The notes below the pieces were generated by a model. That model did no database searches, was not told where the DNA came from, and saw only the letters and a list, made by a program, of their open reading frames with translations. A DNA stretch of 48,021 nucleotides from Verrucomicrobiota bacterium (GTDB taxonomy: Bacteria > Verrucomicrobiota > Verrucomicrobiia > Limisphaerales > UBA8199), in contig JAAYVL010000162.1 in assembly GCA_012517205.1 (NCBI GenBank), positions 1-48,021 on the forward strand. The letters run 5' to 3'. Made by a program: the position numbers and the translations under genes. Every line of letters starts with the position of its first letter. Position 1 is the stretch's first letter. Below, one piece after another: positions 1 to 48,021 of this stretch.

Positions 1-85
1 ACTTTCCGTCCTCCGGCTTCAACTGTTATTCCGATCTCCATTTTTCGCCTAACCTCCATCATTTCAGGCATATTCATGGCTGCCC

Positions 86-192
86 CCTGGCCGTGTACAA
101 GGGGTGTACAAGGGATGCTCATCGGATGTCCAAGCTTAAACCCTATGTACACCCGGTGAGCATCCCTTGTACACCCCTTGTACATAGCCAGG
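86..192. repeat. Nested palindromic repeat, copy 1
   Basis: Large imperfect inverted repeat between the window start and the TPR gene. Each arm carries the core TGTACAAGGGGTGTACA followed by AGGGATGCTCA, then CGG(A/G)TGT. The stem begins with a copy-specific CCTGGC/GCCAGG pair (86-91 with 187-192). The loop near 133-146 is unpaired. Two TGTACA sites lie in each arm. The same core recurs at 13673-13781 and 40030-40152. Function is unknown; it could be a REP/MITE-like mobile palindrome or a transcribed hairpin. The sequences 1-85 and 193-374 on either side hold no gene that I can support. Confidence 0.85.
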
Positions 193-374
193 AATGAGGG
201 GGAGAGGACGTTATAGGGAGGTTAGTAGCGGTTAGGGATTGCGGGATTCGACTCCGGTCTGGCCGTGGGGTTGAGGGGGAAGTTAGGCGGGAAGCCTGGC
301 GGGTTCCGGAGCGAAGGCAGTGCCTATTTCGAGCTTGCGTTTCCGGCGTTGAATCGGAACACTCCCTCGCCTGT

Positions 375-1094
375 ATGGAATCTACTGTTGAGCAATTGCC
401 GATCCTGCACACACTTTGGGCCTGGTTTGACGCAAACAAGAAGCCGGTCATCGTGGGTACGGCGATCGTTGGGGTCGCCGCCCTGATTATTTCCTTTGTG
501 GTTTATCATCGGAACGCGACCGAGGTGGCCGCGAGCGAGGCGTTGTCGAAAGTGCCGATGGAGCATATGCGGGCGACCGGCGGCAACACCATCAGCGCCG
601 ATGCCTATTTGAAGGTAGCCGCAACCTATCCGAAGAGCGCCGCCGCCGGGCGGGCGTTGTTGCAGGCGGCGGGCATTCTGTTCACGGAAGGCAAGTATCC
701 CGAGGCCAAGGCGCAGTTCGAGCGATTCCGCCGCGAGCATGCGGGCAGTCCGTTTATGGGGCAGGCGCTGTTGGGGATTGCGTCGTGCCTGAATGCCCAG
801 GGCCAAAGCCGCGAGGCCATGACGGCTTACAAGGAGTTGATTGATCGCCGTCCGGGAGACAGCACTTTGGCGCAGGCCCGGTTCGCGCTGGCGCGCTTGC
901 ATGAGGCGCAGAATGAGCCGGACAAGGCGCGCTCCCTGTACGAGGAGGTTGAGCGCACGGATGCCTACGGTTCCCTGGGCGACGAATCCCGGATGCGGCT
1001 GGAGGATCTGCGGCGGAGCCATCCGAATCTCTTCGCGCCGGCGGCCGCGGCGGGGTCGAACAGCGCGCCGTTCAAGGTGGTCGCGCCCCAATGA
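375..1094 (+). CDS. Membrane-anchored TPR protein (YfgM/CpoB-like)
   Basis: A 239-residue protein with a short cytoplasmic N-terminus, one transmembrane segment at about residues 25-45 (VIVGTAIVGVAALIISFVVY) and then helical tetratricopeptide-like repeats from about 75 to 215 (AGRALLQAAGILFTEGKYPE, ALLGIASCLNAQGQSREAMT, ARFALARLHEAQNEPDKARS). This layout, one anchor then TPRs outside the membrane, is that of YfgM (a SecYEG/periplasmic chaperone partner) and related cell-envelope TPR proteins. Residues 215-239 are a low-complexity Ala/Pro tail. The stop overlaps the start of the next gene by 4 bp (ATGA), so the two are probably translated together. The family call comes from architecture only; a precise role is not shown. 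There is no clear ribosome binding site. Confidence 0.75.
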   Translation: MESTVEQLPILHTLWAWFDANKKPVIVGTAIVGVAALIISFVVYHRNATEVAASEALSKVPMEHMRATGGNTISADAYLKVAATYPKSAAAGRALLQAAGILFTEGKYPEAKAQFERFRREHAGSPFMGQALLGIASCLNAQGQSREAMTAYKELIDRRPGDSTLAQARFALARLHEAQNEPDKARSLYEEVERTDAYGSLGDESRMRLEDLRRSHPNLFAPAAAAGSNSAPFKVVAPQ

Positions 1095-2380
1095 ACCTGT
1101 CCATTATCGGCACGGGTTACGTGGGGTTGGTGACCGGGGCCTGTTTTGCGGAGGTGGGTCACCGGGTGGTGTGTGTGGATAATGATGCGGCCAAGGTGCG
1201 GACGCTGCAGGCGGGCGGCATTCCCATTTACGAGCCGGGCCTGGAGGAACTGGTCGCGCGCAACCGGGACGCCGGGCGCCTGACTTTTACCACCCACACC
1301 GCGGAAGGCGTGGAGCAGTCCGACGTGGTATTCATCGCGGTCCCCACGCCGCCGCTGCCGGATGGGTCGGTGGACTTGAGCTACCTCGAAAAGGTGGCCC
1401 GCGAAATTGCGGCGGCGATGACCCGCTACAAGATCGTCGTGGATAAAAGCACCGTGCCCGTCAAGACTGGCGACAAGGTGGCCGAGACCATCAAACGCTA
1501 TGGCAAGGCGAAGGTGGACTTTGATGTGGTCAGCAACCCGGAGTTCCTGCGCGAGGGGTTTGCGGTCGAGGATTTGATGCGGCCCGATCGCATCGTGATC
1601 GGGGTGCGCTCGCCGCGGCCCGTGGCGGCGCTCAAACAGATTTACGCCCCGTTCGACGCTCCCATCATCGTCACGGACATCAACTCGGCGGAGTTGATCA
1701 AGCACGCCTCCAACTCCTTCCTGGCGCTCAAGATTTCCTACGTGAACGCCCTGTCGGTGGTTTGCGAGGCGACCGGCGCCAACATCCAGGAGGTGGCCAA
1801 CGGCATGGGCATGGACGCGCGCATTGGCCGGCGATTTCTGCAGGCCTCGCTGGGGTTTGGCGGAAGCTGTTTCCCGAAGGACCTCAGCGCCTTTATCAAG
1901 ATCGCCGAGCAGGTCGGCTACGACTTCCGCCTGTTGAAGGAAGTTCAGCGGATCAACGCCGACCAGATGGAGCGGTTCGTGAAGAAGATCACGGACACCC
2001 TCTGGGTGCTCAAGGACAAGACCATTGGCGTGCTGGGGCTGGCCTTCAAACAGAACACCGATGATATCCGCATGTCGCCCGCCCTCGAATTGTGCCACCG
2101 CCTGCAAAAGGAGGGCGCGGCCCTGCGCGTGCATGATCCCAAAGCCATGGAAAAGGCCCGGGCCGTGCTCAAGGACGTCACTTTCGTCGCGGACATGAAC
2201 GCGGTGGCCGAGGGCTGCGATGCGCTCGTGATTGCCACCGAGTGGGAGGAGTTCAAGCAACTGGATCTGGAGCGCGTCCGCCGCTCGCTCACGCATCCCA
2301 TCCTGTTTGACGGCCGCAACCTGTTCGACCTGGCGGAGATGGAGCGCCTGGGCTTCATCTACAAGAGCATCGGGCGGTAA
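1091..2380 (+). CDS. ugd: UDP-glucose 6-dehydrogenase
   Basis: A 429-residue protein of full family length. It oxidises UDP-glucose to UDP-glucuronate with two NAD+, supplying uronic acids for surface polysaccharide. The N-terminal Rossmann motif is IIGTGYVGLVTGACFAEVG (residues 5-23) and the acidic residue after the second strand is in VCVDND. The catalytic cysteine is C260 in GFGGSCFPKD, and the conserved lysine lies in AELIKHASNSFLALKISYVN. The C-terminal UDP-binding domain contains GLAFKQNTDDIRMSPA. The start codon overlaps the stop of the TPR gene (ATGA). No other polysaccharide genes sit beside it, so the polymer it serves is unknown. Confidence 0.95.
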   Translation: MNLSIIGTGYVGLVTGACFAEVGHRVVCVDNDAAKVRTLQAGGIPIYEPGLEELVARNRDAGRLTFTTHTAEGVEQSDVVFIAVPTPPLPDGSVDLSYLEKVAREIAAAMTRYKIVVDKSTVPVKTGDKVAETIKRYGKAKVDFDVVSNPEFLREGFAVEDLMRPDRIVIGVRSPRPVAALKQIYAPFDAPIIVTDINSAELIKHASNSFLALKISYVNALSVVCEATGANIQEVANGMGMDARIGRRFLQASLGFGGSCFPKDLSAFIKIAEQVGYDFRLLKEVQRINADQMERFVKKITDTLWVLKDKTIGVLGLAFKQNTDDIRMSPALELCHRLQKEGAALRVHDPKAMEKARAVLKDVTFVADMNAVAEGCDALVIATEWEEFKQLDLERVRRSLTHPILFDGRNLFDLAEMERLGFIYKSIGR

Positions 2381-2428
2381 GCCGCGGCGCGCGGGCCGGA
2401 GCGGGCAAATGCGAAACGCGACTGGCCG

Positions 2429-2893
2429 ATGACCCCCAGCGCGCCAGCCGGCGGGCGGAGTTCGCCGGGCGTTCCCGCGTCTTGCGCGCCGGCCGTCGAG
2501 GTGGCCGCCGCGCTGGTCTTCCGCGACGGCCGGCTGCTCATCACGCAGCGCCCGGCGGCGGCGCACCAGGGCGGGTTGTGGGAGTTCCCCGGGGGCAAGC
2601 GCGAGGCCGGCGAGAGCTTCGAGGACTGCCTGGCGCGCGAGTTGCGCGAGGAGCTGGGCATCGAGGTGGCGGTCGCGGAATCCGTCGCGAGCCTGACGCA
2701 TGCCTACCCGGATAAGACCGTGCACCTGCGGTTCTACCGCTGCCGCTGGCTGCGGCACGAGCCGCGGCCGCTGGGCTGCGCGGCGTTTGCCTGGGTCACG
2801 GCGTCCGAACTCAGCCGCTACGCCTTTCCCGCCGCTGATGCCCGGCTGCTGGCGAAGCTGCGGGACGAGGCCGGGCTCTGGCGAACGCCGTAG
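2429..2893 (+). CDS. Nudix hydrolase, MutT (8-oxo-dGTP diphosphatase) type
   Basis: A 154-residue protein with a complete Nudix box GX5EX7REUXEEXGU: GGKREAGESFEDCLARELRE followed by ELGIE at about residues 55-79, with the metal-binding REXXEE glutamates intact. The opening VAAALVFRDGRLLITQRP and the closing LSRYAFPAADARLLAKLR resemble MutT-type enzymes that clean 8-oxo-dGTP from the nucleotide pool, though other (d)NTP substrates are possible. A 22-residue Pro/Ala-rich N-terminal extension precedes the domain; the true start might lie further in. It follows ugd after 48 bp on the same strand and may share its transcript. Confidence 0.88.
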   Translation: MTPSAPAGGRSSPGVPASCAPAVEVAAALVFRDGRLLITQRPAAAHQGGLWEFPGGKREAGESFEDCLARELREELGIEVAVAESVASLTHAYPDKTVHLRFYRCRWLRHEPRPLGCAAFAWVTASELSRYAFPAADARLLAKLRDEAGLWRTP

Positions 2894-2961
2894 GCCGGCC
2901 GGCGCCCGCCTCCCGGCTTCCGCCCTCCGTCCCCGGCGGCGGCGGGGCCGCGGCGCGGCGT

Positions 2962-4134
2962 TTACGTTTTCCCGTAGAACTGCTCGACGACCTGGCGGAA
3001 GTTGTTCTCGGCCACGTTGACGATGCCCATCTCGCGCCGGGCGTTTTCCTCCGAGTCGCTGGCGTGAGCGGCGTTGACCATGATGGTTTGCCCGAACTCG
3101 CGGCGGATGGAGCCGGGCGGCGCTTTGGACGGATCGGTCGGGCCGAGCACGTCGCGGATCTTGGCCACCGCTCCCACACCTTCGTAAACCAGGGCGATGC
3201 ACTTCTCCGACCCGGGCTTCTCCTCCTCGCCGGGCGGACATTCGGCGGGCGAGCGCCCGGACATGAACCGCACGATGTTGTCGAACTGGTTATCGCCAAA
3301 AGACGGCCCCAGGAGGGCGCCGAGCTGCTCCTGCTGTTCGCGCGCAATCGCAAAGCCGAACTCCTTTTCGAGGGCGGCGGCGGCCTTGGCCGCCACGACA
3401 TCCTTGAGCTTGGTGCGCAGGGTTTCGCGCACCGGGCCGTAGAACTGCAACGCCTGGGCCACGCTCATCCGGTGGACTTTGACCCCCACGATATACAAGC
3501 CGGTGCGGGAGAAGAAATCAATCATGTTGCCCGGCCGGCCGGTGGCGAACCGGAAGTTCTCCGGCTTGATCAGCACCAGGGTTTGCTGCGGCTTTTCCCC
3601 GGGCTGGTAGACGATGACATCCTTCAACACGCCGCCGTCGGTGTCCGCGTAATGCGCCCAGAGCTTGAGCTTCTTTTCCGCCTCGGCCAGGGTGGGCGCG
3701 GCCAGCACCGCCGGCTCAAAGTAGCGCAGTTGATCGTGTTCGTCCGTGATCAGGTCCCCATACGTGTCGCGAATGGTCTCCCCCACCCGGCGGTCCGGGC
3801 AGACATTGCCGACCACCGCCCGGGTCTTGCTGACCGCGTCCTCTCCCTGGAAGAGCAGCACCATGACGCGCCGCCGCCGGCCGGTCTTCGGGTCGGGGGC
3901 GAGGTTGCGCAATATGTAGTCGTAGATGAGCTCCTGAATGTTCCGATCCTGGGGGTCGTCCGCGGAGATGGTTTCCCGGGCGTATTCCTTGACCAGTTCC
4001 GCGCTGGGCGCGAACATGCGCGCCGCCACCAGTTCGCATCCCGTGCGGGTGATCAGCCGGGTCAGAATGCCGCCCGTGCGCGATTTGTGGAGCGAATACG
4101 GTGTAATGATGACGTAAGCAAGTTGTTGAGGCAT
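2962..4134 (-). CDS. Double-domain nucleoside diphosphate kinase
   Basis: A 390-residue protein, more than twice the usual NDK length (about 140), formed by two NDK-like halves. The C-terminal half starts QTLVLIKPENF (about residue 184) and ends with the canonical active-site segment GSIRREFGQT-IMVNAAHASDSEENA, where H357 is the expected phosphorylated histidine. It carries an insertion of about 65 residues (240-305). The N-terminal half starts AYVIITPYSLHKSRTGGILT and has the parallel segment ETIRDTYGDLITDEHDQLRY, which keeps a histidine (H133) but lacks the NxxHxSDS context, so it may be regulatory or inactive. Its usual reaction is transfer of the gamma-phosphate of ATP to NDPs. It lies 6 bp downstream of the zinc-ribbon gene on the same strand, probably one operon. 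Confidence 0.85.
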   Translation of the reverse strand: MPQQLAYVIITPYSLHKSRTGGILTRLITRTGCELVAARMFAPSAELVKEYARETISADDPQDRNIQELIYDYILRNLAPDPKTGRRRRVMVLLFQGEDAVSKTRAVVGNVCPDRRVGETIRDTYGDLITDEHDQLRYFEPAVLAAPTLAEAEKKLKLWAHYADTDGGVLKDVIVYQPGEKPQQTLVLIKPENFRFATGRPGNMIDFFSRTGLYIVGVKVHRMSVAQALQFYGPVRETLRTKLKDVVAAKAAAALEKEFGFAIAREQQEQLGALLGPSFGDNQFDNIVRFMSGRSPAECPPGEEEKPGSEKCIALVYEGVGAVAKIRDVLGPTDPSKAPPGSIRREFGQTIMVNAAHASDSEENARREMGIVNVAENNFRQVVEQFYGKT

Positions 4135-4140
4135 AGAGTA

Positions 4141-4404
4141 TTATTCGGGAGTTGAAGGATTGTCTGACGCCGGTGCGGCCGGGGCGGAGGCGGGCGCCGT
4201 GGGCGCGGCCTTGCCGCCCAGGATCTTGAACATCACGGTGCCGCAAACCGGGCAATGGCCTTTAATGGCTTTGCGTCCGTTCTTCATCGTTTCCTCGAGG
4301 GCATGGGCGATTTCGGTCTTCGCTTTGCATTTGACGCAGTATCCTTCGGGCATAAACGTTCGCTGCGGCGGCGCTTCATGCGTCGCGGCAGGAATGGCAG
4401 GCAT
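4141..4404 (-). CDS. Small zinc-ribbon protein (DUF5679-like)
   Basis: An 87-residue protein. The core, about residues 20-65, has two cysteine pairs, YCVKCKAKTE and GHCPVCGTVMF, bracketing KNGRKAIKG, which is the pattern of the DUF5679 zinc ribbon found as short proteins in many bacteria. The C-terminus is an Ala/Pro-rich tail. The start ATG at 4404 follows no obvious ribosome binding site; M18 is a possible alternative start. The gene is immediately upstream of the nucleoside diphosphate kinase gene (6 bp gap). Function is not known; zinc binding is inferred from the four cysteines. Confidence 0.8.
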   Translation of the reverse strand: MPAIPAATHEAPPQRTFMPEGYCVKCKAKTEIAHALEETMKNGRKAIKGHCPVCGTVMFKILGGKAAPTAPASAPAAPASDNPSTPE

Positions 4405-4476
4405 CTTAAAGGGTTCCCGCCGCCTCCGTCAACCCGGAAAGGGCCGCGCCGCGACGGCCAATCCAGTGGCGCGGGC

Positions 4477-5274
4477 TCAGGCCGGCCGCCGATGCACCTT
4501 GTGGATGGCCGCCTGGTCCGTCGGCTTCACCAGCAGCTCATCAATGTTGACGTGCGGAGGGCGGCTGGCGACCCAGACGAGGATTTCGGCAATGTCCTCG
4601 GCCGTCAGCGGCTGCGTGCCGGCATAAACCTGTTGCGCGCGGGCCGCATCGCCTTTGAAGCGGACAAGGGAGAACTCGGTCTCGGCCATGCCGGGATCCA
4701 CGGAGCAGACGCGGATGCCGGTGCCGTTGAGTTCGAGGCGGAGGGCGCGGGTAATCTGCCGCTCGCCGGCTTTGGCGGCGCAGTAGGCGGCGCCGCCTTC
4801 GTAGGCGACATGGCCGGCCAGGGAACCGACGTTAATGATGGTGCTGCCGGGGTTGCGCTCCATCAGCGGCAGCGCGGCGCGGGTCATGCGCAGAATGCCC
4901 AGGACGTTAATTTGCAGCATGGCCTCCCAGTCTTCATCCTTGCCCTGGGCGACGGGGTCAAGCCCGTGGGCGCCGCCGGCGTTGTTGATGAGCACATCGA
5001 GCCGGGCGTCGGCGGGCTGGCGCGGGGAGATCCGGGAGCGCGCCCAGTTGACAAAGGCCTCCACGCTGGCGGTTTGCCGGACATCCAGCACGTGGGCGTG
5101 CGCCTCCGGCGCGCCCGCTTGGCGGGCTTCCGCCGCCACCTGTTGCAGGCGTTCAAGCCGGCGCGCGCCGAGCAGCAACCGGGCGCCGTGGGCCGCAAAC
5201 GCGCGCCCCGCCGCGGCCCCAAAACCGCTGGAAGCGCCGGTGATTAGAATCCATTTATCTTTAAGCGGGAACAT
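4477..5274 (-). CDS. Short-chain dehydrogenase/reductase, YdfG-like
   Basis: A 265-residue classical SDR. It has the cofactor motif TGASSGFG (residues 12-19), NNAG (97-100), the catalytic S151, Y164 and K168 in YCAAK, and the PG motif in VDPGMAETEF. The C-terminal segment FSLVRFKGDAARAQQVYAGT and HVNIDELLVKPTDQA is close to E. coli YdfG, an NADP-dependent 3-hydroxy acid (serine/allo-threonine) dehydrogenase, which is the best functional guess. The open frame extends upstream to 5538, but the domain starts at MFPLKDKW, so I set the start at 5274. The gene stands alone, 72 bp from the zinc-ribbon gene. Confidence 0.9.
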   Translation of the reverse strand: MFPLKDKWILITGASSGFGAAAGRAFAAHGARLLLGARRLERLQQVAAEARQAGAPEAHAHVLDVRQTASVEAFVNWARSRISPRQPADARLDVLINNAGGAHGLDPVAQGKDEDWEAMLQINVLGILRMTRAALPLMERNPGSTIINVGSLAGHVAYEGGAAYCAAKAGERQITRALRLELNGTGIRVCSVDPGMAETEFSLVRFKGDAARAQQVYAGTQPLTAEDIAEILVWVASRPPHVNIDELLVKPTDQAAIHKVHRRPA

Positions 5275-5369
5275 AAAAAGCAGCGGGAATGTTCCGGCCA
5301 CGCGGATGCCGGGCCCGGAGCCGGGCGCGGGCCGGGAAGTGCGGGGAGCTGGGGCCGGGTCATAACACG

Positions 5370-5690
5370 TTAATGCGGGCTCGTGTACCAGGCCCAGATG
5401 GCGATCAGCAGCACCGGCGCCAGGCCGCCCGCCGCGCCGCCGAGCAATTCCGCCTGGTAGGAGCCGAAGCGTTGCCCGCACCGGGGCCCCAGGAAGCCCC
5501 CGAGGAACCAGCCGGCCAGGCCGCAGATCAGAAAGCACAGAAAGCCAAGAATGGGGAAGCGGAAAACCAGGGTGAGGTTATGCGCCAGAATGGCCCGGAC
5601 CCCGCCGATGGCAAACAGCCCCCCAATGGAGCCCACGATGGCGCCAATCATGGCGCTCAGACTGTATCCTTCCATCGGGGGCTTGCTCAT
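5370..5690 (-). CDS. Small hydrophobic membrane protein, unknown
   Basis: A 106-residue protein with three hydrophobic segments: about 11-33 (SAMIGAIVGSIGGLFAIGGV), 40-66 (LTLVFRFPILGFLCFLICGL, glycine-rich continuation) and 82-102 (LLGGAAGGLAPVLLIAIWAW). The Gly-zipper-like spacing suggests a tightly packed helical bundle. No family is recognised. It is oriented away from the following hydrolase gene, and the 92 bp between them would hold divergent promoters. Confidence 0.65.
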   Translation of the reverse strand: MSKPPMEGYSLSAMIGAIVGSIGGLFAIGGVRAILAHNLTLVFRFPILGFLCFLICGLAGWFLGGFLGPRCGQRFGSYQAELLGGAAGGLAPVLLIAIWAWYTSPH

Positions 5691-5782
5691 GTTTCGCCGC
5701 CGAGTTTTGCATAAACGGGGGAGAAAGGCAAAGACAGAATGCGGTTGTCGGTTTGCCCGCGACCGGGTTTAATAGGCGGCCT

Positions 5783-8164
5783 ATGACAAAACCATCGCGC
5801 AGCATGAATCTCCTTCTCCGGTGTTTTGCTTTTTCCCTGCTCCTGAGCTTGAGCGCGGGCCAGGGCGCGCCGCCGCCCGCGGGCGTCGCGCCGTCGTTTG
5901 ACCCCGGGAAACTGGCGGAAATGGATGCCGCCATCGAGCAGGCGATTGCCGATAAGAAATGCCCGGGCGGCGTTTTATGGCTGGAGCATCGCGGCGCGAG
6001 CTATCACAAAGCCTATGGCCGGCGCGCGCTGGTGCCCGCCCCGGAGCCGATGTCCGAGGACACCATCTTTGACGCCGCGTCGCTGACGAAAGTCGTGGCC
6101 TGCACCCCCGCGGTGATGCTGCTGGTGGAGCGGGGGCAAGTGAACCTGGACGCGACGGTGCAGACCTATCTCCCCGAGTTCAAGGGCCAGGGCAAGGAAG
6201 CCATCACCGTGCGGCAACTGATGACCCATACTTCCGGGCTGCGCGGCGACATCGAGACGAAGACCGATTGGCACGGGCAGCAGACGGCCATCCAAAAGGC
6301 CTGCGCGGAGAAATTGCTGAGCACGCCCGGCACCGCCTTTTGCTACAGCGACATCAACTTCTTCCTGCTGGGCGAAATCGTGCAGCGGGTCAGCCGCCAG
6401 CCGCTGGAGAAGTTTGTGGCCCAGGAGATCTACCGGCGCCTGAAGATGGCGGATACGGGGTTTCTGCCGCCCGCCGCCAGCCTGGGCCGGGTGGCGCCCA
6501 CCGAAGTGGTGGCGGGGCGTCCCTACCGGGGGGTGGTGCATGATCCGACCGCGCGCAAGATGGGCGGCGTGGCCGGCCACGCCGGCCTGTTCACCACGGC
6601 GGCAGACCTGGCCCGCTATGCCCGGATGCTCCTCAACCGGGGTTCCCTCGGGGGGGCGCGCCTCTTCAAACCCGAAACGGTGGACCTGATGACCCGCGTT
6701 CAGACGCCCGCGTCGGTGCCCGCGCGGCGGGGGTTGGGTTGGGATATTGATTCGGGCTTCAGTGGGCCGCGGGGAAAACTCTTCCCCCTTGGCTCCTATG
6801 GCCATACCGGCTGGACCGGCACGTCGCTCTGGATTGATCCATTCTCCCAGACTTTTCTCATCTTTCTGTCGAACCGCAACCACCCCAGCGAGAGCGGCAA
6901 TGTGGGCGCCCTGCGGGCCAAGCTGGGCACTTTGGCGGCGGAGGCGATTCGGGATTTCAACTTTGCCTATGTGCCGGGCGCGCTGGCGGCCGCATCGCCG
7001 CCGGAAGCGCCCGCGGCGCGGCGTGAGGCCCGGCCGACCCAGCTCAAAACGCTGAACGGCATTGACGTGCTCGTGCGGCAGAAGTTTGCCCCGCTCAAGG
7101 GGCTGCGCCTCGGCTTGATCACCAACCACACCGGCGAAGACCGGGATCGCAACCCGACCATTGACCTGCTCAAGAATGCCGAAGGAGTCCAGCTCAAGGC
7201 CCTCTTTTGCCCCGAGCACGGCATCCGGGGCACGGCGGACGAAAAGCTGGGGGACGACGTGGACGCCAAGACCGGGCTGCCGATTTACAGCCTTTATGGC
7301 CAGCGCTCGAAGCCGACCCCCGAGCAGCTCCGGGACCTGGACGCCCTCGTTTTCGACATCCAGGACATCGGCTGCCGCTTCTACACCTACTCCGCCACCA
7401 TGGGCCTGACGCTGGAAGCGGCCGGCGAGAACGGCAAGAAGTATTTCGTGCTGGACCGCGTCAATCCCATTACCGGCACCATCATTGACGGCCCCGTGCG
7501 CATGGGGAAGGGGACTTTCATCGCCCATCATGAGGTGCCGCTGCGCTACGCCATGACGACGGGCGAACTGGCGCGCATGTACAACCGCGAGCACCGATGC
7601 AACGCCGACCTCACCGTCATCCAGGTCGAAGGCTGGCAGCGCGAGGCGTGGTTCGACCAGACGGGCCTGCCCTGGACCAATCCCTCCCCCAATATGCGCA
7701 CCCTCAACCAGGCGATCCTCTACCCCGGCATCGGCCTGCTGGAAAGCGCCCTGTCGGTGGGGCGGGGGACCGATACGCCCTTTGAAATCGTGGGCGCGCC
7801 CTACATTAACGATCGCCAACTGGCGGAGGAACTGAACGGCGCCGGCCTGGCCGGCGTGCGCTTCGTGCCCGTCCAGTTTACGCCCAATTACAGCGTACAC
7901 AAAGACAAGCTCTGCAAGGGCGTTCATATTCTCCTGACCGATCGGGAGCATTGCCGCGTTGTGGACGTGGGGCTGGTAATCGCCCAAACCCTCTACCGGC
8001 TCTATCCCCGGGATTTCAATCCGGACAAAATCAGCCACCTGCTGGTGCATCCGCCCACGCTGGAGGCCGTCAAGGCCAACAAGCCCCTCGACGAAATCCA
8101 CGCCCTGTGGCAGAAAGACCTCGATCAATTCCTCCAGCGGCGCGCGCAATACCTGATTTATTGA
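5783..8164 (+). CDS. Exported serine hydrolase (AmiE/beta-lactamase fold) fused to NamZ (DUF1343) exo-muramidase
   Basis: A 793-residue exported two-domain protein. Signal peptide: MNLLLRCFAFSLLLSLSAG. The first domain (about 40-400) is a beta-lactamase/PBP-like serine hydrolase: SLTK (S100, K103), YSD (Y188) and HTG (in YGHTGWTGT). The second domain (about 421-793) is DUF1343, now known as NamZ, an exo-beta-N-acetylmuramidase: LGLITNHTG, LFCPEHGIRG, VFDIQDIGCRFYTY and PWTNPSPNM are typical. In Bacillus subtilis AmiE (a serine-hydrolase amidase), NagZ and NamZ are separate neighbours in the muropeptide recovery cluster; here the AmiE-like and NamZ activities would sit on one chain in the periplasm. 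The start at 5783 follows GGCGG; 5804 is an alternative start. The amidase specificity is inferred; an esterase is possible. Confidence 0.9.
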   Translation: MTKPSRSMNLLLRCFAFSLLLSLSAGQGAPPPAGVAPSFDPGKLAEMDAAIEQAIADKKCPGGVLWLEHRGASYHKAYGRRALVPAPEPMSEDTIFDAASLTKVVACTPAVMLLVERGQVNLDATVQTYLPEFKGQGKEAITVRQLMTHTSGLRGDIETKTDWHGQQTAIQKACAEKLLSTPGTAFCYSDINFFLLGEIVQRVSRQPLEKFVAQEIYRRLKMADTGFLPPAASLGRVAPTEVVAGRPYRGVVHDPTARKMGGVAGHAGLFTTAADLARYARMLLNRGSLGGARLFKPETVDLMTRVQTPASVPARRGLGWDIDSGFSGPRGKLFPLGSYGHTGWTGTSLWIDPFSQTFLIFLSNRNHPSESGNVGALRAKLGTLAAEAIRDFNFAYVPGALAAASPPEAPAARREARPTQLKTLNGIDVLVRQKFAPLKGLRLGLITNHTGEDRDRNPTIDLLKNAEGVQLKALFCPEHGIRGTADEKLGDDVDAKTGLPIYSLYGQRSKPTPEQLRDLDALVFDIQDIGCRFYTYSATMGLTLEAAGENGKKYFVLDRVNPITGTIIDGPVRMGKGTFIAHHEVPLRYAMTTGELARMYNREHRCNADLTVIQVEGWQREAWFDQTGLPWTNPSPNMRTLNQAILYPGIGLLESALSVGRGTDTPFEIVGAPYINDRQLAEELNGAGLAGVRFVPVQFTPNYSVHKDKLCKGVHILLTDREHCRVVDVGLVIAQTLYRLYPRDFNPDKISHLLVHPPTLEAVKANKPLDEIHALWQKDLDQFLQRRAQYLIY

Positions 8165-8259
8165 AATCCACCGCCCGGCGCCATCCGCCACCCAAACCTG
8201 CGGCCGGGCGGCGCGCCGCTGGCTGACCGCGCCGGGGACGCTCCGGCTTCCGTCCGCTG

Positions 8260-8280
8260 GCCCGGCGGCGTCCGCCGGGC
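8260..8280. terminator. Hairpin between hydrolase and aminotransferase genes
   Basis: A perfect 9-bp stem, GCCCGGCGG/CCGCCGGGC, with a 3-nt CGT loop, lies 96 bp after the NamZ-fusion stop. It is not followed by a T tract, so it may be a weak or Rho-assisted terminator, or chance in GC-rich DNA. Confidence 0.3.
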
Positions 8281-8385
8281 GGCTCCGGGATAACGGTGGG
8301 CAGATCCCCGGCGGATCCCGGGCGCTGCCGGGCCGCCGACTTTCGGCTTGGCCCCGGCGCGAGAGGTTTTACACTGGGCCGCACT

Positions 8386-9711
8386 ATGCGACCTGACAAT
8401 CAAGTGACCCGCCGCGAGTTTATTGCCTCCACTTCCATGTTGCTGGCCGCCAGCCAGCTCGGCATGGCGCAGACGACCAACCGTGAACCCGATGCCCTTG
8501 CGCTCGAGGGCGGCGTCAAGGCCGTCCCCCGGGCGCTGCCCCGGCCCAAGCGCTGGGGCGAGCCGGAGCTGCAGCAGCTCAGCGCCGCCGTCAAGCAGGA
8601 CTCCCTTTACTACTGGCGAAACCAGCAGACGCAGTTGTTCACGGAGCGATTCCAAGCCATTTACGGGCATAAATACGTGCAGCCCTGCTCCTCGGGCAGC
8701 GCGGCGCTGCATATCGCGGTGGCCGCCGCCGGCATTGCGCCCGGCGACGAGGTCATCACCTCGGGCATCACGGATATCGGAACCGTCATCGGCGTCCTCT
8801 TTCAACAAGCCGTGCCCGTCTTCGCCGACCTCGAACCGCAGACCGGCTGTCTCGACCCGGCGGACGTCGCGCGCAAAATCACCCCCCGCACGAAGGCCAT
8901 CATCACCGTGCATCTTGCCGGCAACCCGAGCCGCCTGGCCGAGTTGAAAGAGATCGCCGATCAACACAAGCTGATCCTGATCGAAGACTGCGCCCAGGCG
9001 TGGGGCGCGCGCTACCGCGGCCAGCCGATTTCCCGCGTGGGCCAGATCAGTTGCTTCTCGCTGCAGGATTCCAAGCATATCGGCTGCGGCGATGGCGGGG
9101 TGGTGACGACCAGCCACGAGCAATTCGGCCCGCTGCTGATCAAGTTCGGCGACAAGGGAACCAACCGGCTGAACCCCAAAGACTCCAGCACGGCGCTGGG
9201 CGCCAACTACCGCATCACGGAGCTGCAAATGGCGTTTGCGGCGGCCCAGATCACCCGGCTGGAAAACATCGCCGCGCAGCGCGCCAAACTGGGAAACCTG
9301 CTGACGGCGGAGCTGGCGGGCGTCCCCGGCATCCTGACGCATAAAGTCCACCCGGAGGACCGCTGCGTGTACTGGTTCTACCTGGCGCGCCTGGTGCCCG
9401 AGAAGCTGCGCTGCGACCGCGCGACCTTCGTCAAGGCGCTGGCGGCCGAGGGCGCTCCGTTCTCGGCGGGCTATATTTCGGTCCCGCTCTACGGCCTGCC
9501 GATGTTCCAGAACCACTCCTTTTTTGCCGGGCGCTGGCCGGCCAGGGAATGCGGCCTGACGCAAATGGATTATACCCGGGTGCGGTGCCCGGAAACCGAG
9601 GCGATCCTCAAGACGTGCGTCCGGTTCGGCGTGAACGAAGCCATGACCGAAGACGACATTCGCGCGGTCGCAAAAGCCGTCCGCAAGGTGGCGAAGCATT
9701 ACGCGGCCTGA
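8386..9711 (+). CDS. Tat-exported DegT/DnrJ/EryC1/StrS aminotransferase-fold protein
   Basis: A 441-residue PLP-dependent fold-type I protein of the DegT/DnrJ family, which normally transaminates keto-sugars in the cytoplasm. PLP-binding features: SSGSAALH (102-109), D201 in IEDCAQAWGA, and the Schiff-base lysine K230 in CFSLQDSKHIGCGDGG. Later motifs GANYRITELQMAFAAAQ and YWFYLARL are typical. The N-terminus is a twin-arginine signal, VTRREFIASTSMLLAASQLG (7-26), so the enzyme is predicted to fold with its cofactor and be exported. That location is unusual for this family. The start at 8386 is chosen because it places the RR motif at residues 9-10. The gene precedes an exported nucleoside hydrolase by 27 bp. 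The substrate is unknown. Confidence 0.85.
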   Translation: MRPDNQVTRREFIASTSMLLAASQLGMAQTTNREPDALALEGGVKAVPRALPRPKRWGEPELQQLSAAVKQDSLYYWRNQQTQLFTERFQAIYGHKYVQPCSSGSAALHIAVAAAGIAPGDEVITSGITDIGTVIGVLFQQAVPVFADLEPQTGCLDPADVARKITPRTKAIITVHLAGNPSRLAELKEIADQHKLILIEDCAQAWGARYRGQPISRVGQISCFSLQDSKHIGCGDGGVVTTSHEQFGPLLIKFGDKGTNRLNPKDSSTALGANYRITELQMAFAAAQITRLENIAAQRAKLGNLLTAELAGVPGILTHKVHPEDRCVYWFYLARLVPEKLRCDRATFVKALAAEGAPFSAGYISVPLYGLPMFQNHSFFAGRWPARECGLTQMDYTRVRCPETEAILKTCVRFGVNEAMTEDDIRAVAKAVRKVAKHYAA

Positions 9712-9738
9712 CCCCTTCCCCGCCCGACCCCTAACCTT

Positions 9739-10779
9739 ATGCACACCGCCTGCTCCCGTTTCCTTTCCGCCGCCGCCTTGTTCTGCGCCCTCGGCCTGGC
9801 CGGGCTGGGCGCTCCGCCCGGCGCCGCTCCCGCCGGGGCCGCGCCGGTGAAGCTTATCTTCGACACCGACATCGGCAATGACGTGGACGACGTGCTGGCG
9901 CTGTCGGTGATCCATGCGCTGCAGAGCCGCGGGGAGTGCGAGCTGCTCGCCGTCACGATCACCAAGCCCGACGAACTGGCCGGGCCGTTCGTGGACGCCG
10001 TGAACCGCTTTTACCGCCGGCCCGGCATCCCCATCGGCCATACCCGCGCCGCGCTCACCAACAGCCCCAGCAAGTTCCTCCCGCTGGCGGAGGTCAAAGA
10101 CGGCCGGAAACTGCGCTACCCGCGCCGCCTCAAACGCAGCTCGGACGCGCCGGAAGCCACGCAGCTCCTGCGCCGGGTCCTCAGCCGCCAGCCCGACCGC
10201 TCCGTCGTGCTCGTCCAGGTCGGCTACTTCTCCAACCTGGCCGCCCTGCTCGACACGCCGGGCGACGCGGCCTCGCCGCTGAACGGGCGCGACCTGGTGG
10301 CGCAAAAAGTCAAGCTGCTCTCGGTCATGGCCGGTTCCTTCCGAACCACCCATCACGACCGCGAATACAACGTCATCCAGGACCTGCCCGCGGCGAAGCG
10401 CCTCGTCCCGCGCTGGCCGACGCCGGTGATCTGGAGCGGATTCGAGATTGGGATCGCCGTGCCGTACCCGGCGGCAAGCATCGAGCGCGACTACCGCTAC
10501 ACGCCGCACCACCCCGCGGCGGAGGCCTACTATCGCTATAACCCGCCCCCGCATGAACGCCCCACCTGGGACCTGACCAGCGTGCTGTACGCCGTCCGGC
10601 CGGACCGCGGCTATTTCGACCTCTCGGCTCCCGGGCAGGTGACGGTGGAGGCAGACGGCTTCACCCGTTTCAACCCCACGCCGGGCGGGCGCGATCGCTA
10701 CCTGATCCTCACCCCGGCCCAGGCGGTGCGCGTCAAAGAAGCCCTCGTTCAGCTCGCCAGCCAGCCGCCGGATAAATAG
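9739..10779 (+). CDS. Exported nucleoside hydrolase-like protein
   Basis: A 346-residue protein with a signal peptide (residues 1-25, SRFLSAAALFCALGLAGLG) and the calcium-binding hallmark of inosine-uridine-preferring nucleoside hydrolases, FDTDIGNDVDDVLAL (41-55). Further features include VAQKVKLLSVMAGSF and VIWSGFEIG in the positions of the family's later substrate-binding motifs. Members hydrolyse the N-glycosidic bond of ribonucleosides to base and ribose; an exported version would scavenge nucleosides outside the cytoplasm. Exported homologues of this divergent type are common in Verrucomicrobiota and Bacteroidota and may act on other N-glycosides. It is 27 bp after the DegT-like gene and probably cotranscribed. 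Confidence 0.85.
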   Translation: MHTACSRFLSAAALFCALGLAGLGAPPGAAPAGAAPVKLIFDTDIGNDVDDVLALSVIHALQSRGECELLAVTITKPDELAGPFVDAVNRFYRRPGIPIGHTRAALTNSPSKFLPLAEVKDGRKLRYPRRLKRSSDAPEATQLLRRVLSRQPDRSVVLVQVGYFSNLAALLDTPGDAASPLNGRDLVAQKVKLLSVMAGSFRTTHHDREYNVIQDLPAAKRLVPRWPTPVIWSGFEIGIAVPYPAASIERDYRYTPHHPAAEAYYRYNPPPHERPTWDLTSVLYAVRPDRGYFDLSAPGQVTVEADGFTRFNPTPGGRDRYLILTPAQAVRVKEALVQLASQPPDK

Positions 10780-10962
10780 CCCCCGGTGCCGCCCCCGCTC
10801 CCGCACGAAAACTCCCGGCATGATCCAAATCAGACAGTCCCGAGGCGCGGGCCGGCCGCCCCGGCGAAGCCCCGCCCCCCGGCGAATGAATACGCCCCGC
10901 CCGGAACGAGTCAAATGCCTATGACCGGCCAGGCAATGAAGCCGGGCTGGCCCACGCAGGCA

Positions 10963-13377
10963 ATGAAGAACTGGATTTGCAGGAGACTTGATTGGGGACT
11001 GGCGATGGGCATGTTGCTGCTCGCGCTCGGATGCGTGCGGCCGGCGGCCAGCCAGGAGTCGCAGACAACCGTCATCCCCGCCCCCGACACCAACGCGACT
11101 GAGGCGCAAGCCTCCCTGGAACAGGGGGATGAACTGGCAAACGGCGACGAGGTGGCCGACCTCGCCGAGGCCGAGGCCACCCCGATCCCCGCGGACCGGC
11201 CCGCGCCCGCCGGCCTGAAGCTGAGCGCCCCTGCCGCCGAGGTCATCAAACTAGCGGAATCAGGCACGGAGGAAGGCGTGCTGCTGGCCTTCGTCACCAA
11301 CTCGAGTGCTCCCTTCAACCTGGGCGCCGATGAGATTATCTATATGAACGACATCGGCGTCTCGAGCGAGGTTGTGGCCGCCATGATTCAGCGGGATCAG
11401 GCGCTCGGCGGCGGCCCGGCCAGCGTCGAGCCGGCCCCAGCCGCGCCGGTCGCGGAGGAACCGGAGCTGTACGCGCCGCAGCCGGCCGAGTCCTCCGCCG
11501 TGGCGGAAGCCCCACCCGCCGCGCCGCCGCCGCCCGCCGAGACGGTCAGCTACCCGGTTTTTTACAATTCCCTGTCGCCGTATGGCACCTGGATAGACGT
11601 CGCCGGCTGGGGCCCGTGCTGGCGGCCGACCGTGGTCGTCGCCAACCCGGGCTGGCGTCCATACTGTGATGGCGGGCGCTGGATCTACAGCGATTGCGGG
11701 TGGTACTGGCTCTCGGATTACACCTGGGGTTGGGCGCCCTTCCATTACGGCCGCTGGTTCCGGCACCACCGCATGGGGTGGTGCTGGGCGCCGGACACGG
11801 TTTGGGGGCCATCCTGGGTATCCTGGCGGCACACGGCAACCCACTGCGGCTGGGCGCCGCTGCCTCCCGGAGCCTCGTTCACCTACGGACACGGGCTTGC
11901 CTATCGGGGCCGCACCGTCAGCAGCAGCTTTAGTTTTGGCCTGGGCGTCAGCTCCTTCACCTTTGTGGAAACAACCCACTTCCACTCCCGCCACCTGAAT
12001 CGGCATGTTCTGCCGCCGACGCATGCCCGCCACGTCTTTCACCAGGCGCCACCGTCCACGCCTATCGTGATGAACCACGGGCGCGTCATGAACCACGGGA
12101 TTCCCCCCGCGCGGATCACCCAGGCAACGCGCACGGAAATTCACACGGTCACCCTCCAGCCCACCCGCCATGCCCCGGGCCGAAACACTCGCGGGGAACG
12201 GCTCGATGGCAATCAACGGACGCTGGCGGTCTTTCGGCCCGAGTTTCCGGCGTCAACGGGAACCAGCCGCGGACCCGGCGCCCCCGCCCTCCGTAGCACC
12301 CCCCGCGAAGGCGGGTCTTTGCGGACGGGATTCCACGAAGGGAGCCGCGCGCCAGTGGCGGCTTCGGGCGCGCCGTCCGTGCTGCCGGAACGGAAACCGC
12401 CGTCCGTGCGGAGCTCTGCGCCCGCCGGGTCGAGCCTCTCCACTCCTTCCCCGATCGGAACGCCTCGCCCCGACGCGTCCTTCACGCACTCCTCCAGTTC
12501 ACGAACGCTTCCCGCGCCAAACAGCGCCGCCCCGAGCCGGAATCCAGACCCCAAACCAGCCCCGCCGCTGAGTTCGTCCCCCGGGGATCGGCCCCTGCGG
12601 AATGTCCCCGCCAGCAGCGGCAGCACGGTCAGCCGGGAAGCTCCGCGCCCGGCCGCAACTTTTTCCGGCCGAAACGAATCCCGCCCGACCACGCCGGTGA
12701 TCCCGCCTGCTTCTTCCCTGAACCAGGCGGTGCGATCGCTGGCGGTCCCTTCGCAACGGGATCCCCTGCCGCACTCCGCGACAACCCCGCGGACGCCGCG
12801 CGTGACAACGTCGTCCGGGTCAACTTCCGCCCGTACCATTCCGCCTCCGTCTGCGCTGCGCTCCGGGGATTCACCGGCGCGGAGCACGCCGTCGCGGTCG
12901 GGGACTGTCCCCAGCTCCCCAACCCCAGCCCCGACGCGCCCCAGCACGCCAACGGTAACTGCGCCGCGCAGCACGCCGGCTCCGCCCCCCGCCATCGTCC
13001 GCAGCGCGCCCGCGCCGTCCTTCACGCCCGCCCCGGCTCGCCCGGCCTCTCCGCCGGCAACGCCTTTTACCGCACGGACCCCGTCAATGGAATCCCGTCC
13101 AACTCGCAGCACCCCGGCCCCAACCTTCACTCCACAGATGTCGCGTCCGGCTTCCCCGCCGGCAGCGGCCTCCGTTTCGCGCGCCCCGGCGACGGTATCC
13201 CGTCCAACCCAGAGTGCCCCGGCCCAGACCTTCACGCCTCAGCCAGCACGCTCATTTTCGCCGCCACCAACGTCCTCCGGCCAGCGGGCCCCGGCGGTGC
13301 AATCTCAGCCTTCCCGCCCGGCGTCTTCGTCGTCATCCTGGCAAAGCCCCTCTTCATCGGCCAGGCGGGGACGATAA
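10963..13377 (+). CDS. DUF6600 (YXWV) exported protein with long Pro/Ser/Thr-rich tail
   Basis: An 804-residue exported protein. Signal peptide MKNWICRRLDWGLAMGMLLL-ALGC (a weak lipobox). Residues about 85-150 match a helical module seen before DUF6600 domains (EVIKLAESGTEEGVLLAFVT, IYMNDIGVSSEVVAAMIQRD). About 198-305 is the Trp/Tyr/Cys-rich YXWV/DUF6600 core: LSPYGTWIDVAGWGPCWRPT, CGWYWLSDYTWGWAPFHYGR, WCWAPDTVWGPSWVSWRHTA. The remaining 500 residues are low-complexity, with three repeats of about 34 residues near 680-785 (S-PAPxFTPxxxRPxSPP). The frame is open to 10786, but the signal peptide sets the start at 10963. The function of the family is unknown; an envelope or surface role is inferred. 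Confidence 0.82.
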   Translation: MKNWICRRLDWGLAMGMLLLALGCVRPAASQESQTTVIPAPDTNATEAQASLEQGDELANGDEVADLAEAEATPIPADRPAPAGLKLSAPAAEVIKLAESGTEEGVLLAFVTNSSAPFNLGADEIIYMNDIGVSSEVVAAMIQRDQALGGGPASVEPAPAAPVAEEPELYAPQPAESSAVAEAPPAAPPPPAETVSYPVFYNSLSPYGTWIDVAGWGPCWRPTVVVANPGWRPYCDGGRWIYSDCGWYWLSDYTWGWAPFHYGRWFRHHRMGWCWAPDTVWGPSWVSWRHTATHCGWAPLPPGASFTYGHGLAYRGRTVSSSFSFGLGVSSFTFVETTHFHSRHLNRHVLPPTHARHVFHQAPPSTPIVMNHGRVMNHGIPPARITQATRTEIHTVTLQPTRHAPGRNTRGERLDGNQRTLAVFRPEFPASTGTSRGPGAPALRSTPREGGSLRTGFHEGSRAPVAASGAPSVLPERKPPSVRSSAPAGSSLSTPSPIGTPRPDASFTHSSSSRTLPAPNSAAPSRNPDPKPAPPLSSSPGDRPLRNVPASSGSTVSREAPRPAATFSGRNESRPTTPVIPPASSLNQAVRSLAVPSQRDPLPHSATTPRTPRVTTSSGSTSARTIPPPSALRSGDSPARSTPSRSGTVPSSPTPAPTRPSTPTVTAPRSTPAPPPAIVRSAPAPSFTPAPARPASPPATPFTARTPSMESRPTRSTPAPTFTPQMSRPASPPAAASVSRAPATVSRPTQSAPAQTFTPQPARSFSPPPTSSGQRAPAVQSQPSRPASSSSSWQSPSSSARRGR

Positions 13378-13415
13378 GAACCGGGCGCATTTCGCCACAA
13401 TCACCACGACCGAAC

Positions 13416-13432
13416 TGTGCCAAAATGGCACA
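13416..13432. promoter_or_regulatory. Operator-like palindrome TGTGCCA-AAA-TGGCACA
   Basis: Perfect 7-bp arms around a 3-bp centre, 39 bp after the DUF6600 gene stop. The preceding bases make ACTGTGCCA, shared with the sites at 13554 and 13941. It could be a binding site for a dimeric regulator or a short hairpin at the end of the upstream transcript. Confidence 0.4.
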
Positions 13433-13555
13433 CTGATTACCGGTTGCCGAAAACAGCCAAGCAACGCGGCGACCCTCGCTGAAAAGGGCACCCATTTAGG
13501 GCTGGATTGAAGCTCGCGCCTGCGAAAGCTCCCACCCCGAAACGGCGTCCCAAAC

Positions 13556-13572
13556 TGTCCAATTATTGGACA
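13556..13572. promoter_or_regulatory. Operator-like palindrome TGTCCAA-TTA-TTGGACA
   Basis: Perfect 7-bp arms around TTA, preceded by AC as in the two TGTGCCA palindromes, giving the shared left half ACTGT(G/C)C. It lies in the AT-richer part of the intergenic region, about 100 bp before nested palindrome copy 2. Confidence 0.35.
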
Positions 13573-13672
13573 CTTTCCCAGATACCAGCTTTGGCAACTC
13601 TATTTCGTCTCGCCTCAGCCTCCAAGTCACTTTAGTCCACTTTAGCCCGTAAATAGCTCAAAAATAGCTAAC

Positions 13673-13781
13673 AATACGCCGTGTACAAGGGGTGTACATC
13701 GGATGCTCATCGGATGATCATGGTATTTTCCGTTGTTCACCCGGTGAGCATCCGATGTACACCCCTTGTACACAGCGTATT
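13673..13781. repeat. Nested palindromic repeat, copy 2
   Basis: Second copy of the palindrome family. The copy-specific outer stem is AATACGC/GCGTATT (13673-13679 with 13775-13781). The core is TGTACAAGGGGTGTACA followed by TCGGATGCTCA. Compared with copies 1 and 3, AAGG has become ATCG and TGT has become TGA, and both changes occur on both arms so pairing is kept. The left arm has CGGATG and the right arm CGGGTG, as in the other copies, so all three lie in the same orientation. Confidence 0.85.
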
Positions 13782-13940
13782 AGGGCGGGGAAATCAGGGA
13801 GAATGGCTGGAAAAGATGGAGGGAATCGGGGATTCGTGGGTTGGGAGGTTTGGCGGCTGGGGAGGGAGAACCAGGGGCTGGTTTTCGTTTTTATGGGGTG
13901 CCGGGAGGGCAGGGCGATAGAGCCTTATGGCAGGAGCTGA

Positions 13941-13961
13941 ACTGTGCCAAATTGGCACAGT
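13941..13961. promoter_or_regulatory. Operator-like palindrome ACTGTGCCAA-A-TTGGCACAGT
   Basis: Perfect 10-bp arms around one base, 164 bp before the chosen ruvC start. It is the longest of three similar palindromes in this intergenic region. Its position upstream of ruvC-ruvA would suit a repressor operator, but no regulator gene is adjacent and it does not match the LexA boxes I know. Confidence 0.45.
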
Positions 13962-14124
13962 CGGGATGGGGTATAGAAAAGTTTGTTGGAGCCCGCGAAA
14001 CCCGGGGAGTTGTGGTTTGGCAAAGCCGGGTGGGAGTCAGGGTGCGGAGGATGGCCGCGAGGGAGGTTTGCGGAGAATGACGGCGTTCCTTTTGTGCTTT
14101 TGCCCCTCGACGGACAGTGGCAAT

Positions 14125-14739
14125 ATGGCGCGGATGGGCATTACCCCACAGCAGTTCCGGCAAATGCAGGAGCGCGTCGGCCGCCCCCGGCGCGCGGCCC
14201 GGGCTATGCCGGAGGGGATGGCGCCCGCGCGTGTCAAGGTTGGCCAGGTTATTCTGGGTTTGGATCCGTCGCTGCGCGGCACGGGTTATGGGGTTATCAA
14301 GCTGGCCCGGCCCTTTCCGCAGACGCTGGCGCAGGGCGTGATTGCCTGTCCGGCGAGTTGGGCGCGTTCCCGTTGTCTGGTGGAAATCGCGCAAACCTTG
14401 CGCGCGGTGTTGCGCCGGCATCCGCCCGCGGTATGCGCGGTCGAGGGATTGTTTTACGCGCAGAACTTGCGGACGGCGCTGATCATGGGGGAAGCCCGCG
14501 GCGCGGCGTTGGCGGTGGTGGCCGAGGCGGGGCTGGAGATTTACGAGTTGGCGCCGCGCAAGGTGAAGCAGGCCATCGTCGGTTATGGCGCGGCGCAGAA
14601 GCTGGCGGTGGCGAAGATGGTGCAACGGATGTTATGCCTGCCGGAAACGCCCGCGCCGGATGCGGCGGACGCGCTGGCGCTGGCACTGGCGCTGGCGGCG
14701 GCGCCGGCCGGCCGTTTTCAAGCCGCTCCCCGCGTATGA
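14125..14739 (+). CDS. ruvC: Crossover junction endodeoxyribonuclease RuvC
   Basis: A 204-residue Holliday junction resolvase. It cuts four-way junctions symmetrically in concert with RuvAB during recombination repair. The RNase H-like acidic residues are in place: D47 in ILGLDPSLRGTGYGVI, E107 in VCAVEGLFYAQN, and D179/D182 in APDAADALALAL. An N-terminal extension of about 40 residues (MARMGITPQQFRQMQERVG and following) precedes the usual start of the family. The frame is open upstream to 13927; ATG 14077, preceded by GGAG, is a possible longer start. The stop overlaps the ruvA start (ATGA), so the two proteins of one pathway are made from one transcript. No ruvB lies in this window. Confidence 0.93.
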   Translation: MARMGITPQQFRQMQERVGRPRRAARAMPEGMAPARVKVGQVILGLDPSLRGTGYGVIKLARPFPQTLAQGVIACPASWARSRCLVEIAQTLRAVLRRHPPAVCAVEGLFYAQNLRTALIMGEARGAALAVVAEAGLEIYELAPRKVKQAIVGYGAAQKLAVAKMVQRMLCLPETPAPDAADALALALALAAAPAGRFQAAPRV

Positions 14740-15341
14740 TTGCTTTTCTTCGAGGACAACTGATCGAGGCGCTGCCCACCCAGGTGACGGTCGAGGTCAA
14801 TGGCGTCGGTTACGAAGCGCTGATTCCGCTTTCCTCTTATGACCACCTGCCGGCGCCCGGCCAGGAGGTAAAGCTGCTGACGCACCTGGTGGTGCGCGAG
14901 GACGCGCATGTTCTCTATGGTTTCATGACCGCCGCCGAGCGCGAGCTGTTTCGCCTGCTGATCAACACCGTCAGCGGCATCGGCCCCAAGATCGCGCTCA
15001 ACGTGCTGAGCGGGATGAATCCCACGGCCTTCCGCGGCGCGGTGGCCAACGGGGACGTGAAGTCGCTGTCGCAGATTTCGGGGGTGGGCCGGAAGACGGC
15101 GGAGCGCATCGTGGTGGAGTTGAAGGACAAGATCGGCGCCGCCGGGGCCTGGGAGGCGGCCAGCGCCCAGCGCGCGCTCTCGCCGGCGGATCAGCGGGTC
15201 AACGATGCGGTGCTCGCCCTGATGGCACTGGGGTTCAAGCAAATCGAGGCGCACGATTCCGTCCGCAAGGCGCAGGCGGCGCTGGGCGCCCAGGCGACCG
15301 TCGAGGATCTCGTCCGGTCCTGCCTGAAAAAGGGAGCGTGA
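14736..15341 (+). CDS. ruvA: Holliday junction branch migration protein RuvA
   Basis: A 201-residue protein of usual length (E. coli 203). It binds Holliday junctions as a tetramer and loads the RuvB helicase. The N-terminal OB-fold begins MIAFLRGQLIEALPTQVTVE and includes NGVGYEALIPLSSY. The two helix-hairpin-helix motifs are at LINTVSGIGPKIALNVLSGM (about 72-91) and LSQISGVGRKTAERIVVELK (about 107-126). The C-terminal RuvB-contact domain is at about 150-201 (NDAVLALMALGFKQIEAHDS). It overlaps ruvC at its start and the acyltransferase gene at its end (TGATG), so all three are translationally coupled. Confidence 0.96.
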   Translation: MIAFLRGQLIEALPTQVTVEVNGVGYEALIPLSSYDHLPAPGQEVKLLTHLVVREDAHVLYGFMTAAERELFRLLINTVSGIGPKIALNVLSGMNPTAFRGAVANGDVKSLSQISGVGRKTAERIVVELKDKIGAAGAWEAASAQRALSPADQRVNDAVLALMALGFKQIEAHDSVRKAQAALGAQATVEDLVRSCLKKGA

Positions 15342-16075
15342 TGGTTGCGGCCAGCCGTGCATCCCCGCCGGTGAAGCCAGCGGGGGGAGGGCGCCGGCGC
15401 CGGAGCGGCGGCGTGGTGGTGCCGAATGCGCCGCGCTGGCATCAGCGGCTGGGGGCGTGGCTGATCTTTGCGCTGGTGCGCGCGGTTTCGGCGACGGTGC
15501 GCTACCGGCTGACGGATCGCTCCGCGTATTATGATCATGGCCCGGCCGGGCCGGCCATCTATTGCGTCTGGCATAATCGCCTGGCGCTGTGCCTGACGTC
15601 TTATTACCGCTACGTGAAGCCGCGCAGCCGCGCGCCGGGGCTGGCCGCGCTGGTCAGCGCCAGCCGGGACGGCGCGTTGCTGGCCGCCATTCTCGAGTGC
15701 TTCGGCGTGCAGCCGGTGCGAGGGTCTTCCAGCCGCCGCGGGCCGCAAGCCCTCCTGGAACTTTCCGGCTGGGCCGAGCGCGGCTACGACCTGGCCATCA
15801 CGCCCGATGGGCCGCGCGGGCCGCGTTATGTTGTGCAGGAGGGGGTGATCGGGTTGGCGCAGGTCACCGGCCTGCCGATCGTGCCGGCCTCCTATCGCCT
15901 GGGCTGGAAGGTCCGGCTCCGGAGCTGGGACGGCTTTCAGGTTCCCCTGCCGTTCTCGCGCTGCGACGTGGTGACCGGTGCGTTGGTGTGCGTGCCGCGC
16001 GACGCTGCGGAGGCGGAGCGCGAGGCGCTGCGGCAGGGGCTTGAGCGGACGCTGCGGGAGCTGGGGGGGGATTGA
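15341..16075 (+). CDS. DUF374 lysophospholipid acyltransferase family protein
   Basis: A 244-residue protein of the DUF374 family, relatives of the LpxL/PlsC acyltransferases. After a basic N-terminus (RRRRSG) there is a hydrophobic segment at about 38-55 (LGAWLIFALVRAVSATVRYR). The family blocks are visible: AIYCVWHNRLALCLTSYY (the WHN histidine replaces the usual HX4D start), ALVSASRDGALLAAILECFG, VRGSSSRRGPQALLEL, and LAITPDGPRGPRYVVQEGVI. Such proteins probably acylate a lipid A or other glycolipid precursor at the inner membrane. The ATG at 15341 overlaps the ruvA stop; a GTG at 15338 is an alternative. Coupling with ruvCA looks like operon sharing, not a common pathway. Confidence 0.85.
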   Translation: MVAASRASPPVKPAGGGRRRRSGGVVVPNAPRWHQRLGAWLIFALVRAVSATVRYRLTDRSAYYDHGPAGPAIYCVWHNRLALCLTSYYRYVKPRSRAPGLAALVSASRDGALLAAILECFGVQPVRGSSSRRGPQALLELSGWAERGYDLAITPDGPRGPRYVVQEGVIGLAQVTGLPIVPASYRLGWKVRLRSWDGFQVPLPFSRCDVVTGALVCVPRDAAEAEREALRQGLERTLRELGGD

Positions 16076-16135
16076 GCGGCGGGGCCGGCCCGGGGCGGAT
16101 GTTTCCGCCGCCGTCCGCGCCGGGGCATGGCTGGC

Positions 16136-17215
16136 TCAGGTGGCAGCGCCGAAGATCTGGAACAGCCGCATCAGCCCATACGCGACAAGGCCGGTGGCGG
16201 GCAGGGTCAGGAACCAGGTCCAGATGATGCTTTCGACGATGTGCCAGCGGATGGCCTTGTAGTTGCGCGCCGCGCCGACGCCCATGATCGCCGTTGAGAC
16301 GACGTGCGTCGTCGAGACGGGCATGCCCATCACCGCGGCGCTCAGCAGCACGGAGGCGGAGGTGGTGTCGGCGGTAAAGCCGTTGACGGGCAGGAGGCGG
16401 GAGACTTTGCGGCCGAGGGTTTTGATGATGCGCCGGCCGCCGGTGGCGGTGCCCGCCGCCAGGGTAAGGGCGCAGGTGATCTTCACCCAGAGGGGCACCG
16501 TGAACTCGGGGGTGCGCAGGAACTGGAGCCAGCCGGGCAGGTGGGACAGTTCGTCCATGCGGGTGGCGGAGAAGAGGGCGAGCACGATGATGCCCATGGT
16601 TTTTTGGGCGTCATTGCAGCCGTGGCTGAAGCCGAGGAACGCGGCGCTCAGGATCTGGAGTTTGCTGAACACGCGGTTGGTCACCGAAGGCCGGCTGCGG
16701 GCGAGCAGGGCATAGAGCAGGGACATCAGGAAGAAGCCGAGGATGAATCCCAGGAGGGGCGAGCTGAACATGGGGATGATGACCTTGTAGAGCAGGCCGC
16801 CCCAGGCGTACCAGGGTTTGCCCGCGACCGGGGCCGACCAGATGACGACCCCCCAGTCGCCGCCGGCGGAGGCGATGGCCGAGCCGACCAGCCCGCCAAT
16901 CAGCGCGTGGCTCGAACTGGAGGGCAGGCCCAGCCGCCAGGTCAGCAGGTTCCAGAGGATCGCCCCGCCCAGGCCGCATACCAGCGTCACGCTGGTGACG
17001 CAATGCGCGTCCACCAATCCCTGGCCCACAGTGGTCGCCACGGCCGTGCCGGCCAGCGCGCCGCAGAGGTTGGTGACCGCCGCGAGCATGATGGCGCGCG
17101 AGGGGGTCAGGGCCCGGGTGCCGACGACGGCGGCCACCGAGTTGGCCGTGTCGTGAAAGCCATTGATGTACTCGAAGACGAGTGCCACGACAATGACTGT
17201 CAGCAGCAACGTCAT
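16136..17215 (-). CDS. pit: Inorganic phosphate transporter, PiT family
   Basis: A 359-residue integral membrane protein. PiT transporters move metal-phosphate or phosphate with protons or sodium into the cell. The signature GFHDTANSVAAVVGTRAL lies at about residues 19-36 and the second, inverted half has LGFSHGCNDAQKTMGIIVLA, the internal PiT repeat. About ten hydrophobic segments are visible. The family-typical SSSHALIGGLVGSAIA is present. It lies 6 bp downstream of a DUF47 gene on the same strand, the common partner arrangement. It faces the ruv-acyltransferase genes head-on with 60 bp between stops. Confidence 0.95.
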   Translation of the reverse strand: MTLLLTVIVVALVFEYINGFHDTANSVAAVVGTRALTPSRAIMLAAVTNLCGALAGTAVATTVGQGLVDAHCVTSVTLVCGLGGAILWNLLTWRLGLPSSSSHALIGGLVGSAIASAGGDWGVVIWSAPVAGKPWYAWGGLLYKVIIPMFSSPLLGFILGFFLMSLLYALLARSRPSVTNRVFSKLQILSAAFLGFSHGCNDAQKTMGIIVLALFSATRMDELSHLPGWLQFLRTPEFTVPLWVKITCALTLAAGTATGGRRIIKTLGRKVSRLLPVNGFTADTTSASVLLSAAVMGMPVSTTHVVSTAIMGVGAARNYKAIRWHIVESIIWTWFLTLPATGLVAYGLMRLFQIFGAAT

Positions 17216-17221
17216 GACGGT

Positions 17222-17851
17222 TCAGGAATGCTTCAGGGCGATATGGGCGATGACATTGCCGGCGTCGCGGCAGCGGTCGATCCCTTTTTCCAGCAGTTCG
17301 TAGAGGTCCTTCAAGGCGATGACTTGCAGGGCTTCGCGCTGGCCGCTGAAGAGTTCCCGGTAGAGGGTCATCATGTGGCTGTCGGCCTGGCTTTCGAGCG
17401 CCTGGAGCTGGTCATTGAGGTTTTTGACTTTATCCAGGTCCATGCCGTGGCGCAGCGAGCGGACCAGTTCGAGCACCACGTCGGTGGCCTGTTGCAGCAA
17501 TTGGATTTGCGTGGTGAAATCCACGCCGCGCACGTATTGGGGCGCCACCCAGACGCGCGTGGTGAACTTGTCCACCATCTTGGGGATTTTATACAGCGCG
17601 CTGGAGAGTTCCTCGATGTCCTCGCGTTCCAGCGTGGTGATGAAGGTGGTATAGACGGCGTTGCTGATTTGGTTCGTGATTTCCTTGTCCTTCTTGCGGG
17701 TGTAGGCGAATTCGTCGAAGGCCTGCGGCTGATCCAGCGTCTGGCTCAACTGGACAAGCGCTGCGACGCTGGCGCGGGCCGCCTCGGCACTGGCTTCCAG
17801 GAGCTTAAAGAACTTGTCTTCTTTGCCGAAGAGCTTTTGGAGCGAAAACAT
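17222..17851 (-). CDS. DUF47 (PhoU-like) Pit accessory protein
   Basis: A 209-residue, almost wholly helical protein with the DUF47 layout: FGKEDKFFKLLEASAEAARA at the N-terminus, KKDKEITNQISNAVYTTFIT (about 63-82), LEREDIEELSSALYKI, and near the C-terminus LKDLYELLEKGIDRCRDAGN. These proteins resemble PhoU and are usually encoded next to pit genes, where they are thought to adjust phosphate uptake. Here the gene ends 6 bp before pit, supporting a two-gene operon. Confidence 0.93.
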   Translation of the reverse strand: MFSLQKLFGKEDKFFKLLEASAEAARASVAALVQLSQTLDQPQAFDEFAYTRKKDKEITNQISNAVYTTFITTLEREDIEELSSALYKIPKMVDKFTTRVWVAPQYVRGVDFTTQIQLLQQATDVVLELVRSLRHGMDLDKVKNLNDQLQALESQADSHMMTLYRELFSGQREALQVIALKDLYELLEKGIDRCRDAGNVIAHIALKHS

Positions 17852-17989
17852 ACAGGCGGTATACTACCTGAGCGGCGGAGAAGCGCACGCAAAAAAAGCT
17901 GGCAGCCATGGCGGCATCCCGGGGCGCGGCGGGCGTCCAGGGTGGTTTTCCGTTGACGGCGGGCGGGGGTTCTGGCTTGTTGCGGGACA

Positions 17990-19345
17990 ATGTCTGCTCA
18001 TGCCACTGATTTACCGGCTCCCCACGCCGTTAGCCGCCGTGCGTTTCTCCGGCTGGCCGGGGCGGCGGGCCTGGGGGCGCCTTTCCTGGCGAGTGATTTG
18101 ATCGCCCGTCCGCCGTCCCGCCTGCTGGGCCATGCCAGCTTTGGGGCGGGCGGCATGGCGTGGGAGGATATCCAGCAACTGGTCCGAACGGGGCAGGTCC
18201 GGCTGGAGGCCGTGGCCGAGGTGGATTTGAAGCGTGCGGCGGCGGTTCGAAAGGCGTTTCCGCAGGCCAGGATTTACCAGGATTGGCGCAAGTTGCTGGA
18301 TCGCGAGGCCCGGCATATTGACTCGGTCAGCGTCTCCACGCCCGACCACATGCACGCGCCGATGGCGATGAGCGCGTTGCAGTTGGGCAAAAACGTTTAT
18401 TGCCAGAAGCCATTGACGCATGATCTCTGGGAGGCGCGGAAGCTGGCTGAATATGCCGGCGCCCGGCGGGTGGTGACCCAAATGGGCATCCAGATTCATG
18501 CGACCAGTTTTTATCGCATGGCCGCCACGCTGGCGCGGGCGGGCGCCATTGGCCGGATCAAGGAAGTCCACTGCTGGAACAGCGGCTCCTGGGGCGATGC
18601 CGCGGCCCGGCCGGACACGGTGGACCCGGTCCCGGAGGAGTTCGATTGGGATCTGTGGCTCGGGGTTTGCGCCCGGCGCCCGTTTATCGGCAAGGAGTAT
18701 TACCATCCCTTTTACTGGCGCCGGCGGCTGGACTTTGGCACCGGCACGCTGGGGGACATGGGATGCCATTTGCTGGACCCGGTCTTCATGGCCCTGGGGC
18801 TGGGCGCGCCCAACTCCGTGCGCTCCGAGGGCGTGCCGCCCAACGCATGGAATTGGCCCGTGGACGCGCAGGTGCATTATGTCTTTCCCGGCACCGCCTA
18901 TACCGCCGACCCCACCTTGCCGCTGACGTGGTATGACGGGGCCCGCAAACCGCCCCCGGAGGTCCGCGCCTTGCTGGAGGGCGACGACTTGCCGGGCACC
19001 GGCTCCCTGTGGGTGGGGACGCAGGGCGTGTTGGTGCTGCCGCATGTGGCCCGGCCGATGCTTTACCCGGACGCAAAGTTCAAGGACCTGAAGCTGCCGG
19101 AGATAACGGAGAAGAATCATTGGGGCGAATACGTGGACGCCTGCCGGGGGCAGGGCCGGACGACCGCCGGGTTCAATTATTCGGGGCCGCTGACCGAGGC
19201 TGTCCTGCTGGGCACGATCGCACTGCGTTTTCCGCAGGCCACCCTCCATTGGGATTCGCGCCGGCTGGCTTTTGCGGAACCGGGAGCCAACCCGTTTATT
19301 CGGCGGGCCTACCGGGCCGGCTGGTCAGTCCGGGGGCTGGGCTGA
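17990..19345 (+). CDS. Tat-exported Gfo/Idh/MocA oxidoreductase
   Basis: A 451-residue NAD(P)-dependent sugar oxidoreductase-type protein. The twin-arginine signal is AVSRRAFLRLAGAAGLGAPF (residues 13-32), implying export with bound nucleotide. The family EKP motif appears as QKP in NVYCQKPLTHDLWEARKLAE. The middle YYHPFYWRRRLDFGTGTLGDMGCHLLD region and the FDWDLWLG block match the many exported homologues of Verrucomicrobiota and Planctomycetota, some of which oxidise glycosides to 3-keto-glycosides. The N-terminal Rossmann glycine motif is less clear than usual (GHASFGAGG). It is transcribed alone and meets the HtrA gene end to end. Confidence 0.88.
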   Translation: MSAHATDLPAPHAVSRRAFLRLAGAAGLGAPFLASDLIARPPSRLLGHASFGAGGMAWEDIQQLVRTGQVRLEAVAEVDLKRAAAVRKAFPQARIYQDWRKLLDREARHIDSVSVSTPDHMHAPMAMSALQLGKNVYCQKPLTHDLWEARKLAEYAGARRVVTQMGIQIHATSFYRMAATLARAGAIGRIKEVHCWNSGSWGDAAARPDTVDPVPEEFDWDLWLGVCARRPFIGKEYYHPFYWRRRLDFGTGTLGDMGCHLLDPVFMALGLGAPNSVRSEGVPPNAWNWPVDAQVHYVFPGTAYTADPTLPLTWYDGARKPPPEVRALLEGDDLPGTGSLWVGTQGVLVLPHVARPMLYPDAKFKDLKLPEITEKNHWGEYVDACRGQGRTTAGFNYSGPLTEAVLLGTIALRFPQATLHWDSRRLAFAEPGANPFIRRAYRAGWSVRGLG

Positions 19346-19360
19346 TTCTGGCGCCGCCCG

Positions 19361-19391
19361 AAAAGGCGAGAGCCCCGGGCCGGGGCTCTCG
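19361..19391 (-). terminator. Intrinsic terminator of the HtrA gene
   Basis: A perfect 12-bp stem, CGAGAGCCCCGG/CCGGGGCTCTCG (19367-19378 with 19380-19391), lies 60 bp past the HtrA stop. Read on the minus strand it is followed by CCTTTT, the layout of a Rho-independent terminator. A hairpin so tight on the plus strand may also stop the convergent oxidoreductase transcript, though no T run follows there. Confidence 0.7.
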
Positions 19392-19451
19392 TTCACGGAG
19401 GCGCAAGTGAAAGCGGGCGTTTCGCCCGCGGGGAGCTACTGCGGCGGTTGC

Positions 19452-20993
<1,542 letters not shown>

Positions 20994-21054
20994 GTTATTA
21001 TTGGTATTGATATGGTATTGGAGTGTTGGAAGCGTGACAGAAAGCTTTCGCGGG

Positions 21055-21072
21055 CATTACACTTTTGTAATG
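21055..21072. promoter_or_regulatory. Inverted repeat CATTACA-CTTT-TGTAATG
   Basis: Perfect 7-bp arms with a 4-bp spacer in the 131-bp region between the divergent HtrA and small membrane protein genes; a GAAAGCTTTC palindrome lies just beside it at 21040-21049. The position suits an operator controlling one or both genes. No promoter boxes could be set with confidence. Confidence 0.4.
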
Positions 21073-21124
21073 AAGGTTGACTGGCCCGGGCGAACGTTTC
21101 ACTGTGGATTAAGGTCTGATCAGC

Positions 21125-21490
21125 ATGGAAAACAATGAGATCATAGGGTTGGTGCCGTGGCCCGTGGCCGCCGCGACGGCCGTGTGGTTTGGCGTGATGG
21201 CATACAAGTCGGGCAAGAACTTTGTGTTGTGGGCCATTGGCGGCGCGGTGCTTGGGTTGGTGCTCACCACGCTGGTCATGGGCCTGGGGCAGGCCACTTT
21301 CATTCCCTACCACACCGGCGAGATCGCGATCTTCCGGATTAAGCTGGCGGCGGTGGCCGTCATCATCGTGGTTTGCGCGGGCTGGCTGTTTACCGGTTCC
21401 CTGCATCGGCGGCTGTCCAGCGCCTGGAAAAAGAAAGCCGCGGCACCGGAGGCGGGCGCCCGGCCGCCAGCGGCCACTCCCAAGCCGTAG
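21125..21490 (+). CDS. Small integral membrane protein, unknown
   Basis: A 121-residue protein with three hydrophobic segments, about 8-26 (GLVPWPVAAATAVWFGVMAY), 34-57 (LWAIGGAVLGLVLTTLVMGL) and 73-91 (LAAVAVIIVVCAGWLFTGSL), then a basic stretch RRLSSAWKKK and a Pro/Ala tail. No family is recognised. AAGG about 12 bp before the ATG is a possible ribosome binding site. It is divergent from the HtrA gene, which hints at, but does not show, an envelope-stress link. Confidence 0.65.
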   Translation: MENNEIIGLVPWPVAAATAVWFGVMAYKSGKNFVLWAIGGAVLGLVLTTLVMGLGQATFIPYHTGEIAIFRIKLAAVAVIIVVCAGWLFTGSLHRRLSSAWKKKAAAPEAGARPPAATPKP

Positions 21491-21583
21491 CCCCGGTCCG
21501 GCCCGGGGATTTTGCCCATGCGGCCTCTGGGGTGCGGGGGCGGGAGTTGCCCGGCGTGGCGGGTTTTGCGCCGGGCGCGGCGG

Positions 21584-22879
21584 TTAATCCCGGAGGATTT
21601 TGACCCGGCGGTTCAGGGCTTGCAGGACGACCCAGAGGATGCGCGGATGCCGCAGGAAGAAGGGCAGCCATTTGGGATTCAGAATCCGCCGCGGCGCCTG
21701 CCATTTGAAAAAAGAGTGCAGGTTTTCGTAGGTTGATTGAACCCCGCGCTCCAGTTCCTGCGGGGTCATGCGGGCGGGCTGAAACACCGCGTTGGCCCAG
21801 CCGAATTTTTCCCGGTCAAAGGCCAGCAGGCGGCCCTGTTGCTTTAGCTGGTCATAGATCGGCGTGCCGGGGTAGGGGGTCAGGATGTAGAGCAGGGCGT
21901 CTTCCAGCCCCATTTGCTTGATGCAGGTTTCGGCGGTGGGGAAGATTCGCGAGTCCTCGTTGTCAAAGCCGAAAATGAAGAAGCCCTGCACGAGGATGCC
22001 ATGCTGGTGAAAGCGGCGCACGACTTCCCGGTAGGTTTCCACCCGGTTCTGCACTACGCCCGCCCGCGCCAACGAGTCCGGGTGCACGGTTTGAAAGCCT
22101 ACCTGCACGAAGAAACAGCCGGATTTCTGCATGGCGCGGAGCAGGCGCAGGTTTTTGGTGATCGTGGTGGGCGCCTGCACGGACCAGGCTTTTTTCAAGG
22201 GAGCAATCTTTTCGCAAAGCGCCAGGGCGTAGTCCTCGTCCACGAACAGGTTGTCGTCCACGAAGAATACGATGGATTGCTTCATGCCTTTGAGCTCTTC
22301 GTAAACTTTGTCGGGGGAACGGCGGCGATGCTGGTGCCAGGGGACGTGGGGCAGATAGCAGAACTTGCAGGTATGATGGCAGCCGCGGGTGGCCTGGATC
22401 ATTCCGACCAGGGGATTGGGCCGGAAGAGATCCCGCCGCGGGATGGGCACATCGTCCATTACCGTGGGCTGACTTTGCTGGTAAGTGGGCTTCAGAGCGC
22501 CGGTGGCGGCATCTTTAAGCAGTTGGGGCCAGACGTATTCGGCCTCGCCGATGACAATGGCGTCGGCGTGCTGGAGGCATTCCTCCGGCATCAGGCAGGC
22601 GTGCACGCCGCCGATGACGACTTTGGCGCCCTTCTGGCGAAATCCATCCGCGAGGTCAAAGGCTCTTTGCGAGGAGAAAGTGGTGGCGGTGATTCCCACC
22701 AGGTCGAAGTCCCGGTCGTTGGGGATTTCGTCCCAGTCATGGTCCACGATCGTCACGTCGTGTCCCTCCGAAAGGGCGGCCAAAATACCGAGGTGCAGCG
22801 GCTCGAAGGAAATATGCGTCAGGAAGCGGTACACGCCGTCCTTGACGAGCCAGCGCGGCTTGAGCAGGAGAATCCGCAT
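21584..22879 (-). CDS. B12-binding-domain radical SAM protein
   Basis: A 431-residue class B radical SAM protein. The N-terminal half (about 1-140) is a cobalamin-binding-like Rossmann domain (VTIVDHDWDE, LVGITATTFSSQRAFDLADG, VVIGGVHACLMPEE, IVIGEAEYVWPQLL). The [4Fe-4S] cysteines are C167, C171 and C174 in ATRGCHHTCKFCYLPHV. The strand IVFFVDDNLFVDEDYA and the FIFGFDNEDSRIF and LLYILTPYPGTPIYDQL blocks are typical of this class. Members methylate or rearrange unreactive carbons on lipids, cofactors or peptides; the substrate here is unknown. The start is 2 bp from the stop of the SPASM gene, so the pair is translationally linked. Confidence 0.9.
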   Translation of the reverse strand: MRILLLKPRWLVKDGVYRFLTHISFEPLHLGILAALSEGHDVTIVDHDWDEIPNDRDFDLVGITATTFSSQRAFDLADGFRQKGAKVVIGGVHACLMPEECLQHADAIVIGEAEYVWPQLLKDAATGALKPTYQQSQPTVMDDVPIPRRDLFRPNPLVGMIQATRGCHHTCKFCYLPHVPWHQHRRRSPDKVYEELKGMKQSIVFFVDDNLFVDEDYALALCEKIAPLKKAWSVQAPTTITKNLRLLRAMQKSGCFFVQVGFQTVHPDSLARAGVVQNRVETYREVVRRFHQHGILVQGFFIFGFDNEDSRIFPTAETCIKQMGLEDALLYILTPYPGTPIYDQLKQQGRLLAFDREKFGWANAVFQPARMTPQELERGVQSTYENLHSFFKWQAPRRILNPKWLPFFLRHPRILWVVLQALNRRVKILRD

Positions 22880-22881
22880 GA

Positions 22882-24144
22882 CTACAGGCTCCCCAGGAAG
22901 GTATTGAGCCAGGCTTTAAAGTTGAGCAGCGTGACGCCCAGCCGGCCGTGGACGCCAAAAATGTCGCGCCAGGGACGATTTTGGGCCAGGTAATTCAGGA
23001 AGAGGCGCGTGTTGGCCGTCTGTGTTTCTTCAAGCGGGCTGCGGGTCGCGGGGGAATCGGGCTGAAAGAAGCAGGTGGGGTCTTCGGCCAGGTAGTCGCC
23101 CGTGTGGTAATAGGCCAGGGCGCGGCAGCCCCGGCAGGAATCGCCATAGCGGCAGCGCGCGCACTTGCCTCGGGCCGGACGCTCGCCGCGCAGCACACGC
23201 ATGATTTCGGACTCGGCAACGATGCGGGACAAGGCCTGATCGCGCACATTGCCGCAGCAAACCGGGCTGTCCAGCAGGTGCACGCAGGGGGCCACATCCC
23301 CTTCCGCGTTGATCCCGATGAAGGTGCGCCCCGCCTGGCAGCCCAGGTTGCCCAGGCTCAGTCCGCGGCCGCCGAAGCTCAGGCGGGTCGCATCCGGCGC
23401 GGCGAAGAATGGGGTGTAGCTGACATAGCTCAGCGGATTGGCGCGCAGGGCGGGATGAATCGTGTCTCCCATATCAGCCCGGTCAAAGCATAAGTGCCGG
23501 GCGTTGGCCGCCGCGCCGCGCGGCACAAAGGGCGAGCGGATGACCGCAATTTTCCGCTCCCGCAGCCAATCCATCGTGCGCGACAACGACGCCAGGTTGC
23601 GCCGGGAGACTGTCAGCAGCACAAAAGCCGGCACGTTTTGCTCTTCGCACAGATGCAGGAGCCGCTCCAGGCGCTCCCGGTCGCCCGCGCGGCATTTTTT
23701 CTGAATGTCATCGTCCACCGAATCGAGGGAAAAACCCATCGTCAGGCGCCCGGCGGCGGCCTGTTTGAGCTTTCGCATCCGGGCCGAATCCAGGCCGCTG
23801 CCACTGGTATTGACGAAAGTATAAAGACCATTGCGGGCATTGTGCGCGATCAGTTCCAAGTGATCCGCGCGCTGCAGAATCTCGCCGCCGGAAAACGAAA
23901 CGGCGCCTTTGGGGGAAAGTTCCCGGAGTTCATCGAGCACCAGGCGCTGGGCCTCGACGGTGGACAGTTCCGGCCGGGAGGCGGGCTCCGCCGGGTCGGT
24001 CATGCAGTGGGGACAGCCCTGATCGCAGCGCCGGGTGGTCTCGAAATAACAGAGGAAAAACGCGTGCCTTCTCATCGGTTTACCGCGCAAGGCAACGCGA
24101 AGCGGGGTCGGAAACTCCGGTGCCACGGCGTTCAAGGCTCGCAA
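22882..24144 (-). CDS. Radical SAM/SPASM domain protein
   Basis: A 420-residue protein. The radical SAM cluster motif is C40, C44, C47 in ETTRRCDQGCPHCMTD, followed by AVSFSGGEILQ (the GGE motif). The C-terminal SPASM region (about 280-375) has cysteines in LGNLGCQAGRTFIGINAEGD, VAPCVHLL, CCGNV and KCARCRYGDSCRGC for auxiliary clusters. Proteins of this kind mature peptides or proteins (for example PqqE, anSMEs) or act in heme-related chemistry. The start at 24144 is the first in frame; M24 (RRHAFFLCYF) may be the real start. It is followed at once by the B12-type radical SAM gene. No precursor peptide gene could be recognised nearby. Confidence 0.9.
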   Translation of the reverse strand: MRALNAVAPEFPTPLRVALRGKPMRRHAFFLCYFETTRRCDQGCPHCMTDPAEPASRPELSTVEAQRLVLDELRELSPKGAVSFSGGEILQRADHLELIAHNARNGLYTFVNTSGSGLDSARMRKLKQAAAGRLTMGFSLDSVDDDIQKKCRAGDRERLERLLHLCEEQNVPAFVLLTVSRRNLASLSRTMDWLRERKIAVIRSPFVPRGAAANARHLCFDRADMGDTIHPALRANPLSYVSYTPFFAAPDATRLSFGGRGLSLGNLGCQAGRTFIGINAEGDVAPCVHLLDSPVCCGNVRDQALSRIVAESEIMRVLRGERPARGKCARCRYGDSCRGCRALAYYHTGDYLAEDPTCFFQPDSPATRSPLEETQTANTRLFLNYLAQNRPWRDIFGVHGRLGVTLLNFKAWLNTFLGSL

Positions 24145-24308
24145 ATCGCATGTCAGGAATCATCTTACCATCCGGCGGCCAAACGCCAAGGAAAAGCCAA
24201 ACCGCCGCCGCGGTGTCCGCACCGCGCCAGGCGGGCCATCGCCCGCCCGGGTTTGATTTCCTGATTTTCAAACCGGCAGACCTGGCTTAAGGTTCCTCGC
24301 AACGCAAT

Positions 24309-24875
24309 ATGCTGTTGGTCATAGACAACTACGATTCGTTCACTTACAACCTCGTGCAGTATCTGGGCGAGCTGGCGGTGGAACTTCAAGTCCACCGCAA
24401 CGACCAGATTTCGCTGGAGCAAGTGCGCGCTTTGACCCCGGAGCGCATCCTGATTTCACCCGGGCCCTGCTCGCCGCGCGAAGCGGGCCTGTCCAATGAC
24501 ATCATCCGCACGTTTGGGCCGCAGATTCCGACGCTGGGTGTCTGCCTGGGGCACCAGTGCATTGGCCATGTCTTTGGCGGCAACGTGGTTGTCAACTACC
24601 GCATGATGCATGGCAAGACCTCGCTCATTCAACATAACGGCCGGGACTTGTTTGCCGGCATGCCCAATCCCTTCGCCGCCACGCGCTATCATTCACTGGT
24701 TATCGAGCGGGGCTCCCTCCCCGACTGCCTGGAAATAACCGCCCAGACGGCTGAGGGGGAAATTATGGGCGTGCGGCACAAGCAGCACCCGATCTGGGGC
24801 GTGCAGTTTCATCCGGAAAGCATCCTGACCCAAAACGGGCGCCAAATGCTAAAGAACTTTCTGAGCCTGAAATAG
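24309..24875 (+). CDS. Anthranilate/aminodeoxychorismate synthase glutamine amidotransferase
   Basis: A 188-residue class I glutamine amidotransferase, the length of free-standing TrpG/PabA. It hydrolyses glutamine and passes ammonia to a TrpE or PabB partner. The family opening is [20 protein letters not shown]; the oxyanion and nucleophile segment is [15 protein letters not shown] with C79; the rest of the triad is H168 and E170 in [10 protein letters not shown]. In many bacteria one such protein serves both tryptophan and folate synthesis, and the sequence alone does not say which; no trpE, pabB or other trp gene is beside it. It is divergent from the SPASM gene. Confidence 0.93.
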
Positions 24876-24955
24876 GTTCGGAGAGGGTCGCCCGCGCCGC
24901 CCATCTAAAGGGCGGGTTGGCCGCGGGGATTCGGGGGACCAGCCCGGTAAACCAA

Positions 24956-24987
24956 AAGGCGCGGGAAGCAGTTCGTTCCCGCGCCTT
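24956..24987 (-). terminator. Intrinsic terminator of the RRM protein gene
   Basis: A perfect 12-bp stem AAGGCGCGGGAA/TTCCCGCGCCTT with an 8-nt loop, 43 bp past the RRM stop. On the minus strand it is followed by TTGGTTTACC, so it can act as a Rho-independent terminator. It also lies 80 bp after the amidotransferase stop and may work in both directions. Confidence 0.7.
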
Positions 24988-24994
24988 GCTTCAG

Positions 24995-25012
24995 GGCGTT
25001 CCTCCGAACGCC
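24995..25012. terminator. Second hairpin beside the RRM gene terminator
   Basis: Stem GGCGTTC/GAACGCC with a CTCC loop between the RRM stop (25031) and the larger hairpin. Tandem hairpins at a gene end can protect the transcript from 3' exonucleases or add to termination. Confidence 0.45.
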
Positions 25013-25030
25013 TTAAGTCATTCGCGTTTA

Positions 25031-25330
25031 TTACTCTTCACGCCGCCGGCCATAGCCGCCGCCAGTGCGAGGCGGGCGCTCCTCGCGCGGGCGTGCTTCA
25101 TTGACGGTCAGTTCCCGGCCGTCCACCTCTTTTTTATGGAGTGCCTTGATGGCTGCCTCGCCCCCCTCCTTGGTCTCCATCGTCACGAATCCGAAGCCGC
25201 GAGGCCGGCCGCTGAACTTATCCTTGATGATATCCACTTCCTGGACTGTTCCGTGCGCGCCGAAAAGGTCGCGCAGTTGTTGATCGGTGGCATTGAACGA
25301 TAGATTCCCCACAAACAGTTTCATACTCAT
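25031..25330 (-). CDS. RRM RNA-binding protein (cold-inducible Rbp type)
   Basis: A 99-residue single RNA recognition motif protein. RNP2 is LFVGNL (residues 5-10) and RNP1 is RGFGFVTM (44-51), with the intervening [17 protein letters not shown] and the closing [19 protein letters not shown] typical of bacterial glycine-rich RNA-binding proteins such as cyanobacterial Rbp. The C-terminus is a short Gly/Arg tail ([10 protein letters not shown]). Such proteins bind single-stranded RNA and are often cold-induced. The start at 25330 (MSMKLF) fits the family; the frame is open to 25390. The gene is monocistronic, ending in two hairpins. Confidence 0.93.
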
Positions 25331-25449
25331 TATGATTTGGCTTCTTGACTGATTGCCCTTCCGCGACCGTTCCCGACCATCGGGTTTCAAATCATCAGTG
25401 AAACAGGTTCATCTGAGGATTTACCTGGCGGCGAAATGGGCAAGTCAAT

Positions 25450-26427
25450 CTATTTTGGGGAAATCCTAGCGGGGGTGGCGGGGGGACGCAACCGTATTTT
25501 TACCGGCGCGCCGTCCTGCCGTTTGCTCTGGTCGGCCGCTTCCATGAAGGCAATGATTTCCAGCGTTTCCTTGGGGCTAACCGGGGCCACGCCGGTTTGG
25601 AAGAACTTCATGATCGCCGCCACCAGCGGCTGGTAGCCATCAAAGGAGCCCACGGCCATTTCCCCTTTCTCGCCCCGGGCCAGGCCGCGGAAGCTCTTGT
25701 CTTCACGGTAGATGCCTTTGCGTCCCCCACGCCAGGTGCCAACGACTTCGATCAGGCCGTTGGTGGTTGTGCCGCGCTGAACGGTTTGGCAGCCCGTGCC
25801 CATCACCGTAAACAGGCTTTCCACCCCATGAATCCCATACCAGAACAGGTCCGGATGGTGTGGTTCAATCGAGCAGGGGCCGTAGGTTTCGGCATACTCG
25901 ACCCGTCCAATCAGACCATTGCGTACCGCCTGCGTGTTTTTCGCAAAACGCAGCCCGGAGGAACTGAACACCGGCACCTTGGCCTTCCGAGCCAACCGGA
26001 AAATTTCCCGCGCATCCCGCAGTGAGGTGGCGATGGGCTTGTCAATATAAACCGGCTTGCGCGCCTTTAATACCGGCCGCACTTGCTCCAGGTGCGGGCG
26101 CCCGTCCACGCTCTCCAGCAGCACCACATCTACATTCTGGCATAACTCCTCAATCCGGTCGTAAATCCTCACCCCGTACTTCTCCTGCAATGTTTTGGAA
26201 TAACCCTCGACGTGTTCAATGCTCGACGGGATGTCCGGGCTGCCGCCTTTGTAGGCCGCCACGACTTTGCCGCCGGAAACATGTCCCGGGGCCTGCGGAT
26301 TATTAATCGTCTCGGTGAACGCGGTCACATGCGAGGTGTCGCAGCCAATAATGCCAATCCGCAAGTCCGCGCCCCGCAACGTCGCGCAGCCCAGCAGCCC
26401 CGCCATGGAAAAAGCAAGCCATCTCAT
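25450..26427 (-). CDS. Exported Gfo/Idh/MocA-family protein
   Basis: A 325-residue protein with an N-terminal signal (MRWLAFSMAGLLGCATLRG, possibly a lipoprotein signal with LLGC). The Rossmann start is LRIGIIGCDTSHVTAFTETI, with a Cys-Asp in place of the usual glycine-rich turn. The EKP-like motif is VYIDKPIATSLRDA. The later GIHGVESLFTVMGTGCQTVQ block matches a subgroup common in Verrucomicrobiota and Planctomycetota. The substrate is unknown. The start at 26427 is set by the signal peptide although the frame is open to 26484. It lies downstream of the DUF1080 gene on the same strand, with a 105-bp gap. Confidence 0.85.
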   Translation of the reverse strand: MRWLAFSMAGLLGCATLRGADLRIGIIGCDTSHVTAFTETINNPQAPGHVSGGKVVAAYKGGSPDIPSSIEHVEGYSKTLQEKYGVRIYDRIEELCQNVDVVLLESVDGRPHLEQVRPVLKARKPVYIDKPIATSLRDAREIFRLARKAKVPVFSSSGLRFAKNTQAVRNGLIGRVEYAETYGPCSIEPHHPDLFWYGIHGVESLFTVMGTGCQTVQRGTTTNGLIEVVGTWRGGRKGIYREDKSFRGLARGEKGEMAVGSFDGYQPLVAAIMKFFQTGVAPVSPKETLEIIAFMEAADQSKRQDGAPVKIRLRPPATPARISPK

Positions 26428-26532
26428 ACCGATAACAGTGTTGTTGTGCACAATGCCGCCAAGGATAGGGCAACTGCCGGCCAAGACCAGAACGAAATGG
26501 CGGGGCAGTTGCGTCCCCGGGGGACGCCGCGC

Positions 26533-27594
26533 TTACTGAGTTCGCTTCGCCTCGTGGGCGCCTTCGCCGACTGACCAAATCAGGCGGTCGGGTTTGCCCT
26601 GGCCGCCGCCGGGGAACTCGATTTGCACATCCGTTGTTTTGGCGAAGAATCGGGTCGGCGACTCGGCGAAAAGCAGGAGCTTGCGGCCGGCCAGCCGCGC
26701 CACCAGTTGGCTGCCTTCGCGCGAGATTTCGAGAGATTCATACTTGCCCGCGTAGCTATCGAGCAGCGCCGGGGACAGAGTGAGTTCTTTGCGCCCGGGC
26801 CGGCCCAGTTCGCGCACCCAGATATTGCGGAACCGCACCGGGTTGCCGTGGTCCTGCAGCGCGATGGGTTGTTTTTCCGGGTGCGGCTGGTAGGGGGCGC
26901 GGTCAATCCAATCGGTCGGGCCGGTCAGTTCGACGTTGTTCTGAATCAGCACGCCGTTGTGGAACACCGTCAGGCGAGCGGGCGAAAGCAGCTTGCCCTC
27001 GGCGTCGAAGCGCGGGGCGGTGTAGAGGATGTCGTAAGTTTGCCACTGGCCGGGCGGGCGGCAGGCATTGACCAGCGGGGGATATTGCCCATAGATGGAG
27101 CCGGCGCCGCCGTCGGCGTAGGTGGTGTTTTGGTAGGAATCGAGCACCTGGATTTCATAGCGGTTCAAGCCCAGGAAAACGCCACTGTTGCCGCGGCCCT
27201 GGCCCTGGCCTTCAGCGGGCAGCGGCGCGGCCCATTCGACATGCAGTTGGCAGTCGCCGAAGTTTTGCAGTGTGCGGATATAGCCGCTGCCCTTCACGCA
27301 TTCCATGTAGCCGTCCCGCGTTATCCATTTGGTCGGGCTGCCATCCATGCTGACCCACTGCGCGAGGTCCTTGCCATCAAACAGCACCGTGGCATCCGAG
27401 GGCGGTTTGCCGGGCTGCTCTTGCGTGCTCGCGGTGGCGGGGCTGACCACCGGGGGCTGCGGGCGGTTCCGATCATGGTCAATCCAATTCGGGTCCGGCT
27501 GCGCCCGGCCGGCCGGCGCGAGCGCCAGCAGCAGAACACCGGCCAGGAGGCGGGGCAGGCGAATACCGTGAGCAGGCGGCGTAAGCGTTTTCAT
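26533..27594 (-). CDS. Exported DUF1080 protein (3-keto-disaccharide hydrolase family)
   Basis: A 353-residue exported protein. Signal peptide: MKTLTPPAHGIRLPRLLAGV-LLLALAPAGRAQ. The DUF1080 domain, a concanavalin-like fold now linked to hydrolysis of 3-keto-glycosides, spans about 65-255: TVLFDGKDLAQWVSMDGSPT, GNSGVFLGLNRYEIQVLDSY, GQWQTYDILYTAPRF, and IALQDHGNPVRFRNIWVREL near its end. The last 90 residues form an extra beta-rich segment. An upstream ATG at 27621 would add nine residues. Its neighbours are two Gfo/Idh/MocA proteins, the class of enzyme that can make 3-keto-sugars, so a shared pathway is plausible. Confidence 0.87.
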   Translation of the reverse strand: MKTLTPPAHGIRLPRLLAGVLLLALAPAGRAQPDPNWIDHDRNRPQPPVVSPATASTQEQPGKPPSDATVLFDGKDLAQWVSMDGSPTKWITRDGYMECVKGSGYIRTLQNFGDCQLHVEWAAPLPAEGQGQGRGNSGVFLGLNRYEIQVLDSYQNTTYADGGAGSIYGQYPPLVNACRPPGQWQTYDILYTAPRFDAEGKLLSPARLTVFHNGVLIQNNVELTGPTDWIDRAPYQPHPEKQPIALQDHGNPVRFRNIWVRELGRPGRKELTLSPALLDSYAGKYESLEISREGSQLVARLAGRKLLLFAESPTRFFAKTTDVQIEFPGGGQGKPDRLIWSVGEGAHEAKRTQ

Positions 27595-27675
27595 AAGCGA
27601 GGTTTGATTGTTCAGCTTCATCAGATGGGGCAGCGTAGCTTTCCGCCGCGCCGGATGGAAGCCTTCTTTGCGCCG

Positions 27676-28851
27676 TTACGCGGGGATGAGCGGCTTGGCT
27701 TTCGCGGCCTCGGGACTCAACGCGCCGCTGCGGTTGCCGTCGTTCTTGCGCGTGGCGGGCAGGGACGCAATCGCAAACACGGTGGTAAACAACCCGGTCA
27801 GCAACAGCCAACTGGCCGCGGCGGCCGTTGCGGGACTTTCCATCAGGCGCGAGGCTCCCAGGGCGACGACCGTCAGGTTGGGACAGAGCAGCAAATAGGC
27901 GCGCTGATCGCCGCCCACGCGAAGCCAGCGGCGATGCAGGACCTGGCGCACCCCCACCAGCAGCCCCGCCGCGCCGAGCGCGCTCAACCCGGTCAATGAT
28001 CCCACCGTTGCCCATTCCACCCGCAGCCCCAGCGACACGAAGAAGATGGGGATTAAAAACCGCTCGCTTACCGGCGCGGCATATTCCTCCAGGCCTTTGC
28101 CCTCGTGCTCGGTCCGGCTCATGAATAATCCCAGAAAGAAGGCGGTCTTGGCCGCCGCCAGCCCCAACCGCTCGCCCGCCGCGCATACCACCAGCACCAG
28201 CAGCACCAGCAGGTGCGTCCGCCAGAGCGTCGTGCGCTCCAGGATTACCTGAAACAGTTGGCGGACATGCCGCGCGAATCGTGCCACCAGCAGCAGCGTC
28301 AGCGCGATGCCGCCCAGACGCAGCAGCATGAACCAGCTTAGCCCGGCTTCGAGCGCCGGTGCTCCCACCGCCAGCAGAATGATGGTCATGGCCTCCAATA
28401 CGATCAGGATGCGCAGAATCCGGCCGCGCTCGCCTTCGGCCAGGCCCGGGTAGTTTTTCCATGCCGGGTAGCTCATGCCCACCGAGACGCCAGTCAACGC
28501 GGCGGCGGCCAGCAGGGATTCCGTCAGGCCCAACCCCGCCACCGTGGTCAGCATCAGCACCACGGGATACTGCACCAGCGCCCAGGGCACCGCAAAACTG
28601 GCCGCCGCCCGCAGTTCCCGCGGCTGCGGCAGATCAATCTCCAGCCCCACCTGGAACAGGAGCAGCAAAAACCCCACCACGCCCGCCCCGTGCAGCATCG
28701 TCTCGACGCCCGCGCTGGCCAGCGGCCCCAGCACGATGCCAAACACGACAAAGGCCGGAAACGCCAACGCGGGCCGCCCCAGCCGCCGGCAAACGTCCGG
28801 CACGGCCATGAACAGCAGCAGCAGGGCGATAATGACCTCAATATCGTTCAT
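27676..28851 (-). CDS. Cation:proton antiporter (CPA2/KefB-type membrane domain)
   Basis: A 391-residue membrane protein with about twelve hydrophobic segments. The CPA2-type features are LGRPALAFPAFVVFGIVLGP near the N-terminus, the conserved VGLEIDL in the fourth helix region, and LIPIFFVSLGLRVEW in the second half. The protein ends after the membrane domain (SLPATRKNDGNRSG tail), so it lacks the TrkA-N domain of KefB/KefC. It should exchange Na+ or K+ for H+; the ion cannot be read from the sequence. The gene precedes the DUF1080 gene with an 81-bp gap on the same strand. Confidence 0.88.
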   Translation of the reverse strand: MNDIEVIIALLLLFMAVPDVCRRLGRPALAFPAFVVFGIVLGPLASAGVETMLHGAGVVGFLLLLFQVGLEIDLPQPRELRAAASFAVPWALVQYPVVLMLTTVAGLGLTESLLAAAALTGVSVGMSYPAWKNYPGLAEGERGRILRILIVLEAMTIILLAVGAPALEAGLSWFMLLRLGGIALTLLLVARFARHVRQLFQVILERTTLWRTHLLVLLVLVVCAAGERLGLAAAKTAFFLGLFMSRTEHEGKGLEEYAAPVSERFLIPIFFVSLGLRVEWATVGSLTGLSALGAAGLLVGVRQVLHRRWLRVGGDQRAYLLLCPNLTVVALGASRLMESPATAAAASWLLLTGLFTTVFAIASLPATRKNDGNRSGALSPEAAKAKPLIPA

Positions 28852-28960
28852 GCGTCAACGCAATGAAACCCGGCCCCGGCCGGGCCGGGCATCCGCCGGC
28901 GCCCGGCCTCGCCCGTCGGCGGATTAAAAATCCGCGTCGCCTTCCGCGGCCGGCGTTCGC

Positions 28961-30313
28961 TCACCGGGCGGCGTCGAATTCCCGCGGCAGCAACTCGTGG
29001 GTAGTGGAGATAATAAGCTCCTCAGTCCCCTCTGCCAGGCGGGTGGGGCGGTCGAAGTAGATCATGGCGTAACCGCCTTCGTAACCGCCTTCATGCCAGA
29101 TGCGCTTCGAGGGGATATAGCAGGGCACGTCATTCGCGTAGGCGATCACCCACAGCCGGCTGGGGTCACATTCCCGTTTCAGTCGCAACGAGTAATCCAC
29201 CACCACTTCGCCCGTCAGGAACACCATGCCCAGTTCCCGGCCGAAGTTCCAGGTCTGGACCAAGTAGGGCAGTTGGGTTGGCAGCGGCTCGCCACGGTCG
29301 AGCCGGGCCAGGTTCTTTTTCGCGTGATAGGCGATATACTGATTATTGGATTGCGCGCGCGTCATCCATTCCGCGCGTGAAGGCAGGGTGTCGAACGGCA
29401 GCGCGATGGCCCTGGCCTGGCAGGACAGCTTCTGGTGCAGGGGTTTGAGCGGTTGCTGCAAGAGCGGGTTGATTGCGTCGGCGAGGGTGCGCCCGTGCTG
29501 CTGGGCCAGTTCGAGGCCGACGCGCGGTTGCGGATTGGCATCCGCGCCGCAGCCGATTGCGACCAGCACCACCGCGCCGGGATGATCGCGTTCCAGGTAT
29601 TCGCGGGCGTAGCCGGCCCAATCGCCGCAGATGCGGTTGGGCGTGTGGCCCAGCGTGGTGCAGTGGCAGGCGTAGCTGGCCAGCAGGGCGCGGATCCGGC
29701 CGGACTTATCCCGCGCCACCAGCACCGGCACATCGTGGTCCACCGGCCCGCCGGCGGTGCGGCGGTTGGCAGCGAAGCCGGCCCGGGTCTGGCCCCAGGC
29801 CAGGGTGGCCGGCTGGCGGGCTTTGAGGGCGGCCAGCGCGGCTTGCTCCAGCTTGTTGATCAGCTCGCGCGTGTAGCGGTTGATCCGCTCCTGCTCCGCC
29901 GGCGGCAGGTCCCGGCCAAAGATGTTCGGGATCGAGTTGGAGAGCATCGGCGCGGTATGCGCATGGGTCGAACACAGAACGAATCGTTCGGAGCGCAACC
30001 CGGCCTTGCGGGCCAGGCGGGCGGCCACTTCCTCCCGCACCGCCGCCGGCACGCCGACGTTGTCCACGGTCAGCAGCAGGGCGAGGTTATTTTTACCGCG
30101 GCCAATGGCCAGGGCCTGGGCGTAAATACGCTGGTCCACGCCCTCCGATTCGTTTTGGCGCGCCGCGTACCCGTTCAGCCAGATCGCGTAGTCCGGCGTA
30201 ATATCCACCTGCGCGGCGCCCACGGCGTAATAGGTGTCTTTGGCCGCCAGCGCGGGCAGGGGGCAGATAAACAGCAGCAGCGCGAGCCGCCGGAGGAGTC
30301 TTAAGCGGTTCAT
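28961..30313 (-). CDS. Exported neutral/alkaline ceramidase-like protein
   Basis: A 450-residue exported protein with signal peptide RLALLLFICPLPALAA. It shows N-terminal features of the neutral/alkaline non-lysosomal ceramidase family: VGAAQVDITPDYAIWLNGYA, the zinc-site-like STHAHTAPMLSN (about 113-124), and ASYACHCTTLG. True ceramidases hydrolyse the amide of ceramide, but many bacterial members of this length (shorter than the 650-700 residues of the Pseudomonas enzyme, and without its C-terminal domain) have no tested substrate. The start overlaps the stop of the upstream Gfo/Idh/MocA gene (ATGA), so the two are translated together and may act on one glycolipid or amide substrate. Confidence 0.85.
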   Translation of the reverse strand: MNRLRLLRRLALLLFICPLPALAAKDTYYAVGAAQVDITPDYAIWLNGYAARQNESEGVDQRIYAQALAIGRGKNNLALLLTVDNVGVPAAVREEVAARLARKAGLRSERFVLCSTHAHTAPMLSNSIPNIFGRDLPPAEQERINRYTRELINKLEQAALAALKARQPATLAWGQTRAGFAANRRTAGGPVDHDVPVLVARDKSGRIRALLASYACHCTTLGHTPNRICGDWAGYAREYLERDHPGAVVLVAIGCGADANPQPRVGLELAQQHGRTLADAINPLLQQPLKPLHQKLSCQARAIALPFDTLPSRAEWMTRAQSNNQYIAYHAKKNLARLDRGEPLPTQLPYLVQTWNFGRELGMVFLTGEVVVDYSLRLKRECDPSRLWVIAYANDVPCYIPSKRIWHEGGYEGGYAMIYFDRPTRLAEGTEELIISTTHELLPREFDAAR

Positions 30314-31359
30314 GACAGGGATACGATGCGTCCCGTCCGGACGGATTTGGCTTCGGCTTCACAAATCTGGATGGCGCTCAGGCCGTCCTGCGCGGTGACC
30401 ACCCGGGGGGCTTTGCCGCTCAGGATTGCCTGCAGCATATAGCTGATTTCCTCGGTGTAGCCATCCGAACCATCACACTTCACCACGCGCGGGGCCTTGC
30501 CGGTTTCAGTAATTCGCAAAGCTTCGGCTCCCCGGGCCAGGTCGTAATCAATCGTCGCCCGCTCGCAGAGCACCGTATAGGCCATGTTAAACCCGCCGGC
30601 CATCAGCCAGGTGCCCTCGGCATAGACCACCGGCCCGCGGTGATAGTGGTATTGGGTGACGACGTGATCAATGGAATTGCCGCCGCGCGTGACGCCGCGG
30701 GACGCGACGCTGTCGGGCCGGCCGAAAAGGAACTGCACGAAGTCAGTGTCGTGAATATGCAAATCCAACAGCGCGCCGCCGGTCAGGCTTCCGGAGCTGT
30801 AGGTCGCCTTGCTCCAGCCGGGGGTGGCTGACAGGCGCCGGAAGCTGGCGGCCTGGATTTTGCCGTAGGTCTCTTCCGTGACCACTTGCTTGAGGAAGGC
30901 CCAGCCGGGCCAGAACCGCATGCACATGGCCGGCATGAAGAACCCGCGGGCGGCTCGGGCGGCGCGCACCATGCTCCGGGCCTTCGCCGAGGTGAGGGCC
31001 AGGGGTTTTTCGCACAGCACGTGCTTGCCGGCCTTGAGCGCCGCGATGGCCTGCTGCGGATGCAGGGCCGTGGGCACGCACAGGTCCACCAATTCCACTT
31101 CGGGATCGGCCAGCAATTCCTCGAGGGTGCGATAGACCCGGAGTTGGCGGCCCAGGTCAATCGCGTCCGATCCGGTAATGTTGCCCGCCACGCCGGGCAG
31201 CACCCCGTTGACGGGGGCGCGGGCGGAATCACAGACGGCCACGATGCGGGCCGTCTTGAGCTTTTGGTAAACCTTGATATGGGTCACACCCATGAACCCA
31301 AGGCCCACGACCGCGACGTTGACTTTTCGATGGGGAGTCCGGGATGAAGTTTTCTTCAT
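30310..31359 (-). CDS. Gfo/Idh/MocA family oxidoreductase
   Basis: A 349-residue protein without a signal peptide. Rossmann motif VNVAVVGLGFMGVTHIKVYQ (about 13-32), EKP motif HVLCEKPLALTSAKARSMVR, and the DLHIHDTDFVQFLFGRPDSV segment with the catalytic-type histidine region. This is the ordinary cytoplasmic form of the family, unlike the two exported relatives in this window. It oxidises or reduces a sugar or cyclitol with NAD(P); the substrate is unknown. It overlaps the ceramidase-like gene by 4 bp and follows a small exported protein gene after 13 bp, so 28961-34376 could be one long minus-strand transcription unit. Confidence 0.9.
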   Translation of the reverse strand: MKKTSSRTPHRKVNVAVVGLGFMGVTHIKVYQKLKTARIVAVCDSARAPVNGVLPGVAGNITGSDAIDLGRQLRVYRTLEELLADPEVELVDLCVPTALHPQQAIAALKAGKHVLCEKPLALTSAKARSMVRAARAARGFFMPAMCMRFWPGWAFLKQVVTEETYGKIQAASFRRLSATPGWSKATYSSGSLTGGALLDLHIHDTDFVQFLFGRPDSVASRGVTRGGNSIDHVVTQYHYHRGPVVYAEGTWLMAGGFNMAYTVLCERATIDYDLARGAEALRITETGKAPRVVKCDGSDGYTEEISYMLQAILSGKAPRVVTAQDGLSAIQICEAEAKSVRTGRIVSLS

Positions 31360-31372
31360 AAGAGAATCAGGG

Positions 31373-31858
31373 TTAAGGTTCGGCCAGGATTTTGGCGCGT
31401 AGCTGGTGGTATTCCTCGGGGGTGATCTGGTCGGCCCGGTACTGGGTCAACAGCTCGTCCAGGCGCTGTTGTTTCTCCGCGGAAATTGCCGCGCCGGGGC
31501 CTTCAATTTGCGGAAGCGCCGATGCGGCCCGGGCGGGAGCGGGTTTCCTGGCCGCGGCGGGCGCGGCGGCGGACTCCGCGGGGGCGTCCGGTGCCGGCGT
31601 CGGGGCCGGGGCCTTTGCTTTTTCTGCCTTCGGGGAAGCGATCTTCGGCGATTTGGCCTGGCGCCGGGTTGGCGGGGGAGTTTCCGGGGCGGGCGCGGGA
31701 GCCTCCGCCGGTTGCGGTTGCGACTGCAATTCGTTGAGTTTTTGCTCCAGGGCCACGCGGGCCCGGACCTGCGCCTCCGTATCTTCCGCGTAGAGCGGGA
31801 GCGCCGTCGCGCCATACGCCGCCGCGCAGGCGATCAGAAAGGATTTAGAAATCTGCAT
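31373..31858 (-). CDS. Exported Ala/Pro-rich protein with SHOCT-like C-terminus
   Basis: A 161-residue protein with a signal peptide (MQISKSFLIACAAAYGATAL-PLYA) and a long Ala/Pro/Lys-rich linker (about 50-120). The last 35 residues, QQRLDELLTQYRADQITPEE-YHQLRAKIL, have the form of a SHOCT domain (short helix, ITxEEY, then KAKIL), which mediates oligomerisation in other proteins. The rest matches no family. The start at 31858 is set by the signal peptide. It lies between the squalene-synthase-like gene (10-bp gap) and the oxidoreductase. Confidence 0.7.
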   Translation of the reverse strand: MQISKSFLIACAAAYGATALPLYAEDTEAQVRARVALEQKLNELQSQPQPAEAPAPAPETPPPTRRQAKSPKIASPKAEKAKAPAPTPAPDAPAESAAAPAAARKPAPARAASALPQIEGPGAAISAEKQQRLDELLTQYRADQITPEEYHQLRAKILAEP

Positions 31859-31868
31859 GCGGGTTCTT

Positions 31869-32921
31869 TTACGGCAAAACGGCGGGCGACGCAACAGGTT
31901 TCCCGCCCGGTTTTCCGGCCGGCACCAACTTTTTCCAGGCCCCGGGCCAGGGATAAAACAGGACCGAACGCAGCAGGAGCCGCCGGACCTGGCGCCGGCT
32001 GATTTTGATTCGCCGCGCGGGGTCGAGCGCATTGCCAACGCGCAACTGCGCGAGCGTCTCCCGGCCAATCAGGATCGGCCACGCGCAGGCCAGCCGCACG
32101 CGCGCGCTGCGGCGCGGCAGGGCGTTGGTATAAGCCCAGCCCGCCCGCAGGTGGTCTTCCGCGCGGTCCAGGTATGCGTGGTAGAGCGGGCGCCAGCGCG
32201 GCTCGCTATCCGGCCGCAACAGGTCTTCCGGTTTCAATCCCGCGGCCGCCAGCCGCTCGGCGGGGACATAGCAGCGCCCGCGGCGCAAATCCTCCGCCAC
32301 GTCGCGCAGGATATTTACCAGTTGCAGCCCCTGGCCGAATCGCGCGCCGTTGGCCAGTAGAAAGGCGTCGTCCAGCGCCGCCCGGGGGAAAAGATGCGCG
32401 CGGCATATCCGGGTCCAGAACTCGCCGACGCAGCCGGCCACGCGGTACGTGTAATCCTCCAGCTCGGCGTCCGTGCGCAGCGCCGTCAGCGCGCCGGTCG
32501 AAGCGCCGGCAAAACGCTGCAAGTCCAGTTCCTGCCCGCTGGTGATGGTATCCAGCACCTCGCCGACGAGCTGTTGATCGGCGCGCGGCAGTTGCCGCAG
32601 CAGCGCCAGGCTCGCTTCGCCGCGCTCCAACAGAAGCCGCTCCGCCGGCGCCCCCTGCCGCTGGGCCAGGATGCCCAAATCCAGCGGCGCCGCTTCCGGG
32701 CCCCGGCCCTGAATCCGCGCGCGCAGGGCGCGCAGGGCGCCCAGGCGTTGCGCCGGCGCCACCCATTCGGTATCGGCGATGGTATCGGTCGTGCGCGCCA
32801 GCAAGTAAGCCACCCCGATGGGCTGCCGAATCCCGCCGGGCAGCACCCGCAGCGTCAGGTAAAAAGAACGCGAGACATCCCGCAGCAGGCGGGCAGGCAG
32901 TTCTGGACGCGCGGGGGCCAT
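31869..32921 (-). CDS. Squalene/phytoene synthase family enzyme (squalene synthase-like)
   Basis: A 350-residue head-to-head prenyl synthase. Both aspartate-rich motifs are intact: DTIAD (46-50) in YLLARTTDTIADT, and NILRDVAEDLRRGRCYVP for the second. SRSFYLTLRVLP at the N-terminus and the LARTTDTIAD wording look closer to one-gene squalene synthases (farnesyl diphosphate to squalene) than to CrtB or the HpnC/HpnD pair, but product cannot be read from the sequence. The C-terminus (PWPGAWKKLVPAGKPGGKP) is basic, perhaps for membrane contact. No carotenoid or hopanoid cyclase gene is in the window. It lies 51 bp downstream of argH. Confidence 0.88.
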   Translation of the reverse strand: MAPARPELPARLLRDVSRSFYLTLRVLPGGIRQPIGVAYLLARTTDTIADTEWVAPAQRLGALRALRARIQGRGPEAAPLDLGILAQRQGAPAERLLLERGEASLALLRQLPRADQQLVGEVLDTITSGQELDLQRFAGASTGALTALRTDAELEDYTYRVAGCVGEFWTRICRAHLFPRAALDDAFLLANGARFGQGLQLVNILRDVAEDLRRGRCYVPAERLAAAGLKPEDLLRPDSEPRWRPLYHAYLDRAEDHLRAGWAYTNALPRRSARVRLACAWPILIGRETLAQLRVGNALDPARRIKISRRQVRRLLLRSVLFYPWPGAWKKLVPAGKPGGKPVASPAVLP

Positions 32922-32972
32922 GGGGTTGCGGACGGGAGTTCCGGGCCGCCGCGAGGGGCGGCGGCGGCCCGC

Positions 32973-34376
32973 TCAGCCGGTTAACTTTCGCCACCGCGCC
33001 AACTGCCGGGCCACCTCCCGGGTTCCCGGCGTTCCCGTGAGCGAACGACGCGCCAAAGCGCGCGGCAGGTCGAACACTTCCCGCGCGTCCGCCCCGAACT
33101 TCTGTTCCACCGAGCGCAGCTCCGCCAGGCTGAGCTGATCCAGCGGTTTGCCCAGCCGTTCGGCCAGCGCGACCAGCGCGCCCACGGCGTGATGCGCCTT
33201 GCGGAAGGGCAGGCCCCGCCGGACGAGGTAATCCGCCAGGTCCGTGGCCAGCAGCGTGGGATCGCTGGCCGCCGCCCGGCACGCCGGGCGGTTGACCTGG
33301 GTGTGCGCGAGCATGGCGGCGCACAGGCGCGCGGCGGCCCGCACCGTGTCCGTCGTGTCGAAAAGCCGCTCTTTGTCTTCCTGCAAATCGCGATTATAGG
33401 TCATCGGCAGGCCCTTGAGCAGCGTCAACAACGCGACCAGGTTGCCAATCAGCCGCCCGCTTTTGCCCCGGATCAACTCCGCCACGTCGGGGTTCTTCTT
33501 CTGCGGCATCAGGGAGGAGCCGGTGGTGAAGGCATCGGCGATGCGGATAAAGTTGAACTCGCGGCTCGACCACAGGATCAGATCCTCGGCCAGCCGCGAC
33601 AGGTGCACCCCCAGCAAGGCCGCCACGCTGCAGAATTCCACCGCGAAATCCCGGTCGCTGACGGCGTCCATGGAGTTTTGCGTCACGCGCGGCCGGCCCC
33701 GCGCATCCACAAACCCCAGCAGCTTCGCCACCCGCTCGCGGTTCAGCGGCAGGGTGGTCCCGGCCAGCGCGCCGCTGCCCAGGGGGCAAACGTTCGTCCG
33801 CGCCTGGCACTCCTGCAGCCGCTGGGCGTCGCGCGCGAGCATCTCCACGTAGGCCAGGAGGTGGTGCGCCAGGTAAACCGGCTGGGCCCGCTGCAAGTGG
33901 GTGTAGCCCGGGATGACCACCGTGCGCTCGCGCTGCGCCAGCCGCACCAGCGCGCGCTGGAGCTGCCGAATCTCCCCGGCCAGCGCCGCGATTTGCTCCC
34001 GCAGCCAAAGCCGCAAATCCAGCGCCACCTGGTCATTGCGCGAGCGGCCCGTATGCAGCTTGGCTCCCGCCGGGGTCCGCCGGGTCAGGGCCGCCTCAAG
34101 GTTCATGTGGACATCTTCCAGCTCCGGCTGCCAGCGGAACTTGCCCGCCGCGATTTCCCGGCGGATGGCCGCCAGCCCCCGGCGGATGGCCTGCAGCTCC
34201 CGCCGGGTCAGGCAGCCGGCCTGGCACAGCATTTGGGCGTGCGCCTCCGACCCCGCAATGTCCTGGCGCCAGAGCCGCCGGTCGAAGGAGATGGATTCCG
34301 TGAATTGCGCCACGGCCGCCGCCGGGCCGCCGGCGAATCGTCCGCTCCGCGAGACAGGTGAAGTTTGTTTGTTCAT
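32973..34376 (-). CDS. argH: Argininosuccinate lyase
   Basis: A 467-residue enzyme, the usual length. It splits argininosuccinate to arginine and fumarate in the last step of arginine synthesis. Family blocks: EDVHMNLEAALTRR, LHTGRSRNDQVALDLRLW, VIPGYTHLQRAQPV (catalytic-type T-H), and the superfamily signature GSSLMPQKKNPD with the mobile-loop serine. The N-terminus WRQDIAGSEAHAQML is typical. The start at 34376 (MNKQTS) is favoured because upstream frame to 34871 lacks any homology and overlaps the divergent zinc-ribbon gene. No other arg genes are adjacent. Confidence 0.96.
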   Translation of the reverse strand: MNKQTSPVSRSGRFAGGPAAAVAQFTESISFDRRLWRQDIAGSEAHAQMLCQAGCLTRRELQAIRRGLAAIRREIAAGKFRWQPELEDVHMNLEAALTRRTPAGAKLHTGRSRNDQVALDLRLWLREQIAALAGEIRQLQRALVRLAQRERTVVIPGYTHLQRAQPVYLAHHLLAYVEMLARDAQRLQECQARTNVCPLGSGALAGTTLPLNRERVAKLLGFVDARGRPRVTQNSMDAVSDRDFAVEFCSVAALLGVHLSRLAEDLILWSSREFNFIRIADAFTTGSSLMPQKKNPDVAELIRGKSGRLIGNLVALLTLLKGLPMTYNRDLQEDKERLFDTTDTVRAAARLCAAMLAHTQVNRPACRAAASDPTLLATDLADYLVRRGLPFRKAHHAVGALVALAERLGKPLDQLSLAELRSVEQKFGADAREVFDLPRALARRSLTGTPGTREVARQLARWRKLTG

Positions 34377-34479
34377 GCGCTTCGCTCGCGGTTGAATGTG
34401 CGCCGCCGCGGCGGGGATGTCACTGCCAAAAAAAGCATTGTCCCCGCCGGCTTCGTGTGGAATCGTGGGCCGCGGAACC

Positions 34480-35349
34480 ATGAGCGAGTTCAAATTCGCG
34501 TGTCCGGTTTGCGGCCAGCATATCACGGCCGACGCCAGCGCCAGCGGCGGGCAGCTCGAGTGCCCAACTTGCTTTCGGAAGATCATCGTTCCCTCGGCGC
34601 CGGCGACCCGGGATTCCAAACTCCTCGTCTCGGCGGCCCAGGTCGCCAGTCCGCGCCCGATCCCCGCGGAGATGGCCGCCGCAGCGGGCTCGCCGCCAAC
34701 GCCGCCCCGCCGGCGCGCCCTTCCCGCCCTGGGGGCCCTGTTTCTGTTGCTGGCCGCCGCGGGCGCAGCCTGGTTTTTCCTCCGCCGCCCGGCGCCACAA
34801 CCCGTTCCGCCCGCTCCGCCGGTCGCGCCCCATCCGCCCGCGCCGGACCATCCGGTGATTCTCAACACCAACTACCCGGTTCCAACCCATATCCAATGGA
34901 CGCTGGCGCTGGCCAACGCCGCCTTCCCAACCACGCCCGCCGCCGGGCGGATTCATGGCAGCGGGTTTCGATGCGAGCGGGCCATTTTGCGGAAGGACCT
35001 GCTGTCGTTAAGCCAGGGCAAGACCTGGCCGTGGGACCTGGGCGTCAATCTCAACCTCCACGTCCGGCGCGTGGAGGAGCTGAGCGGGCGGAGCATTGAA
35101 ATCACGCCGGACCGGCCCCGCGCGCCGCACATTCTGCTGCGCTGGAAAGATGCGCAGCAGCAGCCCGCCACGGAAACCATTGCCAACGGCTACGCCCTCA
35201 AGCTGGAGTTTGGCCCGATGGCCGACGGACGCATCCCCGGCAAGATTTACCTCTGCCTGCCGGATGACGCCCAGAGCTTCGTCGCCGGAACTTTCGACGC
35301 GGAAATCCGAGCGCCCCCGCCTCCGCCGTCGCGCCCGCCCAAAAGCTGA
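34480..35349 (+). CDS. Membrane-anchored protein with N-terminal zinc ribbon, unknown
   Basis: A 289-residue protein. Residues 1-35 are a zinc ribbon, FACPVCGQHITADASASGGQ followed by LECPTCFRKIIVP, of the kind used in Verrucomicrobiota and Planctomycetota membrane proteins. A transmembrane helix lies at about 84-106 (ALGALFLLLAAAGAAWFFLR), then a Pro-rich linker and an outward domain of about 150 residues (PVPTHIQWTLALANAAFPTT, DLGVNLNLHVRRVEELSGRS, GRIPGKIYLCLPDDAQSFVA) that looks beta-rich and matches nothing I recognise. The frame is open to 34396, but MSEFKFACPVCG is the natural start. It is convergent with the next gene. Confidence 0.78.
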   Translation: MSEFKFACPVCGQHITADASASGGQLECPTCFRKIIVPSAPATRDSKLLVSAAQVASPRPIPAEMAAAAGSPPTPPRRRALPALGALFLLLAAAGAAWFFLRRPAPQPVPPAPPVAPHPPAPDHPVILNTNYPVPTHIQWTLALANAAFPTTPAAGRIHGSGFRCERAILRKDLLSLSQGKTWPWDLGVNLNLHVRRVEELSGRSIEITPDRPRAPHILLRWKDAQQQPATETIANGYALKLEFGPMADGRIPGKIYLCLPDDAQSFVAGTFDAEIRAPPPPPSRPPKS

Positions 35350-35357
35350 CCCGCGCT

Positions 35358-36062
35358 TCAGTCCTCGACTTCCAGCGTCAGCGCGCCGGGTTCGATCCGC
35401 AGGCTTTTGAGGCCCCGGAGCAGGGGCGCGTCCGGGCGTTCTCCCAGGGCCTGGCCAAGCAGATTCTGACCTTTCAATCCCCCCAGCCACGCGTTGGGCA
35501 GGCTGAGCCCCAGGACGGTGACATCCTCCAGCATCGCGCAAGGTTCGCCCGCATGGCCCAGTGACAGCCGAAAACGGCCGCGCGCGCGCAGCACCTGGCC
35601 GCCCCCTACCGGGAAATCCGGCGGCAACCGCACGGCCAGGTAGGCCTGGATGGCGTCTTGCGCCAGTTCCAGCCGCACCGACCGCCCCAGGTCCGTGTTG
35701 GCGTTCAATAAACCGTTGATCTCCCGCTCCGTCAGCCGCAACGTCCGGGCGCCCGGCTCATAGCGCCGTTCCTGCGGCGCGCGCGCCTCCGCGCTCGCGG
35801 CGGGATCAGCGGCGGGCGCCGGGCGATTGCCCAACCGTTGGAGCTTCTGTTCCACGGCCGCCTTTTCCGGGGGGGACAACTCCACGGGTTTCAGGGGCCG
35901 CCGCACCCACCACAGCGTAATCAGAATCGAGGCCACGATCACCCCCGCCAGAACGGCCAGGGTCCCGCATCCGTAAAACAGGCAGCCGCGCCACTTCGCC
36001 GGCGGCGGCGAGGCGGGGGCGGCCGGGGGCGGAACGGTGGAAACGGGCGGGGCGGAGGGCAT
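35358..36062 (-). CDS. Single-pass membrane protein, unknown
   Basis: A 234-residue protein with a Pro/Ala-rich N-terminus, a transmembrane helix at about 33-52 (GTLAVLAGVIVASILITLWW) and a soluble domain. The block LRLTEREINGLLNANTDLGR followed by a beta-rich region (AYLAVRLPPDFPVGGGQVLR, ARGRFRLSLGHAGEPCAML) suggests a lipid- or polymer-binding fold, but no family is recognised. The start at 36062 is the first ATG that gives a sensible N-terminus; the frame stays open to 36620 through antisense of clpX. It follows clpX by 32 bp on the same strand and may share its transcript. Confidence 0.7.
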   Translation of the reverse strand: MPSAPPVSTVPPPAAPASPPPAKWRGCLFYGCGTLAVLAGVIVASILITLWWVRRPLKPVELSPPEKAAVEQKLQRLGNRPAPAADPAASAEARAPQERRYEPGARTLRLTEREINGLLNANTDLGRSVRLELAQDAIQAYLAVRLPPDFPVGGGQVLRARGRFRLSLGHAGEPCAMLEDVTVLGLSLPNAWLGGLKGQNLLGQALGERPDAPLLRGLKSLRIEPGALTLEVED

Positions 36063-36094
36063 ACGGGTCGCGCGCGGCGCTCCGGGGGCCGGGG

Positions 36095-37384
36095 TCAGGC
36101 CGCCGCGCGGTTCTGTTTGCGGCGGATGATCGGTTTGCACTGGCCGGCGACCACCGGCGCGGTGATGTGGACGTGCAGGATATCCTCGCTGCCGGGCACC
36201 TCGTACATGATGTCGAGCATCAGGCGTTCGAGCAGGCTGCGCAACGCGCGCGCGCCGGTGCCTTTCTTGATGGCCTGCGCCGCCAGCTCGCGCAGCCCCT
36301 CGGGCGAAAACTCCAGCTCCACCCCCTCCATCGCCAGCAGCTTCGCATACTGCTTGGTCAGCGCATTCTTCGTGTCCGTCAAAATCGAGACCAACTGCGC
36401 CTCCGTCAATTCCGCCAGCACGGTCAGCATCGGCAGCCGGCCCACGAACTCGGGAATAAAGCCGTAGCTGAGCAAATCTTCGGGCTCGAGGTGTTGCAGG
36501 ATTTCCTGCCGCTCCGCCGCCACGGCTTTCGGGAGCTCCGGGTTCGCGCGAAACCCCAGAACCTGGCGGCCCAGGCGGCGCTGGATGATCCGCTCCAGGC
36601 CAATAAAGGCGCCGCCGCAAATAAACAGGATGTCGCTCGTGTCCACCCGGATGTATTCCTGTTGCGGATGCTTGCGGCCGCCTTGCGGCGCGACGCTGCA
36701 GACCGTGCCCTCCAGGATCTTCAGCAGCGCCTGCTGCACGCCTTCGCCCGACACATCCCGCGTGATCGAGACGTTCTCGGTCTTGCGGGCGATCTTGTCA
36801 ATTTCATCAATATAGACAATGCCGCGCTGCGCCCGCTTCACATCATAATCGGCGTTCTGGAGCAGGCGCAGAATGATGTTCTCGACGTCCTCGCCCACGT
36901 AGCCGGCTTCGGTCAGCGTCGTGGCGTCCGCAATGGCGAACGGCACGTCCAGCACCTGCGCCAGCGTGCGCGCGAGCAGCGTTTTGCCCGACCCGGTGGG
37001 GCCGATCATCAGGATGTTGCTCTTTTCGATCTCGACCTCGGCCTTCGCGTCGCCCCGCGCCGGACCCGCCTCGGCGGACGCCGCCGCCGGTTCCTGGAGC
37101 AGGCGCTTGTAATGATTATGCACCGCGACCGCCAGCGTCTTCTTGGTATGCTCCTGGCCGATGCACGACTGGTCCAGCCGGCGTTTGATCTCGGCCGGTT
37201 TGGGGATGTGGGAGCGCGGCTTGGGCTTCCGGGCGGGCGCCGCCGCCTCCTTGCCCAGGACCTGGTTGCAGAGGAGGACGCAGCTATCGCAAATATAAAC
37301 GCCCGGCCCGGCGATGAGCCGGTTGACCTCCGTGTGGGACTTGCCGCAGAAGCTGCAGAGCGTCAGGTGGGTCGGGCGCGCCAT
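36095..37384 (-). CDS. clpX: ATP-dependent Clp protease ATP-binding subunit ClpX
   Basis: A 429-residue AAA+ unfoldase, the usual length. N-terminal zinc-binding domain with C10, C13, C32 and C35 ([18 protein letters not shown]). Walker A is GPTGSGKT (128-135), the pore loop GYVG is at 161-164, and Walker B is [10 protein letters not shown] (189-198). Also seen are the [18 protein letters not shown] segment and sensor-2-type [13 protein letters not shown]-loop-type residues appear as [12 protein letters not shown], with FIGLER in place of the usual FxGL. It delivers tagged proteins to ClpP and lies 8 bp after clpP on the same strand. Confidence 0.97.
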
Positions 37385-37392
37385 GCGACGGG

Positions 37393-38034
37393 TTACTCCT
37401 TCTTGTCCGCCAGGCTGGTGGCCCGTTCGGCCAGGCCGGGGATTTCCTTGCGCGATTGCACCACCTCGTCCACCAAACCGTAGGCCTTGGCCTCCTCGGG
37501 CGTCATGAAATTGTCGCGGTCGGTGTCTTTCTCGACCTGCTCGATCGAGTGGCCGGTGTGCCGGGCGATGATGCGGTTGAGGCGCTGTTTGAGCTTCAGC
37601 ATGTAGCGCACGCGGATTTCCACGTCACTGGCCGGGCCTTCCGCCCCGCCCAGCAACTGGTGAATCATGATGTTCGAGTTCGGCAGCGCGTAGCGCTTGC
37701 CCTTGGTGCCGCCGCACAACAGCACGGCGCCCATGCTCGCCGCCTGGCCGATGCAATAGGTGTTCACATCGCAGGTGAGGAACTGCATGGTGTCATAGAC
37801 CGCCAGCCCGGCGGTGACGCTGCCGCCCGGGGAATTGATATAGAGATGAATGTCCTTCTTGGGGTCGTTCATCTGCAGGAACAGCAGTTGCGCGATGATC
37901 AGGTTGGCCACCATGTCGTCCACCGGCGTGCCCAGAAAAACAATCCGGTCCACCAGCAGCCGCGAGTAAATGTCATACCCGCGCTCCCCGCGCCCGGTTT
38001 GCTCCACCACCATCGGGACTAAAAAATTATCCAT
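37393..38034 (-). CDS. clpP: ATP-dependent Clp protease proteolytic subunit ClpP
   Basis: A 213-residue serine protease that forms the degradation chamber used by ClpX. The catalytic triad is S100 ([11 protein letters not shown]), H125 ([10 protein letters not shown]) and D174 ([11 protein letters not shown]). The strand [20 protein letters not shown] and the C-terminal [13 protein letters not shown] are typical. The N-terminus [27 protein letters not shown] is close to the mature form, with little propeptide. It is immediately upstream of clpX, but the trigger factor gene that often precedes clpP is absent; a TPR protein is there instead. Confidence 0.97.
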
Positions 38035-38142
38035 AGCAAAGCGATGTGTTATACCGGGGCAACCTAACGGAAGCCCCGGGGCGGGTCAAGCCGGCGCCCC
38101 GCCGCCCGCCGTCGCGCCCGCCGCGCCGGGGCGGCCGGGATC

Positions 38143-39546
38143 TCAGCCGCCCGCCGCGCCATCGTAATAGGCGTCAATCTTGTCGGCCACATCCTTGTAG
38201 CCCACATCCGCCGCGTAGATGATCTTGAACTGCGCGATGGCGTCGTCGCGCTTGCCCATCGTCTCATACACCGACCCCAGCAGGTAAATCAGCTCCTTCT
38301 TTTCCTCGTCGAAGACCACCTTCTCCTTGAGGGCGTCCTGGAAGGTGGTGGCGGCCAGGTCATGGATGCCGCGCCGCGCAAAGCATTGGCCCAGGTAGCT
38401 CAACGCCTGGATGCGCCGGTGCGGATTGCTCTGCGCCTTCTGAAACTCCCTCATGGCCTCGGTGATCCGGCCCGCCTGGAAATAAAGCTGCCCCAGCTCG
38501 AAGCGGATTTGCAGGTCCGTGGGGAAGCGTTCGGCGCGCTTCTGGCACTCGGCCAGTTGATAGGCCTGCTTTTCGGCCTGGAGCGCCGCCCGTTTGTCGG
38601 CGTAGTCCGGCGCGGTGGTATCGATCTGCGCCATCTGGTGCTCGTAGCGGCGCATCACGGTGTCGGCTATATTGCGATCCAGCGACGCATCGGCGCCAAC
38701 CTCGGACGCCTTGATCCGGTCGTAGTAGCTCAGCGCGCGGTCGAACTGCTGTTTCTGGGTGTACAGCTCGGCCAGTTGGCGCAGCAGCTTCAGGTTGCCC
38801 GGCTCGGCCGCCAGCCGCCCCTCGTATTCCTGAATGAGCCGCTCGGCGACATCTTCCGTCTTTACCTGCCGGTTCTGCTGCTCCAGCAGGATGGCCTCCT
38901 CCTTGTCCTTGAGGATATCGCGGTAGGAGCCGGTGCCGTCGGCCAGCGCTTCGTAGCCCCCTTCGTCCAGCGTCTTGCGGGCGGAAAGGTTTTTGAGCGC
39001 CTGGGCCAATTCCTGGTCATGGGGCGCGGCGCGGTAGAGATTTGACAGCACCGCCTCGGCTTTCCCCACCTCGCCGGCGTTGGCCAGCGCGTGGGCATAC
39101 TTGACGGCAATGTCCTGGTCATTGGGCGAATGGGCGACCAGGATTTCCAGCGACATCACAGCCGTTTTAGGCAGGTCCAGGGCGTTGGCCGCCTCCACCA
39201 CCAGCTTGTGGGCGGCGGAATTGGCCGGATCCCCATTGAGAATCTGCTCGGCGATCCGCAGGGCCTCGGCCGGATCTTTGCCCAGGGCCAGGTGGGCCCG
39301 GGCAAGCTGCGGCGAGGAACCCGCGCTGCTCATGATCTTCTTGAAAAAACCACGGCCCCCGCTGGCTTTGCGGCTTTGGGCGCTGCGCAGGGCCTGGCGG
39401 CACTCGAAAAGCGCGGGTTCTTTGGCCAGCACCTGGTTAAAGAGGGCGATCGCGTAATCAAGATTCTCCCGCTGTAACGCGTCGTTGCCCTTGGTAAAGA
39501 GCAGGCGCAGTTCGCGTGGCAGTTCGCTGAGGCTCTTTTCAGCCAT
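38143..39546 (-). CDS. Tetratricopeptide repeat protein
   Basis: A 467-residue helical protein without a signal peptide. TPR-like units are visible at about 17-50 (LFTKGNDALQRENLDYAIAL), 80-180 (ARAHLALGKDPAEALRIAEQ, DIAVKYAHALANAGEVGKAE), 255-290 (LLRQLAELYTQKQQFDRALS), 350-380 (RFELGQLYFQAGRITEAMRE) and 385-460 (LSYLGQCFARRGIHDLAATT, LIYLLGSVYETMGKRDDAIA). The middle (190-250) includes SYRDILKDKEEAILLEQQNR, probably coiled-coil. The arrangement suggests a cytoplasmic scaffold. It is 108 bp upstream of clpP on the same strand; a Clp link is only positional. Confidence 0.85.
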   Translation of the reverse strand: MAEKSLSELPRELRLLFTKGNDALQRENLDYAIALFNQVLAKEPALFECRQALRSAQSRKASGGRGFFKKIMSSAGSSPQLARAHLALGKDPAEALRIAEQILNGDPANSAAHKLVVEAANALDLPKTAVMSLEILVAHSPNDQDIAVKYAHALANAGEVGKAEAVLSNLYRAAPHDQELAQALKNLSARKTLDEGGYEALADGTGSYRDILKDKEEAILLEQQNRQVKTEDVAERLIQEYEGRLAAEPGNLKLLRQLAELYTQKQQFDRALSYYDRIKASEVGADASLDRNIADTVMRRYEHQMAQIDTTAPDYADKRAALQAEKQAYQLAECQKRAERFPTDLQIRFELGQLYFQAGRITEAMREFQKAQSNPHRRIQALSYLGQCFARRGIHDLAATTFQDALKEKVVFDEEKKELIYLLGSVYETMGKRDDAIAQFKIIYAADVGYKDVADKIDAYYDGAAGG

Positions 39547-40519
39547 AGTCGAGTGTTGTCAGATTCGTCAGGATAAATCTAGTGGAATTATGCCGCCCGG
39601 CGCAACCCGAGTTTTCCCGCGGCGCCGCTTTGGGCCGCGCCTCAAAACCGGAAAGCATGCCGCTCCCGTTCCCGGTGCCGCCAAAGACCGTCGGCAACCG
39701 GCGCAGGCCGGGTTGCGCGGCAATAACAGGCAAGGCGGCCTCGCCAGCGGGACAATCTTCGCCGGAAACTTAGATCGGGAACGGTTCAGGCGGGCGGTTT
39801 AATCATGTGCCATCGTCTCGCTGGAGCCTGGGTGGCCCTGATAACCCAGACCGTAATCCCCATAAACCCCCGGATTGACGATTTCAAGCGCATAGCCGTT
39901 AAGAGCTAAACGCCTTTCGCTGGTAAAATCAATGATTTACGCACCCAGGAAGGAGCTGAATGGAGGCGAAACCTGAGTCTTTTCGGCTCAGAGGCGCCTT
40001 GGGCATACCTTGCAAATACCTTGGATTTACCCTGCCTTCAGGCCGTGTACAAGGGGTGTACAAGGGATGCCCACCGGATGTTCATAAGATTTTAGCTGGT
40101 ACACCCGATGGGCATCCCTTGTACACCCCTTGTACACGGCCTGAAGGCAGGGGATTTTCGGGGTATTTGGATAATGGCTACGGGTGCCTGGAAAGGCCGA
40201 GATGATAAGAGAGAACTGGAGGATAATAATTAAGTTCCTTAAAAACAGTTAGCTATGAATCCAGGGTTGACAAAAAAGGGAGGGCAAGGGCGGACGGGCG
40301 GTAAGCCCGCGGATGCCCTGCGGGGCACGGTTCACCGGGCAGAATGCCGGGAGATTGCGGACGGGATCGGGCGGGAACTGGTTGGGAAACCGGCGGATAA
40401 CCCGGTCGGGCGAGGTATCGGCGATGCGTTCCGGCTCCTTTCGCTCACGAAAGAGGAGTCCGGTTCGGGGGCCCAGACCGGTCTCTTGGGCAACGGGTCC
40501 TGCGCGAAGGCGGCAGCGA
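39547..40519. other. Long intergenic region with nested palindrome copy 3
   Basis: About 970 bp with no gene I can support. It holds nested palindrome copy 3 (40030-40152) and an AT-richer patch near 40205-40270 (AATAATTAAGTTCC). The open frames here read through the palindrome or have no recognisable features. No tRNA cloverleaf was seen. Confidence 0.65.
40030..40152. repeat. Nested palindromic repeat, copy 3
   Basis: Third and longest copy. The outer, copy-specific stem is a perfect 14-bp pair, CCCTGCCTTCAGGC at 40030-40043 with its complement at 40139-40152, followed by the shared core TGTACAAGGGGTGTACA and AGGGATGCCCA on each arm. CTCA of copies 1 and 2 is CCCA here on both arms. The arms are perfect for about 44 bp before the first mismatch (C against A in CCA(C/T)CGG). 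About 30 bp of poorly paired loop remain (about 40077-40106). Confidence 0.88.
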
Positions 40520-41089
40520 TCAGATATCTTTGCCGGCGGAGAACACCTTGGCCACAAACTTGCCGACGCCGAAGTAATCCTGCGTGTCCGGCGTGAAGAT
40601 CAGCGGCTTGAGCTTCCGGATGTCCACGGCACCCCCGGTGCCGATGATGCTGGCGTGCGCCTTGGCGTCAATCACCTCGCCCACAAACTGCGTATGGAGG
40701 CCCAATTCCACCACATGCAGCAGCTTGCACTCCAGCACCAGCGGAAACTCCTTCACATACGGCGCGTCCACCAGCGCGCTCCGGACCGGCGTCAGCTTCG
40801 CAGCCGCAAACTTGTTTGTGTTGCGCCCCGTCATCAAGCCGAAGTAATCCGCCTCCTTGACGTGCTTTTCCGAGGGGATGCTGAGGGTGAAGGCCTGGTG
40901 CTCCAGCAGGTTGGCATAGGTGTAAGTGGCTTTGCGCAAGGACACCGCCACGCACGGCGGCTGGGAACTGCAAATGCCCCCCCACGACGCCGTCATCACA
41001 TTGGGCTTGCCCGCCTTGTCGTAGGTGCCCACCACCAGCACCGGCGCCGGGTAGATGAGCGTCTTGGCTCCGAGAGATTTGTTCGTCAT
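40520..41089 (-). CDS. Flavin reductase-like (FMN-binding split barrel) protein
   Basis: A 189-residue protein of the flavin reductase/DIM6-NTAB fold. The FMN-binding strand pattern is [20 protein letters not shown] followed by [20 protein letters not shown], then [20 protein letters not shown]. Members either reduce flavins with NAD(P)H or bind FMN for other reductions; the cysteine-containing [10 protein letters not shown] block is common in the group of unknown substrate. The start at 41089 ([11 protein letters not shown]) is preceded by AGGATGGCGGGC; ATG 41098 is an alternative. It stands alone between a long intergenic region and the pseudopilin gene. Confidence 0.88.
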
Positions 41090-41215
41090 GCCCGCCATCC
41101 TGCCCCGGCCCGCCGCCCTTTTCAAGCTCCCAATCCGTCCCCGGCGAACGTCCGCCCGCCCCGCCCGGCCATTCGCCGATCCGGGGTCCGTGAATAAATA
41201 TTCACCATATTCTCG

Positions 41216-41244
41216 TTGACGGAAACGGCAAACAAAAATAATCT
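41216..41244 (+). promoter_or_regulatory. Possible promoter of the pseudopilin gene
   Basis: TTGACG at 41216-41221 and AATAAT at 41237-41242, spaced by 15 bp, in an AT-rich stretch about 60 bp before the pseudopilin ATG. The match is to the general sigma-70 consensus and is only suggestive because the spacer is short. Confidence 0.3.
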
Positions 41245-41502
41245 GGGGAACAATGTCGGACCGTCACGGTATTGCGAAGAAATTAATGTGCTATTAATCG
41301 TTATGCGTGTTAAGCCATCACCCTCCCGCACCCCGCGTGCGTTTACCCTCATCGAACTCCTGGTCGTCATCGCCATTATCGCCATTCTGGCGGCCTTGCT
41401 GCTGCCCGCGCTGGCCCGGGCGCAGGACAAGGCCCGGCGCACCGGCTGCCTGAACAACCTCAAACAGTTGGGGCTGGGGAGCATGATGTACGCCGACGAC
41501 AA

Positions 41503-41507
41503 CCGGG
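41503..41507. repeat. Target site duplication, left (CCGGG)
   Basis: Five-base duplication CCGGG directly before the insertion sequence, matched at 43048-43052 directly after it. Removing the element and one copy restores the pseudopilin reading frame. Confidence 0.85.
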
Positions 41508-41512
41508 CGCCG

Positions 41513-41584
41513 TGCGCCAAAAGTAACTGTTACCCGAGGGGATCCCTGAAGGTGGTATCGTTGCGCCAAAAGGGGTGTTACCCG
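41513..41584. repeat. Left terminal repeats of the insertion sequence (two direct copies)
   Basis: Outer copy at 41513-41536 (TGCGCCAAAAGTAACTGTTA and following CCCG) and inner copy at 41561-41584 (TTGCGCCAAAAGGGGTGTTA and following CCCG), in direct orientation 48 bp apart. The outer copy matches the inner right repeat for 22 bases; the inner copy matches the outer right repeat at all but three of 24 positions. Confidence 0.85.
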
Positions 41585-41636
41585 GCGGTGATTGTTTGGG
41601 TTAGTGGTTTTGCGGGTCCGAAGCAAGCTAAAACGA

Positions 41637-41677
41637 GCAGGGGGGCGAGCTGCGAGCCTTAGCTCGCGCCCCCCTGC
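41637..41677 (-). terminator. Terminator-like hairpin after the transposase gene
   Basis: An 11-bp GC-rich stem, GCAGGGGGGCG/CGCCCCCCTGC, encloses a smaller GCGAGC/GCTCGC hairpin. On the minus strand it is followed by TCGTTTTAGC, 94 bp past the transposase stop. Confidence 0.6.
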
Positions 41678-41770
41678 GGTCGAAAACCAGGGACTGCCGT
41701 GGTGGGGGGGCTGGGGGGAGGGCTGGTTAAGAGAGTTATTCACAATCTGCCGCACGGTTGTGTCCAGCGG

Positions 41771-42955
41771 TTAGGCCGCTCGTGCGTTGGGGACGGCTGC
41801 CTGGCGCAGGGCCGAGATTTGCTTGAGGCTCTGTTCCACCGATTGCTTGAGCGCAAAGGGGTTGAGTCGTTCCTTGTCCTGCCGCAGTTGCGCTTTGGTG
41901 ACCGGACTGACCTGCGGGCAGGCCAGCACCCGCGCCAGGGGAGTCTGGGCCGCTCCGTAAATGCGCCGCACCTTGCCGTCCTGGCGCTGAGTTCGTTCCA
42001 GTTTGAGCGAAGCGTGGAAGTAGTTGAGCAGTTGACGGTAGGGCCCCTTGAGCAGGGCGTTCATCGGCTCGATGAGCTCGGACTTGTCGTAGCGTTCATA
42101 CCCAAAGCACTGCCGCACATGGGTCCAGTTCTTCTGCTCCACATGCGCGTTGTCGTCCTTCTTGTAGGGGCGGCTGCGGGTCATGAACACCGGTCGGGGC
42201 CGCTTTTGGAGCCAGTGCAGCACGTGGTGATTGAGGAACTCCCCGCCGTTGTCGCTGTCCAACCCCAGCAAGGCAAAGGGCAAACTGGCCTCGATGTCCT
42301 GGAGGGCGCCCAGCGTGTTGAGCTGACCTCGACCCCAGATGGCGCGCAATTCCACCCAGGTGGTCACGTACTCCACCCCGTCAACCACCCAAACAAACTC
42401 CCCGGCGACGCTGCCGCCGCACAAGGCGACCGTATCGACCTCCAGCCAGCCCACCGCTCCCTCTTCCCAAAGGCTGCCCCGGATGGGAATCTGCTGGCGC
42501 AGCAGCGTGCCCGGCCGCGTGAGCGAGCGGCCCTGGCCCCGCGCCCGCAAAGGCTGCAGCAGCCGATCCAGCGTCCGGGCGCTGGCTTGCAGCAGTTTCT
42601 CCCGCGCCTCCGTCGGCATCCTCCGCTCATGCTGCTCGTAAGCTGGAATCCACTCCGGCAGCATCGCCTCCAACCGCCTGCCGCAGGCATAGTCGGTGGC
42701 CGCCCAGATGGGCCGCAGCCATTTGCGCAACAACCCCGGCTCGTAGCTTAAGGGCCGCCCGGTGATAATCCGCGGCCCCCTTGGCACCACTGGCACCGCC
42801 CGCAAGGCCCGAATCGCCGCCTTGCGGTGATACCCCAGCAACTCCTGAGCTTGATCCAACAGCTTGCGCTTATACTGTGCGCCGGCGTTCTGGTAGCGCC
42901 ACCGCAACTTCGTTATCAGTTCTCTTCGTGTGCTCTGACTCATAGTCTGATCCAT
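41771..42955 (-). CDS. Insertion sequence transposase (rve-type DDE)
   Basis: A 394-residue transposase. N-terminal helix-turn-helix-like region: RRELITKLRWRYQNAGAQYK and AQELLGYHRKAAIRALRAV. The rve/RNase H-like catalytic core carries the acidic triad in WLEVDTVALCGG (D), LLGLDSDNGGEFLNHH (D), and RPYKKDDNAHVEQKNWTHVR (E). The C-terminus YFHASLKLERTQRQDGKVRR is typical of transposases related to IS481-type enzymes with the DNAHVEQKN motif. The frame extends to 43642 antisense to the pseudopilin, but the gene must start within the element; ATG 42955 (MDQTMSQSTRREL) is used and ATG 42943 is an alternative. Confidence 0.9.
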   Translation of the reverse strand: MDQTMSQSTRRELITKLRWRYQNAGAQYKRKLLDQAQELLGYHRKAAIRALRAVPVVPRGPRIITGRPLSYEPGLLRKWLRPIWAATDYACGRRLEAMLPEWIPAYEQHERRMPTEAREKLLQASARTLDRLLQPLRARGQGRSLTRPGTLLRQQIPIRGSLWEEGAVGWLEVDTVALCGGSVAGEFVWVVDGVEYVTTWVELRAIWGRGQLNTLGALQDIEASLPFALLGLDSDNGGEFLNHHVLHWLQKRPRPVFMTRSRPYKKDDNAHVEQKNWTHVRQCFGYERYDKSELIEPMNALLKGPYRQLLNYFHASLKLERTQRQDGKVRRIYGAAQTPLARVLACPQVSPVTKAQLRQDKERLNPFALKQSVEQSLKQISALRQAAVPNARAA

Positions 42956-42963
42956 CCATCCAC

Positions 42964-43043
42964 GGTAACAGTTACTTTTGGCGCAACGTATCCTTTTCCA
43001 CCCTTCTGCCCCCCCTCCACGGGTAACAAAACTTTTGGCGCAA
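42964..43043. repeat. Right terminal repeats of the insertion sequence (two direct copies)
   Basis: Inner copy at 42964-42986 (GGTAACAGTTACTTTTGGCG then CAA) and outer copy at 43020-43043 (CGGGTAACAAAACTTTTGGC then GCAA), in direct orientation 57 bp apart, inverted relative to the left-end pair. The outer copy sits 4 bases inside the element edge, as on the left. Confidence 0.85.
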
Positions 43044-43047
43044 TTCG

Positions 43048-43052
43048 CCGGG
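43048..43052. repeat. Target site duplication, right (CCGGG)
   Basis: Second copy of CCGGG, directly after the insertion sequence. Confidence 0.85.
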
Positions 43053-43728
43053 GGCATTATTCCAAATATAGCTGGTGGTCGGCGGGGGCCCGGGATGATG
43101 TTCCCAAGAACGCCCAGACCGACCGTTCCGGCGCGGATGATGATTTGAGCTGGCTCTACCCGGAATACGCCAAGAGCGTGGGCAGCTATATATGCCCCGC
43201 CACCCAGAATTATGTCACCACGACCAACCTGATTGACCTGATGGACATGAACGGCGCCAAAATCGGAGGGCAAACGCTGCGGGATTTGTGCGACAACGGC
43301 ATTGGGCCGAAGGCGCGCGGAACCAGCTACGAATGTTTTGGCAATTTCACCGCCAAGATGACGGGCAAGGGCATCGCCACGAAAAAGACCGAAACTTCCG
43401 TGGCCACCTTTAAGATCTGCTACTATGCGCCCTACCTGGGCGTGGTGCCGGGGCCGTCCCGGATTTTTCTGCTGACGGACGCGGATGACACCTCGACGCT
43501 GGTGGACAAGAACGATATCAACAACTGGCCGGACAGCCCGACGGATAATCATGGCAAGTATGGCCAGAATTTCACTTTTTGCGATGGCCACGCCGAATGG
43601 GTCAGCCAGCGGAAATTCATCGAAGTCTGGAATGTTTCGCATGACTCGTCCCGGGTGGCGGGCGTGAGCCCCTAGTTTTTCCGTCTTTGCGTTTTATTAC
43701 TTCAAACTAAACCCCAGATAAACCAACA

Positions 43729-46700
43729 ATGAAAAATAAAATGGACAACAATACATCGGGCCTCCCGCGAGGCGGAACCCTGCGCTTGAACGTTACGCGA
43801 GCCATCCTGGCCTTGGTGATGACTTTGCTGCTGGGCCTGGCCGGGCCCCAGGCCTGGGCCAATAACGGCGTGGCGGCGGGGCATCTCAAGGTGACCGCCG
43901 TGAACGGAAGCTATGTCAACACCAACGTGACGGTGACGCCGACGGTCTTGATCAATGGGTTCCTGCCCGTCCAGCTCGACACCTGGACGGTCACCACCCC
44001 GACGTCAACCAATACCTTTCCCTGCTGGAACACGGCCGATTACTATGTGCAGATCGGGGAAACCCGGGCCGATGATGTTGCCAAGGGGATCCTGATTGGC
44101 GCGGTGGCGCAAAACGCGCGCACAAACCAGTATGTCGCGGGCACCAATGCCGTAGGCTACGCCGCTCCTTCGGTGACGGAGGAAAGCTTCGGCTCCTGGC
44201 GAATCCAAACGCAGACGACCAACGTATCGGGGACGGCCGGGAGCACGCGGGAATGGAACGTGGATGTGGCGGGGGCCTGGTTCCCGTATGACCGCTACAT
44301 CGGCGCTATTGCGCGCAATGCCTCCCGCAAGAACGGCTGGGTGAACGATTTTATTATCGGTTCCCCCGAGATCGTTTACGGCTCGACGTTTATGGATTGC
44401 ATTCCCGATGGCTCCGGCGGCTGCGCGGCCAACGGCGGCGTCTTTACGCTGGACCTGAGGAGTTACGGCATTAACTCGCAGACCGACGGAATCCTGCTGG
44501 TCAACCACGGCAAGGATGAGGGCAACTTCGCGCTGTCGAAGGCGGAAGAGGACGGGACGTGGACGATGTATGTGCATGACCTCTCCACGGGCACCGCGAG
44601 CAACTATGAGCAGGATCCGATTGCGTTTGTGTATATCCCGCGGACGGATACGTCGCTGATTTCGGGCAAGCTGGACGGGGACGGGGGGATCATGATGTAT
44701 AGCGGCAATGCGCCGCAGTTCACGACTGAAAAGCTGGCCAATGGCCGCCACCGGCTGACCATCAACGGCTATGCGGCCACCAACGGGGTCTTGATCGTTT
44801 CGGCGGAGGGCGGCGGGACGTATAACCTGGACAACATCGTCAGCTACGAGATTACCCCCGACGGGCAAAGTTTTGAGTTGCAGTCGCGCGACACGCCCAA
44901 TTTTGGGTTGCAGTCGCCGTACCGACTGGTCGGCGGCGCGCGCTCTCCGGAAGCGGCGTTTTCGTTTGTGTTCATCCCGGCGCCGACCGAGGTGGGATTT
45001 GAAGTGTGGCCGCAGGCGAACCTGCTGACCGCCGAGACGCCCAATGCGTATTATGCCGGCAGCTTTACCAATTCATTCACGGTGCACCTGACGGCCAAGC
45101 CCACGGCGAATGTGACGATCAGCGGAATCGTTTCGAGCGACCCGACCGAGGGGGTGGTCTGCGACGGCTTGACCAGCCTGACGTTCACGCCGGACAACTG
45201 GTGGATCCCGCAGACCGTGCGGGTGACGGGGGTGGACGACCTGGATGCGGACGGGCAGGTGGCCTACTCGATCGTGCTGCCGGCGGCGGTGAGCGCGGAT
45301 GCGCGCTATAACGGGTTGAAGCCGGCGGATGTGGGCTGCCTCAACGCGGACAACGAGGCGGGGATCAGCGTGAGCGCGACGCGCCTGACGACCAGCGAGG
45401 GGGGCCTGACGGCGACCTTCCAGGTGTCCTTGAACACGGCGCCGACCTCGGACGATACGACGATCACGCTCACCTCGAGCGATACGACGGAAGGAACCGT
45501 TGACCCGCCGAGCCTTACGTTCACGTCGTTGAACTGGTCGAACCGGCAGACGGTGACGGTCACGGGCGTGGATGACGCGGTGATTGACGGGGATGTGATC
45601 TATACGATCGTGACGGGGGCGGCGACGAGCTCGGACCCGGCCTATAACGGGCTGGACGCGCTGGACGTGACGGTGGTGAACCTGGACAACGACGCGCCGG
45701 GTTTGTCCATAACGCCCAAGGGAATGTTGACGGTGAGCGAACCCAATACCGCGCTCAATCTCGGGGTGGCGTTGACGTGCCAGCCGGCCGCCAACGTGAC
45801 GGTCAGCATCAGCTCGAGCGATGTGACCGAGGGCACGGTGAGCCCGGCGTCGCGGACGTTTACGCCGGCCAACTGGAATACGCCGCAGAGTTTCACGCTG
45901 ACCGCCGCGGATGACCTGCTGACGGACGGCACGGTGGGCTACACGGTGACGCTGACGGCCAGCTCGAGCGCGCCGGGTTGGAACGGATTAACGGTGGTTC
46001 TGCCGGCGCAGACGCTGGACAACGAACCGGTGCTGACGCTGCCGTCGGGGGCGATGCAATACGGGATTGACTGGCCGGGGATGGTGATTGACGGGCAGGC
46101 GACCATCGTGGATGCCGATACGTACGACTACAACGCCGGGTCGCTGACCGTGACGCTGACGGCCAATGCCCAAAGCAATGACCGGCTGGGAATCCGCAAC
46201 CAGGGAATGGATTGGCAGCAGATCGGGGTCTCGGGCAACACCGTGACCTACAGCGGGTCGCCGATCGGGACCTTTGCCGGCGGGGTGGGCGCCACGCCGC
46301 TGGTGATTACGTTCAATGCTTCGGCCAACCCGGAAGCGGCGCAGGCGCTGGCGCGAAACATTACCTACCACAACGTGACCAACGCGCCCCTGCAGGATCC
46401 GCGCACGGTGGCGTTCACGCTGGCCGATGGCGATGGCGGCAGCAGCACCGACAGCAAGCAAATCATCGTGTCGAAGGTGCATATCAGCGACTTCCAGTAC
46501 GGGAAGGACGCGGGGTTTGGGGTTTATACGGGCGCCAGCGATTGCGAGATCTATTCGCGCGTGAATGAATACGACTCCTACCCGAGGGGCACCTGGTCGG
46601 ACCCGAACAACGGGCTTTACGGGCTGGTGGTGCATATCAACAAGAACACGGCAACCGGCTACGACCAGCAGGTGCTGCTGCGGTTTGACGACATCGTGGG

Positions 46701-47952
46701 AACCAATCCGGGCCAGATCCCGCCGGGCGCCACGATCGTATCGGCGGATCTGCTGCTCACCGTAATGAACGGCGGAGATGGCAGCCCGCTTTACCGGATG
46801 CTGATTGATTGGGATCCGGAATCCTCGACCTGGAATGGTTTTGGGGATGGCGTGCAGATGGACGGGGTGGAGGCGGAAACGACCTACTACTCGCAGTTTA
46901 ATGCGTCGGATCACTCGGGCAGCACGGGAACGGGCCGGATTCAGTTCAGCGTGTTGCGGGACGTGCAGGCCTGGGTGAATGGCACGAATAACTACGGGTG
47001 GGTGATGCCGTCCTGGGGCCCGTTCGCCAGCAACGACAATACGATCTTCGCCCCGGCGGAGGCGACGAACCTGGTGACGCGGCCGCAATTGCTGGTGCGG
47101 TGGCTGCCCGTGGAGCCGACGATCAAGATGGCGAGCTTCCGGCAGGGCCAGAATGGCTACACGGGCGCGGTGGATACGCGCATCCGGGAGCTGACGCCGG
47201 ATACGGAGTATTCGACGGTCACGTCCGTTCTCGTGGACTACGAAGTGACTCCGCCCAATGAGGACGCCGAGCAAGCGATCCTGCGGTTTGACCACCTGGT
47301 CGGGACCGGGGCGGGGCAGGTGCCGCCGTTTGCGAAGATTCACGCGGCGGAACTGGACCTGACCAGCACCGGCTCCAATGCGATGGGTGACGGCGGGACC
47401 TTCCACCGGATGCTGATTCCGTGGGAAGCGGCGACGTCCACCTGGAACTTCTTTGTGGAAGGCATCCAGGCCGACGACGTGGAAGCGGTGAATGCGCCGA
47501 CGGTGGTGGCGGGCAACGACACGGGCGATCCGAACGTGCAGGGCGGGTGGAATACCTTTGACCTGACCGCGGACGTGCAACTGTGGGCCAACGGCGAGGC
47601 CAACTACGGTTGGGCGGTGTTGCCGTGGCCGTATGGCGGGGATGGCTGGGGCTTCTACACGGCGGATCACGCCAATCAGGCGGTGCGCCCGCAACTGCGG
47701 GTTTATTATACCCCGACGCGGCCGGTGATGATCTCGGCCGAAGTGGCCGGGGCTCCTCCCTCCAGTGTGACGGTGCTCTTCGAGGGCGAACCGGGCAAGA
47801 CCTACGAGGTCTGGCGCAGCCCGGCGGCGGCCGGAGCGGGAGTCAACTGGACGAAGGTTGGCGAGGCGACGGCAACCTTGAGCGGGGTGGCGACCTTTGT
47901 GGATCCCGCGCCCCTGGCCAATAGCGCGTATTATCGGGCGCGCACGAAATAG
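43729..47952 (+). CDS. Giant modular exported protein (Calx-beta-like, cadherin-like and DNRLRE domains)
   Basis: A 1407-residue exported protein. Signal peptide: about residues 1-45 (LVMTLLLGLAGPQAWA). An N-terminal domain of unknown type spans about 46-420. Three Calx-beta-like repeats follow at about 420-540, 543-655 and 656-768 (GVDDLDADGQVAYSIV, GVDDAVIDGDVIYTIV and ADDLLTDGTVGYTVTL). A cadherin-like repeat is at about 770-915 (NDRLGIRNQG, IGTFAGGVGATPLVITFNAS). Two DNRLRE-type beta domains are at about 917-1120 and 1128-1330 (QVLLRFDDIV, VQAWVNGTNNYGW; EQAILRFDHLV, VQLWANGEANYGW). A short fibronectin-like end (GKTYEVWRSP) closes it. No catalytic domain is seen, so a surface adhesion or matrix role is inferred. 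It starts 53 bp after the pseudopilin gene and may share its transcript, which the insertion would disturb. Confidence 0.88.
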   Translation: MKNKMDNNTSGLPRGGTLRLNVTRAILALVMTLLLGLAGPQAWANNGVAAGHLKVTAVNGSYVNTNVTVTPTVLINGFLPVQLDTWTVTTPTSTNTFPCWNTADYYVQIGETRADDVAKGILIGAVAQNARTNQYVAGTNAVGYAAPSVTEESFGSWRIQTQTTNVSGTAGSTREWNVDVAGAWFPYDRYIGAIARNASRKNGWVNDFIIGSPEIVYGSTFMDCIPDGSGGCAANGGVFTLDLRSYGINSQTDGILLVNHGKDEGNFALSKAEEDGTWTMYVHDLSTGTASNYEQDPIAFVYIPRTDTSLISGKLDGDGGIMMYSGNAPQFTTEKLANGRHRLTINGYAATNGVLIVSAEGGGTYNLDNIVSYEITPDGQSFELQSRDTPNFGLQSPYRLVGGARSPEAAFSFVFIPAPTEVGFEVWPQANLLTAETPNAYYAGSFTNSFTVHLTAKPTANVTISGIVSSDPTEGVVCDGLTSLTFTPDNWWIPQTVRVTGVDDLDADGQVAYSIVLPAAVSADARYNGLKPADVGCLNADNEAGISVSATRLTTSEGGLTATFQVSLNTAPTSDDTTITLTSSDTTEGTVDPPSLTFTSLNWSNRQTVTVTGVDDAVIDGDVIYTIVTGAATSSDPAYNGLDALDVTVVNLDNDAPGLSITPKGMLTVSEPNTALNLGVALTCQPAANVTVSISSSDVTEGTVSPASRTFTPANWNTPQSFTLTAADDLLTDGTVGYTVTLTASSSAPGWNGLTVVLPAQTLDNEPVLTLPSGAMQYGIDWPGMVIDGQATIVDADTYDYNAGSLTVTLTANAQSNDRLGIRNQGMDWQQIGVSGNTVTYSGSPIGTFAGGVGATPLVITFNASANPEAAQALARNITYHNVTNAPLQDPRTVAFTLADGDGGSSTDSKQIIVSKVHISDFQYGKDAGFGVYTGASDCEIYSRVNEYDSYPRGTWSDPNNGLYGLVVHINKNTATGYDQQVLLRFDDIVGTNPGQIPPGATIVSADLLLTVMNGGDGSPLYRMLIDWDPESSTWNGFGDGVQMDGVEAETTYYSQFNASDHSGSTGTGRIQFSVLRDVQAWVNGTNNYGWVMPSWGPFASNDNTIFAPAEATNLVTRPQLLVRWLPVEPTIKMASFRQGQNGYTGAVDTRIRELTPDTEYSTVTSVLVDYEVTPPNEDAEQAILRFDHLVGTGAGQVPPFAKIHAAELDLTSTGSNAMGDGGTFHRMLIPWEAATSTWNFFVEGIQADDVEAVNAPTVVAGNDTGDPNVQGGWNTFDLTADVQLWANGEANYGWAVLPWPYGGDGWGFYTADHANQAVRPQLRVYYTPTRPVMISAEVAGAPPSSVTVLFEGEPGKTYEVWRSPAAAGAGVNWTKVGEATATLSGVATFVDPAPLANSAYYRARTK

Positions 47953-47985
47953 CGGCCGGCCGTTGCTCATAATGCGGTAAAATCG

Positions 47986-48013
47986 AGCGGGACGGTGGGG
48001 TCACCGTCCCGCT
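47986..48013 (+). terminator. Strong intrinsic terminator after the giant exported protein
   Basis: A perfect 12-bp stem AGCGGGACGGTG/CACCGTCCCGCT with a GGGT loop, followed by TTCTTT, 33 bp after the stop codon. Confidence 0.8.
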
Positions 48014-48021
48014 TTCTTTAG

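Follow-up and report, generated by a model that had tools for sequence, protein, structure and literature searches.

A Verrucomicrobiota genome carries an extrapolated 180 or so dispersed copies of an inverted array of 11-bp iterons, and these copies are mutually excluded within about 8–9 kb. The same core is found in unrelated flanking sequences, and in some copies it lies in frame within the 3' tail of a multicopy gene family. Three copies fall in the window, the whole 48,021-nt stretch of DNA that was analysed.

Three window copies and the anatomy of the core

Long palindromes are present at 86–192, 13673–13781 and 40030–40152 of the window, as a sequence-only reading had proposed, and sequence inspection, folding and a repeat-family search all confirmed them. 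Their single-strand DNA folds reach -44.6, -48.6 and -64.4 kcal/mol (elements 1, 2 and 3; z = -11.8 to -16.7), none of 200 shuffles was as stable, and the repeat search joined them into one family at 79–83% identity. In all three the fold extends beyond the core into an outer stem; for element 3, the repeat search returned arms at 40013–40081 and 40101–40169 that are 88% complementary. Rfam gave no match to the window, and Pfam found no transposase among the genes neighbouring its copies, both in agreement with the earlier reading, which could match the palindromes to no named family and saw no transposase beside them. The features are as follows.

86..192, no strand: element 1 and its outer stem, CCTGGC...GCCAGG, specific to this locus (fold, repeat search)
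94..184, no strand: element 1 core, 91 bp, four 11-bp iterons, 3 bp and four inverted iterons (sequence; HMM 118 bits)
13555..13573, no strand: P2, a second palindrome, CTGTCCAATTATTGGACAC, 19 bp, 108 bp from the element 2 core (P2 site search)
13673..13781, no strand: element 2 with its outer stem AATACGC...GCGTATT (fold, repeat search)
13682..13772, no strand: element 2 core, 91 bp, 4+4 iterons as in element 1 (sequence; HMM 115 bits)
39916..40045, + strand: left flank module A (subfamily AB) of element 3, including the left ~84-bp direct repeat, centre ~39958 (direct-repeat match 47 bits; side clustering)
40030..40152, no strand: element 3 with its long outer stem CCCTGCCTTCAGGCC...GGCCTGAAGGCAGGG (fold, repeat search)
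40046..40136, no strand: element 3 core, 91 bp, 4+4 iterons as in element 1 (sequence; HMM 132.7 bits)
40137..40274, + strand: right flank module B (subfamily AB) of element 3, conserved stretch (85% identity to locus L039; consensus)

The P2 of element 1 lies just beyond the window edge, on the end of contig C150; that contig ends with P2 followed by the window's first bases, and element 1 appears to be the junction between it and the window's contig. Element 2 lies directly 5' of the Holliday-junction genes ruvC and ruvA (13927–15341), probably by coincidence.

The core consists of four 11-bp iterons (TGNNCANNGGN), TTT and four inverted iterons, in the order TGTACAAGGGG / TGTACAAGGGA / TGCTCAYCGGR / TGTNCANNNNN / TTT / mirror image. 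The earlier reading had recognised the tandem 11-bp repeat in each arm, and the unit stands; there are four units per arm, not the two it had counted. Core length varies in 11-bp steps: of 76 copies, 72 have a core of 91 bp, and the other four, with one extra unit, reach 102 bp. The stem spans about 44 bp or more and ends GCCG...CGGC. In an alignment of 72 copies, every 11-bp unit keeps its TG, CA and GG nearly invariant in both arms, and these invariant bases extend into the inner half, where the arms are often unpaired (A/A at position 34, C/T at 37); position 38, beside the unpaired 37, is a C/G pair in 71 of 72 copies. As these inner positions are conserved without pairing, the constraint appears to act on the 11-bp iteron and not on the hairpin alone, a pattern that suits an array bound by protein better than a hairpin in RNA. 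In a comparison of two strains (loci C60 and L041, two sequences compared by reading), all six core changes fall at positions that vary among copies.

Outside the core, an outer stem with at least 9 of 10 pairs is locus-specific and present in 12 of 76 elements, compared with 2.6 expected when partners are shuffled; beyond 14 nt, flank complementarity does not exceed that of shuffled partners. Measured against the flanks, the asymmetric centre can point either way (15:9 and 17:11), and that of element 1 (..CCAAGCTTAAACCC..) is of the type reversed relative to elements 2 and 3, contradicting the earlier claim that all copies share one orientation.

Copy number

The MAG analysed is a draft in 181 contigs, six of which are very short and begin with masked N. 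Searching all 3.6 Mb with the 17-bp arm core TGTACAAGGGGTGTACA, allowing at most two mismatches, gave 161 forward and 159 reverse matches, compared with 0/0 for a reversed control, which agrees with the tens to hundreds of intergenic copies expected of a dispersed family. Within the 2.28 Mb (~63%) that was read directly, in stretches, a profile built from clear copies found 113 elements, which extrapolates to about 180 in the genome, or one per 18–20 kb. Nearly all are full copies, which score 80–134 bits, and the few inspected at 50–65 bits are copies truncated by contig ends. Contig ends often lie near elements or within the linked gene described below, and an identical 141-bp flank recurs at the starts of contigs C43 and C88 and the end of C140, which may reflect strain variation or contigs that join at an element.

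In the same 2.28 Mb, TGTACAAGGG is absent outside the elements and TGTACA alone shows no avoidance there (0.90 of expectation). Apart from masked N runs, no other 11-bp tandem arrays were found away from cores in the sequence read, and the exact palindrome had no match in viral contigs. Several hexamer palindromes are strongly depleted outside elements, a pattern that looks like restriction avoidance (GTCGAC, 14 against 268 expected; CAGCTG, 46 against 744; ATCGAT, 21 against 202).

Copies keep a minimum distance

Distances between neighbouring copies on the same contig (n = 51) range from 8,969 to 37,229 bp with a mean of 18.0 kb and a coefficient of variation (CV) of 0.345. Random scatter over the same segments gives a CV of about 0.98 and never below 0.646, so that none of 20,000 simulations matched the observed value. 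About 34 distances under 8.9 kb would be expected at random, and never fewer than 20 arose in 20,000 simulations; none was observed. Random choice among intergenic gaps was likewise rejected (least CV 0.586 in 5,000 simulations, against 0.360 observed, in the first 1.6 Mb). By comparison, a model of pure exclusion at 10 kb is compatible with the data (P 0.2 for CV, 0.09 for the longest gap), and one at 9 kb comes close (P ~0.06 and ~0.04). Since a 9–10 kb minimum distance is nearly sufficient, exclusion is established, and the distances only hint at an upper limit on spacing; the longest element-free stretch in 2.28 Mb is 37.2 kb.

Flank sequence matched at two contig ends implies that cores lie shortly beyond the assembled sequence, at distances of 7.8 and 8.3 kb, and a gene start at the end of contig C27 suggests, by our own arithmetic, a spacing of about 7.7 kb. 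These contig-end distances place the rule at about 8–9 kb and not at exactly 9; because contig ends are so often beside elements or in the linked gene, close pairs could in principle hide in the gaps. Among the 32 intervals whose flanks could be classified, 21 join different flank classes, the shortest of them measuring 8,969 bp. As cores with unrelated flanks obey the same spacing, it is the core, not the flank, that carries the rule.

Flank classes and gene context

Elements occupy unusually long intergenic gaps (median 945 bp). In gene calls from a home-made gene finder, which missed at least one gene (10786–13377, DUF6600), 59 elements lie in 34 codirectional, 18 divergent and 7 convergent gaps, with a background of 299, 149 and 45; these 59 show no preference for any gap type.

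Many copies belong to a unit larger than the palindrome, with P2 or long conserved flanks, and we distinguish the flank classes AB, P2, GH and CF, the last being the gene units. Class AB, which includes window element 3, has 25 copies with both modules and a unit of roughly 600 bp bounded by direct repeats of ~84 bp, one about 120 bp to the left of the core centre and the other about 278 or 424 bp to its right; module B is longer in other copies than in the window, and the full module includes the second direct repeat. Class P2, which includes window element 2, comprises 24 copies with the palindrome GTGTCCAATAATTGGACA(C/G). All 24 P2 sites in 1.6 Mb adjoin a core, most at 107–108 bp from its edge, and the distance of ~108 bp is kept although the spacer sequence is not conserved. 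Mixed copies are few (AA, A+P2, A+J) and there is no BB class, so the exchange of halves between flank modules through recombination at the cores was rejected as a main process. The flank consensuses contain no common ends, no target-site duplication and no T-run after the stem, and no terminal repeat was seen in the element units.

A linked gene family carries the core in its 3' tail

Elsewhere in the genome, a multicopy gene family carries the core in frame within its C-terminal tail, roughly 100–175 bp past the conserved domain, in 13 of the 14 copies with a readable 3' end; the exception is a copy on contig C98 without a core. A 36-residue remnant of the gene on contig C67 also precedes a core. 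The protein has no match in Pfam, NCBIfam or PHROG. An AlphaFold2 model built from 14 sequences (pLDDT 86) predicts an N-terminal helical region followed by a C-terminal beta domain that resembles fibronectin type III (FN3; best PDB matches E ~1e-3), and as this small helical domain plus FN3-like domain has no DNA-binding match, the protein may not be the binder. We consider the protein a candidate partner of the array; the model identifies it neither as a DNA-binding protein nor as a transposase.

Judged by ORF layout, each gene copy has different neighbours, and no conserved partner gene stood out. Neither a recombinase nor a transposase turned up with the units, as covered by Pfam among the window neighbours and ORF layout at the gene copies, and the gene family is absent from the viral contigs, phages and plasmids searched. 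The sequence-only reading had seen no gene associated with the palindromes; its dispersed, high-copy element holds up, and its single orientation and lack of an associated gene do not. It had not noticed the near-regular spacing, the 4+4 iteron architecture or the flank subfamilies.

Distribution in relatives

Among 13 genomes from the same family, a sequence model detects elements or partial arrays in only four, namely the window's own, G008, G010 and G012. Matches to the linked protein family number 42, 29, 8 and 48 in these four genomes, many being pieces cut by contig ends, and there are none in the nine family genomes that lack iterons. The linked family and the iterons coincide in exactly these 4 of 13 genomes, for which the chance probability is 1/715, a figure that overstates the coincidence because G008 and G012 share a genus. 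In wider samples the linked family is rare (5 of 293 genomes of the order and 2 of 388 of the phylum, the window's own counted in each).

Of 14 tails tested downstream of the paralogs in relatives, 8 hold arrays of 11-bp repeats, and the corresponding upstream regions do not. The repeated units often differ from the window iteron (TCGTTTCAAGG, GTAGTACCTTG, GATGCCCTAAG, ATGGTGTACGG and others), which suggests that arrays in relatives are specific to each paralog. Loci L241, L242, L243, L244, L238 and L236, from G010, G008 and G012, show linked-gene paralogs followed by 11-bp arrays, some of them as inverted pairs.

The element is also found in three other assemblies. One orthologous locus, L041 against C60 (95% identical), carries it in both strains; this sole available locus shows no sign of the movement between matched loci envisaged for a mobile family, and no empty site was seen. 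Window positions 40019–40274 match L039 (JAKQJK010000358.1) at 85% identity; there the element sits on a contig assigned to a Pseudomonadota MAG, probably through misbinning.

Comparison with known systems

The chromosomal sites of Noc, SlmA, MatP and ParB are single short palindromes of 12–16 bp, and we know of no minimum distance that they keep. In plasmid R1, parC is an iteron array of 11-bp repeats bound by ParR. Like parC, the window family has 11-bp direct repeats one helical turn apart, also beside genes in relatives, and cooperative binding is a feature of the plasmid arrays; the present arrays differ in being chromosomal, in numbering about 180 and in their inverted 4+4 arrangement, and the linked gene matches no family and encodes a protein whose model resembles FN3, not ParR. 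With Noc (PMC4331003), SlmA (PMC3573117), MatP and ParB, the family shares a conserved, palindromic site, sequence-specific in those systems, repeated round the chromosome, here in the form of eight-iteron arrays set in repeated flanks. In target immunity, a copy of Tn7 or Mu keeps further copies away over kilobases (PMC7350765), and copies of the window family are likewise excluded near one another; however, no transposase, transposon ends or AAA+ regulator was found with the element, and Pfam detected neither a transposase nor an immunity ATPase among the window neighbours tested. Integron attC cassettes, characterised by R/L boxes (RYYYAAC / GTTRRRY) and an integrase, resemble the gene units in their layout (ORF, then palindrome).

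Alternative explanations

The spacing could itself be under selection, with a protein on about 180 arrays bridging, tethering or insulating chromosomal domains or marking the nucleoid, as Noc, SlmA and MatP do with their sites. We regard this as possible though rather unlikely. It would suit the absence of any element-free stretch above 37.2 kb, a CV slightly under that of the 9-kb exclusion model, the persistence of intact cores in diverged flanks and the lack of a gene-orientation preference. Exclusion at 10 kb alone is nevertheless compatible with the distances, 9 of the 13 family genomes lack such a site, which would make the role lineage-specific, and the candidate role comes with no identified architectural protein. 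A role in RNA, as terminators or mRNA-stabilising stem-loops at gene ends, is improbable: it draws on the very stable folds and on outer stems that extend the fold perfectly at some loci, but would leave the ~9-kb exclusion without a reason and does not explain the conservation of unpaired inner iteron positions. Intrinsic termination, which calls for a GC-rich hairpin and a T-run at gene ends, suits the elements poorly, as the flank consensuses show no T-run and gene ends are not preferred, with 18 of 59 elements lying between divergent genes.

High-copy, mostly intergenic palindromes recall the REP, REPIN and BIME families mobilised by RAYT (Y1) transposases, in which repeat copies are carried by a gene in the same genome and many gene-less copies lie elsewhere (PMC2817692, PMC3116915, PMC3733652). 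The window's genome does encode two Y1 transposases (PF01797, 150–158 aa; G000:C98:28641-28985 and C173:9202-9540), but neither gene has a core within 1.5 kb, unlike REPs, which flank their RAYT gene. Described REPs have a short stem of 5–13 bp tagged GTAG or CGTC (PMC3733652), compared with arms of 44 bp here, in a 91-bp core built of 11-bp iterons; the copies are unclustered and keep ~8–9 kb apart, the reverse of BIME-type arrays, and the linked gene, which holds the repeat within its coding 3' tail, is not a Y1 transposase. We consider a classical REP/REPIN origin very improbable. An artefact of assembly or binning, which the fragmentation of the draft into 181 contigs with ends near elements or inside the linked gene might suggest, is negligible in our estimation, given that elements lie inside contigs as long as 152 kb, with flanks that differ from site to site, and recur in three other assemblies, one of them at the orthologous locus.

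A proposed model of gene-borne iteron arrays

In the best-supported reading, to which we give roughly even weight, the elements are iteron arrays bound by a protein; they would have spread from a unit of gene plus array, each copy excluding others nearby, and would be maintained today. Each element would serve as a landing array for a sequence-specific DNA-binding protein, and iterons placed one helical turn apart would align its protomers on one face of the DNA, the two inverted blocks of four meeting at the centre. The arrays may have spread through the chromosome as parts of repeated units, one type of unit being the multicopy gene with an array in its 3' end, and most copies would now be gene-less intergenic sites. 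A second array within ~8–9 kb would be disfavoured, most simply, either by the complex bound to the first, as in transposon target immunity, or by selection. Older copies, with intact cores in diverged flanks, suggest that the sites are still in use.

Repeats dispersed in bacterial genomes usually form clusters or fall at random, and a minimum distance of ~8–9 kb kept regardless of flanks stands apart from both patterns; exclusion of this kind implies either a spread that senses existing copies or selection acting on the architecture of the chromosome. The linked gene family, which matches no named domain and whose 11-bp arrays seem specific to each paralog, offers a tangible new subject for study. 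With somewhat less than even confidence, we propose that it represents an undescribed gene-plus-iteron system of Verrucomicrobiota, in which each family member has its own downstream 11-bp array and one lineage may have seeded its chromosome with about 180 quasi-regular arrays, through proximity sensing or selection on architecture.
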